A DNA stretch of 40,499 nucleotides from a virus. A program made the translations under genes and the position numbers. Location of the stretch: positions 1-40,499 of IMG/VR virus record IMGVR_UViG_3300037421_000060; one strand, given 5' to 3'. Of this stretch, positions 1 through 40,499 are shown in pieces. Every line of letters begins with the position of its first letter. Within the stretch, counting starts at the first letter, position 1. The notes beneath the pieces were generated by a model that was not told where the DNA came from, searched no databases, and was given only the letters and a program-made list of their open reading frames with translations.

Positions 1-127
1 TCGTCTGAGGTCGTCGAGTCAACCGTTGACAAAAACGGCAACCCATATTCCGAGCGCATGCGCGTTGTCATTGCGAAGTCGGCGCTAGCGAAGGCCCGGC
101 GCGATGCCACTTTTCAGGTCGTGCCGA
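1..127. repeat. Terminal direct repeat, left copy
   Basis: These 127 bases are identical to 40373-40499. A perfect overlap of this size at the two ends of an assembled contig is the usual mark of a circular or circularly permuted molecule. The reading frame of the RecT-like gene runs across it without a break, which supports joining the ends. The overlap could be an assembler k-mer artefact of circularity or, less likely, a true short terminal repeat. Confidence 0.95.
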
Positions 128-738
128 AGGCGCTCGCCAAGCCGGTCGAAAGCGCCGTCCGCAAGCTCTTGCATGGCGATGCCCTGACAATCGAAAAGCG
201 GCGCGGCAATGTCGTCGCGTGGATTTCCAAACTCGGCATTGATCCCAAGCGCGTTTACGCGGCCCTCGCAATCCAAGGCGAAGCCGACTTGAACGTTGAA
301 AAACTTGAGGAGCTTACCGGGATTCGCACGGCGATCCGCGATAACGAAGTAACGATTGACGAGGCTTTCCCCGCGTCCGTCCCAAGCAAGGGCTTGGCCG
401 AAACGCTCGACGAGGCCAAGAGCGCGAGCAAAAAGCCCGCTGCGGTAAAGCAGACGGGGAACGTTGTTAGCGGCGATCAGGCCGGACGTGATATTAATAA
501 GCCAAAACCCGAAGTCCCGGTAAGCGAGCCCGGTTTGCCCGCGTCCAATCGCCCCGGCGTAATTTCCGGCATCGAATCGCACATGCTCGCCCTTGGGATT
601 TCCGAGGCGAAGGTGTGGGACTACGCGCTTAAAACTTTCCCGGCGGAAACGGTCAACGCGGAAAAGCTTTGGGACTTGCCCACGGAATTGCTCGCCAAAA
701 TCAAGGACGCAACGCCGGGCCTTGCCGTTAAGTCGTGA
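1..738 (+). CDS. RecT-like ssDNA-annealing protein, C-terminal part
   Basis: This is the downstream 245 codons of a gene that begins at 39986; joined across the ends the protein is 374 aa. The conserved part spans the junction: an SIRMAEIV...YGN segment, then ERMRVVIAKSALAKARRDA and FQVVPKAL. This matches a family common in phages next to RecE-like exonucleases, where it is thought to be a recombination or ssDNA-annealing protein. I recognise the family pattern and have not proven the function. A Pro/Lys-rich linker (residues about 260-300) contains VVSGDQAGRDIN. A small helical C-terminal domain follows. The stop overlaps the GTG start of the exonuclease gene, so the two are probably translationally coupled. 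Confidence 0.7.
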   Translation, partial: SSEVVESTVDKNGNPYSERMRVVIAKSALAKARRDATFQVVPKALAKPVESAVRKLLHGDALTIEKRRGNVVAWISKLGIDPKRVYAALAIQGEADLNVEKLEELTGIRTAIRDNEVTIDEAFPASVPSKGLAETLDEAKSASKKPAAVKQTGNVVSGDQAGRDINKPKPEVPVSEPGLPASNRPGVISGIESHMLALGISEAKVWDYALKTFPAETVNAEKLWDLPTELLAKIKDATPGLAVKS

Positions 739-1598
739 TAAATACCGGCATCCTTCTTGACATACCATCGGCGGAATATCACGCAGCCGAGGCGGTTTCC
801 CATTCCCGGCTCGAAGTTTTCCGGGAGCGCCCAATCAAATATTATAAACGCTTTGTCTCAAAGACTACGCCGGGCCGGGACTCGAAAGCGTTTAACGTTG
901 GCCGGGCCGCGCATTCCTATGTTTTAGAGGGCAGCGATGCTTATGCTAAAAGCGTGGCCGTTTGGCGCGGTGGAAATAAAGTAAAAGCCAAAAGCGAATG
1001 GGAGGCTTTCCAAGCTGCCAACCCCGGCAAAGATATTATAACTGATACCGAGGAAAATAATATTAAAAGCGCGGCAACCGCGATCTTTTTGCACCCCGAG
1101 GCATCGCAACTTTTCAGCCAAGGCAAACCGGAAATTACTTGGCGCATGCAATCAAACGCGCTCCCGATCCCGCTGCAATGCCGTACCGATTGGTTTAGCT
1201 CGGAAGGTTGCCAACTCACCCAAGGCCGTCCCTACGTCGTTGACTTTAAAAAGACCGAATCCCTAGACGAAGGCGATTTCGTGAATTTTCAAAAATCCTT
1301 TGAGGCTTTCGGGTATCACCGGCAAGCCGGTTTTTATACGGCGCTACTCCGGGATTTCGGCGTTGAATTATCGGACTTCTTTTTCGTCGCTGCCGAGGTC
1401 AAAGAGCCTTTTGGCGTTGATGTTTATCAAATCGAAATGCCCGGCATCGCCCAAGGTTTAGGTGAAACACTCGCCGATTTAAAAGACCTCGCCCGCTGCT
1501 ATGAATCGAATGTTTGGCCCAACCGCGCAACGGGTATCAGAAAAATTTCATGCTCGGAATACTATCTCAAGCGCGCCCCGCAATATCAACTTACCTAA
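735..1598 (+). CDS. RecE-like PD-(D/E)XK exonuclease (DUF3799-type)
   Basis: A 287-aa protein likely to degrade one strand of dsDNA so that the adjacent RecT-like protein can anneal the exposed strand. Visible family features are an N-terminal AVSHSRLEVF element (residues 20-29), the GRAAHSYVLE helix with H60, CRTDWF (D152), the catalytic VDFKKT with D170 and K172, and the downstream YHRQAGFY motif (Q197, Y201). Together these make a PD-(D/E)XK nuclease of the phage RecE/DUF3799 type. The start is GTG at 735; it overlaps the TGA of the upstream gene (GTGA), and no better ATG lies before the conserved N-terminus. Length is normal for phage members, which lack the long extension of Escherichia coli RecE. 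Confidence 0.85.
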   Translation: MINTGILLDIPSAEYHAAEAVSHSRLEVFRERPIKYYKRFVSKTTPGRDSKAFNVGRAAHSYVLEGSDAYAKSVAVWRGGNKVKAKSEWEAFQAANPGKDIITDTEENNIKSAATAIFLHPEASQLFSQGKPEITWRMQSNALPIPLQCRTDWFSSEGCQLTQGRPYVVDFKKTESLDEGDFVNFQKSFEAFGYHRQAGFYTALLRDFGVELSDFFFVAAEVKEPFGVDVYQIEMPGIAQGLGETLADLKDLARCYESNVWPNRATGIRKISCSEYYLKRAPQYQLT

Positions 1599-1601
1599 AC
1601 C

Positions 1602-2147
1602 ATGAGCTTCGGCCTTCACTGCGCTCGTCTAATTTGCGAGCAATATAAACTGCCGTCTGATCTGCCCCCGGCCCTTGCGCGGATTATTGACCGGGAAATT
1701 TCGACTTATGGGCAGACACAAAAAGCCGTCAGCCTTGACCGCTCGGAGCAAATCAAGGCCGGGACGAATATTCCCCCGCACGTTGACGAGGTGCGCGCCT
1801 ATATCGCCAAAATTGGCGGCAATTTCACCCCGGAGGCGTTTTGCGCCCATTACGAAAGTAATGGGTGGAAGGTCGGGAAAAACAAGATGGTCAATTGGCA
1901 AGCTGCCTGCCGGACGTGGAGCAATAACGACAACTCACGCGCAGGCGTGGCCCCTGTCGCGGCCCAGCGGCCCCGCACGGCCTTTGATATTCAAACACGG
2001 CTTGAGGCGTGCAGGAAGGAATTGCGCGACATTGTGAACCCCGGCGGCGCGGCGTGGCCGATAAAGCCAACCGGCGAAGCCGCGATCCGGGCGAACGAAC
2101 TCCAAGAGGCAATCCGCAAACTTGAAACGGAGCTTTGCCGCGCATGA
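1602..2147 (+). CDS. Putative replication protein with DnaD-like C-terminal motif
   Basis: A 181-aa protein. Residues about 75-107 carry FTPEAFCAHYESNGWKVGKN followed by MVNWQAACRTW. This F..hY...GW.vGk...W.aA...W signature is common at the C-terminus of phage replication initiators and DnaD/helicase-loader-like proteins. The N-terminus is short and no separate winged helix is obvious. It lies 3 bp after the exonuclease stop and belongs to the recombination/replication module. The final residues (ETELCRA) are encoded by the first unit of the 22-bp tandem repeat, so the 3' end lies in a region that may vary in length. A replication role is inferred from the motif and neighbours. Confidence 0.6.
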   Translation: MSFGLHCARLICEQYKLPSDLPPALARIIDREISTYGQTQKAVSLDRSEQIKAGTNIPPHVDEVRAYIAKIGGNFTPEAFCAHYESNGWKVGKNKMVNWQAACRTWSNNDNSRAGVAPVAAQRPRTAFDIQTRLEACRKELRDIVNPGGAAWPIKPTGEAAIRANELQEAIRKLETELCRA

Positions 2148-2210
2148 AACGGAGCTTTGCCGCGCATGAAACGGAGCTTTGCCGCGCATGAAACGGAGCT
2201 TTGCCGCGCA
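2124..2210 (+). repeat. 22-bp tandem repeat, four copies, at a stop/start junction
   Basis: The unit GAAACGGAGCTTTGCCGCGC plus AT occurs at 2124-2145, 2146-2167 and 2168-2189, with a 21-base fourth copy at 2190-2210. The copies are identical. Each unit boundary contains ATGA, the overlapping start/stop of the flanking genes. The first copy encodes the end of the replication gene and the last encodes the beginning of the next gene. Because 22 is not a multiple of 3, the ATGs at 2144, 2166 and 2188 lie in three different frames, and only 2188 opens the downstream gene. Confidence 0.97.
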
Positions 2211-2457
2211 ACCCGACGAATTATTTGCGGCTAAAGAAGTCGAGCAAGACTCTCCGCGCCTTGCTTGGCGCAAACGTCACTGCATCCTCGCCAAGAAATC
2301 TAAATTGCTGCCTTGGGCTGCATGGTTCGCGCGCGATTCTGAAATTGGCGACATTCCGCCGGATGACCCGCGCCGGGTCGGGCACGGAGAAAGCGAATGG
2401 GAGGCAATTGTTGACCTCGCCATTAAACACGGCGTCAAGCTTTGGAACGAAGAATGA
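2188..2457 (+). CDS. Conserved small phage protein, unknown function
   Basis: An 89-aa protein. Its SPRLAWRKRH N-terminal segment and its C-terminal end (EAIVDLAIKHGVKLWNEE) match a small protein often seen in phage replication modules; I know no function for it. The start chosen is the last of three ATGs created by the 22-bp repeat, because only it is in frame with the conserved body. An in-frame TTG at 2179 is a weaker alternative. The ATGs at 2144 and 2166 give 15- and 22-codon dead-end peptides. The stop abuts the stop of the convergent minus-strand gene with no intergenic base, so the two runs meet tail to tail without an obvious terminator. Confidence 0.75.
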   Translation: MKRSFAAQPDELFAAKEVEQDSPRLAWRKRHCILAKKSKLLPWAAWFARDSEIGDIPPDDPRRVGHGESEWEAIVDLAIKHGVKLWNEE

Positions 2458-2712
2458 TTACTTGTGCAGAAACGCGGTAGCGAATTGAATCACCGCGAGC
2501 CCGCCAAGTATCATGTAAAGAATGCGGTCACTTTTCCGCTGGTCTTGCCTGACTTCCTCTAGCTTTTCCGCCGTCCTGTCGTCGGATTCGTCTATGCGTC
2601 GGAGTAGTTCCATGTTGGCGCGGGCGCGGGTTGCTTTTTCGGATTCAATGTCTGAAATTATGCGTTTCACCTCGGCGCGTAAAATTGCAAGCTCCACCTC
2701 GTTTGATTCCAT
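2458..2712 (-). CDS. Small coiled-coil plus C-terminal membrane segment protein
   Basis: An 84-aa protein. Residues 1-62 are charged and helical, with heptad-like spacing (VELAILRAEVKRIISDIES, then EKLEEV). A single hydrophobic segment follows (YMILGGLAVIQFATAFL, about 65-81) and the tail is short. The architecture resembles XhlA-type or other phage lysis accessory proteins. It is the last gene of the late operon, after three other tiny membrane-protein genes, which supports a role in lysis. The role is inferred from topology and position; I see no specific motif. Confidence 0.6.
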   Translation of the reverse strand: MESNEVELAILRAEVKRIISDIESEKATRARANMELLRRIDESDDRTAEKLEEVRQDQRKSDRILYMILGGLAVIQFATAFLHK

Positions 2713-2730
2713 ATAATCGCGCCTGTGTTA

Positions 2731-2907
2731 TTATAACTTGGCTTTGATCTTGGCCAGCTCCTCTTCGGCCCATGCCCGCGCCTTGTGCGCTTCGTCAATG
2801 GCGATTTGCCAGCCTAAAGCGGCGTCCTTATGGATTCGCGCCAAGAAAAAGTAAACGAGAGTGCCCCCGGCAATGGCCGAGATTATAGCGGTTAGAAAAT
2901 AGCTCAT
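2731..2907 (-). CDS. Tiny membrane protein with charged helical tail; spanin-like candidate
   Basis: A 58-aa ORF that starts on an ATGA overlap with the stop of the upstream gene (start at 2907) and ends in TAA at 2731. An N-terminal transmembrane helix (MSYFLTAIISAIAGGTLVYF) is followed by a charged helix rich in Ala, Glu and Lys (AHKARAWAEEELAKIKAKL). One N-terminal membrane anchor with a periplasmic coiled helix is the layout of an inner-membrane spanin (Rz) but much shorter, so this is a candidate only. No lipoprotein partner (Rz1) is seen embedded in it. Confidence 0.6.
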   Translation of the reverse strand: MSYFLTAIISAIAGGTLVYFFLARIHKDAALGWQIAIDEAHKARAWAEEELAKIKAKL

Positions 2908-3407
2908 GATGTTGGAGGGGCCGGAGCCGCCGGGGTTGATTTCGTTGCAATGGCATTACGCGCATAAGCCTGCGCATAATTAAGAGTCGGTTTTTGTCCA
3001 AAGTGCCACGAAACGGCCATTCCGCAGAGGCAAATAATGTCTTTCCCAATAGCCTCTTGCGCGGCCCCGGACGAATGGTTATAGATAATTGTCGAAAGCG
3101 CGAGGAGATAGACCGTAATCCCCTCGCGGCATATTGTCAGGACGCCAGAGGCGAAAGAGCCCACTGTGCTTGCCACGGAGGAAGTAAATGCGGCCCAGCC
3201 CCCGGAGCTGTCAATTTCCGCGATCTTGTCGGCATCCCCTGCGGTTTGCGCGGCAAGCTGCTTGTCGGCCATTTTTTCCTCGTGAGCATACTGAACCTTG
3301 GAATTTACATAGGTTGAAATGCCTTGCACGAAGCTGCCGACTAGCCCGATTACGCCGCCGGTTGCGGCATTCTCCGCGCCGCCGAGAATGGTTTCAAGTA
3401 TGCTCAT
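2904..3407 (-). CDS. Membrane protein, holin-like candidate
   Basis: A 167-aa protein with Gly-rich hydrophobic stretches near residues 14-30 (GGVIGLVGSFVQGIS), 70-90, 95-112 (GITVYLLALSTIIY) and 125-140 (ICLCGMAVSWHFGQKP). The last one resembles the FWFG-type end of three-helix phage holins and gene-transfer-agent holins. A hydrophilic segment (HEEKMADKQLAAQTAGDADK) separates the first and second. It sits between the 72-aa and 58-aa membrane proteins, inside what looks like the lysis cassette. Holin is the best guess from topology; a structural membrane protein is also possible. Confidence 0.6.
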   Translation of the reverse strand: MSILETILGGAENAATGGVIGLVGSFVQGISTYVNSKVQYAHEEKMADKQLAAQTAGDADKIAEIDSSGGWAAFTSSVASTVGSFASGVLTICREGITVYLLALSTIIYNHSSGAAQEAIGKDIICLCGMAVSWHFGQKPTLNYAQAYARNAIATKSTPAAPAPPTS

Positions 3408-3409
3408 GG

Positions 3410-3628
3410 TTATTTCCCCGCTGTTGCGATTGCAATTTTCGTTTCGTTGTCGTGCTCTTTATTATAACCCCAAACGAGTGTGCCGACGCCGGTAGCGAGC
3501 CCGGCGGCGAGCGTGCCGAGGCCGATAAAATCGCATTTGCCCTGCGTGGCGTGGATTTCGTAGCCAACAAGCAGGAAAACGCCGGTTAGATAATAAAGCC
3601 CAAGGAATAGTTTACGGAAGTTTTTCAT
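3410..3628 (-). CDS. Small two-helix membrane protein, possible class II holin
   Basis: A 72-aa protein with two predicted transmembrane segments: LFLGLYYLTGVFLLVGY at about 7-23 and IGLGTLAAGLATGVGTLVWGY at about 35-55. The tail is short and charged. Size and topology fit a two-helix holin. It directly follows the tail fibre gene and precedes the other membrane proteins of the presumed lysis cassette. I cannot tell which of these proteins is the holin and which an antiholin. Confidence 0.6.
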   Translation of the reverse strand: MKNFRKLFLGLYYLTGVFLLVGYEIHATQGKCDFIGLGTLAAGLATGVGTLVWGYNKEHDNETKIAIATAGK

Positions 3629-3637
3629 GGGATTATT

Positions 3638-5848
3638 TTAGGAGCGTTGCATTAATTGGATGTTCAAAAATTCATAATTAGGCGACGAGGTTGGGCGACA
3701 GTTAAAAAGCCCTGCCTCGGTTGCATAAACTTGAACAGCGATAGTATGAACCCCGGCAGTCAGAACGCCAATATTAACCGCCCCGCCGATCAACGGCATG
3801 AATAAATTTTGCGTTGATGCAGCAACGTAGGCCACGCCGCGATAGTATGAAACGAAATAAGTAGTCGTTGCATCTATCAAAACACGAAGCGAGGCCGAAG
3901 GGGTATCATAAAGCGAGGCGGTGGAATTAACGATGAATCCGCCGAGCTGCATTAAAACCTCAAGCTGCGCCGCTGGGTTGGTAACGGTGAAATTTAGCGC
4001 CGCCAAAACCGTCGTTGTGGTATTGGCTGGGATTGTTATATTAGTTATGTCACTTACTTGAGTATAGCGCAGCAAGGCGGTGCTCGCCTCGCTAATTAGA
4101 AACCATACTTGCGCATTGGTTGAGGCGTTGAAATCGGTTGGGCGCTGCACGCCGGAGCCAGTCGAGGCCGTGCTTGGCTGCAATTGCCAGAATTGCGGGA
4201 TGCCGCTATATGAAATCATCACCATGCACTCGGAGGGAAGCGCACCGGCTGCGGTTGGTTGGCCGTTTAGAGAGGTGGCCGTGCTCCCGCCTATATCGGT
4301 GATAAAGGAGAAGTTTAAGACCGTCTCTGCGAGAGTCGGCGGCGTGCTCCCGGCATTATATTGCAAAACCGGATTCCACGCCGTGCCGTTTGAAACCAAA
4401 ACAATAACCTGCCCGGCGGAACCAATGGCCACGGTGGTTGGGCTCGTCGTGATTTGGTTGGCCGTCGAATCCATCTTCATTAGCCCGATCATGAACCCGG
4501 CCCCGGCGGTTGATGCCGCTGGAATTGTGGCCACGACTGCGCCGCCTGTTGCGGTGATCTGGAATAGCGTGCCATCGTCCGAGGTCGCGGCGGTAAAGCT
4601 TACCGTTTCGGCGACGACGCGGGAGAACAAGGTTTTGAGATTGGCGCGCGCTGTGATTGGGCTTGCGATCCCGGCGAGGTTGCCGGACTTCGGCAACATT
4701 TGCGTCGAATCGCTTTCAAGCTGCCATGCTGAACCGCTATAACCCAACACAATCGTTTGTAATTGGCTCGCGGTGTCCGTCGTGTATGAAGTAAGGAGAG
4801 TGCCGCCAGAGGTCGCGTTGTGAACCTCTATAATCACGCCGGAGGTCGCGCCGGGCAAAAGCACAATCAAAACAGTGTCGCCCGCATTCGGCGAATTGCT
4901 CGTGATAACCGAAAGTGTGCGCGTGCCCGCCGTGCCGGTGACGGTAACAACGGCGGTATGATGCCGGGAGGTGGTCGCCGGGGATATATTGGTGTTGCCC
5001 GTTGCCGACGAAGTAAGAGCCTCCCGCGTGAAATTATTCAACCCCAAGACCGCCGCATTTAACGCCGCTTGGGTCGCCAATGGCACGGAATAATTGCCCG
5101 CGAAGCTTGACGGGTTTATAATGGTGCAATCAATAACAACCGGCGCTTGCAGGTAAGTAAGGAAATTGCCCGAAGGGTCAGCAATCGTGATTTGAAACGT
5201 CTCATTAAGATTTCCCCCGGCGGCGGCAAAGGTTTCAATAACGGCCAAGGTCGCGGTGGAAAGCTGGCCCGTCCATCCGTTCGTTATCGTTGACCAAGTA
5301 TTAGCGAATGAAATCGGATTGAGCGCATAGGAGAGGAGCTGCACACAATTCAACCCGCCGCCGCCTGTAACGACAATATAATCCGTGATCGTGCTGGCCG
5401 GGGTTAAAAGCGTGGTCGTGGTTGTTATCGCCGGTTGCGCCGCGTTCGCCAGTGCGCCGATGAAAGTAACTGTCATCCATTCCCCGGCCACGCCCGCCAC
5501 CGTGCAATTATTCGCGCCAATGCTCGTTAGTGCCTGCAATGCCGCTTGGATCGTCGCGGGCGAGGCGTTCCACGCGAGCGCGCTCGTGGTAAAACCTGAA
5601 AAGGTTAAAGTGAAAGTCCCGCCGGTAGGATAGCCGCATTGCCCAATCGCTATGTAGGGAATATAGCTAGCATTGCCGGAAAACGTGGCGTAATTGCCGA
5701 GGCCATCGACTAAATAAAGCTCATAAGTCCGGTTGTCGCCTAATACAAGCTGGGGGAGCCCTACCGGAGTCATGTCCGTAACTGAACGAACAAGCGCCTG
5801 CGCCAAAGTCTGCGCTGACGTGTTTACGAATAATTGCAGATTGGCCAT
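3638..5848 (-). CDS. Large tail fibre / receptor-binding structural protein
   Basis: A 736-aa protein rich in Thr, Ala, Ser and Gly with almost no charge clusters, typical of beta-rich phage fibres. The N-terminal 250 residues contain tail-type beta modules (GTFTLTFSGF, then SPATIQAALQAL, then EWMTVTFIGALANAA). Later come repeated beta segments (GSAWQLESD, GTAWNPVLQ), each like the short modules found in phage fibre and appendage proteins. The start at 5848 (MANLQLFV) is 2 bp after the upstream stop; a longer ORF back to 5917 would only translate the antisense-like overlap with the preceding gene. It is the last big gene before lysis, where receptor-binding proteins commonly lie. Specificity is unknown. 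Confidence 0.75.
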   Translation of the reverse strand: MANLQLFVNTSAQTLAQALVRSVTDMTPVGLPQLVLGDNRTYELYLVDGLGNYATFSGNASYIPYIAIGQCGYPTGGTFTLTFSGFTTSALAWNASPATIQAALQALTSIGANNCTVAGVAGEWMTVTFIGALANAAQPAITTTTTLLTPASTITDYIVVTGGGGLNCVQLLSYALNPISFANTWSTITNGWTGQLSTATLAVIETFAAAGGNLNETFQITIADPSGNFLTYLQAPVVIDCTIINPSSFAGNYSVPLATQAALNAAVLGLNNFTREALTSSATGNTNISPATTSRHHTAVVTVTGTAGTRTLSVITSNSPNAGDTVLIVLLPGATSGVIIEVHNATSGGTLLTSYTTDTASQLQTIVLGYSGSAWQLESDSTQMLPKSGNLAGIASPITARANLKTLFSRVVAETVSFTAATSDDGTLFQITATGGAVVATIPAASTAGAGFMIGLMKMDSTANQITTSPTTVAIGSAGQVIVLVSNGTAWNPVLQYNAGSTPPTLAETVLNFSFITDIGGSTATSLNGQPTAAGALPSECMVMISYSGIPQFWQLQPSTASTGSGVQRPTDFNASTNAQVWFLISEASTALLRYTQVSDITNITIPANTTTTVLAALNFTVTNPAAQLEVLMQLGGFIVNSTASLYDTPSASLRVLIDATTTYFVSYYRGVAYVAASTQNLFMPLIGGAVNIGVLTAGVHTIAVQVYATEAGLFNCRPTSSPNYEFLNIQLMQRS

Positions 5849-5850
5849 TG

Positions 5851-6123
5851 CTAAAATTGCCCCGTTTGTCCACGAGATTTCAGCGCGGCCCACTTGTCGC
5901 CGCCGGGATGCGGGCAAGTCTCGGTCAAGAGATAGGCTTTAAACTTTGTGCAGCCGCAACCCGCCGTGCACTGGCCGAGGCCGAAATTGCCGCGCGGACT
6001 CCAATAAGAACAGGCCGCGCATATTTTTAGGCGATCTTCGCGCAGCGGTTTTGAGGCCAAGGGAAGCCCGGCCTTGGCCCATTCTTTCAACGCTTCGGAT
6101 AAATGTTTAACTTGGGCAATCAT
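5851..6123 (-). CDS. Cysteine-rich zinc-binding small tail-region protein
   Basis: A 90-aa protein whose centre holds seven cysteines and a histidine in the pattern C-A-A-C...GQCTAGCGC...CPHPGG, so at least one zinc site is likely. The form CxxC...CxxCgC..K......CP resembles small zinc-ribbon proteins encoded beside phage tail fibres. It overlaps the upstream gene by ATGA and ends 2 bp before the fibre gene, so it is embedded in the tail-tip operon. It may help fibre folding or be a minor virion part. No function is known to me. Confidence 0.65.
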   Translation of the reverse strand: MIAQVKHLSEALKEWAKAGLPLASKPLREDRLKICAACSYWSPRGNFGLGQCTAGCGCTKFKAYLLTETCPHPGGDKWAALKSRGQTGQF

Positions 6124-7232
6124 GACGGCGGATTGGGTAGTCCAACATAGCCGACGCCTTGGGAATTATTGCCAAACATTATATGGTGCCCGTTCGCACT
6201 TATAGCAAACGGAACCGGGTTGGTATAATGCCCGGTGCCAAGCGGCGTGCTCCCTTGCGAGGCAATAAAGGTTAGAAGATTATGAGCGGTCGCCCATGCC
6301 TCCGATTTTAGCCAATACCAACACCCCTCAGTCGGAAAAGACACCGATCCCCCAATGATAATATTTCCATCCTCGGATAATGCCATTGGCATTATATCGG
6401 GATGCCCGGCAGGTTGGGCTATTATTGTCGGGGTAATTGAGCCGGTCTTTGTTATATCCCAAACGCATCCACCGCCGCTAGTCGAGCCCACCGCGAGCTT
6501 TCCGTTGCCGCTTATGCCTATAACCTTCGTTGCGCTGGCCAGCGTTGCATTGGCCGTCCACACACCGGAGGCGAGTTTGTAAACGCGATACCCGGCAACT
6601 GAATCAAAGGTGACGGTAATATCATTGCAAAAATCTATTCCATGCGTAAGATTATAGCTAGAGGCTAGGTTGATTATTGTATTTACTGATGTTGCTATAT
6701 CGCGCACTAAAGCCGCGCCGTCGGTCAAGCGATCAGCAAACAGCTTGCTGCCGTCAGGACTAATTGCCCCGAAAGAATAAAGGCTGGTGATTATTGTCGG
6801 GGTAAGAGCAACACCCAATTTCCAAATTGCCGGATAAAAATTGCCGCTATTATCGCCCAATACACCGGCCAGAATGCCCGCCCTTGTAATGCATTTATCC
6901 AATAATATGCCGCCGGAAAACTGAACATATGGAGCCGGAAAAGATATGGTCTTTACGGAGAATAATGAACCCGAACGGGTCAAAAAAAAGTAGGTGCTTA
7001 CATTCGTAATTGCTGCGATCCTTTGAATGATGAACCATTGGGCGTTTGTCGAAAAGCCAAGGACGTTTAATTGGTCGCCGCCGCCGATGGTTGGCCATCC
7101 CAAGCTACTAAAATCGCCATTGGCGAAACCCTGCCACAAAAACGTGCTCGGCTGCATGTCCGTTGGCAGCGGATAATTGCACCCCGTAGAACAACAGGGA
7201 CAAGGGACGGTTGTAGTTGTTGGCCAAAACAT
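6120..7232 (-). CDS. Putative beta-propeller (HAF-repeat-like) tail protein
   Basis: A 370-aa protein. It contains at least four repeats ending in an ISxDGxxxxG-like turn: AISPDGSKLFADR, GISGNGKLAVGSTSGGGCVW, ALSEDGNIIIGGS and AISANGHHIMFGNN. Each comes about 45-60 residues after the last and is followed by an aromatic-rich strand (CVWDI, CWYWL). This is the pattern of HAF/extracellular beta-propeller repeats. The N-terminus is Cys/Pro-rich (VPCPCCSTGCNYPLP), perhaps a metal or disulfide knot that attaches it to the tail. Position among the tail-tip genes suggests an adhesin or receptor-binding protein. No fibre trimerisation motif is seen. Confidence 0.6.
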   Translation of the reverse strand: MFWPTTTTVPCPCCSTGCNYPLPTDMQPSTFLWQGFANGDFSSLGWPTIGGGDQLNVLGFSTNAQWFIIQRIAAITNVSTYFFLTRSGSLFSVKTISFPAPYVQFSGGILLDKCITRAGILAGVLGDNSGNFYPAIWKLGVALTPTIITSLYSFGAISPDGSKLFADRLTDGAALVRDIATSVNTIINLASSYNLTHGIDFCNDITVTFDSVAGYRVYKLASGVWTANATLASATKVIGISGNGKLAVGSTSGGGCVWDITKTGSITPTIIAQPAGHPDIMPMALSEDGNIIIGGSVSFPTEGCWYWLKSEAWATAHNLLTFIASQGSTPLGTGHYTNPVPFAISANGHHIMFGNNSQGVGYVGLPNPPS

Positions 7233-7523
7233 TTAATTGCCCGGCGTGAATGTAATCGTGCCATCGGCGTTACAGGTTATAGTTGCGTTTTGAAGCCCGC
7301 GCTGAACCAAATTAATCTGCGCTTGCAGGTTCACTAGTTGATTCATAAGCCCGGATAAATCGAGGATCGTGCCGGTGTCGGAAATTATAAACGTGCCCGC
7401 GCCATTGGGTGTTACGGTGGCCTTGGATAATCCGTTTAAGAAGTCCAAGACCTTTTGCGCCAATGCCACGTCAAGAAGCGTCGGCGTTTTGCCCTTCGTT
7501 AATTTTGGGAATGGCGCGGCCAT
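7233..7523 (-). CDS. Small tail-tip protein, unknown
   Basis: A 96-aa protein. The N-terminal half is helical (LLDVALAQKVLDFLNGLS), then a beta segment (GAGTFIISDTGTILDL), a possible trimer coiled coil (LMNQLVNLQAQINLVQRGL, about 58-77) and a beta C-terminus. It fits a short adaptor or fibre stalk. Its stop is adjacent to the start of the propeller gene, so both are probably made together. No named family recognised. Confidence 0.6.
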   Translation of the reverse strand: MAAPFPKLTKGKTPTLLDVALAQKVLDFLNGLSKATVTPNGAGTFIISDTGTILDLSGLMNQLVNLQAQINLVQRGLQNATITCNADGTITFTPGN

Positions 7524-7524
7524 A

Positions 7525-8211
7525 TTAAACCAAGTTGGGAATTGATATAACTTCCATTTGCCAAATCGGGCCTTTCCACCGGCTAATGTTTATGTCCTGA
7601 ATCCAAGTGAACCCAAGGACTGCCGGGCTGGTATTGCCTGCCGAAATCCACCGCTGCTCAACAATCAATTTGCCGCCCACCGGGAGGTTATTGGCGACGA
7701 CGACATAGGGGCCGGGAACCAAGACCGGCCCGAAATAGTCAACCGGCGAGCCGTTATAGGTTATCTGAGATTGCGCGGGCGCGTTAAAGGTCGGGCCAAT
7801 ATTATAGGTGAAGTTAACGGTAGCGATCCGCAACCGGGGATTGGGTTGGCAAGTCCCGTATTGGTTCCAGCCGACGGGAAGATTGGTCAACCCGGATAAT
7901 ATAGCCGCCGATTGGCCGGGGCGAGTGAAAGGGATTTCCCGGCTTTCAACGCGGGGATTGGGCACGGTGGAAAAAATCCGTTCAAACCACATAATCGGGC
8001 CTTGAATGTCAGCCGTATTTTCGGAGATAAAAATTGCGAGCGGGAAAACCGGGTCGGGGAAATTTATCGTCGTCGGCTGGTAGGTGGCCGTGCGCTGCGC
8101 ATACTTGCGCTTGATGGTAAAAGATAGCGTCACTTCATCCACGGAAAACCAAGGGCTTCCCTCAACCTCGCGCGGCGTGTCGAAAAATCCGTCAATTAAA
8201 GGCGTGCTCAT
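7525..8211 (-). CDS. Tail distal/baseplate-type structural protein, unknown family
   Basis: A 228-aa protein, mostly beta strand, with many aromatic and Pro residues and no long helices. It follows the tape measure gene with a 4-base overlap, which is the usual place of the distal tail or tip protein in siphophages. It ends with the beta-rich segment WIQDINISRWKGPIWQMEVI. I recognise no catalytic or binding motif, and the assignment rests on gene order. Confidence 0.5.
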   Translation of the reverse strand: MSTPLIDGFFDTPREVEGSPWFSVDEVTLSFTIKRKYAQRTATYQPTTINFPDPVFPLAIFISENTADIQGPIMWFERIFSTVPNPRVESREIPFTRPGQSAAILSGLTNLPVGWNQYGTCQPNPRLRIATVNFTYNIGPTFNAPAQSQITYNGSPVDYFGPVLVPGPYVVVANNLPVGGKLIVEQRWISAGNTSPAVLGFTWIQDINISRWKGPIWQMEVISIPNLV

Positions 8212-9257
8212 TGGTTCACAAATTTCCCTTCAATCGCCTTGGAAATCCGCCCAAGGTGGTCGTTTGATTTTTTCACGGTCTCATGCAGCAACCGAAAATC
8301 CGGGTTGTCGCCGCGCCCGCCGGATTGGATAGCGCCGCGCATGGAATGCGAGGAGCCGCGCCGGTTGCCGTCAATGGACTCGCCGCCGATGGAATTAAGC
8401 CGCGCAATTTCCGCGTCAACCTCGGCATCGCTCGCCTTGTTTGCCTTGTTTACTTTGGTGTTTTCCTCCGCGACTTGCTTATCTATTTCCAAAATCTTTT
8501 TCTTTAATTCCAACTGCTCGGAGAGCGCGAGCAACGGGTTGGCTCCTTGGCTGCCCTTTTGGAGTTTTTGCCAAATTTCATAACGCTCCTTTTCAATTGC
8601 CGCGATCTTGGCTTGAGGCGCGAGCGTTTCAATCTGCGCCTGATTAAATTCCTCTTGGGCCTTCGTGTCCTCTTTTTGGAGCTGCAAGAGTTCGTTTTCC
8701 GCCGCCTCGCGTTTCGCAAGCGCCGCCTGTTGCGCTTTCAACTGCGAAGCGTTCAAGCCGCCCATGTGCCCCTCGCGGGTGTCGCCGAGGTTGCCGGTTG
8801 TGAATACACGGCCCAGCAATGCCTTTAAATTGCTCCACGTCGTCGGCTTGATGGCAGCGGCCTCGGCCTCGGCCTCGGCAATCTGCTTTTTTAACGCTGT
8901 TTCCTGCTCGCCCTTCGTGCTCGTGAGCTTGAAATGTTCCTTGATTAGCTGCTCGTATTTATCGGCCTCGCTTGCGGCCTGCTCCCAGCCCTGCGCGGAG
9001 CCGCCGACAATGGCCCCGGCAATCGTGTCCGCAATGCCCTTGGGGTCTAGGCCGAAGCCGACAAAAAGATTGCTCAGAGCGCCGCGCCCAAGCAAACGCT
9101 CCCGCAACCGTGAGCTGAACTTATCCCCGAAGGCTGCGCCGGAGGATTCGCCGCCAGCCGCCGCGCCTTGGGCAAATGCAGCATTGGCCTTGGTCATATC
9201 CGAGGCAATGCCGCTTGAATCGACGCCGAGGCGTGCGCTTACTTCGCCGACAAACAT
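8208..9257 (-). CDS. Tape measure-like tail protein (short)
   Basis: A 349-aa protein. The N-terminus (GEVSARLGVDSSGIASDMTKA) matches the start common to tape measure proteins. A Gly/Ala-rich hydrophobic stretch follows (IADTIAGAIVGGSAQGW, about 75-90), then a long coiled coil rich in Ala, Glu, Lys and Gln (about 95-290). It lies right after the tail-assembly-chaperone-like gene, with a 19-base overlap. A tape measure of only 349 aa is short; by the usual rule of about 1.5 A per residue the tail would be near 50 nm. No lysozyme or peptidase domain is present. Confidence 0.7.
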   Translation of the reverse strand: MFVGEVSARLGVDSSGIASDMTKANAAFAQGAAAGGESSGAAFGDKFSSRLRERLLGRGALSNLFVGFGLDPKGIADTIAGAIVGGSAQGWEQAASEADKYEQLIKEHFKLTSTKGEQETALKKQIAEAEAEAAAIKPTTWSNLKALLGRVFTTGNLGDTREGHMGGLNASQLKAQQAALAKREAAENELLQLQKEDTKAQEEFNQAQIETLAPQAKIAAIEKERYEIWQKLQKGSQGANPLLALSEQLELKKKILEIDKQVAEENTKVNKANKASDAEVDAEIARLNSIGGESIDGNRRGSSHSMRGAIQSGGRGDNPDFRLLHETVKKSNDHLGRISKAIEGKFVNQ

Positions 9258-9853
9258 TTTTCAGCCTCCGCGTTTTTATTTTTTAGCCATTCGGCCTTTA
9301 TGCTTTCGGCCTCGTCGCACTTTTCCACATAGCGGTCATTGGCCTCCTCTTTGATCCGGTTTAGATATTGCCACAACCGGCGGAAAGGCATGTTCAAAAT
9401 TTCCTGCTCCGGCCAGTGATATTTAGAGGCAATGGCGTGAACCAGCGTCGAAACCCAGCTCCCCATGCTCGCGCTATGCAAGGAGCCTGTCGCCTTGGGC
9501 ATCGCGGCCCATGCCCGGCGCTTGTATTCGAAAAGCTCGTCAACTGCGCCCTGACCGGGGAGAACGCCGATAAGCGCCAAGAACGCCAAGCGCCCGGCCT
9601 TGTCGTCGCGCTTGTATTGAGGGGATATGCGCCAAAGGAAAGCGGCTACGTCCTCCGGGGAAATTTCCTTGTCATTAAAAAAGGCGTTCCCGCAGCCCTC
9701 CAATTCAATATACATTTGCGGAGTAAACGGGTTGACTAAAATAACGCCGCAAATCGACGGCTCAATCCCCACAAACGCCTCCAATTGCGCGCTCGCGTAG
9801 CGTTCTTCAGCCTCTTTAAGACCGGGGATAAGTTCGTAAAGGGTGCCGGACAT
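9239..9853 (-). CDS. Tail assembly chaperone-like protein
   Basis: A 204-aa protein between the tail tube gene and the tape measure, the place of lambda G/GT-type chaperones. The C-terminal half (SKYHWPEQEILNMPFRRLWQYL) is typical of a phage tail-assembly helper family, and a charged helix ends the protein. I see no second overlapping frame that a -1 ribosomal frameshift would add, so there seems to be no GT-like extension. A GGAGGG lies about 7 bases before the ATG, one of the few clear ribosome binding sites of this operon. Confidence 0.55.
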   Translation of the reverse strand: MSGTLYELIPGLKEAEERYASAQLEAFVGIEPSICGVILVNPFTPQMYIELEGCGNAFFNDKEISPEDVAAFLWRISPQYKRDDKAGRLAFLALIGVLPGQGAVDELFEYKRRAWAAMPKATGSLHSASMGSWVSTLVHAIASKYHWPEQEILNMPFRRLWQYLNRIKEEANDRYVEKCDEAESIKAEWLKNKNAEAEKCLSAK

Positions 9854-9873
9854 TTGGAGCCCTCCGGCTTGGT

Positions 9874-10215
9874 TTAGTTTAGCTTCTGCGTGCAGGTAAT
9901 ATCTACATAAGAATACGCGCCTTGCGTGTAAACCTCGCCCACTGACTGCAAATAATAAACGATGGTTTCAACCGTCGCGGTTAAGCCGTTGGTCGGGATG
10001 GCCGTCGAGGAGGAAGCAAGCTGCAATTTTGCCGTCATCGTGAAGGCTTCGGGAATGTAGGTCGCGCCCAACGGCGTGCCGTCCGGGTTATTGATTGCCA
10101 CGCGCCGGGTCGCCTTTGTTACCTTAATATCCTCCGCAATATAGGTAATTGAATTGATCGTGAGCGGCGAGGCCGCAATGCCGAAAACTTGTGTGCCGTC
10201 TGAAAAGATAGCCAT
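9874..10215 (-). CDS. Major tail tube protein candidate
   Basis: A 113-aa beta-rich protein (SDGTQVFGIAASPLTINSI, then IKVTKATRRVAINNPDGTPL, then EAFTMTAKLQLAS). Small size, strand-turn-strand pattern and a place between the tail terminator and the chaperone fit a tail tube subunit. The leader is AT-rich, with TATAATTTATAAT just before the ATG, and resembles the leaders of the two abundant capsid genes. This supports high expression. The alternative is a minor tail protein, but no better tube candidate exists in the operon. Confidence 0.6.
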   Translation of the reverse strand: MAIFSDGTQVFGIAASPLTINSITYIAEDIKVTKATRRVAINNPDGTPLGATYIPEAFTMTAKLQLASSSTAIPTNGLTATVETIVYYLQSVGEVYTQGAYSYVDITCTQKLN

Positions 10216-10246
10216 GATTATAAATTATAAAGTGTCCACCCAAAGC
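10216..10246 (-). promoter_or_regulatory. AT-rich leader of the tail tube gene
   Basis: Read on the minus strand, the gap ends in ACTTTATAATTTATAATC and then ATG. It lacks a Shine-Dalgarno sequence but holds two TATAAT elements, like the leaders at 15581-15605 and 16026-16051. It could be an unstructured leader for translation, a promoter -10 element, or both. No good -35 is visible. Confidence 0.35.
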
Positions 10247-10735
10247 TCACGGCCATGCGGAGTCTGCGATTGCAAACCATCCGTCATAAGTTAACTCGGA
10301 AACATCCTGCTCTTTTTCGTCGATAATATGGGAAGCGCCGGTCTGCATTAGCTGCTCTAGGATTTGCAAATAAGCGAGCTGCGCCGTGATTACATTGGCT
10401 GAGGCCGTGAGATTATAGCGAATGAGCCCACGAATAACGCCGTGTTGATTGTCATTCGTCGGGCGCGTCGTTACAATCCGCACGGCAAGGGTGAACTTAA
10501 AGGCGTTTGGCACTTCGCGGTAAGTCCCAGTTGAAAGCCCCTTGCGCTGGCTAAGCGCAGGCCCGACAAGGCATTCCAATTCAACCCTTGGCGTGTTATC
10601 CGTTGTTGCGCTGCGCGTGGTCAAAACTTGGCAGGTTATCGGGATGGCAGCTAACGCAGTCGTTAAGACCGTTGCCCATGCAGTCTCAAGCTGCGTCTCA
10701 AAATCGTAAAGCGTTTGGTAATTTGGGGCGGGCAT
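10247..10735 (-). CDS. Tail terminator / completion protein
   Basis: A 162-aa protein. It begins with a helix (YQTLYDFETQLETAWATVL), then a beta core including TPRVELECLVG and FKFTLAVRIVTTR, a helical middle (ITAQLAYLQILEQLMQ), and an end of the form ELTYDGWFAIADSAWP. The Asp/Trp-rich close is typical of phage tail terminator or completion proteins. Its location between the neck gene and the tail tube gene is as expected. It would cap the tail tube and join it to the head. Confidence 0.6.
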   Translation of the reverse strand: MPAPNYQTLYDFETQLETAWATVLTTALAAIPITCQVLTTRSATTDNTPRVELECLVGPALSQRKGLSTGTYREVPNAFKFTLAVRIVTTRPTNDNQHGVIRGLIRYNLTASANVITAQLAYLQILEQLMQTGASHIIDEKEQDVSELTYDGWFAIADSAWP

Positions 10736-11536
10736 TTAATTAATCCCCCCGGTGACTTTCCAGCCCTTGAAGGCGCGCACGGTTTTTTCGTAAGAGGAAA
10801 GCGCGCCTTTGGCTATGGCGTTTTGAATATAGCTCGCGCGCCCGGCAACGGCGGCGCTAAGCATATTCGCAAAGCCGAGGTTGCGGCCATAAGGCAGGCG
10901 ATTGGTGAGCGTCATAAAATAAAGGCCGGAGTCCCGGCTTTCCGAGCCGGTGCCGTTAGGATAAATTTTCCCATTATGTCCGCGCGCCGCCGCCGCCTGT
11001 TGAATCGCCCCGGCGGATATGCCGCCGCCCGGAGTGGCCAAGAGATTAATCGCCAAACTTTCGGCAATTAAGAGCCATGATTGCCGCGCGAGGCCCGCTG
11101 AAAGTTTAGCCTGCGCCAAAACGCGAACCAAGGCGCTGCGGTAGTCGGCAATTGCCGTGCTAATTTTGGCCCATGTCGCATCCTTATAATGATAATTAAG
11201 CGGGGCAAACCCCTCGTCGTGCGTCCGGCGATAGCCGGAGCCGTTTAGCTTTCGCGCAAAGACGCGCCCAAAAGGGCCGCGCAACCCCACGTTAATGCTC
11301 ACCTCGCCCCCGCCGGTCAAGCCGAGCCCCTTGGCCGTCCTGAGATTGGCCCCGGCTTCGATCTTGGCCAAGGACGCAACCTTCGTTTCCCCCATGCACT
11401 TTTTCAAAATGCTACCCGCCTCGGCGCGGATAATTTTTTCGCGGTCAAATCCTTGGAGCCTGCCAAGCTCATTGACGACTTTTGCGAAGTTCGCCGTGGC
11501 GTGCGTCATATCGAATTTAAAGGCGCTTTTTCTCAT
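10736..11536 (-). CDS. Neck / minor head-tail protein (HK97 gp10 position)
   Basis: A 266-aa protein, starting at the ATG that overlaps the upstream stop (ATGA, 11533-11536); a longer upstream reading is a shadow of the stopper gene. It occupies the slot of HK97 gp10-like tail completion proteins, between stopper and tail terminator, but is about twice their usual length. It contains many basic residues and two helical regions (TANFAKVVNELGRL; ARQSWLLIAESLAINLL). Function is inferred from position only. Confidence 0.5.
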   Translation of the reverse strand: MRKSAFKFDMTHATANFAKVVNELGRLQGFDREKIIRAEAGSILKKCMGETKVASLAKIEAGANLRTAKGLGLTGGGEVSINVGLRGPFGRVFARKLNGSGYRRTHDEGFAPLNYHYKDATWAKISTAIADYRSALVRVLAQAKLSAGLARQSWLLIAESLAINLLATPGGGISAGAIQQAAAARGHNGKIYPNGTGSESRDSGLYFMTLTNRLPYGRNLGFANMLSAAVAGRASYIQNAIAKGALSSYEKTVRAFKGWKVTGGIN

Positions 11537-11847
11537 GCGGAAATTTTCTTGAGGCCCAAGACGTAGGCCGATTGATCCGTTTTTATACTGCGGATTGTAT
11601 AGGTAAGCCCGGCGCGCACGAGTTGGGTTTTGGTCGTCGGCGGATTGGGCGGGGAGGTAAATTGCGCCGTGCTCACGACACAAATGGTGTCGCAGTCGTC
11701 GAGATAGCCGACGATTTCAAACAAAAGCTTTTCGTCCACTGGGGTAAAAAAGCCGGTGAAGGTGTTTGTAAGATAGGTGAACGTCTCGCCAATAACCGGC
11801 TCGGCTTGGATAAACCCTGCGGCAAGGGCAGTGTGAAGGGCATTCAT
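11533..11847 (-). CDS. Head-tail joining stopper, FII-like
   Basis: A 104-aa beta-rich protein. Segments GETFTYLTNTFTGFFTP and LVRAGLTYTIRSIKTDQSAY plus VLGLKK match the strand pattern of FII/stopper-type joiners, where a C-terminal y.i..i..d...y.l.L motif is usual. Size and place (before the neck gene, after the capsid genes) agree. It would close the portal and receive the tail. Confidence 0.6.
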   Translation of the reverse strand: MNALHTALAAGFIQAEPVIGETFTYLTNTFTGFFTPVDEKLLFEIVGYLDDCDTICVVSTAQFTSPPNPPTTKTQLVRAGLTYTIRSIKTDQSAYVLGLKKISA

Positions 11848-11850
11848 GTT

Positions 11851-13134
11851 TTAATAAGTTGGAAAGCCGGTAAGGTTGGCGACGGTGACGGTTGAGGAGC
11901 TGCCAAGCGCGGAAATCTCGGCGTTGATGGCTGAAATATTGCTAAACGCGGACGGCCCTAAAGAGCCGCTTGTCCATCCGGTCATGATGGCCACAAGCGC
12001 GCCATTGATAACAAGGCAACCGACATGCCCCGAATCTCCCGCAATAAATCCCTCGGCGGGCGGCGCGAGATAGGCGGAATTATTGTTATGCAGGATCGTC
12101 CAAAGGTTAACCGTGGCCGTATCCGTTCCAATCGCGCACACTGTGGCCTGACTGCTTAGGCCGATATTTTGCAGCGCATTCCACCAAGAAACTAGAGGGT
12201 TCATCGCTCCGTTTATACAGAACATCGGAACGCCCCATGTATAACCGGGAATATAACTAAGCAGGTTCGCCGGGGCGAAAGGCATCTTCGCAATGCCGGA
12301 AGGCAGCGCACTGTCGAGCCGGTAAAGATAAATATCGCTATTGGGAACAGCTCCCCCGGCAAGCACACCGCGCGCCACCGTTGTATTATCGGCCTGACAA
12401 AAATAAATCGTCATGCCCGGCCCGGCGTGCGAATGCGCGCACGTCATTGCAATATCCGGCGCAATGGCAGTTATCCCTGTGCCCGTCCCGGCATCGGATG
12501 GCGGCGTGATATATCCAACAGCAATGGCAGTTATCCCGGTCAATCCCTGCGCCCAACATCCGGCATTGCGGACAAAGGAAGGGACGCTCGGCGGGTCAAC
12601 CCACGTCATAGAAGAAAAAAGTTGTATCGCCGAATAAGTCGTGATGCCGGTAATTGCCGTTTCAATTTGCGAGGTCGCGTTAGCGCCCAGCGAACCCGTA
12701 ACCCATGAATTAAAGGTGTTGCTAGAGGAGCCGGTGGTTGTGAACGTTAACGGCACCGTCCATGTGTGCTGGCTGAAAGAAAGCGAAATGTTGGCCGTGC
12801 CGTTTGAAACCCAACTGGCATAACCGTTTTGATCCACCGTCGCCACTGCCGTATTATCCGAGGAATACGTTTGCCCGGTCACTGCCAACGGGAGCGAGAG
12901 CCCGCTTGCCCAATCAGAAACAAGCGTTGCGCTAGTTGAGTGATTAAGATGCGTGTCCTGAACCGTTATAACCGTCGTCCCGCTGCCCGACGTTTGCCGC
13001 ATATACTGAACGGGAGGCGCGACAATATAAGGAATACAAGTCGGGCAGAAAGCCCCGCCCGGCCCGTTGGAAAAGACGGTAAAGGTTTGGGCAAGCAGGG
13101 TAAAAGGAAAAAGAAATATTAATACGCCCCTCAT
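11851..13134 (-). CDS. Exported trypsin-like serine protease with Ig-like (BIG2-type) domain
   Basis: A 427-aa protein. An N-terminal signal-peptide-like segment (MRGVLIFLFPFTLLAQ) is followed by a linker with CPTC and then an Ig-like BIG2-type domain (about 50-135), recognisable by SSDNTAVATVDQNGYASW and NGTANISL. The C-terminal 280 residues form a chymotrypsin-fold protease with all three catalytic residues visible: H234 in TCAHSH, D267 in NSDIYLYRLD, and S368 in GDSG. Cysteines at 193, 232, 246, 306, 333 and 373 could form disulfides, which fits export. It lies between head and tail genes and overlaps the fibre-like exported gene. It may be a virion-bound protease or act in the envelope; substrate unknown. 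Confidence 0.75.
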   Translation of the reverse strand: MRGVLIFLFPFTLLAQTFTVFSNGPGGAFCPTCIPYIVAPPVQYMRQTSGSGTTVITVQDTHLNHSTSATLVSDWASGLSLPLAVTGQTYSSDNTAVATVDQNGYASWVSNGTANISLSFSQHTWTVPLTFTTTGSSSNTFNSWVTGSLGANATSQIETAITGITTYSAIQLFSSMTWVDPPSVPSFVRNAGCWAQGLTGITAIAVGYITPPSDAGTGTGITAIAPDIAMTCAHSHAGPGMTIYFCQADNTTVARGVLAGGAVPNSDIYLYRLDSALPSGIAKMPFAPANLLSYIPGYTWGVPMFCINGAMNPLVSWWNALQNIGLSSQATVCAIGTDTATVNLWTILHNNNSAYLAPPAEGFIAGDSGHVGCLVINGALVAIMTGWTSGSLGPSAFSNISAINAEISALGSSSTVTVANLTGFPTY

Positions 13135-14261
13135 TGGATTTGCTGCATTGCGCCCTCGGCGTTATAGGTAACGCTCGTAAATGTTCCGGTTGTCCCGATG
13201 GTGATCGTGGTTGCAGCCTTGGCCCGAATATGAAGAGGCACGCCTTCATAGGCTCCCGTCCCGGTGACGTTGGTAATCGTCGTGAGAAGAGTGCCGGTCA
13301 AATTTGAAAAGGTGAGGGTCAAAACCCGCGTTGTATTGGTCTCGTCGTGGTAAGTGCAGGTGCAGGTAAAGCTGGCCGTAGCCGCCGCCGTTACATTCAC
13401 GTTTGCCGATACAATATAGGACGAGTCAGCCGCGCCGACAGTGATTTGTTTGATCGTCGCATTAGCTGCCGTTTGTGCAGTGACGCGCCCGAAATTAAGA
13501 GTCTTGATTGCGGCCAATATTGGCGACGGGTTGGCCGTGCCAATCGCCAGCTCGCCGCCGTTATTCCATACACTAATGGCATCGGCGCGCGGGCTAGTTT
13601 GAAGCGAGTTAACGCAAAAGATTGAATTGCCGTCGGCAGTATGCTGCCCCACCGTGAGCCCTGCGCCGGAGTTGCCTAAATCTCCGTCGATTGTCATCGT
13701 GCTCCCATCCACTCCGTCACCGGCCACGACATTAATAGTATTAACACCAATTTGGAGCGTGCTGGTGCCGTCGATTAGCTTGAACCCAACTTGATTAGCG
13801 CCTGTAAATAACAGTATGTTTCCTGACCCATCATCCAAGGTGAATTTATTCCCGTTGTTGCTAGACGACAGGGCCGGAGCCGCGCCAGTAAAGATAATGG
13901 CGTTTCCGGTGCCTGACAGGGTTTCCCCTGCCCATAAAGGCGAAGCACTGTTGCGGATATCCTGAATTGTATTTAAAACGCCGGGGCTCCCGGTGAGTTG
14001 CAGGCTCGTGCCGTAGGTTATAGCAATTGACGAAAGCGAGAACGGCGTAACGACGGCGGGAAGGTGCGCAGTCCCGGCTTGCATCTGCGCAAGGGTGGCC
14101 TCGGTGACGCCGCCACCGGCCCCGGAGAAACGACGCGGCGAAATATATATTCCGGCCCCGGCAGTTCCGGCAGTCATTTGCGCCGCCGTTGCCTCTGACA
14201 AAATTTGCCCTTGGCCATAGGCAGACGCGGCAAGCAGAAACCAAAGCAGGAAGGTTTTCAT
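13131..14261 (-). CDS. Exported fibre-like structural protein
   Basis: A 376-aa protein. The start used is the ATG at 14261, which gives a clean signal peptide (MKTFLLWFLLAASAYGQGQ); an upstream ATG at 14279 adds only six residues. Residues 20-75 contain two copies of a motif usual in tail fibres (EATAAQMTAGTAGAG and EATLAQMQAGTAHLP), each followed by a P-x-F/L segment. The rest is Thr/Gly/Asn-rich beta, with a C-terminal domain TFTSVTYNAEGAMQQIQ. A fibre-type protein with a secretion signal inside the head-tail module is unusual. It overlaps the protease gene by 4 bases, so the two exported proteins are probably a pair. Confidence 0.6.
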   Translation of the reverse strand: MKTFLLWFLLAASAYGQGQILSEATAAQMTAGTAGAGIYISPRRFSGAGGGVTEATLAQMQAGTAHLPAVVTPFSLSSIAITYGTSLQLTGSPGVLNTIQDIRNSASPLWAGETLSGTGNAIIFTGAAPALSSSNNGNKFTLDDGSGNILLFTGANQVGFKLIDGTSTLQIGVNTINVVAGDGVDGSTMTIDGDLGNSGAGLTVGQHTADGNSIFCVNSLQTSPRADAISVWNNGGELAIGTANPSPILAAIKTLNFGRVTAQTAANATIKQITVGAADSSYIVSANVNVTAAATASFTCTCTYHDETNTTRVLTLTFSNLTGTLLTTITNVTGTGAYEGVPLHIRAKAATTITIGTTGTFTSVTYNAEGAMQQIQ

Positions 14262-14265
14262 GGGA

Positions 14266-14550
14266 TTATCCCTGCCCATAAATTACCAAAACGCCGTCCG
14301 TGGTATTGCCCGCCTTAACATTGATCTGCGCCAAATTATAGGGTCGCCCGCCTTGAATATAAGGCATAGAAAAGCCGGTTGTATTTACCGGCGTGCCGAG
14401 CGTGTCGAATAATATTGAATTAGTCGCCGTATTGCCGGGCAGCGGATAAACTAACGCCCAATTGCAAAGCGTCGTTGAGCCAAATAAAGGCGCAGTCGTC
14501 GTGCTACCCGGCACAACGGAAACTGTCGTTAGAGTAGCGTAGGAGGACAT
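14266..14550 (-). CDS. Small beta-rich virion protein candidate
   Basis: A 94-aa protein with no charged clusters, composed of beta strands (YATLTTVSVVPGSTTTAPLF; INVKAGNTTDGVLVIYG). It is the first gene after the terminator that follows the major capsid gene. Gene order suggests a minor capsid, decoration or head-fibre attachment protein. AGGAGG lies directly at the start codon on the complementary strand only, so no ribosome binding site supports it. Function unknown. Confidence 0.5.
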   Translation of the reverse strand: MSSYATLTTVSVVPGSTTTAPLFGSTTLCNWALVYPLPGNTATNSILFDTLGTPVNTTGFSMPYIQGGRPYNLAQINVKAGNTTDGVLVIYGQG

Positions 14551-14553
14551 TGT

Positions 14554-14596
14554 TAAAAGAAAAGCCCGCCCCGGCTTAAAAGGGCCAAGAGCGGGC
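14554..14596 (-). terminator. Rho-independent terminator after the capsid gene
   Basis: On the minus strand GCCCGC (14596-14591) pairs with GCGGGC (14569-14564). The loop can itself pair partly (GGCCC...GCC), and TTTTCTTTTA follows. It begins about 30 bases after the capsid stop codon. It probably lets capsid and upstream transcripts end here, so that the exported proteins and tail genes are made in smaller amounts through read-through. Confidence 0.8.
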
Positions 14597-14623
14597 GATT
14601 ATCGTAAGACGGGAACTAAAGTT

Positions 14624-15580
14624 TTAGCTATATTGAGTTACCACAAGCGTTCCGGCGCGGAGGTTGGTAATCGCGGAGAGCGTGTTTTTCATGCAGCGGA
14701 TTACATTGCTCTTAACCGGCTCGTCGCGGTAGCTCTGAATATTGAGGAGCGGGCCTTCCTTTTCCCAGTAGAACGTGCGCCCGACGCCGCCGGTTTGAAG
14801 CTGGCCGTCCTTGCAGGTGCCGACGAAAAGGTAGGTGTTGGGCCAAATCGGGTTGATGGAATTGGTCTTGGTCGCTTGGCTTTGGTTAACGTAGGAGTCC
14901 GGGACAAGCACTTGCTTGATGCTCATGGAAGCAAGCGCCGCCTGAATCGTTTCCGGGGTGACGATAGCGCCGGGGTTCACCGAGCCCGCAATAAAGTTTT
15001 GAATCAGCGTGCCTTGGCGGATACGGTCATAAACCGCCGCCGGGACAACGACGGTATTGGGAACTTCGCCCCGGCCTTTGACCAAGCGGATTGCCGCAAT
15101 CACGTCGGCAATAAACGAAATGGTCGTGAGGTTCGCCGTGGTATAGGCAACGGCGGAATTGGTTGAATCGAAGGTGGTGGTATTGAAAAGAGCCGCCTCA
15201 CAATCCAACTCATGCGAGCGCAAGAGCCGGTTTGCCGCCTCAGTCGCCCAAAACGATTCGAAGGCGAAAAATTCCTCGTAGGTCAAAACCTGCTCGTCGG
15301 GCAAGCTGACTTCCTCGGCAATTTGAATGGTCGTGCCGGAGAGGTCGGAAATGGTGGATTGCCAGCGATCAAAGGCGGAACCCGGCTTGCGGGCCTTCGC
15401 GCTTGCGCGCATCAAATCGCCCAAGCCAATCGTCACCTTTGGGACGTGGAATTGCTGAAGCTTGACCGGGAGCGGAGGAAGGACTTTCAGGCCGATAAAT
15501 TGTGTTTTATCGGTCAAGCCTTCCATCACAACGTCGGTTAGTTCGTCGCGCGGCTCGGCTGTGGCGTTTTGATAAATCAT
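14624..15580 (-). CDS. Major capsid protein
   Basis: A 318-aa protein with the layout of an HK97-fold capsid subunit of the group with short N-arm (LTDVVMEGLTDKTQFIGLKV). It has a helical spine region (FFAFESFWATEAANRLLRSH), a PAAVYDRIRQ segment, then LVPDSYVNQS, and a C-terminal beta end (GRTFYWEKEGPLLNIQSYRD). No N-terminal delta domain is present, consistent with a separate scaffold encoded upstream. It follows the decoration gene and precedes a strong terminator. Its leader contains TATAATTT and no Shine-Dalgarno sequence. Confidence 0.85.
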   Translation of the reverse strand: MIYQNATAEPRDELTDVVMEGLTDKTQFIGLKVLPPLPVKLQQFHVPKVTIGLGDLMRASAKARKPGSAFDRWQSTISDLSGTTIQIAEEVSLPDEQVLTYEEFFAFESFWATEAANRLLRSHELDCEAALFNTTTFDSTNSAVAYTTANLTTISFIADVIAAIRLVKGRGEVPNTVVVPAAVYDRIRQGTLIQNFIAGSVNPGAIVTPETIQAALASMSIKQVLVPDSYVNQSQATKTNSINPIWPNTYLFVGTCKDGQLQTGGVGRTFYWEKEGPLLNIQSYRDEPVKSNVIRCMKNTLSAITNLRAGTLVVTQYS

Positions 15581-15614
15581 GGTAGGTTATTGGTTGGAAA
15601 TTATATTAGGCGGC
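15581..15614 (-). promoter_or_regulatory. Conserved leader of the major capsid gene
   Basis: Read on the minus strand, a 17-base block (GCCGCCTAATATAATTT) covers the last codons and TAA of the decoration gene and the start of the leader. CCAACCAATAACCTACC and the capsid ATG follow. The same 17 bases stand before the decoration gene (16044-16060). No GGAGG is present. Confidence 0.5.
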
Positions 15615-16025
15615 AGTCGGGGAAGGCATATAGGTGAACGGGCCACCGTCGAAACCGGCGCTAGTGGCGATACCGGCGAGGAGCGCGCCGCCAGCGGACG
15701 ACGTGCTCAGAGCGCCAGCGGCGGCGGCGTAAACCGTCGCGCCGATGGTGATCGTGCCGGAGGCAATGCCGAACTGCTCGCCCTGCGCGTTGAGAAAACG
15801 GCAGGTGCCAAAATAAGAAACGGTTGTCGTGCTTTGTGAAATTGCCTGCATAGCAACGACGGTGGCGCGGTTGGTTGCACCGGCCACAAGAAGCGTCGGC
15901 TTAGCGCCGTTCGTGTCGGCAGTCGTGCCGAAATAGCAACGTTGATAAAGCGTAATTGCGTTGCTCGTGTCCGACTGGAAAGTGTCGAAGCCGGATTGAT
16001 TGATTGTCGCGTTAACGTAAGCCAT
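15606..16025 (-). CDS. Capsid decoration protein (DUF2190-like)
   Basis: A 139-aa beta-rich protein. Its second half (ASGTITIGATVYAAAAGALS, then GALLAGIATSAGFDGGPFTY) has the G.vV.aa..G.v......~.iG.A pattern of small capsid-stabilising or decoration proteins that precede the major capsid gene. It sits between the protease-scaffold and capsid genes, the typical place. It would bind the outside of the mature shell. A conserved leader shared with the capsid gene suggests equally strong expression. Confidence 0.65.
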   Translation of the reverse strand: MAYVNATINQSGFDTFQSDTSNAITLYQRCYFGTTADTNGAKPTLLVAGATNRATVVAMQAISQSTTTVSYFGTCRFLNAQGEQFGIASGTITIGATVYAAAAGALSTSSAGGALLAGIATSAGFDGGPFTYMPSPTAA

Positions 16026-16060
16026 TTTAGGAGTTGGTTAGAAAAATTATATTAGGCGGC
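16026..16060 (-). promoter_or_regulatory. Conserved leader of the decoration gene
   Basis: On the minus strand GCCGCCTAATATAATTT is followed by TTCTAACCAACTCCTAAA and ATG. The first 17 bases are identical to those before the capsid gene, and the AACCAA...CCTA part is similar too. The TAA inside is the stop of the protease-scaffold gene. Confidence 0.5.
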
Positions 16061-17161
16061 GCGCAGCCCGGTCTTAACCTTGCCGTTAAGATAGGCTTGA
16101 TAGGCTTCGGGGTGATTCGCCAAAACCCACGCATGGCGGTCATGGGAAAGCTGCATGCCCTCCTTTTTCTTCTCGGCGAGAAGTTCAAGGTAGGTTTTCG
16201 GAACGATTTTTTCCTTGGCCAAGCGGACGCGCTCGGCTTCAGCGGCGGCATCGGCGGACTTGTCGGCGGCGGACTTTTCGGCGTTGAGGCCGAGGGAAAC
16301 GCGCTCGGCGCGCATTGCCGCCATGCTGTCAGTTGCGGCCTTGACCTGCAAGGCGAGAGACTTGATTGTGGCTTTTAGCTCGGCATCATTGTCGCCGTCG
16401 CCATCATCACCGTCACCGCCGTCTTTGCCCTTCTTGTCGGCATTGGGGAAGGCCATTTTATAGAACTTGCCCATTTCATCGGTGAACTGCTGGCCCACGC
16501 CTTTAATCGTCGCCATGCATTCGGTGATTGAGGCCATGCACTCGGCCATTGTCGGTTCTTTGGTGGAAGCCATAATAAAAGTTGTTTTAGGTTTGATGAT
16601 AATTTTTTTGTCCACTGTTTCGCGTTGCATATAAAGGCCGGAAGGCGTGATTGCGCCCGCGTCCACAATATCAACGGCGTAAATTTCGCCCACGCGCATA
16701 ATCGCGGTATCCTTCTCAAGCTGGAAGCTGGGCATAAAATCAATAGACAGGCCGATTAGCTCCGGCGTGTCCTTGGCAACCTCAAGGACGATTTCCCGAT
16801 CCCGGTAAGAGTCGTTGAGGTGTATATCGCAAACTACCCGGTCATCTATCTTGCGGAAATTGACCGCGTAACCGGCGCGGGCTTGGATTGCGTCGTCGTG
16901 GTCGCTGCGGACTTTCAACCGGCCCCCGGCGTCTTGGATAGCGCCTAGGAGCGTGTCGAGCGTCGTTTCGTCCGTGGTAATGGCCAGCTTTTTGACCGCG
17001 CCAGCCTCGGTTGGCAGCGGGTCGCCGTTTTGATCGAGGTAGAGGAATTTTCCCTGCGCATCCACCCCGGCTTTGGCGACGGTGACGCCGCGCAGGATAC
17101 CGGCTTTATTGTCAACAGAATCCCCCGCGTTTAATTGAAAGCGTAGCTCGTGGCCGATCAT
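16052..17161 (-). CDS. Prohead protease fused to scaffold
   Basis: A 369-aa protein. Residues 60-180 look like a capsid maturation protease: H88 in RSDHDDA, S139 in GLSIDF, and an acidic EIYAVDIVDAGA segment (159-170) matching the end of the U35/S78-type fold. An acid-rich linker (GDGDDGDGDND, about 245-258) is followed by a coiled coil (KSLALQVKAATDSMAAMRAE) and a helical scaffold-like C-terminus. This combines cleavage and scaffolding in one chain. An internal ATG at 16573 (residue 197, MASTKEPTM) begins exactly at the scaffold part and could yield a separate scaffold, as lambda Nu3 does from within gene C. Confidence 0.75.
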   Translation of the reverse strand: MIGHELRFQLNAGDSVDNKAGILRGVTVAKAGVDAQGKFLYLDQNGDPLPTEAGAVKKLAITTDETTLDTLLGAIQDAGGRLKVRSDHDDAIQARAGYAVNFRKIDDRVVCDIHLNDSYRDREIVLEVAKDTPELIGLSIDFMPSFQLEKDTAIMRVGEIYAVDIVDAGAITPSGLYMQRETVDKKIIIKPKTTFIMASTKEPTMAECMASITECMATIKGVGQQFTDEMGKFYKMAFPNADKKGKDGGDGDDGDGDNDAELKATIKSLALQVKAATDSMAAMRAERVSLGLNAEKSAADKSADAAAEAERVRLAKEKIVPKTYLELLAEKKKEGMQLSHDRHAWVLANHPEAYQAYLNGKVKTGLRAA

Positions 17162-17188
17162 TATAGAAAGGCGCGACTGTCCACAATA

Positions 17189-18802
17189 TCAACTCGGCTT
17201 TTGACGTATAGCGAACGGATCGAGGTCTTTTTCAGCGGACGCCTGTTGTTGCTCGCCCGCCTCGTCGCCCGCTTGGGTCGTCGAAGAATCCGCCGCCTTG
17301 AGGCCCGCGCCGGGATTGGGAAAGATTTTGCGCAGGAAGGGAATGATTAGAGCCTTATCGACGCCGGTTTTCTTGGAAATTTCGTCGGCATCTTGGAACA
17401 CGGCCAAGGCATATTCCTTGTTTTGCTGACGGATGCGCTCCAAGTCCTCGCCGTGCTCGGCGGCGTAGTCGTGCGCGGAGCCAAGGCCAGCCTCAATAAT
17501 TTTAATATCGGTCTCGTTTTCATTCTTATAATCAACCGTGACGCTGCGGCCCATCTGCCACGATCCTTGAAAACGGGCCGGGGAGCTGACTAGCGGCCCG
17601 AATTGATCGAGATTTAGAAACCCTGTATAGATACCTTTTTGGATAAGGCGATTTTTTAGCGGGGTAAGGAGCTTTAGCTTGAGCCATTTCTTATCATGGT
17701 CAAAAGTGCGCTCTGCCTTGTTCGCATAAAAACGCTGCACGACGCCCCCGGTTTGGCTGCGGTAGCAAAATTCCAGAGGCAGCTTGCACCCGATTGCTAT
17801 ATCGCGTTTCAGCTCCTCTAGAATGGCCGTGAATTGTGTATTAGGAAAGTCATTGGGGTAATTCATGACGCCCTCGCCGAGCTTAAAGAAACTTTGCGTT
17901 ACGCCATCCACGACGACGGAGAACGGCTGCGGCTCCCCGGTGGATGAAACGGGTTGGGCGGCATAGCCATTGCCGCGCGGCCTGCCCTGCTCATTAGTGA
18001 CATACGGGAGCTGCGCGGAACGCCATTTGATATTCATCTTGGAGAAATCCAAGATTTGTTTAATATCAAATGCATGCTCGATGGAGTTTTTGAAAACCGT
18101 TACCCCATGATATTGCTCGAAGCGGAACGGCTGGTAATAATGAATAAAATAATTTGCCTCAATCCGTTCCTGAAATTCGTAGCTGTTTAGCTTGGGGATG
18201 CGGTAATATAAATCATAGAACAAAGGCGCGCTCGTCGCCTCGTCCACGATAATCCCGTTATAGTTATTCGGGCCGATATTCGCGCCGATAAGCGGATTGC
18301 CAATGCGATCCCCGGAGAGGCAAACTAGCTTGAGGGTGTCGCCAGTGTCGATAATCTTGAAGCCGCATTCCCCATCGCGCTTCATGGAACGCAAGGCGAG
18401 CCGGGCAATGTAATTCAAATCGAGCCGGTTGGAAAAATCCACCGTCTCAAATTGCGCTTGCAGGTAGTCATTGATTGCCCGGTCTGCATCCGGGTTGCCT
18501 GTCGCGGCGCGATAGGTCAAATCCCCCACAACGTAGGTTTCGAAATCGTTTAGGATGCCGTCGAAGAATTGGAAATCCTCTTCCATCTGCCGGGCCGCGC
18601 GAATCAAAACAATGCGCTCGAAGGCTTGCCGGAAATCCTCCGGCGTTGAAAGGACGGCGGGGTAAGGCCGGTTGGTCGTCGGCTGCGCGCCCGCGTAAAG
18701 CTTCATGCGCTCGCCTTCGGCCTGCATTGCCTGTTGTGCAAAGTGCCGGTCAACTTTCCACTGCCCGGTCACAAGCTTGTAAACTACTTCGGGAAAGTTC
18801 AC
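17189..18802 (-). CDS. Portal protein, lambda family
   Basis: A 537-aa protein matching lambda-type portals. There is an early helical region (FDGILNDFETYVVGDLTYRA), the FYDLYYR/FIHYYQPFRFEQYHGV part, then ELKRDIAIGCKLPLEFCYRS plus FYANKAER, which resembles the conserved wing/stem core, and a C-terminal tail rich in Gln, Ala and Asp. It forms the dodecameric ring through which DNA enters the head. It overlaps the gpW-like gene by 4 bases. Length is typical. Confidence 0.85.
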   Translation of the reverse strand: MNFPEVVYKLVTGQWKVDRHFAQQAMQAEGERMKLYAGAQPTTNRPYPAVLSTPEDFRQAFERIVLIRAARQMEEDFQFFDGILNDFETYVVGDLTYRAATGNPDADRAINDYLQAQFETVDFSNRLDLNYIARLALRSMKRDGECGFKIIDTGDTLKLVCLSGDRIGNPLIGANIGPNNYNGIIVDEATSAPLFYDLYYRIPKLNSYEFQERIEANYFIHYYQPFRFEQYHGVTVFKNSIEHAFDIKQILDFSKMNIKWRSAQLPYVTNEQGRPRGNGYAAQPVSSTGEPQPFSVVVDGVTQSFFKLGEGVMNYPNDFPNTQFTAILEELKRDIAIGCKLPLEFCYRSQTGGVVQRFYANKAERTFDHDKKWLKLKLLTPLKNRLIQKGIYTGFLNLDQFGPLVSSPARFQGSWQMGRSVTVDYKNENETDIKIIEAGLGSAHDYAAEHGEDLERIRQQNKEYALAVFQDADEISKKTGVDKALIIPFLRKIFPNPGAGLKAADSSTTQAGDEAGEQQQASAEKDLDPFAIRQKPS

Positions 18803-19092
18803 GGCGGGCCTGCCCCAAAGGTAGAGAGCGAAGGAATGAACGAGCCTTGGCTGAAGTCTGGAGCCGCCGCCGTGGTCGTGTTGGAAAGCCCAAGCTCAGC
18901 GGTCAGGCCGTTGATTAGCCGGATTAGGTCGTCGATTGTCATAACGTCGAGGCCGTAACTCTGCGCGGCGCTAGACCCGGAGCGCACGCGGCCTGTCGTG
19001 ATCCGCAAAAGATACTCGGCTTGCGCCGCCGTTAACATATTGGTTAATTGCGTCGGCGAAAAACTACCGTAATCCAAGACAGGCGAGGCCAT
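18799..19092 (-). CDS. gpW-like head-tail joining protein
   Basis: A 97-aa protein from the ATG at 19092 (an ATG at 19113 would add seven residues). The helix-turn pattern LTNMLTAAQAEYLLRITTGR, then VMTIDDLIRLINGLTAELGL, resembles lambda gpW and related small joiners that precede the portal gene. gpW binds the portal channel and is required before tails attach. The C-terminal 25 residues are disordered-looking (Thr/Ala/Ser/Gly). Confidence 0.7.
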   Translation of the reverse strand: MASPVLDYGSFSPTQLTNMLTAAQAEYLLRITTGRVRSGSSAAQSYGLDVMTIDDLIRLINGLTAELGLSNTTTAAAPDFSQGSFIPSLSTFGAGPP

Positions 19093-19117
19093 ATAAAAGC
19101 CCCGCCTGTCCACAAGG

Positions 19118-19345
19118 TTAAGCCTTATTGCCTTTGCCTTCGTAGATTAGCACTTCCCAAAAGCGAACAAAGCCTAATGAAACACCCCATTCTAAATAAA
19201 AGGTGGGGTTGTCAGGATTCAATTGGCTGTCCTTATATCCATCTGGCCATGATTTTATAATGCAGACATATTTATTACCAAGAGCGCGAGCGCCCTGCCT
19301 TGCCTCTAACTCCGTTGTGTATTTGTTTTGATATAGTTTTTGCAT
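19118..19345 (-). CDS. Small protein of unknown function
   Basis: A 75-aa protein with mixed charge and many aromatic residues (IIKSWPDGYKDSQLNPDNPT; FYLEWGVSLGFVRFWEVLIY). I do not recognise the family. It opens the portal-capsid part of the operon after a 107-base gap behind the glycosyltransferase genes. A TATAAT lies about 10 bases before its ATG. Confidence 0.5.
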   Translation of the reverse strand: MQKLYQNKYTTELEARQGARALGNKYVCIIKSWPDGYKDSQLNPDNPTFYLEWGVSLGFVRFWEVLIYEGKGNKA

Positions 19346-19452
19346 AGCGCGCCTATTATATCAAATCGGGTTTCCCGGATTTGCGCGCTTGCGCCAACGA
19401 TCAATGATTTACAAAACCCCCTCGTGGCTAAAATAAAAGCTTGACGCGGTTT
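19346..19452 (-). promoter_or_regulatory. Gap with a possible minus-strand promoter
   Basis: A perfect TATAAT box on the minus strand (19360-19355) stands about 10 bases before the 75-aa gene. Seventeen bases upstream the sequence is CAAATC, a poor -35. It could drive the head genes separately from terminase and glycosyltransferases. There is no obvious hairpin terminator after the GT9 gene. Confidence 0.3.
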
Positions 19453-20949
19453 TTAGGTATTAACTTTTGCCCAATAAAGGAAGTCGTTTTCGGCTAGCCC
19501 CATCTTTTTAAACCAGCCCGCAGCGAGATTGCGGTTATAGATATTGCCGATGTTGTTTTCCTTGTTGCCGGGCCGCTCCCAAAAACTTTCGTGCTCCTCG
19601 TGGTAGATGGCTTTATCAATCTCCGCGCCGCCGTGGTACTTGATTAATTGCCGCAATACCTCGTCGTTTTTTTCCCGGCCCATGAGCATATCAGGCAACT
19701 CGTGGCCGTGGTCAACCCACCAAGCGCGGGAGAAAAAGAATGCATCGCTGCCGGGGTAAAACCTGCCGTTCCTGACAAGGTGAGCATAGGCGAAGGGTTC
19801 CTCTAGGCGTGAGAAATCCCAGCGGTGAGTAAACGCCGCGCCGTAACGCGAAACCTTTTCCAAAATCTTCCCGGTGAGTCCCGGCGCAAAGCAAACGTCC
19901 GCGTTGGTGAAGGCAATTATATCGCCCGGCTTAATCGTCGCCGGGAATGCATTTTCTATTACGTCGCGCAGGAACGGGGCCGGGCGCTCGTCGCCAATGC
20001 CCACCGCGTTGCGGGTCATGTCCTGTAATTGGAATGGCGCGGCGTCCCAGTAGCCGGTTTGATATTCCAAGCCCCAAGATTTCGCGGCAACTGCCATGCG
20101 CCGGGACGCATCGTTATAAACCTCGCTATATCCCGCCGAGGAATACGCATGCACGATCTTTGGCGGGGTTTCCCGCGCGTGCGCAATTGCCTGAATAAAG
20201 GCAGGCATGCAGCGCGGAAACTCGTCATAGTAGAAACGCCCGACGTGGTTTTTGCGCCAAGGCGTGCCATGCCAAGGCGACGGGCTGCGCGTGATAAGCG
20301 AAATTACCGGCGTATTGCTCGCCGCTGCCAAGTGCAAAACCCCAGTGTCAACGGTTACAAGGCAATGCGCGTTGTCAATAAGCCCAAGGAGGTCAAAAAA
20401 CTTTTCCGCTTTGACTTTGGAGAGGTCAATCAATTGGAAGTCGTGGCCAAAGGCTTTGTCTATTTCGGCCCAAGCCGATTTATTATAAGGGAACGGCGAG
20501 CTTATCCCGTTCAAGGCTACAAGGATATAAGGCCGCGTGAGGTTTAGGCAAAGGCTATTAAATAAATCCGCCTCGGCGCTGTAATCGCGTTTGTCTATAA
20601 CTAGCGGCAATGTTCCATGTGGAACAACCGCCCCGGCCTGCAACCATGACTCGATTGCGAAACTTTCTGCTTGCGGTTTATTGTCGCAAATATCCCCGTA
20701 TATTTGGCAGTTTACAATGTCCGCGCTATGGTGCCGGGCCTTGAATATGGCTTTAGATAGGCTGGTAAACTCCCCGTCATAAATAAGCCGGTCACAATAA
20801 CTCACCCCGTCGAGCAACCCGGCGTAATCACTTGATACCATGAGCGCCGGTTGCATGCCGGAGTCGTCCCGATATTGTTTAACTAGCGGGAGAATGTTTA
20901 AAATATCCCCGGCGCGTCCGAGCTGCACGAATGTTTTTTGATTAGTCAT
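19453..20949 (-). CDS. GT9 (heptosyltransferase-like) glycosyltransferase with extra C-terminal domain
   Basis: A 498-aa protein. The N-terminal 270 residues match ADP-heptose:LPS heptosyltransferases (GT-B fold): FVQLGRAGDILNILPLVK at the N-terminus, RPYILVALNG at the start of the second Rossmann domain, and the nucleotide-sugar-binding VTVDTGVLHLAAASNTPVI. The last 200 residues form another domain (DIIAFTNADVCFAPGL; FYPGSDAFFFSRAW), which looks like a GT-A-like galactosyl-type domain with NAD in place of DxD. The start at 20949 (MTNQKTF) follows the GT17 stop by one base; a longer reading back to 21072 is a shadow. It may modify LPS or the virion. Confidence 0.7.
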   Translation of the reverse strand: MTNQKTFVQLGRAGDILNILPLVKQYRDDSGMQPALMVSSDYAGLLDGVSYCDRLIYDGEFTSLSKAIFKARHHSADIVNCQIYGDICDNKPQAESFAIESWLQAGAVVPHGTLPLVIDKRDYSAEADLFNSLCLNLTRPYILVALNGISSPFPYNKSAWAEIDKAFGHDFQLIDLSKVKAEKFFDLLGLIDNAHCLVTVDTGVLHLAAASNTPVISLITRSPSPWHGTPWRKNHVGRFYYDEFPRCMPAFIQAIAHARETPPKIVHAYSSAGYSEVYNDASRRMAVAAKSWGLEYQTGYWDAAPFQLQDMTRNAVGIGDERPAPFLRDVIENAFPATIKPGDIIAFTNADVCFAPGLTGKILEKVSRYGAAFTHRWDFSRLEEPFAYAHLVRNGRFYPGSDAFFFSRAWWVDHGHELPDMLMGREKNDEVLRQLIKYHGGAEIDKAIYHEEHESFWERPGNKENNIGNIYNRNLAAGWFKKMGLAENDFLYWAKVNT

Positions 20950-20950
20950 A

Positions 20951-21646
20951 TTAAATTCGATTGTGAAGCTTGGGCCGTTTCTCCGTTGGGTAATGCTCCG
21001 TTCGCTCAATCCCCGGAAGCCTGCCGGATTCGACAAGCCGCAGCATATTTCTGCATCCCTCTTCCGGGGCATGAGATACGGCGCGGAGCTTGGCGGCTAG
21101 ATGATCCTTACCGCCGAAAAATTCGCAATGCCATCCTGAGTCTTTCAATATTGGGTGATTGGTTTGCCCGCGCCAAGGCTGCTCGCTTACCTTGGGATTA
21201 TACCGGCCAATTTTCCCGTTGTGCCATTTTTGGGTTACGTCTATCCGGTCAAAGTAGAAAAGGAGCATGTCCATCTCTAGCGTCATCGTCTCGTTCCCAG
21301 TTTCAAGAAACCGCGCGACAGTTCCCGCCTTGGGGATTTCGTCGGCGTCAACCCAAAGAACAATAGCCGGATTGATTGATAAAACCGCGTCCCTGACCGT
21401 TTGATATTGGATTTGCTCGCGCACCCAAGGGCTTTCGGCGCGCGGCGGGAGGTTGCAAACGAAGTGTTCGATTTTGAATTGCTCGAAACGTTTCCGGTTT
21501 TCCCAAAAGAATAAAGGCTTTTTAAGCCCCGTAAAAGTCAGCTCGCTTTCAACAATAACATGCGCGTCAACTTCGCCTTGCAGCTCGTAAAGTTTCACCT
21601 CTAGCAAATCCAATTCATTAAAAAATGGCGAGGCGGTTATTATCAT
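20951..21646 (-). CDS. GT17-like glycosyltransferase
   Basis: A 231-aa protein. It has the GT17 (Pfam Glyco_transf_17) signature: FFNELDLLEVKLYEL at the N-terminus, then VDAHVIVESELTFTGLKKPL, and VLWVDADEIPKAGTV, in which DADE is the metal-binding motif. GT17 enzymes transfer N-acetylglucosamine in eukaryotes, and bacterial and phage homologues modify surface sugars or unknown targets. It is translated with the HNH gene (4-base overlap) and the GT9 gene (1-base gap). Donor and acceptor are not known. Confidence 0.8.
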   Translation of the reverse strand: MIITASPFFNELDLLEVKLYELQGEVDAHVIVESELTFTGLKKPLFFWENRKRFEQFKIEHFVCNLPPRAESPWVREQIQYQTVRDAVLSINPAIVLWVDADEIPKAGTVARFLETGNETMTLEMDMLLFYFDRIDVTQKWHNGKIGRYNPKVSEQPWRGQTNHPILKDSGWHCEFFGGKDHLAAKLRAVSHAPEEGCRNMLRLVESGRLPGIERTEHYPTEKRPKLHNRI

Positions 21647-21981
21647 ATTATTTTCCCTTCGCTAATCATGGCCTTTACCGGGAAATCAATCAGGCTATTT
21701 TCAAGCACTCCGGGCGCGCGTGTTGCGCATTCAATATTATTGCGGCGCTGATTACAACCGAGGCAGGCAAGGACAAGATTTGAGCGAGCGCGGTAAGCTT
21801 CATAACTTGGCGCACCAGCGCGCGAAAGGATATGGTCGATTGTGGCCGTATCATACGGCACAGTATGACCCGCAGGCGGATAAAATAATTTGGTGAGCCG
21901 CCCGCACCAATGGCAATACGGGTTCTTTTTATGAAAATTCTTCCGGCGATTGCCGACTGAGTATCTTTTTAAATTATTCAC
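21643..21981 (-). CDS. HNH endonuclease
   Basis: A 112-aa protein from a GTG start at 21981, overlapping the TerL stop by 8 bases. The longer ATG reading at 22059 only translates TerL codons in another frame. Motifs are PYCHWCGRL (first CxxC), TIDHI (D49, H50), SNLVLACLGCNQRRNN (N68, CxxC and N77). This is a zinc-stabilised HNH nuclease. Genes of this kind next to terminase are often needed for genome packaging or cos cleavage in HK97-like phages; that role is an inference here. It could also be a homing enzyme. Confidence 0.75.
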   Translation of the reverse strand: MNNLKRYSVGNRRKNFHKKNPYCHWCGRLTKLFYPPAGHTVPYDTATIDHILSRAGAPSYEAYRARSNLVLACLGCNQRRNNIECATRAPGVLENSLIDFPVKAMISEGKII

Positions 21982-23809
21982 GTTTAAAAATCCCCGCCAT
22001 GAGCCCAAGGACAACCAGCATTGATTCACAATCAAGAAGGTGATCCGCCCAGCCCCCAATCTTGCACCAAACCAAATTTTCCTGCCCGGTCTTGGGGTTC
22101 AAAACCAATTTCTGCCTATGGGAGTTTATATGGTCAACGTACTCCGGGCAAAAGTCGTTTATATCACTCGGCAATTCCCAATCCTGCGCCTTGCCGTCGC
22201 GGAGAGCCGCAAGCAAGTCCTGAACCTTTTGCGAGGCCCAAAGATGATAAATTGCAAACTCGCGCCCGCTCTGCGCCGTGCCGAAGCCAATATCAATATA
22301 GCGTTCCTCAGAAAAGAGCATGCGTTGCCCGGCGTAAATAGATTTGGCGCTATGAATAAATTCCTCTGTGTCTTGGCCGAGCAAGCCAAACCATTTGAAA
22401 TGAGAACATACCTTGTCAACCTCCGTAGGATCGAAGGCGCGGTCAACGACGGCCCACGGCCCCGGCCTCGCCGGGCTCCAATCCGGGATGCCAAGTTCCC
22501 GCTGTTTCGTCCGGCAATCCTCCCATTCATTCAACCGCCCGCAATCGACGAGGCGGGAGCTTCCATCCTCCGCAAAGGCCCGGCAAACAAACCAGCGGTG
22601 CGGGGTGTCACCGTGCCCGCCGCGCTGATTATCAAAAGCGATTAGGCGAATCCATTCCTTCGCCCAGCTCCCCGGCTTGAGCATTTCCGCGCGTGTATAT
22701 CCGCCAAGGCGTAGCTCTTTATTCACCGTAACGGGTTTATCTTCCCAAAACTCCGCGAGCTGCTGCGTGATAAATTCCTTGAGGATCGTCGTCGAGAATA
22801 CGCCGCCCTTGAGGTGCAGCCTAACCCAAGGCTCCATTATCTCAGCCCAAGGCTTGCGGCCTATAGCGAAGGCGTTGACGTGCAGCGACACGTTTTCCGG
22901 GTTGGCCTCCGGGTTCCTGAAAAGATAAACCCCGTTGGCGTTTAACCGGGCAAGTAAATCCTCGCTCCAATAAATCGAATAGCCGCATTTTTCATTGTGG
23001 CAGGTAACATGCACCGTTTTGTTAAACTCGGCCAAATCAAGCCGCCCGTCCGCATGCTGAATAGCCTTCGACAAATCAAAGCGAATATTGCACGCCGGGT
23101 TCCTGTGATCGAAAATATATTGAAACGGTTGCCCGCACGCCGGGCAATGGTGACACCATTCCCCCTGATTGCCCGACAACCATTCCTCGTGCAGCTCGGA
23201 GCCCTTAATCCCGCCCACGGAAATGTTTATAATCTTCCGCGTCTTTAGATAGGCTTCCGTGCGCGAAACCATTTCCTTGTACCAAGGGGTTTGCCACAAA
23301 TGCAGCTCGTCATTGATCTGCACTTCGATTGAATCCGCCTGCCGGTTGGAGTCCAATTCCGCGCCTTGTATCAAAAGAAACGTCCCGTCCCGGAAAATAA
23401 TCCGGCGCTTCTTTTTATGGTGCCGGTTGTCACTAAACCTATCCCGCATGACCGGGCACGAGTGAATAAGCTGCTGCAAGCGCGTATCGCTCCAAGTCTC
23501 GGCCTTGACATTCGTAACCGTGTTGAAAGCGATCTTGGCCGGTTGGTGCGTCACCCTATGGGCAAGCACAGTCTCAGCCATCTTCGTTTTACCTGAGATT
23601 TGCGGAGGCCCGATAAACGTAATTTTGCGGACGTAGGGATTTTTTGCTGCGCGCAATGCCTCTTTGATCCACGGAACATTCTCAATGTTATACCGGCCCT
23701 TGAAAGCTTCGGCACTCCCAAAGTCGATATTGCGCGCGGCCCACTCCCAAATTTCGGAGCGATCCGGGAGAGGCCACGCCGAGCGGACGGTTTGCTCAAC
23801 GAGGTTCAT
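21974..23809 (-). CDS. terL: Terminase large subunit, GpA family
   Basis: A 611-aa packaging motor. The ATPase has Walker A GPPQISGKT (67-75) and Walker B VQINDE (163-168, D167 and E168), with CxxC zinc pairs at C219/C222/C225 and C269/C274. The C-terminal nuclease part includes LIAFDNQRGGHG, with its Asp, and PGPWAVVDRAFDPTEVD. Length and domain order match lambda gpA-type terminases, which usually make cos ends. Only weakly different from the canonical Walker A (GPPQISGKT versus G...GKS/T). It overlaps the 78-aa gene upstream by 4 bases. Confidence 0.85.
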   Translation of the reverse strand: MNLVEQTVRSAWPLPDRSEIWEWAARNIDFGSAEAFKGRYNIENVPWIKEALRAAKNPYVRKITFIGPPQISGKTKMAETVLAHRVTHQPAKIAFNTVTNVKAETWSDTRLQQLIHSCPVMRDRFSDNRHHKKKRRIIFRDGTFLLIQGAELDSNRQADSIEVQINDELHLWQTPWYKEMVSRTEAYLKTRKIINISVGGIKGSELHEEWLSGNQGEWCHHCPACGQPFQYIFDHRNPACNIRFDLSKAIQHADGRLDLAEFNKTVHVTCHNEKCGYSIYWSEDLLARLNANGVYLFRNPEANPENVSLHVNAFAIGRKPWAEIMEPWVRLHLKGGVFSTTILKEFITQQLAEFWEDKPVTVNKELRLGGYTRAEMLKPGSWAKEWIRLIAFDNQRGGHGDTPHRWFVCRAFAEDGSSRLVDCGRLNEWEDCRTKQRELGIPDWSPARPGPWAVVDRAFDPTEVDKVCSHFKWFGLLGQDTEEFIHSAKSIYAGQRMLFSEERYIDIGFGTAQSGREFAIYHLWASQKVQDLLAALRDGKAQDWELPSDINDFCPEYVDHINSHRQKLVLNPKTGQENLVWCKIGGWADHLLDCESMLVVLGLMAGIFKRE

Positions 23810-24042
23810 TCCAATTTTATTGCCCGCGCCCCGTCGTGGCGTAGTTCATAATTTTCCGATAATAGTAATTGAGCCTCTAAATCCTCTTCACTGCCGGGCT
23901 TCGATTCTAGCCAGCGATCAATCAAGGCGCGGAGGTCGTTACGCTGCCTGACAAACTCGGCAATTCGCTCGGAGGTATAAACCCAGCCGAGCGCGCCAAC
24001 TGCTTTGCGCAGCCCATCCGGGGTGGCAAGGTCAAGCTTCAT
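23806..24042 (-). CDS. Small protein of unknown function
   Basis: A 78-aa, mainly helical, charged protein (RIAEFVRQRNDLRALIDRWL; then EEDLEAQLLLSENYELRHD). It lies between the zinc-ribbon protein and TerL with 4-base overlaps on both sides, so it is translated as part of the packaging genes. No family recognised. Confidence 0.55.
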   Translation of the reverse strand: MKLDLATPDGLRKAVGALGWVYTSERIAEFVRQRNDLRALIDRWLESKPGSEEDLEAQLLLSENYELRHDGARAIKLE

Positions 24043-24239
24043 GGCGCAGACTCCTTAACTTTTTTCCGCCCACTCAGAGTAAATTCCAATGTTGAGAACG
24101 GGCCTTCCCAAAGCCTTTCAGTTCGGCAACGGACGCAAAAGCAATTCCAGTAACGGGCCTCGTGCGCGACTTTCAATTCAACAAAGCCGCAAACGGAGCA
24201 AAGATAAAAATCGAAGTTGTTATCTTTAGGCGCGCTCAT
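24039..24239 (-). CDS. Zinc-ribbon protein
   Basis: A 66-aa protein with FYLCSVCGFVEL and NCFCVRCRTERLW, i.e. CxxC and CxxC pairs about 18 residues apart, a classical zinc ribbon. Both termini overlap neighbouring genes (ATGA type). It may bind DNA or the terminase. Function unknown. Confidence 0.6.
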   Translation of the reverse strand: MSAPKDNNFDFYLCSVCGFVELKVAHEARYWNCFCVRCRTERLWEGPFSTLEFTLSGRKKVKESAP

Positions 24240-24808
24240 GCCGTTGCCCTCTTTACTGAATCAACCAAGGATTCCTGCGCCGCCAAAGCCCCCGTCCGAA
24301 ACCGCTTGGCAATCCGATCCCGCGCCGCCGCATTCAACTGCGCGCACTCAATCGCATTTTTCCCGACGTAACGGCTCGGCAAAACCAGTTCATACTCTTG
24401 CCGGATTAGGTCGTCGATTTCCTGCACCAAGGGAATGAGCGTCCGGCCCACGTCTTCCTTGGCGATAAATTGGCCCTTGCGTAATTCCAACTCGAATTGC
24501 TTTGAAGAAACCTCTAGTTCCATTTTGCGCTCGCGGAGTTGTTGAGCATTCGCCCCGGCAACCGCCCACTGAATATTGTTTTCAACGAAACGCTTCGTCT
24601 GCTCGAAATTGTAATGCCGCTTGTGATCCGGCAACGGCGCGCCGTCTTTGCGCAAAACGATCTTTAACGAGTTGTACGCAATGCCAAGCTTGCGCGCAAT
24701 GCGTATGGCGCTTTCACGTTCGGGTGCCTCCGGTGCCTGTGTAGCCTTTACCGGCCCCGCCGCGTCCTTGGCCCCTTCCTGCGCGTTTATAGCGGCAACG
24801 GTTGACAT
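24236..24808 (-). CDS. Terminase small subunit, Nu1-like
   Basis: A 190-aa protein. Residues about 30-65 hold a helix-turn-helix-like segment (ESAIRIARKLGIAYNSLKIV). The following helices are typical of the gpNu1 family: ERKMELEVSSKQFELELRKG, then KEDVGRTLIPLVQEIDDLI. It would bind the packaging site and load TerL. Located 3 genes before TerL. The N-terminal 30 residues look disordered. Confidence 0.7.
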   Translation of the reverse strand: MSTVAAINAQEGAKDAAGPVKATQAPEAPERESAIRIARKLGIAYNSLKIVLRKDGAPLPDHKRHYNFEQTKRFVENNIQWAVAGANAQQLRERKMELEVSSKQFELELRKGQFIAKEDVGRTLIPLVQEIDDLIRQEYELVLPSRYVGKNAIECAQLNAAARDRIAKRFRTGALAAQESLVDSVKRATA

Positions 24809-24941
24809 GATTTTGTGAGACTAGATTCCAATTTTGGCATTTGTAAAAGTCTTGAGGGCGCTTGCGCTTACCTATGAAAATAAAAAGTATAAATAGATGC
24901 CTTATAGGGGGGATATATAACGCATTGTATTATATTCTTGA
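24809..24941 (-). promoter_or_regulatory. Intergenic gap before the terminase genes
   Basis: This 133-base AT-rich gap (e.g. TATAAATAG, GGGGGGATATATAACGC on the plus strand) separates the nuclease gene from terS. It holds a GGCGCTTGC motif (24857-24865) and a GCATTTGT, both found again at 28698-28711. Promoter or packaging site (cos) are both possible here; the sequence does not allow a choice. Confidence 0.3.
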
Positions 24942-25394
24942 CTAGACCGTTATAGCCCGCTCCTTATATAAAACGTTGTGCTTAAGGTTTAGGTCTGCAT
25001 CGGACTCGTTAATTACTTGAGCTATTGGCCGTCTTGACCAATCAAGGCGCAGTATGCTTGGAATTGCAGTCAATAGGACACCTGATTTATTTCCGTGCTT
25101 GCTTTTGATCGACGCAGCGAGCCTTGCTGCCCGCTCGAAGTCTGCTAGGCCATAGACAGGAACGCCAAGGCGCTTATAGCGTTTGATCTGCCATGACTCG
25201 CTATTAAACTTCGGCGTTTGTGACCGCTTGCATTCGACTATGGCAACAATACCATCGCGCATTATATTTAAGATTGCAACGTCGAGTATGCCGACAGGCG
25301 TTCTAAACTCTAGCACGACGGGAAGATTGATAAGCCGCGCTTGGTGATAAAACTCGGCTTGAATATTCGCTTCGGTTTTAAGACGCCATTTCAT
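24942..25394 (-). CDS. PD-(D/E)XK nuclease, resolvase-like
   Basis: A 150-aa protein with the restriction-like nuclease layout: TEANIQAEF (E8) in helix 1, PVGILDVAIL with D38, VAIVECKRS with E54 and K56, then SWQIKRYKRLGVPVYGLA, in which Q69 and the GVPVYG strand match the motif after the catalytic core. This is a Holliday-junction-resolvase-like or VRR-NUC-like nuclease. It stands between the GroES-like gene and TerS, so it may resolve concatemers before packaging. The function is inferred; the motif is clear. Confidence 0.7.
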   Translation of the reverse strand: MKWRLKTEANIQAEFYHQARLINLPVVLEFRTPVGILDVAILNIMRDGIVAIVECKRSQTPKFNSESWQIKRYKRLGVPVYGLADFERAARLAASIKSKHGNKSGVLLTAIPSILRLDWSRRPIAQVINESDADLNLKHNVLYKERAITV

Positions 25395-25693
25395 ACAATT
25401 GGCAGCGCGTATAATTCGGCTGTTTCGTCTAGGATGGCAATAATATCATGCTCCTTGCAAAACGTGTATTTAAAACTTTCGTGGATAATGTCGGGCTTTG
25501 AGTAGTTAGGGATAAGCACAAGAGCGCCGTCGAAGGATAGGTCAACGTCTGAGCCAATGGCGATGACGCGGCCTTTGCAATGGTTGCGCGTTGCGGATTG
25601 TGGTATGATGATGCCGCCGTCGTTGCGTTCGTCGTCTGTGATATGCTGAACTAGCATGCGTTCGCGTGATGGCTTAATGGCAAGAGGATTCAT
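25391..25693 (-). CDS. GroES-like co-chaperonin
   Basis: A 100-aa protein with Cpn10 layout: IKPSRERMLVQHI at the N-terminus, the mobile loop region around DDERNDGGIIIPQSA, GRVIAIGSDVDLSFDGALVL as the barrel strands, and the C-terminal KEHDIIAIL, all at usual positions for GroES (about 97 aa). It should cap host GroEL and widen or change the folding cage, as T4 gp31 does. It ends with an ATGA overlap with the nuclease gene. A phage-borne GroES is uncommon and suggests a capsid or another protein that needs a special cage. Confidence 0.75.
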   Translation of the reverse strand: MNPLAIKPSRERMLVQHITDDERNDGGIIIPQSATRNHCKGRVIAIGSDVDLSFDGALVLIPNYSKPDIIHESFKYTFCKEHDIIAILDETAELYALPIV

Positions 25694-25926
25694 AGCGGAT
25701 TATCCCGAATGTATTCGATCAACGCTTGGCACTTCTTTATAATCTCATGAGTGAGAAGCATGATTTGGACGCCTGCATAAGTATCAACGTAAACCGATAA
25801 CGCGGCGCGGCGTTGTTTTATTTCGTCGTGTAGAAATGCAAGGGCTTTCATGGTTGGCGATCCTTTCAACGCCTCGATTGCTGAAAGGTAATCGCCGCCG
25901 CTTATTGGTTTAGCCTCGCGTTTCAT
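25690..25926 (-). CDS. Small helical protein, unknown function
   Basis: A 78-aa protein of four short helices (YLSAIEALKGSPTMKALAFL; LLTHEIIKKCQALIEYIRDN). Overlaps the GroES-like gene and the upstream gene by 4 bases each. No family recognised. Confidence 0.55.
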   Translation of the reverse strand: MKREAKPISGGDYLSAIEALKGSPTMKALAFLHDEIKQRRAALSVYVDTYAGVQIMLLTHEIIKKCQALIEYIRDNPL

Positions 25927-26501
25927 TCGGCGGATTTCTTTGCGGCTTCGGGAAGCGAGCCCGCTTGCAGTTGATTAACGAAATCAATAATTGGCCCGAA
26001 TTGAATTTTGAGCGCGGCAATTTGGTCGTCGTTGAGAGAGCCGGTAGTTACGCGCTGGGAGAATTTACGCCGCCATGCGATAAATTTGTTTACCAAAGAG
26101 GCCGGGCTTGTAAAATTCGCTTGCTTAGCGTTTTTGACATTATCGTTTTCCTCGTGGATTTTATGCGGGAAAATTTCAAGCGCGAGCATACCGGCGCGAG
26201 TTGTGTTTTCAAGCGGGGTGTTTTCGCCCTTCGATGCAAGGCGCATCCAATTTGTTGCCGTCGAATAACCCAAATGCTTTGAATAAACCGTGTCGAAGTA
26301 TTCGGCCCACTTGAGCTTTTTGCCTGACTTTTTGAGGTTTAGTTTTTCCTCAATAAGCAGGCGTCCGCATTCGGTTGCCTCGTCGATTGAGAGCCGCGCG
26401 CGGGCTTTTGTGTCGTTGGCATTAGCAAGCGCGGATTGCGCGAGCGAAATAATTTTGTCATGCCGGGCAATTTGGTCGAGCTGTTGAATTTCCGTTGTCA
26501 T
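25923..26501 (-). CDS. DUF3102-like protein
   Basis: A 192-aa protein. The helix ARLSIDEATECGRLLIEEKL, then KKLKWAEYFDTVYSKHLGYS, TATNWMRLAS, matches the aa..~G..L.~.K....~.W..w~......s..tA...m pattern of DUF3102 and related phage proteins. These are often near ParB-like or regulatory genes, and their function is not established. The C-terminal half is a second helical domain. It overlaps the HTH gene by 44 bases. Confidence 0.55.
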   Translation of the reverse strand: MTTEIQQLDQIARHDKIISLAQSALANANDTKARARLSIDEATECGRLLIEEKLNLKKSGKKLKWAEYFDTVYSKHLGYSTATNWMRLASKGENTPLENTTRAGMLALEIFPHKIHEENDNVKNAKQANFTSPASLVNKFIAWRRKFSQRVTTGSLNDDQIAALKIQFGPIIDFVNQLQAGSLPEAAKKSAE

Positions 26502-26865
26502 GTTTTTTATGCCAAGCTTGGCTTAGCTTTTTCTTGGTTTCTTTTGATCTTTGGTGGATGCCGTAAACGTTAAAGGTCGTCGTGAAGTCGTTTGATATTT
26601 TATGCACTGCGCTTCTGCCGTAGCCAAAAGCTTTTGCTATGTCGTCGAGGGTCATTCCTTCTATAATTTCCGGGTTTATCGCATGGCAAATTACCATTGT
26701 GCGCAGGCCGATGAGATGAGTTTTTTTGCCCTCAATCTGCCAAGCTAAAATTCGGGATAATGCGGAGACATATTCTTCGATTGAATGGCTAGACGAGGAT
26801 TCTTCCTCTTGGTTTTCAAGAATTGTGCGCGGGGTCGAGTAGTCTATTTGCTCGGTCAGGCGCAT
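26458..26865 (-). CDS. HTH DNA-binding regulator
   Basis: A 135-aa protein with one clear helix-turn-helix at about residues 68-92 (GMTLDDIAKAFGYGRSAVHK), of the sigma-70 region 4/MarR-like sequence type, followed by a basic tail. A helical N-terminal region (EEYVSALSRILAWQIEGKKT) may dimerise. Being second in the minus-strand run and next to the divergent region, it is a candidate activator or repressor of late transcription. The start overlaps the stop of the preceding gene by one base (TAATG). Confidence 0.6.
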   Translation of the reverse strand: MRLTEQIDYSTPRTILENQEEESSSSHSIEEYVSALSRILAWQIEGKKTHLIGLRTMVICHAINPEIIEGMTLDDIAKAFGYGRSAVHKISNDFTTTFNVYGIHQRSKETKKKLSQAWHKKHDNGNSTARPNCPA

Positions 26866-27053
26866 TATTGGAAAGCAATATTAAGCCAGCGGCTATCTAC
26901 ATAGCGTTGATAAATCACGGCGTATTCAAGCCAGCGCGTTTGATTGTCGATTTGCACCGGCCACCACAAAAATTTGCGGAGGTGACGAGTCGTCCCATTA
27001 ATAGGCTCTACGCGATTCCATTTCATAAGCGGCGCGCTTTTGTTAGAGGACAC
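26865..27053 (-). CDS. Small protein of unknown function, first of the minus-strand run
   Basis: A 62-aa ORF; an inner ATG at 27026 gives 53 aa (MKWNRVEPINGT). It is rich in Trp, Tyr and Arg (FLWWPVQIDNQTRWLEY; AVIYQRYVDSRWLNIAF), a pattern I associate with small phage proteins of unknown role. The TAATG overlap with the next gene supports it being real. Which ATG is used is uncertain. Confidence 0.5.
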   Translation of the reverse strand: MSSNKSAPLMKWNRVEPINGTTRHLRKFLWWPVQIDNQTRWLEYAVIYQRYVDSRWLNIAFQ

Positions 27054-27153
27054 AAAAAGCTTATAGCAAGTCCGCAGTTGCCGCGCGCGTTAGATTTGTA
27101 ACAAGGCGGGAAAATTGCTTGCCAATGAATACCGCGTTTGATCTTTTGCCGAT
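27054..27153. promoter_or_regulatory. Divergent regulatory region between the two gene runs
   Basis: The two long operons face away from each other across about 100 bases. On the minus strand TGCTATAAGC offers a -10-like TATAAG. On the plus strand TTGCCG...TAACAA is a weak pair (spacer 15). No strong dyad is seen. A divergent control region is a sound inference from layout, but individual promoter elements are not secure. Confidence 0.4.
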
Positions 27154-27378
27154 ATGCCCGGCGCGCTTTCCGTTTTCGTGATCTACTTTAACCCCTCGGA
27201 TTTTCCGGGGCTCTATGTTATGCGTGAGCAGAAGATTTTAGGCGGCAAGATTTACGCCGCCGGGTTCGCGCGCACGGCAAAAACGCTTGACGAAATCCGT
27301 GCGCGAGTTCCTAAAGGCTTAACTAGGCTTGACCGCGCGCCGGGTGACGATCCGGTAATTGTCGAAGTTTGGGTCTAA
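27154..27378 (+). CDS. Small conserved phage protein, unknown
   Basis: A 74-aa protein. YFNPSDFPGLYVMREQ near the start and a C-terminal DDPVIVEVWV fit a short phage protein family of the form vY.nPsDyPg.fv.R...dDpvIvE.W, which I recognise by pattern and for which no role is known. It is the first gene of the plus-strand run. Confidence 0.6.
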   Translation: MPGALSVFVIYFNPSDFPGLYVMREQKILGGKIYAAGFARTAKTLDEIRARVPKGLTRLDRAPGDDPVIVEVWV

Positions 27379-27383
27379 TCTTT

Positions 27384-27620
27384 ATGGAAACAAAACAGTT
27401 TATGGGAGGCAACCCGCCCGAATGGATGTTAAAGGCGATCCACGCCGCCGAATTGGTCGCGCCTGACGGCTCAAAGTTTGTCATGATTCATTTAATTCCT
27501 GCCGCTGATAATTCAAAGGAGGTCGCGTTGTCACTCATGGGCTCCGGCCTAAGCCGGGCGGAAGCGGCTCATAGCGTTATTTTAATGGGCCGTGCGCTTG
27601 AGAGCTTGACCAATGAATGA
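27384..27620 (+). CDS. Small protein, unknown
   Basis: A 78-aa protein, starting at ATG 27384 (METKQFMGGNPPEWMLKA). Two helical parts surround a beta strand (SKFVMIHLIPA). Its stop overlaps the next start by 8 bases. No family recognised. Confidence 0.5.
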   Translation: METKQFMGGNPPEWMLKAIHAAELVAPDGSKFVMIHLIPAADNSKEVALSLMGSGLSRAEAAHSVILMGRALESLTNE

Positions 27621-27927
27621 GCGCGAAACAGCCGAGAAAGTGCAGGATATGCGCCATAAACTAGTTGCAATGGATTATGCTCTTGATTTTGTGCGGTTAT
27701 ATTTGCGCGTTGACCCTAAAATTAAAAATGCCGACGTAATTTCTATAGTTGCAGCGTTTGGAACTGCCCTTGATAAAATCGACAAGGACAAGGCCGAGCT
27801 GCTCGCTGCGCTCAAGGACGCCAAGGCCATGCTTGATAAGCTCGGCAATTTTGAGGGGATGCAGGCGGTTGGAAAAACAACGCGCTACACCCGCATTTGC
27901 AAAGCGATCAAAAAACACGAAACTTAA
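27613..27927 (+). CDS. Small helical protein, unknown
   Basis: A 104-aa, highly helical, Lys/Asp/Ala-rich protein (KIDKDKAELLAALKDAKAML). It could form a coiled coil. It overlaps the 78-aa gene by 8 bases. No family recognised. Confidence 0.5.
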   Translation: MNERETAEKVQDMRHKLVAMDYALDFVRLYLRVDPKIKNADVISIVAAFGTALDKIDKDKAELLAALKDAKAMLDKLGNFEGMQAVGKTTRYTRICKAIKKHET

Positions 27928-27931
27928 ACCC

Positions 27932-28081
27932 ATGAAATCCCCTTACTCAATTTCGCTTTTGCGCGGTATGGTTCGCCTATCAATACAAACTAAAAAGCTT
28001 TGGCTGTTGCCGCTTTTGCTAATTCTGTGGCTCGCCGGGCCGGTTATTTCTGCCTGCGCCGGGAAACGCGATGCAAGCTAA
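27932..28081 (+). CDS. Tiny membrane-anchored protein
   Basis: A 49-aa ORF from ATG 27932, four bases after the preceding stop. A basic N-terminus is followed by one hydrophobic helix (LWLLPLLLILWLAGPVIS) and a short ACAGKRDAS tail. The LAGPVISAC sequence resembles a lipobox only loosely. Its stop overlaps the next ORF by 11 bases. Plausible but not certain. Confidence 0.45.
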   Translation: MKSPYSISLLRGMVRLSIQTKKLWLLPLLLILWLAGPVISACAGKRDAS

Positions 28082-28322
28082 ACGTTGGGCCGCATTAATG
28101 GCCGATGATGCCTTGACCCTCACGCCGGAGGAAATCGCCCTAGGCTGGCATTTCTGCGTTGAATTTGACGGGTTGCTAATCGGCCCCGGCTGGCCGGAGC
28201 GCGCTTGTTGCTCTGTCGATAGCGTGATCCCATGCCCGCCGCTATCCGAAGAGGAAAAGCGTATTGTTGAAAAGACCCGCTCGGCCTTTGCGAGCGATCT
28301 TGATAAATACTTTTTGCAATAG
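28071..28322 (+). CDS. Small conserved phage protein, unknown
   Basis: An 83-aa protein, or 74 aa from ATG 28098. The central pattern LTPEEIALGWHFCVEFDGLL, then IGPGWPE, with a Cys pair (CC) and CPP, fits a small phage protein family seen in accessory regions; possibly metal-binding through H and C. No known function. Confidence 0.55.
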   Translation: MQAKRWAALMADDALTLTPEEIALGWHFCVEFDGLLIGPGWPERACCSVDSVIPCPPLSEEEKRIVEKTRSAFASDLDKYFLQ

Positions 28323-28398
28323 CCCTAGGGAAAATCCCCGGCGCGCTTGGGTAGTTTTGCGCGTTGATGACCGGCGCATTTTTTATTTGTTTTTAGCC

Positions 28399-28539
28399 AT
28401 GCAAAAACCTCCTCGCAAATCCACGCGCTATAAATTCGAAGCTGAAGTCATTAGGGATGGTAAAAAGCTCATTCGAAGATTCCAAACGCTTGAGCAATTC
28501 AAGCGGTTTATAAGCTCAGGGCTCGACATGGTAAAATAA
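28399..28539 (+). CDS. Tiny basic protein
   Basis: A 46-aa protein from ATG 28399 (MQKPPRKSTRYKFEAEVIRD). It is basic and could be a small beta-sheet RNA- or DNA-binding protein. The frame is open further upstream, but the ATG after TTAGCC is preferred. A 314-base control region follows. Confidence 0.4.
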   Translation: MQKPPRKSTRYKFEAEVIRDGKKLIRRFQTLEQFKRFISSGLDMVK

Positions 28540-28631
28540 TAGTTGACGCGCGCGGCTCGCTTTATACTTTCTGCTTTAAGTAATCGTTGCGCTTTCTGCA
28601 TATTGGGCAGGGCAAAACGTAAGGCGCTTGT

Positions 28632-28674
28632 GGCCGGGGTGCTGTAAGTACCATCCCGGCCCCTCTTGCTTTTC
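28632..28674 (+). terminator. Rho-independent terminator
   Basis: GGCCGGGG (28632-28639) pairs with TCCCGGCC (28654-28661) in a stem of about 10 bp with TG/CA extension, and CCTCTTGCTTTTCT follows. It would end transcripts of the first small-gene block and separate it from the block beginning at 28854. Confidence 0.65.
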
Positions 28675-28802
28675 TAGGGCTTAAACCCTATAAAAAAGGC
28701 GCTTGCATTTGTTAATAACTTCGGGATAACTGCATTTGCAAGTAGGTAATTACCCCATTTGCATCGGCCCGGCCAAGTCGGGAGGAAGAGAGAGATTTGC
28801 TA

Positions 28803-28829
28803 TTGCCTTCCTTGCCTTCCTTGCCTTCC
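28803..28829 (+). repeat. 9-bp tandem repeat TTGCCTTCC x3
   Basis: Three perfect copies at 28803-28811, 28812-28820 and 28821-28829, 25 bases before the ATG of the ribbon-helix-helix gene. Possible operator for that protein, or simple slippage. Confidence 0.85.
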
Positions 28830-28853
28830 TAACTGCAAAGATTTTTGCCGACT

Positions 28854-29054
28854 ATGCCTCATTTGCCGAACGAAAACGCGGACTCACAAAATGAGCCGGT
28901 TACTTACCTTCATATTAAAAAAGTTGCCGCGCGCGACAAAGCCAAATGGATGCATGCTGCTGACCGCGCGAAAACTTCATTCAATCCTTGGGTGATTGAC
29001 GCGCTCAATTACGCCGCCGAGAATATGCCGATAAAAAAATATGGCTCAGAATAA
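28854..29054 (+). CDS. Ribbon-helix-helix-like protein
   Basis: A 66-aa protein from ATG 28854 (a TTG at 28845 is possible). VTYLHIKKVAARDKAKWMHA, then FNPWVIDALNYAAE, fits a beta strand followed by two helices, as in Arc/MetJ-type DNA-binding proteins. It may control the region just upstream, which contains short repeats. Overlaps the next gene by 14 bases. Confidence 0.5.
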   Translation: MPHLPNENADSQNEPVTYLHIKKVAARDKAKWMHAADRAKTSFNPWVIDALNYAAENMPIKKYGSE

Positions 29055-30216
29055 TTATAACGGCTCCGGCTTCGATCCTTGGCAAAGTTCAAGCTTCGCC
29101 CCGGTGCAGAAATTCCCGCCGATCCTTGCGCGCACCGCGCATGCCGAGGCCCGTAGGGAAATCTTCGAAGAGACTTTAAAGAGGGAGCTGCCTAAAATTG
29201 AGGCGCAGCTTGAGGCCATTTTAAATCCGCAGCCCAAAACAATCGAATCGCCAAAACAAGAAAGCAAACCGATGCAAGACGCCCTGAAGGTAAAGTCCTT
29301 TGATGACATTAAAATTGATGCCTTGGGGCGACATAGAAAAAACGGTGATAAGCGGCATAATTGGACGGGTGCCGATGCCGAGAAAATGGCCGAGGTTGCG
29401 GCCCAAAAAATGTTCAAGCAGAATTTGAGGTTGCCGGATAAAAACGAAAAGGGCGAATATGAAACCAGCCCAAGCCTGACGAGGTGGCTGCTACCGATTT
29501 TTATCGCCGCGCAAAATGAATGCGTGGCAGTCGAGCGCAGGAAGCGCCTGACAAGCTTTGTCCATCTTGACGTGAGGGGATTGCTCGAAAGCACGCAACG
29601 GCACTTGGCTTTGCTCGCAGCCGCGAAGGAATTGCCTGCCGTGGTCGCTCCAATCAACGGCGCGCGCGCCCCGGAGCCGGTTAAGCCGCCGGAGCCGCCG
29701 CCGGGTGAGGCAAAGGCGGCACTCGAAAATTTCGCCAACGACGAGGCTTTATTGCGCGCGTTCATTGCCCGGTTTGGCAGGCGCGAGGCCGAGCACTCCC
29801 CGCAACTGCAAGAGGCTATTGACCTAAATAAAGAGCTGCTAGCCGAGAACGATCTTTTAAACAAGCGCCTTGACCAATTTGAGCAACGCCTTTCCGCCTT
29901 CGAAAAGAATGGTCGCCGGGAGGAAGCGCAGCTCAAGGCGAAACTAAAAACCGTGGCGATCCTTGGGCTTTATCCCGATCAAGTGCGCGATATTGAGCAA
30001 AAGACCAAGGAGGCGAAATTGGAAATCGACTTGCGCTTCATTGATACGCGCAAGACCTCGCCGCATGACTTGCACACCGATTATTGCATGACGACGCGGC
30101 AAACCCTTAACGATTGGGCCGATTATGTCCGGCGCTCAGTCAAGCCGGGGCAGTATCTCTTGGGGGCTGGGTCGCCGTCCGCAATGATGAATCAACTATT
30201 CGCTTGGTTTCAATAA
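29041..30216 (+). CDS. Coiled-coil protein with C-terminal Rossmann-like (DUF2325-like) domain
   Basis: A 391-aa protein. The N-terminus is disordered and charged, a helical region spans about 100-180, a Pro-rich linker (PVKPPEPPPGEAK) follows, then a coiled coil (about 265-310), and a 90-residue C-terminal domain. That domain begins with the strand LKTVAILGLYPDQVRDIEQK, has IDLRFID and ends with GQYLLGAGSPSAMMNQLF. The VGG-like beta-alpha-beta ends resemble DUF2325-type domains, also fused to coiled coils in other phages. Function unknown; it may act in replication or host control. It is the largest gene of this region. Confidence 0.55.
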   Translation: MAQNNYNGSGFDPWQSSSFAPVQKFPPILARTAHAEARREIFEETLKRELPKIEAQLEAILNPQPKTIESPKQESKPMQDALKVKSFDDIKIDALGRHRKNGDKRHNWTGADAEKMAEVAAQKMFKQNLRLPDKNEKGEYETSPSLTRWLLPIFIAAQNECVAVERRKRLTSFVHLDVRGLLESTQRHLALLAAAKELPAVVAPINGARAPEPVKPPEPPPGEAKAALENFANDEALLRAFIARFGRREAEHSPQLQEAIDLNKELLAENDLLNKRLDQFEQRLSAFEKNGRREEAQLKAKLKTVAILGLYPDQVRDIEQKTKEAKLEIDLRFIDTRKTSPHDLHTDYCMTTRQTLNDWADYVRRSVKPGQYLLGAGSPSAMMNQLFAWFQ

Positions 30217-30405
30217 ATGATCCAGTCCGCAATCACCCTCTTGCTTGCGCTCGCCTTGTTTATAGGCGTCTGCCTTGTCTGCGTCCCTTTTTGGGTCGTC
30301 GGTCTCGTCCTGCAATATATTGGGTTGCGTCTTATCCTCGTCGCGGACGCCGTGCATTATCTCATTCAACCCGCCAAGCAGAAACCGCCGGAGCCCAAGC
30401 CATGA
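30217..30405 (+). CDS. Small membrane protein
   Basis: A 62-aa protein with hydrophobic segments at about 4-26 and 27-48 (ITLLLALALFIGVCLVCVPF; FWVVGLVLQYIGLRLILVAD) and a Pro/Lys tail. It begins directly after the preceding stop. It overlaps the next membrane protein gene by ATGA, so the two may act together. Confidence 0.6.
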   Translation: MIQSAITLLLALALFIGVCLVCVPFWVVGLVLQYIGLRLILVADAVHYLIQPAKQKPPEPKP

Positions 30406-30797
30406 AATCCTTTTGCCGCCGCGCTTGGGCGCAACCAATTTTTCGCCTTACCATCCTCGCACTATTTGCCGGACTGGTCGCCGTTTTTAATTTAGTTACG
30501 CGCTGGCCGGTCCACCATATTGCTTCGGCTTATGCCGTTTGGGTTCAATGGGCGTGCATCGGCGCGCAATGGGTTTTTATCTTCCGGCAATATCGGGAGC
30601 GCAAAGCGTTTAAATGCGACGTGGCAAATTGTGATTTTTGGCTGGCCCAAATGGATGCCGCCGCGACGGATTATCACGCGGCCGGGAGTAATTTCGATAC
30701 TCCCGCGATGACGCTAGCCGAGGCGCGTTTTGAATTGGCCAAGCACAGGCTGATTTCCGAGCATGAGCGTATTAAAACCCTATATAAAATCAAATAA
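30402..30797 (+). CDS. Membrane protein with cytoplasmic helical tail
   Basis: A 131-aa protein from ATG 30402 (ATGA overlap). Two transmembrane helices (FRLTILALFAGLVAVFNLV; ASAYAVWVQWACIGAQWVFI) are followed by a charged helical domain (ALAEARFELAKHRLISEH-like end). With the preceding small membrane protein it could be a superinfection-exclusion or envelope protein; this is speculation. Confidence 0.55.
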   Translation: MKSFCRRAWAQPIFRLTILALFAGLVAVFNLVTRWPVHHIASAYAVWVQWACIGAQWVFIFRQYRERKAFKCDVANCDFWLAQMDAAATDYHAAGSNFDTPAMTLAEARFELAKHRLISEHERIKTLYKIK

Positions 30798-30798
30798 T

Positions 30799-31053
30799 AT
30801 GAGGGGCCTTCCTGAAATTAAAGACCTATACGCCTTTATTGTCGTTGATAAAGACAATACTGAAGGCGTTCCCGGCATATTGGTTAGCCTGCCGCCTGAA
30901 TTTCCGGCCTTTCCGTCGCCTATGACCTGTTATCAAGACAAAGCCCTAAAGCGGTTGCGTGAGCAAGCCGTGGAACTTGCCAAATCAACCGGCCACAAAA
31001 TCACGCTATACAAATTCAGCAACCGCGAAAAGATTGAGGAATTTAACCCGTAA
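30799..31053 (+). CDS. Small protein, unknown
   Basis: An 84-aa alpha/beta protein from ATG 30799 (MRGLPEIKDLYAFIVVDKDN). It has beta strands followed by a helix (ALKRLREQAVELAKSTGHKI). It follows the membrane gene by one base. No family recognised. Confidence 0.5.
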   Translation: MRGLPEIKDLYAFIVVDKDNTEGVPGILVSLPPEFPAFPSPMTCYQDKALKRLREQAVELAKSTGHKITLYKFSNREKIEEFNP

Positions 31054-31056
31054 TTT

Positions 31057-31458
31057 ATGCTCGCTACATTAAAACAAATCGTCCGTAAAACGCAGCGCAT
31101 TCTTGCGCCTTTGCCGATAGTAAACGTCCGTTGGGATTCCGAGTCGTCTGCTTGGGTTTCGGTTCATTCAAATAATGCCGAGCGCATTATTGAAACCCTG
31201 CGGACTCCTTGTTATCTAGTCGGGGTCAAATTCCAAACGGCGCAAGTGTCCAAGTCTTTAGGTTGCGGCGCTTATTCAACTCTTATTGTCGGGCTCGCCA
31301 CTGGTGGCCTTTCTTATCGTATTCCCGGCGAGGTCAAGGACTCTGTGCCGTGCAATTTTGGGTTCAAGGACGGGAAATTCCGCGCGAATAATTCCGTTAT
31401 TAATGCCGCGCGCGTCCTACGTCTATCCGCTGACCGCTTCGCAACTATCTACCCTTGA
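31057..31458 (+). CDS. Small basic protein, unknown
   Basis: A 133-aa protein, basic, with beta strands (IVNVRWDSESSAWVSVHSNN) and a Gly/Tyr segment (GAYSTLIVGLATGGLSYRIP). Starts three bases after the previous stop. No family recognised. Confidence 0.5.
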   Translation: MLATLKQIVRKTQRILAPLPIVNVRWDSESSAWVSVHSNNAERIIETLRTPCYLVGVKFQTAQVSKSLGCGAYSTLIVGLATGGLSYRIPGEVKDSVPCNFGFKDGKFRANNSVINAARVLRLSADRFATIYP

Positions 31459-31462
31459 TTTA

Positions 31463-31852
31463 ATGCGACTTCATCCGCTCTTAATCCGTGCGCTCAAAGG
31501 CCAAGTTAAATTGGTCAACGCTCAATTGCGCACGGATTGGGAGATTAATAAAAAGGAGTCAAATACCTATCGCCCGCTTTATCCGCTCGGCTGTGTTAAA
31601 ATAATATCGTCCGGCGTTTGCTATATAATAACGCATGGCGAAAAAATGACGGGGCTAGAGATTGATGGTCGCTTTGACAAACCACTTAACGCGGACGAGC
31701 TTTCAATCGCCAGTAATAAAGAGGTCATTTCTCTAGTGAATGAATTAACCGAGGAGCAAGCGCAGACGATCCTAACCCATAAATATTTTGAGCAATTCCG
31801 CTTGGATGCACTCTTGGTTGATGATGACGGAGAGGAGGAGCAAGAGCCATGA
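31463..31852 (+). CDS. Small protein with acidic tail, unknown
   Basis: A 129-aa protein from ATG 31463. The C-terminus is very acidic (LLVDDDGEEEQEP), as in some DNA-mimic anti-defence proteins, though that is only a resemblance. Preceded by beta-rich and helical segments. Its stop overlaps the next gene by 4 bases. Confidence 0.5.
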   Translation: MRLHPLLIRALKGQVKLVNAQLRTDWEINKKESNTYRPLYPLGCVKIISSGVCYIITHGEKMTGLEIDGRFDKPLNADELSIASNKEVISLVNELTEEQAQTILTHKYFEQFRLDALLVDDDGEEEQEP

Positions 31853-32124
31853 ATCCGACTTGGGCCAAGGTGCGCAACGGGCTTTGCCGCTGGGAGCGCC
31901 TGAAATTTGACTGGGGCGAAATCACCCTTGAGGCCAGACCTCCGTATTGCGATAGGGGTAACTTTATCGCCAAGGTGTTTATAAGGCCGGGCCGGACTCA
32001 TTACCCGGGCACGGATTCGCCTTGGCTTGATTATCAGGACGGCTGGCCTCGCTATTATTTTGACGAGGGCCGGGCCAAGGAAGAAATCGAGGCGTGGCTA
32101 ACGAAGAGGAAGCTAATCTCATGA
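31849..32124 (+). CDS. Small protein, unknown
   Basis: A 91-aa protein rich in Trp, Tyr, Arg and Pro (DWGEITLEARPPYCDRGNF; GWPRYYFDEGRAKEEIEAWL). GGAGGAG stands about 9 bases before the ATG, one of few clear ribosome binding sites here. No family recognised. Confidence 0.5.
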   Translation: MNPTWAKVRNGLCRWERLKFDWGEITLEARPPYCDRGNFIAKVFIRPGRTHYPGTDSPWLDYQDGWPRYYFDEGRAKEEIEAWLTKRKLIS

Positions 32125-32600
32125 GCGATCAAGATTCATCATGGCAAGAGCCCGGTTTTAATATTCAGGAGGGGCGCTATTTTGACCACATGGGAATAAT
32201 CCACCTTCCGGCGGGCTCGTTCAATTTGGAATTTGGCGGCGATCTTTGCGGAATGATTTGGCAGTTTGAGGCCAAGCCCGACGAATGGATTTTAACTTAC
32301 CGGATGCGCTATAACGCCGGGCACAATACCGATCCCTTCGCCAACGTTGACCGCAAGAGCTGGCATGCAGTCAAGCATAACGAAGGCGATAAGACGCGCC
32401 GCGAATTTATTGATTTTTTTGGGACTATCCCGCTTTATGCTTCCGCGAAAATGAAGGCGGTTTTGATCCCTGACATTGACTGGCTTGTGATTCAAGGCGG
32501 CCCTGATAAGTTTTTTGAAGTTGTCGAGCGCGAGAAAAAGCCGTGGATGCACCTCCGCAAAATGAGCAAAGCGCAGGCTCAAGAAAAGGGGATAATATAA
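32121..32600 (+). CDS. Protein of unknown function
   Basis: A 159-aa alpha/beta protein starting at the ATGA overlap (32121). Contains Trp-rich beta strands (CGMIWQFEAKPDEWILTYRM) and FFEVVEREKKPWMHLRKM. Ends in a TAATG overlap with the next gene. No family recognised. Confidence 0.55.
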   Translation: MSDQDSSWQEPGFNIQEGRYFDHMGIIHLPAGSFNLEFGGDLCGMIWQFEAKPDEWILTYRMRYNAGHNTDPFANVDRKSWHAVKHNEGDKTRREFIDFFGTIPLYASAKMKAVLIPDIDWLVIQGGPDKFFEVVEREKKPWMHLRKMSKAQAQEKGII

Positions 32601-32809
32601 TGGAAAATCCGAAAATTTATTTGGGCGATTCCGTCTATGCCGAATTTGACGGCTTTGGAATTTGGTTAACTACTAACAACGGATACCCGGACGATCCAAG
32701 AAACAAAATTTACTTGGAGCCGCAAATCGTGCATGGCCTTTCGCAATTCTTGGAACGCGCGCCAAAACTTTTAGCGGTTTTAAATCCGCAGCCGGACTCC
32801 TCGTTATGA
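32600..32809 (+). CDS. Small conserved phage protein, unknown
   Basis: A 69-aa protein starting in the TAATG overlap. IYLGDSVYAEFDGFGIWLTT, then IYLEPQIVHGLSQFLE, fits a small phage and mobile-element family of the form vyLGD.vy........i.L.tt.....~.I.Lep.v...l. An AAGGGG is visible before the start. Function not known. Confidence 0.65.
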   Translation: MENPKIYLGDSVYAEFDGFGIWLTTNNGYPDDPRNKIYLEPQIVHGLSQFLERAPKLLAVLNPQPDSSL

Positions 32810-33462
32810 AATGCCCCTTCCATAAACTGCGCGGCGATCTTCCGCCGCTTACCGCGCGCTTGGCGAGGCTCCCGGTTGATGAACGCGGCTACCCCGTCCC
32901 GTTTTTCGTTATGTATATCGACGGCAAGCCGGACTTTCGCTTCCTTGACCGCGACAAATGGCGTCGTTGCGTCAAGGAAAGGCTTTGCTCAGTCTGCGGC
33001 GGCAAGCTTGGCCGGTATATTACTTTCCCTATTGGGCCAATGTGCACGATAACGCGAAGTAGCCTTGAGGCGGCATGTCACAAGGATTGCGCGGAGTGGT
33101 CAGTCAAGGGTTGCCCTTTCCTGAGTCGGCCTAACATGGTGCGCCGGGATGACGATATATCGCCACAGGTTAAAGCCGCCACTCCGGGAATAATGATTGA
33201 GCGTAACCCCGGCGTTACGGCGCTATGGACAACGAACAGTTATAAAATCTTTGACGACGGCAACGGTGGCAAGCTAATCGAAGTCGGCGAACCCTTCGCG
33301 GTCACTTGGTGGCGTGAGGGACGCGCAGCAACGCGCGCGGAGGTCGTCGAGAGTATTAAGACCGGGTTGCCAAAGCTCAAAGAGCAATGCCGCACCTATG
33401 ACGACTTTTTCGCGCTTGATAAAGATATAGCGACGGCGCAAAGATTTTTGCCCCATGCCTAA
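32806..33462 (+). CDS. Cysteine-containing conserved phage protein
   Basis: A 218-aa protein. RLPVDERGYPVPFFVMYIDG, then KPDFRF, then LCSVCGGKLG, then FPIGPM and CHKDCAEWSVKGCPFLSRP form the signature of a widespread phage/prophage protein of unknown function. The CxxC plus CHxxC residues suggest one zinc site. Its start overlaps the small gene upstream by 4 bases and its stop overlaps the next gene by 8. Confidence 0.65.
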   Translation: MKCPFHKLRGDLPPLTARLARLPVDERGYPVPFFVMYIDGKPDFRFLDRDKWRRCVKERLCSVCGGKLGRYITFPIGPMCTITRSSLEAACHKDCAEWSVKGCPFLSRPNMVRRDDDISPQVKAATPGIMIERNPGVTALWTTNSYKIFDDGNGGKLIEVGEPFAVTWWREGRAATRAEVVESIKTGLPKLKEQCRTYDDFFALDKDIATAQRFLPHA

Positions 33463-33694
33463 GCCATATTTTCACGACATGGCCTCACTCGCCGAGGATG
33501 ACCGCATTGAAGTCATCGGGCGCATGGCCACGCTGCACAAGCAGAAATGCGCCTTTATCGTCGAGACTAAGGCTAAGGCTAAGGCTTACCGATACATTAA
33601 AAAGATAAAGGCGAAATTCCCGGACGCGGTTATTGGGGAAATCAAGCACGGCCCAATCAAAGACTTTTTCACTGTGACGGTTAAACCATGCTAA
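33455..33694 (+). CDS. Small basic protein, unknown
   Basis: A 79-aa Lys-rich protein containing a KAKAKAY stretch encoded by GGCTAA-like repeats (33572-33591). Alternating strands and helices (CAFIVETKAKAKAYRYIKKI) suggest a nucleic-acid-binding fold. No family recognised. Confidence 0.5.
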   Translation: MPKPYFHDMASLAEDDRIEVIGRMATLHKQKCAFIVETKAKAKAYRYIKKIKAKFPDAVIGEIKHGPIKDFFTVTVKPC

Positions 33695-33698
33695 TTAA

Positions 33699-33944
33699 AT
33701 GGATTCTCTAAAAGTCAGTCTAGGTAATAATACCTTCGCGCATATTACTGATATGACGTTGGTTTTAACTACCGTTTACGGTGGCCTTATCACAAACCAA
33801 ATTACCTTGAGCGATAAAGCTTTTATGGAGCTACTTGTCTGTATTGGGATTTCCCCGCACCCAATGATGCCCGACGAGGAAGCGGCCCGGCGCGTGGTCA
33901 TCCTTGAATGCATAAGGAGGGAAAATAATGAGCCCGGAGCTTAA
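33699..33944 (+). CDS. Small protein, unknown
   Basis: An 81-aa protein. The N-terminus (LKVSLGNNTFAHITDMTLVL, then TTVYG) is similar to the 69-aa protein at 32600 (LGDSVYAEF...WLTTNNG), so these two may be distant paralogues. Its 3' end overlaps the next gene by 17 bases. Confidence 0.5.
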   Translation: MDSLKVSLGNNTFAHITDMTLVLTTVYGGLITNQITLSDKAFMELLVCIGISPHPMMPDEEAARRVVILECIRRENNEPGA

Positions 33945-34137
33945 AGAGGCAGTCGCCTTTATCCAAAGCGAGGACGGGCTTTATTGCATGACGCATCCTG
34001 AACGGCCCGGCGAGGTTGTTCCCCTCTTTATCAACGCTGGCAAAATCTATTCAATGCAGGTTGATGCCGAGCTAGACCCTACGCGGTTTAACGAAGGCGC
34101 AACGTTTACCGGGCCTGTGTTCCGGTTTCCAAAATGA
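33928..34137 (+). CDS. Small protein, unknown
   Basis: A 69-aa protein with a good ribosome binding site (AGGAGGG, 8 bases before ATG). YCMTHPERPGEVVPLFINAG is a beta-rich core. It overlaps the neighbours on both sides. No family recognised. Confidence 0.5.
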   Translation: MSPELKEAVAFIQSEDGLYCMTHPERPGEVVPLFINAGKIYSMQVDAELDPTRFNEGATFTGPVFRFPK

Positions 34138-34334
34138 GCTTCCCGCACACCTGCTCGAAGTGTTCCGCGCCTCAATCCGAGATTATCGGCGTCGAGGTGC
34201 GCGGCATTTATGACGGCGTTTGCTACTATCAATGCGGCAAATGCGGCCACCAATGGCATCGGTTTGATAAAGATGATGTTCGCCGACGCGCTCGCGTCGA
34301 AGGATACTTAGCAAAAACAATTCCTGACAAATGA
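34134..34334 (+). CDS. Zinc-ribbon protein
   Basis: A 66-aa protein with CSKCSAPQ at residues 7-14 and YYQCGKCGHQWHRF at about 32-45, a two-knuckle zinc ribbon of the kind found in transcription-factor-like small proteins. ATGA overlaps at both ends. Confidence 0.6.
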   Translation: MSFPHTCSKCSAPQSEIIGVEVRGIYDGVCYYQCGKCGHQWHRFDKDDVRRRARVEGYLAKTIPDK

Positions 34335-34801
34335 AAACCCAAATGCGGCTCCGGCATCATGGTTCACCGGCTTTTGACCCTGCTAAGTTTTCTCCCATCG
34401 TTGATAAGACTGCTTGGCAGGTAAAGCCGCATGGCGGCTTATGGACTTCGCCGATTGATTCAGAATTTGGTTGGCGCGAATGGTGCGAGGCCGAGGATTT
34501 CCACCGCGAGAATCTAAAGCAAAGTTTTGATCTAGTCTTTTCCGGGGCGATCTTGGTTATAGATTCTGCGCGCGATCTTGAAAAGCTGCCTTGGGTTCCG
34601 CTGCCTTATCTTGGGGCTTTTAGGGACGCTATCCCGATCTATTACCCAAAGTTTGCGCCGCTCGTCTTAGAAGGATTTGACGCCCTGCACCTCACTTGGC
34701 AGGGTCAATGCAAGACCCGGTTTAGCCGCCCTAAATCGCTATATGGTTGGGATTGTGAAACCGTCCTTATATTCAACCCAAAATCTATTTTGCCGATATG
34801 A
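34331..34801 (+). CDS. Conserved phage protein, unknown
   Basis: A 156-aa protein. Its features KPHGGLWTSPIDSEFGWREW, then LHLTWQGQCKTRFSRP and SLYGWDCETVLIFNP match a phage protein family that I have seen in many genomes; function unknown. It lies within the small-gene block with 4-base overlaps. Confidence 0.6.
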   Translation: MKTQMRLRHHGSPAFDPAKFSPIVDKTAWQVKPHGGLWTSPIDSEFGWREWCEAEDFHRENLKQSFDLVFSGAILVIDSARDLEKLPWVPLPYLGAFRDAIPIYYPKFAPLVLEGFDALHLTWQGQCKTRFSRPKSLYGWDCETVLIFNPKSILPI

Positions 34802-35061
34802 AGCCGAACGATCAAACTAAGATTAACGACGAGGACTTTATCAACGCCGAAGTGCTCGCGCCGGACTTCAAAGGGCTGAAGTATCTTTGTAGTTGGGCAC
34901 AATATCAGGAACTAGCCAAAGATAGAGCGCGATTAGATAAGCTTGACGCGCTAAAGGTTCATTATAGCCGTCCGCCTCTCCGCGCTGTAACAGGGTGGCA
35001 ATGGCCTTTGATAAATGAAAATGGAAAACAAACCGCGCGCGAAGCCATTGACGATCTGTAA
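34798..35061 (+). CDS. Small protein, unknown
   Basis: An 87-aa protein, mostly charged (NDEDFINAEVLAPDFKGLKY), with a helix (YQELAKDRARLDKLDALKVH). Possibly DNA-binding or structural; no motif recognised. Overlaps by 4 bases with the gene before it. Confidence 0.5.
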   Translation: MKPNDQTKINDEDFINAEVLAPDFKGLKYLCSWAQYQELAKDRARLDKLDALKVHYSRPPLRAVTGWQWPLINENGKQTAREAIDDL

Positions 35062-35068
35062 ACATTTT

Positions 35069-35335
35069 ATGAACTGGAAAACCTACCCAATGGGAGCCGC
35101 CTGCGCTGAACGCATGGAGGCGCGCGGGCTCAAGGCCCATCTTGACCACGCCGTTAATTTAGACACTGGCAAAACACTTTGCGGCGTTAAGACCGATTCG
35201 CTTTGCATGGACGAGAGCCTTGCAACTACCAAGCTGCCGGATTGCCCAAGGTGTTGCGCGAAAATTCGGGAATCTATTTGCGAGGCTCGCGGCTTTGGGA
35301 ATCGTTGGTGCGCGACGAAAATTAAGGCGGAATAA
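35069..35335 (+). CDS. Cysteine-rich small protein
   Basis: An 88-aa protein from ATG 35069; the frame is open back to 35015, with in-frame ATGs there and at 35021, so up to 106 aa is possible. Motif TLCGVKTDS then CPRCCAK matches the TlCG...CprC pattern of short zinc-binding phage proteins. It ends on an ATG overlap with the next gene. Confidence 0.5.
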   Translation: MNWKTYPMGAACAERMEARGLKAHLDHAVNLDTGKTLCGVKTDSLCMDESLATTKLPDCPRCCAKIRESICEARGFGNRWCATKIKAE

Positions 35336-35709
35336 TGTCCACGCTCGGCCTCTTCGATTTAGTTAACTCGTGGCAGCAACAACCCGCCCGCCGCCGTGCT
35401 TTGCTGCCTAATGCGCCATTAGACACAATGGAATTTACAAGCCATTACGGGATTGACGGCCTCGCCAAGCTCGAAGGCGACGGCATTATTTTTATCGGAC
35501 TTTTTGCACGCGATCCCGGAACGGGGCAATTGCGCGCGTTTATAAAACAGGCTAAAAATTGCTTCCCTGTTATTTGGGTAACTGCGTTTTTCAATGATGA
35601 CTTGCCGACTGTTTTGCTCCGGTATGGTTTTAAGCCGTGCAAGATTCAAAGCGAGACTCTTGACGGGAAACCGTGCGAACAAGCGGCAATGGTTTGGAAA
35701 AACGTCTAG
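35335..35709 (+). CDS. GNAT-acetyltransferase-like phage protein
   Basis: A 124-aa protein. GTGQLRAFIKQAKNCFPVIW, then FFNDDLPTVLLRYGFKPCKI, matches a phage family of acetyltransferase-like proteins in which a G.G..r.f......~.v.....N..L...l.R.GF motif stands for the acetyl-CoA-binding and C-terminal parts. Substrate unknown. It is the last gene before the long non-coding stretch. Confidence 0.5.
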   Translation: MSTLGLFDLVNSWQQQPARRRALLPNAPLDTMEFTSHYGIDGLAKLEGDGIIFIGLFARDPGTGQLRAFIKQAKNCFPVIWVTAFFNDDLPTVLLRYGFKPCKIQSETLDGKPCEQAAMVWKNV

Positions 35710-35885
35710 GTTGCTCATGGCGTAAAATAAGAAAGCTCCGGGGCACAATGCCCCCTAACCCCAAGCGGGATTAGGGGAATTGCGGTTGAACTTGGCGCAA
35801 AATTAAGCGTCCGGTATGCAATAAAATCGTCCGTTCTTTGGCGCGGGTGGTATGACTGGTTTTTCCGCTCCGAACGATTTAGCCC

Positions 35886-35914
35886 CGGCCTGTTGACAGG
35901 CCGCGTCGTTTTAA
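35886..35914 (+). terminator. Hairpin with T-rich tail
   Basis: CGGCCTG, TTGA tetraloop, CAGGCCG (35886-35903), then CGTCGTTTTAA. Moderately terminator-like on the plus strand, and could end the small-gene operon about 180 bases after its last stop. Equally it may be one stem of the structured region. Confidence 0.4.
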
Positions 35915-36033
35915 TCTAGCGCCCCGGAATTGCACCGCCGCGCTAAAACCGTCCCGGCGAGCCTTGGCGGGGGTTTCCCGTTGCGAAAGGCGGCGCAGGT
36001 ATCCTTGGATTGCCCCTAGGCGACTACGGGCCA

Positions 36034-36070
36034 AGAAAAAGCCCGGAGCGTGGTGAGCACACTCCGGGCT
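36034..36070 (-). terminator. Strong hairpin followed by TTTTT on the minus strand
   Basis: A 9-bp perfect stem (36040-36048 with 36062-36070) and, on the minus strand, TTTTTC directly after it. This is a good terminator for a leftward transcript, but no minus-strand gene lies to the right within this module. It may end a leftward non-coding transcript, or the hairpin may belong to a plus-strand RNA. Confidence 0.5.
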
Positions 36071-36239
36071 AATCCTTGCTATGCCGCTGTGGGTTTGCCG
36101 CCCACAAAGGGAAAGGGGATTGTCCGAGGCTTGCTCACCAAGCTACCCCAAGGAAATTGTCCACAATCCGGCCCGGCAAGCACGAATTTGCTAAAAATGG
36201 CGATTTATACCTAGCAACGCTTTAAAATCTCATAGGAGG

Positions 36240-36266
36240 GGCACTTGTCCAAGGTGGTCAAGTGCC
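36240..36266. repeat. 8-bp inverted repeat; candidate attP core or terminator
   Basis: GGCACTTG (36240-36247) and CAAGTGCC (36259-36266) are perfectly inverted around 11 bases. With one mismatch the arms extend to 11 bp (GGCACTTGTCC / GGTCAAGTGCC) around AAGGT. Two imperfect arms with a short spacer in about 27 bp is the layout of tyrosine recombinase core sites, and the integrase gene starts 560 bases away. GCATTTTACG after it would also allow a weak terminator. Confidence 0.35.
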
Positions 36267-36440
36267 GCATTTTACGGGTTTGGCTCTGAAATTCGGTTTT
36301 CATAGGGGAAAACGGGTATTTTGTGGCAAAGGTCGGCAACGTCAAAATCCCGATTTTTGCCATTTTGGGCTTGATTCTTAGCAAAGTTTAAGCAACTTAG
36401 AGGGCATCGAAAGCAATGCCGCTGCCGATAAATCCAAAAA

Positions 36441-36821
36441 ATGAAAATCGTTAAAACTGAGATTATGCCGGAAAATTATAACCCTTCGCTCGCTAGCGGA
36501 GATTTCAATCGTTGCGAACACCTACGCCTTGAGGTTGAGGCCGGGAAGTGGCAAACGATTTCTTGCAAGCTGCCCAATGGCAAATTTGTGACATTCGCTT
36601 TTGTGCCGGGCAAAGGCAATGAAATCGAATGCGTCGATTTGCACACGACAGTTGGGACGCCAATGCCCCGCCCTGACAATGACGAAAGGACTTTTTTCCC
36701 TCAACAGCTTATCGGCTTTGCGCTCGGCACCGATACGTTCGACACGAGGAAGGGCAAAAAAACAACCTCGCTCGCAACGCTGCTTTTAGGCTCCCAGCAC
36801 TATCAACCCAAAACTGCCTAA
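36441..36821 (+). CDS. Protein of unknown function before the integrase
   Basis: A 126-aa beta-rich protein (GKWQTISCKLPNGKFVTFAF, then FVPGKGNEIECVDLHT), perhaps a beta barrel. It is 4 bases from the integrase start, so the two are probably co-transcribed. No family recognised. Confidence 0.55.
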   Translation: MKIVKTEIMPENYNPSLASGDFNRCEHLRLEVEAGKWQTISCKLPNGKFVTFAFVPGKGNEIECVDLHTTVGTPMPRPDNDERTFFPQQLIGFALGTDTFDTRKGKKTTSLATLLLGSQHYQPKTA

Positions 36822-36825
36822 TCCC

Positions 36826-38058
36826 ATGAGCCGCACCGCCGCAAATTTCCTCACCGTCAAGCCGCTCCCCAACGGGCGGCTTTTGCTGACGGGTTCCATT
36901 GACGTGCTGAACGCTGAAACAGGCGTTTGGCAGCATAAGCAAATTCGGGAACGTTTCCGGGAGGCTTCGCTTGCAGACGCCCGCAAGAATGAACTCGAAG
37001 CTGCTGCCATTGCGCACAACTTGGCCACGTTTAACGCAGAGCGCACGGTGGCAACGTCCTTAACCCCGGAACAGCTCCGGGACGCGGAAGCGGCCTTTGC
37101 CGCGCGCGGCTCGCGTCCTTGGAGCCTGCTTGAGTGCGTCCAAGCTGCCGGGACGATCCTAGGCGGCGCGAAGCCCATCCTTTGCGTGGATGCGGTCAGG
37201 GACTACATTGCCGACTGCGAAAAAGTCGGGTTTAGCAAGGTGTCAATCGCGTTCAAGAAAGCCCGGTTTGCGAGCTTCCTAAAATCAACCAAGGCGCAAT
37301 ACCTGAGCGAAATTTCCTCCGATGATGTTGACCGCTACGTTTACGTTGACGGGCTCGCCGCCGTGTCGAAGGAAAACCGCGCCAAGCAACTCAAGGCGTT
37401 TTTCAAATGGTGCATGACGCGCAAGACCCCGTTAATTGGTCGCAGCCCTTGCACGATAGACATGGAGGCAATGAAACACCAAAAGCAGAAAGAGGCGAAG
37501 CCTGTCTCCGTGCTTTTCCCTGCGGATTGCGCCGCGCTTTTCCGGGCCGCGTCAACTATCGACGCCGGGAGCCATCTGCCGATTGTGATCTTTGGCCTAT
37601 TCGCTTTTATGCGGATGACTGAGGTGCGCAAGCTCACGCGCGAGGACATTGCCCGCGATGGTCGCAAGGCAAATAGCGTGTTCGTCGCCCCAAATAAACG
37701 CGGCTGCAAATACCGTTACGCCGAGGTGCCCGCGAATATGATGCCCGCTTTGCAGCATTGCCTTGCCTCCGGTATTATCCCGAAGGAAGGCGCGCTCTAT
37801 TTCTCCCCGAAGATTTGGAGCCGTATCCGCACCGAGGCCGGTTTGTCGAAGAAATGGGACGCCCATATCATGCGGCATTCCGGCTGCTCTTATTTTGAGT
37901 CCATGCATCACGATCTAAAGGAGGGCAACCGGCAAGCCGGTCATTCCGAGGACGTGGCCTTTGAAAATTACCTCTATGACTTTTCGGAAAAACAAGCCAA
38001 AGAGTTTTACGCAATCACCCTTTCGCCCGCCCTGCTCAACCCTGCCAAGGTCGCCTAA
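36826..38058 (+). CDS. int: Tyrosine recombinase (integrase)
   Basis: A 410-aa integrase for phage insertion and excision. An N-terminal arm-binding part is followed by a SAM-like core-binding domain (about 120-205) and a catalytic domain with the residues of the family: R263 in FMRMTEV, K291 in PNKRG, H347 and R350 in HIMRHSG, H373 in AGHS, and the nucleophile Y382 in NYLY. The end, AKEFYAITLSPALL, resembles the A..FW.I.P close of integrases from Verrucomicrobia-like bacteria. attP should be nearby, most likely in the non-coding 35.7-36.4 kb stretch. Confidence 0.85.
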   Translation: MSRTAANFLTVKPLPNGRLLLTGSIDVLNAETGVWQHKQIRERFREASLADARKNELEAAAIAHNLATFNAERTVATSLTPEQLRDAEAAFAARGSRPWSLLECVQAAGTILGGAKPILCVDAVRDYIADCEKVGFSKVSIAFKKARFASFLKSTKAQYLSEISSDDVDRYVYVDGLAAVSKENRAKQLKAFFKWCMTRKTPLIGRSPCTIDMEAMKHQKQKEAKPVSVLFPADCAALFRAASTIDAGSHLPIVIFGLFAFMRMTEVRKLTREDIARDGRKANSVFVAPNKRGCKYRYAEVPANMMPALQHCLASGIIPKEGALYFSPKIWSRIRTEAGLSKKWDAHIMRHSGCSYFESMHHDLKEGNRQAGHSEDVAFENYLYDFSEKQAKEFYAITLSPALLNPAKVA

Positions 38059-38059
38059 C

Positions 38060-38545
38060 ATGAACACAAAGTTAATCCTCCTCCTCGCGCTATCCTTCGC
38101 CCGCGCTTTCGGCGAAGTCCCGGCGGAATGGATTTTGATCGACGGAATTAACGCGCGCAATAAAGGCGTCGTCATGCAAATGCTCCCCGTCCCGATTCAT
38201 TGCTCTAGCCGTCCCTTGCTTAACGCGGAGCTGACGGCGCGCGAATGGAACAAGGCCCACCCCGCCGAAAAAGAGTTTGTCGTGCACACCTCCGGTGTCT
38301 CAATGTTGCCGCTTTATCCTGTAACCGGCGTTTATTTTGTGACGCGCAAAATTCCTTACGGCGATATTAAACCCGGCATGGTCGTCACCTATTGCGCGCA
38401 ATTCGCGCACCGCAATGTTTCGCACATTGTGCTTTGCCCTTCGTCGCTTGGTTATTTTGTGCAGGGCTTGAATAATCCTTGGCGCGATCCTGAGTGTGTG
38501 ACGCCCGATAATTATCTAGGCGTTAGTGTCGAGGCTTTCGATTGA
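38060..38545 (+). CDS. Exported S24/S26 peptidase-like protein
   Basis: A 161-aa protein from ATG 38060, one base after the integrase stop. The N-terminus is a signal peptide (MNTKLILLLALSFARAFG). The C-terminal 80 residues resemble LexA/signal-peptidase folds: SGVSMLPLY with catalytic Ser, VYFVTRKIPYGDIKPGMVVT, then AHRNVSHIVL and GLNNPWRD...NYLGV. No Lys stands where bacterial S26 uses it. HRNVSH plus the NNPWRD segment looks like the Ser-His dyad of SipW/archaeal-type signal peptidases. It may be a processing or sensing protease; no HTH is attached, so it is not a CI-type repressor. Confidence 0.5.
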   Translation: MNTKLILLLALSFARAFGEVPAEWILIDGINARNKGVVMQMLPVPIHCSSRPLLNAELTAREWNKAHPAEKEFVVHTSGVSMLPLYPVTGVYFVTRKIPYGDIKPGMVVTYCAQFAHRNVSHIVLCPSSLGYFVQGLNNPWRDPECVTPDNYLGVSVEAFD

Positions 38546-38601
38546 TGCGCTCCTATAAGGAGCCTTGACGAGTGGGCCTATTTATGGCCCCTTGAGGGTC
38601 T
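38546..38601 (+). promoter_or_regulatory. Leader with two dyads before the HTH regulator gene
   Basis: GCTCCT ATA AGGAGC (38549-38563), then TTGACG (38565-38570), then GGGCC TATTTAT GGCCC (38574-38590), 12 bases before the ATG. The second dyad uses the same GGCCC half site as those at 39426-39446 and 39505-39521, but in the opposite order. It may be an operator at the promoter of the regulator. Confidence 0.45.
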
Positions 38602-39150
38602 ATGCCTAATCAAACATTGCTAGAAGCCATCATAAATCAACGATCCAGCCTCACTAAAAGGCTGTTGGCAGTTCACCAAGAGATTGACGCAATCTTTAGC
38701 GGCAGTTTTCTCAGCCTTAAAACTGATGAATATATTAGCGCACCAGCCATTAATCCAAAGGCTAAGCGTTGGGCCGATGCGCTAGATAAACCGGCGACTT
38801 TGCCGCCCAAGCGCCGCCAGAATATCACCCCGGCCCATCGCGCTAAAGTGATTCGCCTGATTAACAAGGGCACGTTGACGCCGGGGCAAATCATCAAAAA
38901 AATGGATATTTCTCCCGCGACTTATTACGTTATCCAACGCAAGGCCCGGCAAGAGGCTCCTAAGAAACGGCGCGGCAACAAAGGATTAGCAACGCCCGTC
39001 CGCCGGACGGTGGAAAAGTTCTTACGCAAGGGGAAGCTGACTGAAGCCGCAATCGCCCAACTCGCTGCTGTTTCCCGTTCAACGGTAACGCGCATCAAGA
39101 GCGAATTAATTAAACACGATCAAAAGACCGCCGGGAGCGAAACGCAGTAA
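38602..39150 (+). CDS. Regulator with two helix-turn-helix motifs
   Basis: A 182-aa protein. Helical residues 1-35 may dimerise. Two resolvase-type HTH motifs follow, LTPGQIIKKMDISPATYYVI (about 92-111) and LTEAAIAQLAAVSRSTVTRI (about 146-165), linked by a basic segment (KKRRGNKG). With inverted repeats just upstream of its gene, it may regulate itself or the lysis/lysogeny choice. A terminator follows at 39181. Confidence 0.6.
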   Translation: MPNQTLLEAIINQRSSLTKRLLAVHQEIDAIFSGSFLSLKTDEYISAPAINPKAKRWADALDKPATLPPKRRQNITPAHRAKVIRLINKGTLTPGQIIKKMDISPATYYVIQRKARQEAPKKRRGNKGLATPVRRTVEKFLRKGKLTEAAIAQLAAVSRSTVTRIKSELIKHDQKTAGSETQ

Positions 39151-39153
39151 GCT

Positions 39154-39396
39154 CTATCTCCGGTTATATTTGATCTTTTCGCCCGCCGTAAAAGGCGGGC
39201 TTTTTCGTGTCATCTTGTCAAAGGCCGCGCGGTCAAATTTCTCCCCAAGGAACTTGTGCCGTTCCAGCATTTTTCTAAGGGCTTCATTGACCAATCTGGA
39301 AACAGACCAGCCGAAAGCGGAAGATTTGGCCATGACCTCAAGGGCGGCGGATACGTCCGAATCAATGCAGAATTTTTTCTTGGTCTTTTCGGCCAT
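39154..39396 (-). CDS. Ribbon-helix-helix regulator (CopG/Arc-like)
   Basis: An 80-aa protein from ATG 39396. KKKFCIDSDVSAALEVMAK, then GWSVSRLVNEALRKMLE, is a beta strand followed by two helices with the SVSRLVNEAL turn of CopG-type RHH proteins. It is on the opposite strand from its neighbours and stands back to back with a second RHH gene at 39536. This is the layout of a lysogeny switch. Its 3' end contains the plus-strand terminator of the HTH regulator gene. Confidence 0.65.
   Translation of the reverse strand: MAEKTKKKFCIDSDVSAALEVMAKSSAFGWSVSRLVNEALRKMLERHKFLGEKFDRAAFDKMTRKSPPFTAGEKIKYNRR
39181..39206 (+). terminator. Rho-independent terminator inside a convergent gene
   Basis: GCCCGCC (39181-39187), GTAAAA, GGCGGGC (39194-39200), then TTTTTCG. 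It would end transcripts from the HTH gene (stop 39150) but lies in the coding part (last ten codons) of the opposite-strand RHH gene, so coding and terminator sequences overlap. Confidence 0.8.
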
Positions 39397-39535
39397 TTTT
39401 AAAGTCCTCTTTCCATAGGCAAAGGAGGCCCACAATCCTTGGGCCTGTCAAATAAAACTTGCTCGCAAAAATAAAGAGGGCCAAGAAGTGACCCCACAAT
39501 TTATGGCCCGAAAGTTGGGCCTCTTTTTTGTCCCT
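39397..39535. promoter_or_regulatory. Divergent control region between two RHH genes
   Basis: Two dyads with 7-base spacers: AGGCCCA caatcct TGGGCCT (39426-39446) and GGCCC gaaagtt GGGCC (39505-39521), centres 77 bp apart. On the minus strand TTGACA stands next to the first dyad. The second is followed by TCTTTTTTG and may also be a terminator or attenuator just before the ATG at 39536. The half sites suit binding by the RHH proteins. Confidence 0.5.
39505..39530 (+). terminator. Hairpin with T tract in the leader of an RHH gene
   Basis: GGCCC GAAAGTT GGGCC followed by TCTTTTTTG, ending 6 bases before the ATG at 39536. A terminator in front of a start codon suggests attenuation. If translation begins upstream (GTG 39488 or ATG 39503), the hairpin would be inside the coding sequence. 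Confidence 0.5.
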
Positions 39536-39742
39536 ATGAAAAACGCCGTTTCCCCCTTTGCCCGTCCGCCCCGCGCCCGCGTTCACCTCAACCTTGACAA
39601 GACGGTAAAGGAGCAAGCGACGAAAAACGCCCGGCTGCGCTATGGCAAGGGGTGCAGCCTCTCCAAGCTCGTCAATGCGCTGCTCGCCCGCGAGAACGAA
39701 TTAAAGGGCGGGCTTGTGCATGCAAAAATTCGTGTGAGGTAA
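39536..39742 (+). CDS. Ribbon-helix-helix-like regulator
   Basis: A 68-aa protein from ATG 39536 (MKNAVSPFARPP); in-frame starts at 39488 (GTG) and 39503 (ATG) are possible but would pass through the terminator hairpin. RARVHLNLDKTVKEQATKNA, then GCSLSKLVNALLARE, has the strand-helix-helix pattern of RHH proteins (SLSKLVNALL). It stands back to back with the other RHH gene and heads the recombination module. Confidence 0.55.
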   Translation: MKNAVSPFARPPRARVHLNLDKTVKEQATKNARLRYGKGCSLSKLVNALLARENELKGGLVHAKIRVR

Positions 39743-39747
39743 TCGCC

Positions 39748-39984
39748 ATGAATGACCCAACCCTTGCCCGGATCGAGGCCAAGATTGACCGGCTGATTGC
39801 CGGGCCGGAAAGCGCACTTGTGACAACAAAGGAGGCAATAAAGCTGCTCGGTTGCCGGAGCTATTCGTCCTTTTTTCGCCTAGCAAAAACGCTGGAACTC
39901 AAGCCGATAACTTTCGGGAAATATCGCCGCATTGACGTGCTGAACGCCCCGGCCCGCCGCGCGCTCAATTTGAAAAATCCTTAA
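39748..39984 (+). CDS. Excisionase-like HTH protein
   Basis: A 78-aa protein from ATG 39748. A helical start (NDPTLARIEAKIDRLIAG) is followed by a winged-helix/excisionase-type motif: LVTTKEAIKLLGCRSYSSFF, then KPITFGKYRRIDVLNAPARRA, where TFGKYRRI is the wing. Such proteins act as excisionases or as regulators. It lies five bases after the RHH gene and one base before the RecT-like start. Confidence 0.6.
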   Translation: MNDPTLARIEAKIDRLIAGPESALVTTKEAIKLLGCRSYSSFFRLAKTLELKPITFGKYRRIDVLNAPARRALNLKNP

Positions 39985-39985
39985 T

Positions 39986-40499
39986 ATGACCACAAAAAAC
40001 GAAGAAAATTCCGGCCTTCCCCCGGAGCTGGAAGTTATGCCGATGGCGGCGCTTGAGGCCACGGAGCGCGCCTCAATTGATTCACAAATTTCAACGGCCA
40101 AGCGTTACCCGCGTTCAATGGAACGCTTTAAAAACAATGCGGTGAGCATGGCCACGATTGACGAAGAGACCGCCGAAAGCTGCCTTTATCGCCGCCCTGT
40201 GGGGAAGGAAAACGGGCAACCTAAATTTGCCGAGGGCATGTCAATTCGCATGGCCGAAATCGTCGGCGCTAGTTATGGCAACATGCGCGTGCAGGCCACC
40301 TTGATTGAGCAAACGCCGCGCTTTGTGCGGGCTCGCGGCATGGCGATTGATCTTGAGAATAATTTTGCCTCTTCGTCTGAGGTCGTCGAGTCAACCGTTG
40401 ACAAAAACGGCAACCCATATTCCGAGCGCATGCGCGTTGTCATTGCGAAGTCGGCGCTAGCGAAGGCCCGGCGCGATGCCACTTTTCAGGTCGTGCCGA
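39986..40499 (+). CDS. RecT-like ssDNA-annealing protein, N-terminal part
   Basis: First 171 codons (the window stops in the next one). It starts at ATG 39986, one base after the upstream stop. From 40373 the sequence is the same as from base 1, so the protein continues there and ends at 738 (374 aa in all). The N-terminal 45 residues look disordered. The conserved part begins near TAKRYPRSMERFKNNAV and includes EGMSIRMAEIVGASYGNMRV, then FVRARGMAIDLENN, typical of a phage recombination protein family paired with RecE-like exonucleases. Confidence 0.7.
   Translation, partial: MTTKNEENSGLPPELEVMPMAALEATERASIDSQISTAKRYPRSMERFKNNAVSMATIDEETAESCLYRRPVGKENGQPKFAEGMSIRMAEIVGASYGNMRVQATLIEQTPRFVRARGMAIDLENNFASSSEVVESTVDKNGNPYSERMRVVIAKSALAKARRDATFQVVP
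40373..40499. repeat. Terminal direct repeat, right copy
   Basis: Exact copy of 1-127. One copy must be removed to obtain the 40,372-bp circle. Confidence 0.95.

Follow-up and report, generated by a model that had tools for sequence, protein, structure and literature searches.

What occupies the 731 bases upstream of the integrase operon of this phage? The 40,499-base record analysed here (the window) contains a gap at 35710..36440, bounded by ORF 35335–35709 and ORF 36441–36821, which the original prediction described as lacking a plausible gene and proposed to be an undescribed structured RNA, possibly containing a kissing loop. The gap is real, since by the ORF list and a codon model no frame in it has a good coding score; its ORFs of at least 25 codons score below the phage's own genes, one of them, 36211–36384 (-), being ambiguous.

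The phage and the setting of the gap

A 127-base direct repeat is present at both ends of the record, indicating that it is a circularly assembled phage genome. A leftward block from about 26.9 to 3.6 kb contains the large terminase, portal, major capsid and tail genes. A rightward block from about 27 to 35.7 kb contains small early genes, and beyond it come the gap, an ORF of 126 codons without family match (36441..36821, +) and a tyrosine recombinase (integrase) gene at 36826..38058 (+), which matches the PHROG integrase family at E 5e-15 and PF00589 only below the cut-off. Directly after int is a 161-codon ORF, 38060–38545 (+), and there is no large gap on that side; its motif SMLPLYPVTG is by eye like S24/signal-peptidase-type proteins, and it has no Pfam or phage match. 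An exact 20-base repeat (18918–18937 = 24400–24419) has both copies within the structural gene block, and 24264–24283 matches 35989–36008, inside the gap, at 19 of 20 bases.

The only near full-length terminase match among the phage records is that of Verrucomicrobia phage P8625, terminase relatives are found in 30 of the 388 Verrucomicrobiota genomes searched, and distant relatives of the integrase, 21–28% identical, are also found in Verrucomicrobiota genomes. These matches make a host from the Verrucomicrobiota likely, and this temperate phage is probably one of that group. The integrase had no match at E 1e-20 in 384 genomes, and the terminase had none in genome contigs. (Verrucomicrobiota genomes were obtained as search centres via a 16S pattern, which was the sole use of that pattern.) Two IMG/VR phages of 33.3 and 40.3 kb (L010–L011 and L012–L014) have the packaging, capsid and tail module in common with the window, with structural proteins roughly 25–62% identical to those of the window. 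The early and integrase block of the window is absent from both, and their own early blocks differ from it, with helicases, an Erf-like protein and exonuclease VIII. The window and these two relatives are thus a mosaic group of Verrucomicrobiota-type phages. The overlap of an identical 6.7-kb contig with the window is confined to the terminase area.

The main hairpin as a predicted leftward terminator

The hairpins named in the original prediction are found where it placed them, at 36040–36070 (loop GTGAG), 36129–36143 (loop CTCAC), 35740–35754 and 35752–35777, but it had assumed the + strand, on which the stems of 36040–36070 and 35752–35777 are mismatched, whereas on the - strand both are unbroken. 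Read on the + strand, 36040–36070 has a C.A mismatch in its stem; read on the - strand this becomes a G.U pair, and 13 unbroken pairs (9 of them G-C, 36070–36040, loop CTCAC) lead straight into TTTTTCTT. The feature at 36034..36070 (-) therefore has the build of an intrinsic terminator, a GC-rich hairpin with a T-run immediately after it, and it has the most pairs among the terminator-like sites in both our own scan of the window and a second scan of 26–40.5 kb. The 11-pair hairpin at 35752..35777 (-), which has CCC in common with 35740–35754, likewise contains a C.A mismatch on the + strand and is unbroken, with one G.U pair, on the - strand. Elsewhere in the window a second clear intrinsic terminator, rightward, is found at 39181–39200 (+; GCCCGCC-GGCGGGC then TTTTT), about 30 bases beyond the end of ORF 38602–39150.

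Searches of Verrucomicrobiota genome DNA gave matches to the main hairpin in three genomes (L160, L172 and L183), and in all three the match is a hairpin plus T-run lying about 20–40 bases beyond a stop codon in the same orientation as in the phage. The stem GCCCGGAG/CTCCGGGC is the same in host and phage, with an A-run before it on the + strand and a T-run after it on the - strand. The host loops differ from the phage loop, and unlike its counterparts the phage hairpin has no recognisable gene immediately before it. From their translations, we read the genes upstream of the host hairpins as those for a pilin and a proton-pyrophosphatase-like protein and as an ORF of 439 codons whose end is porin-like. 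The E-values of these searches are marginal, so the weight of the three cases comes from their position and orientation. Because these counterparts lie past gene ends, there is good evidence that 36070–36034 is a host-style intrinsic terminator, predicted to act on leftward transcripts. A polymerase arriving from the right would make the 13-pair hairpin and U-run at 36070–36034 and then fall off, and such leftward termination would keep antisense transcription out of the rightward early genes. The transcription reaching the terminator would start within 36080–36440 or come from the host chromosome after integration.

No leftward gene that clearly ends at this terminator was found in the window. 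A small leftward gene at 36384–36211 (-), 57 codons long with a TTG start and ended by the 36070–36034 terminator, is improbable. It is the sole gap frame with a positive codon score (0.09), and the terminator is downstream of it on the same strand, but that score is reached by 8% of non-coding frames and is as low in only 5.5% of coding stretches, the frame has neither a family match nor a phage match, and 140 bases separate it from the terminator.

The kissing loop and other RNA readings

The proposed kissing interaction would join the terminator loop to that of a 5-pair hairpin at 36129..36143. The nine-base complement of 36051–36059 with 36132–36140 is exact, as originally reported, and can be extended to 12 of 13 bases, but it is not unusual: shuffled versions of the gap contain a longest distant complement of 9.2 bases on average, and 78% of them reach at least 9 bases. 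Pairs of hairpins whose 5-base loops are complementary, with the same imperfect stem tolerated as in the original prediction, turn up once or more in 7.6% of shuffles and in 7 (6.7%) of the 105 other windows of this phage that were compared. Five-base loops are short for a full loop-loop helix, and both loops here are five bases long. The kissing pair is thus about at chance level and has no other support.

The hairpin content of the gap is modestly enriched: it contains 10 hairpins versus 4.7 in dinucleotide shuffles (P 0.029; P 0.048 in a second count), and among the other windows of this phage 3.8% hold as many. As the count is somewhat above chance, more functional elements may exist in the gap. 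Folding of the full 731 bases gives a z of -2.4 (only 20 shuffles), and folding of 36027–36175 gives a z of -3.7. When 100-base windows on both strands were compared with shuffles in a sliding scan, the signal in the gap was confined to three inverted repeats (near 35750, 36050 and 36250) and fell to about background between them, and the local values were alike on the + and - strands. A local, strand-symmetric signal is the pattern of DNA inverted repeats; more would be expected of a continuous large RNA. The strongest local folding in the scan is on the - strand within coding sequence, at 18001–18100 near the portal gene (z -7.3) and at 10401–10500 in ORF 10247–10735 (z -6.7), and both exceed any value in the gap.

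The GOLLD and ROOL large RNAs are similar in length to the gap, are found in phage and contain kissing loops (PMC12286853). The gap is like them in being non-coding, of similar length and in a phage, and unlike them in having no covariance-model match (E up to 5), no tRNA gene nearby (the window contains none), no dense global fold and a kissing pair that is at chance. GOLLD and ROOL are often found beside phage tRNA genes, a common feature of these RNAs and not a required one. A search with Rfam covariance models gave nothing usable, either at the gathering threshold or with E-values of up to 5, and no family came near its gathering score. DNA similarity of the gap to 50,697 phage records was nil, the integrase, neighbouring ORFs and hairpin patterns had no match in viral contigs, and no homologue of the gap was found in viral contigs, phage records, two distant sister phages or about 1,100 overlapping host-genome searches (several searches excluded records very near the window). 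A large structured RNA on the + strand, as first proposed, has in its favor the length and non-coding character of the gap, the hairpin excess (P ~0.03) and the two z values for the whole region and for 36027–36175, but with structure that is local only, a main stem that is better on the - strand, a kissing pair at chance, no Rfam match and no homologues, we consider it very unlikely.

A replication origin, originally offered as an alternative, is equally unlikely. The large non-coding gap and a cumulative GC skew maximum close by, at 36656, are consistent with one, but the skew is shallow, and neither iterons nor other repeated words of 7 to 10 bases stand out from shuffles.

A different RNA could be made from the other strand. 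A short leftward non-coding RNA from about 36311 to 36034, in which 36144–36132 pairs with the terminator stem and loop as an antiterminator or kissing partner, has in its favor the terminator on the - strand, a promoter-like site at 36345–36318 (-), the 12 of 13 complement and a fold z of -2.3 for 36311–36034. Promoter matches in the gap are not above the number expected by chance, the complement is at chance and nothing conserved was found, and we regard such an RNA as unlikely, albeit less so than the small gene, the large RNA or the origin. Its more specific form, a leftward phage RNA of about 280 nt whose upstream hairpin kisses or competes with its own terminator loop and so switches termination, is distinctly improbable; if it were true, antisense transcription across the early genes would be switched along with termination.

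A probable control region before the integrase operon

Because the strongest hairpin is best read as a terminator on the opposite strand and the kissing loop is about at chance level, an ordinary control region is more likely than a new RNA. The gap is probably an ordinary non-coding control region, with a predicted leftward terminator, that precedes the integrase operon in this temperate phage of Verrucomicrobiota type. The AT-richer part of the gap, 36150–36440, includes a 27-base dyad at 36240..36266, GGCACTTGTCCA-AGG-TGGTCAAGTGCC (z -4.6; single copy in the phage), a possible operator or hairpin, and this part and the dyad may hold the promoter and regulator site of the operon that runs from 36441 through the integrase gene. 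A weak rightward terminator-like site, a 7-pair hairpin followed by CGTCGTTTTAAT at 35886..35915 (+), was found in the terminator scans and is possibly the end of the early operon, although sites of this kind are to be expected by chance.

In many prophages the integrase promoter and the attachment region overlap (PMC2951348), and since the gap is the only sizeable one close to int, attP is perhaps somewhere within 35710–36440. The gap remains plausible as a control region or as attP, the latter another alternative in the original prediction, but comparison of gap DNA with host genomes, in about 1,100 genome searches of overlapping sets, revealed neither an attB nor an integrated copy. Exact words of 7 to 10 bases showed no excess of repeated arm-type sites over shuffles, a count that could miss degenerate ones. 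Candidate attB matches at 35834–35871 (Ogt-like), 35920–35965 (pdxA-like), 36399–36429 (cobT-like, transketolase-like and others) and 36330–36355 fall in unrelated genes (the names are our own reading of the translations); with E about 0.001 per genome, hundreds of genomes searched and such scattered genes, they are attributed to chance. As in prophage regions of the KplE1 intS type (PMC2951348), a non-coding segment is found upstream of a tyrosine integrase operon, but unlike in the KplE1 intS region the core, arm sites and promoter were not identified in the gap, and an extra ORF precedes int.

The importance of this locus goes little beyond annotation, and a transcript or homologues would be needed to give it more interest. 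It does illustrate how reading a hairpin from the wrong strand, when a loop complement arises by chance as well, can suggest a new RNA. For a poorly known phage group, it also adds a predicted terminator in the style of the host and a region that probably controls integration.
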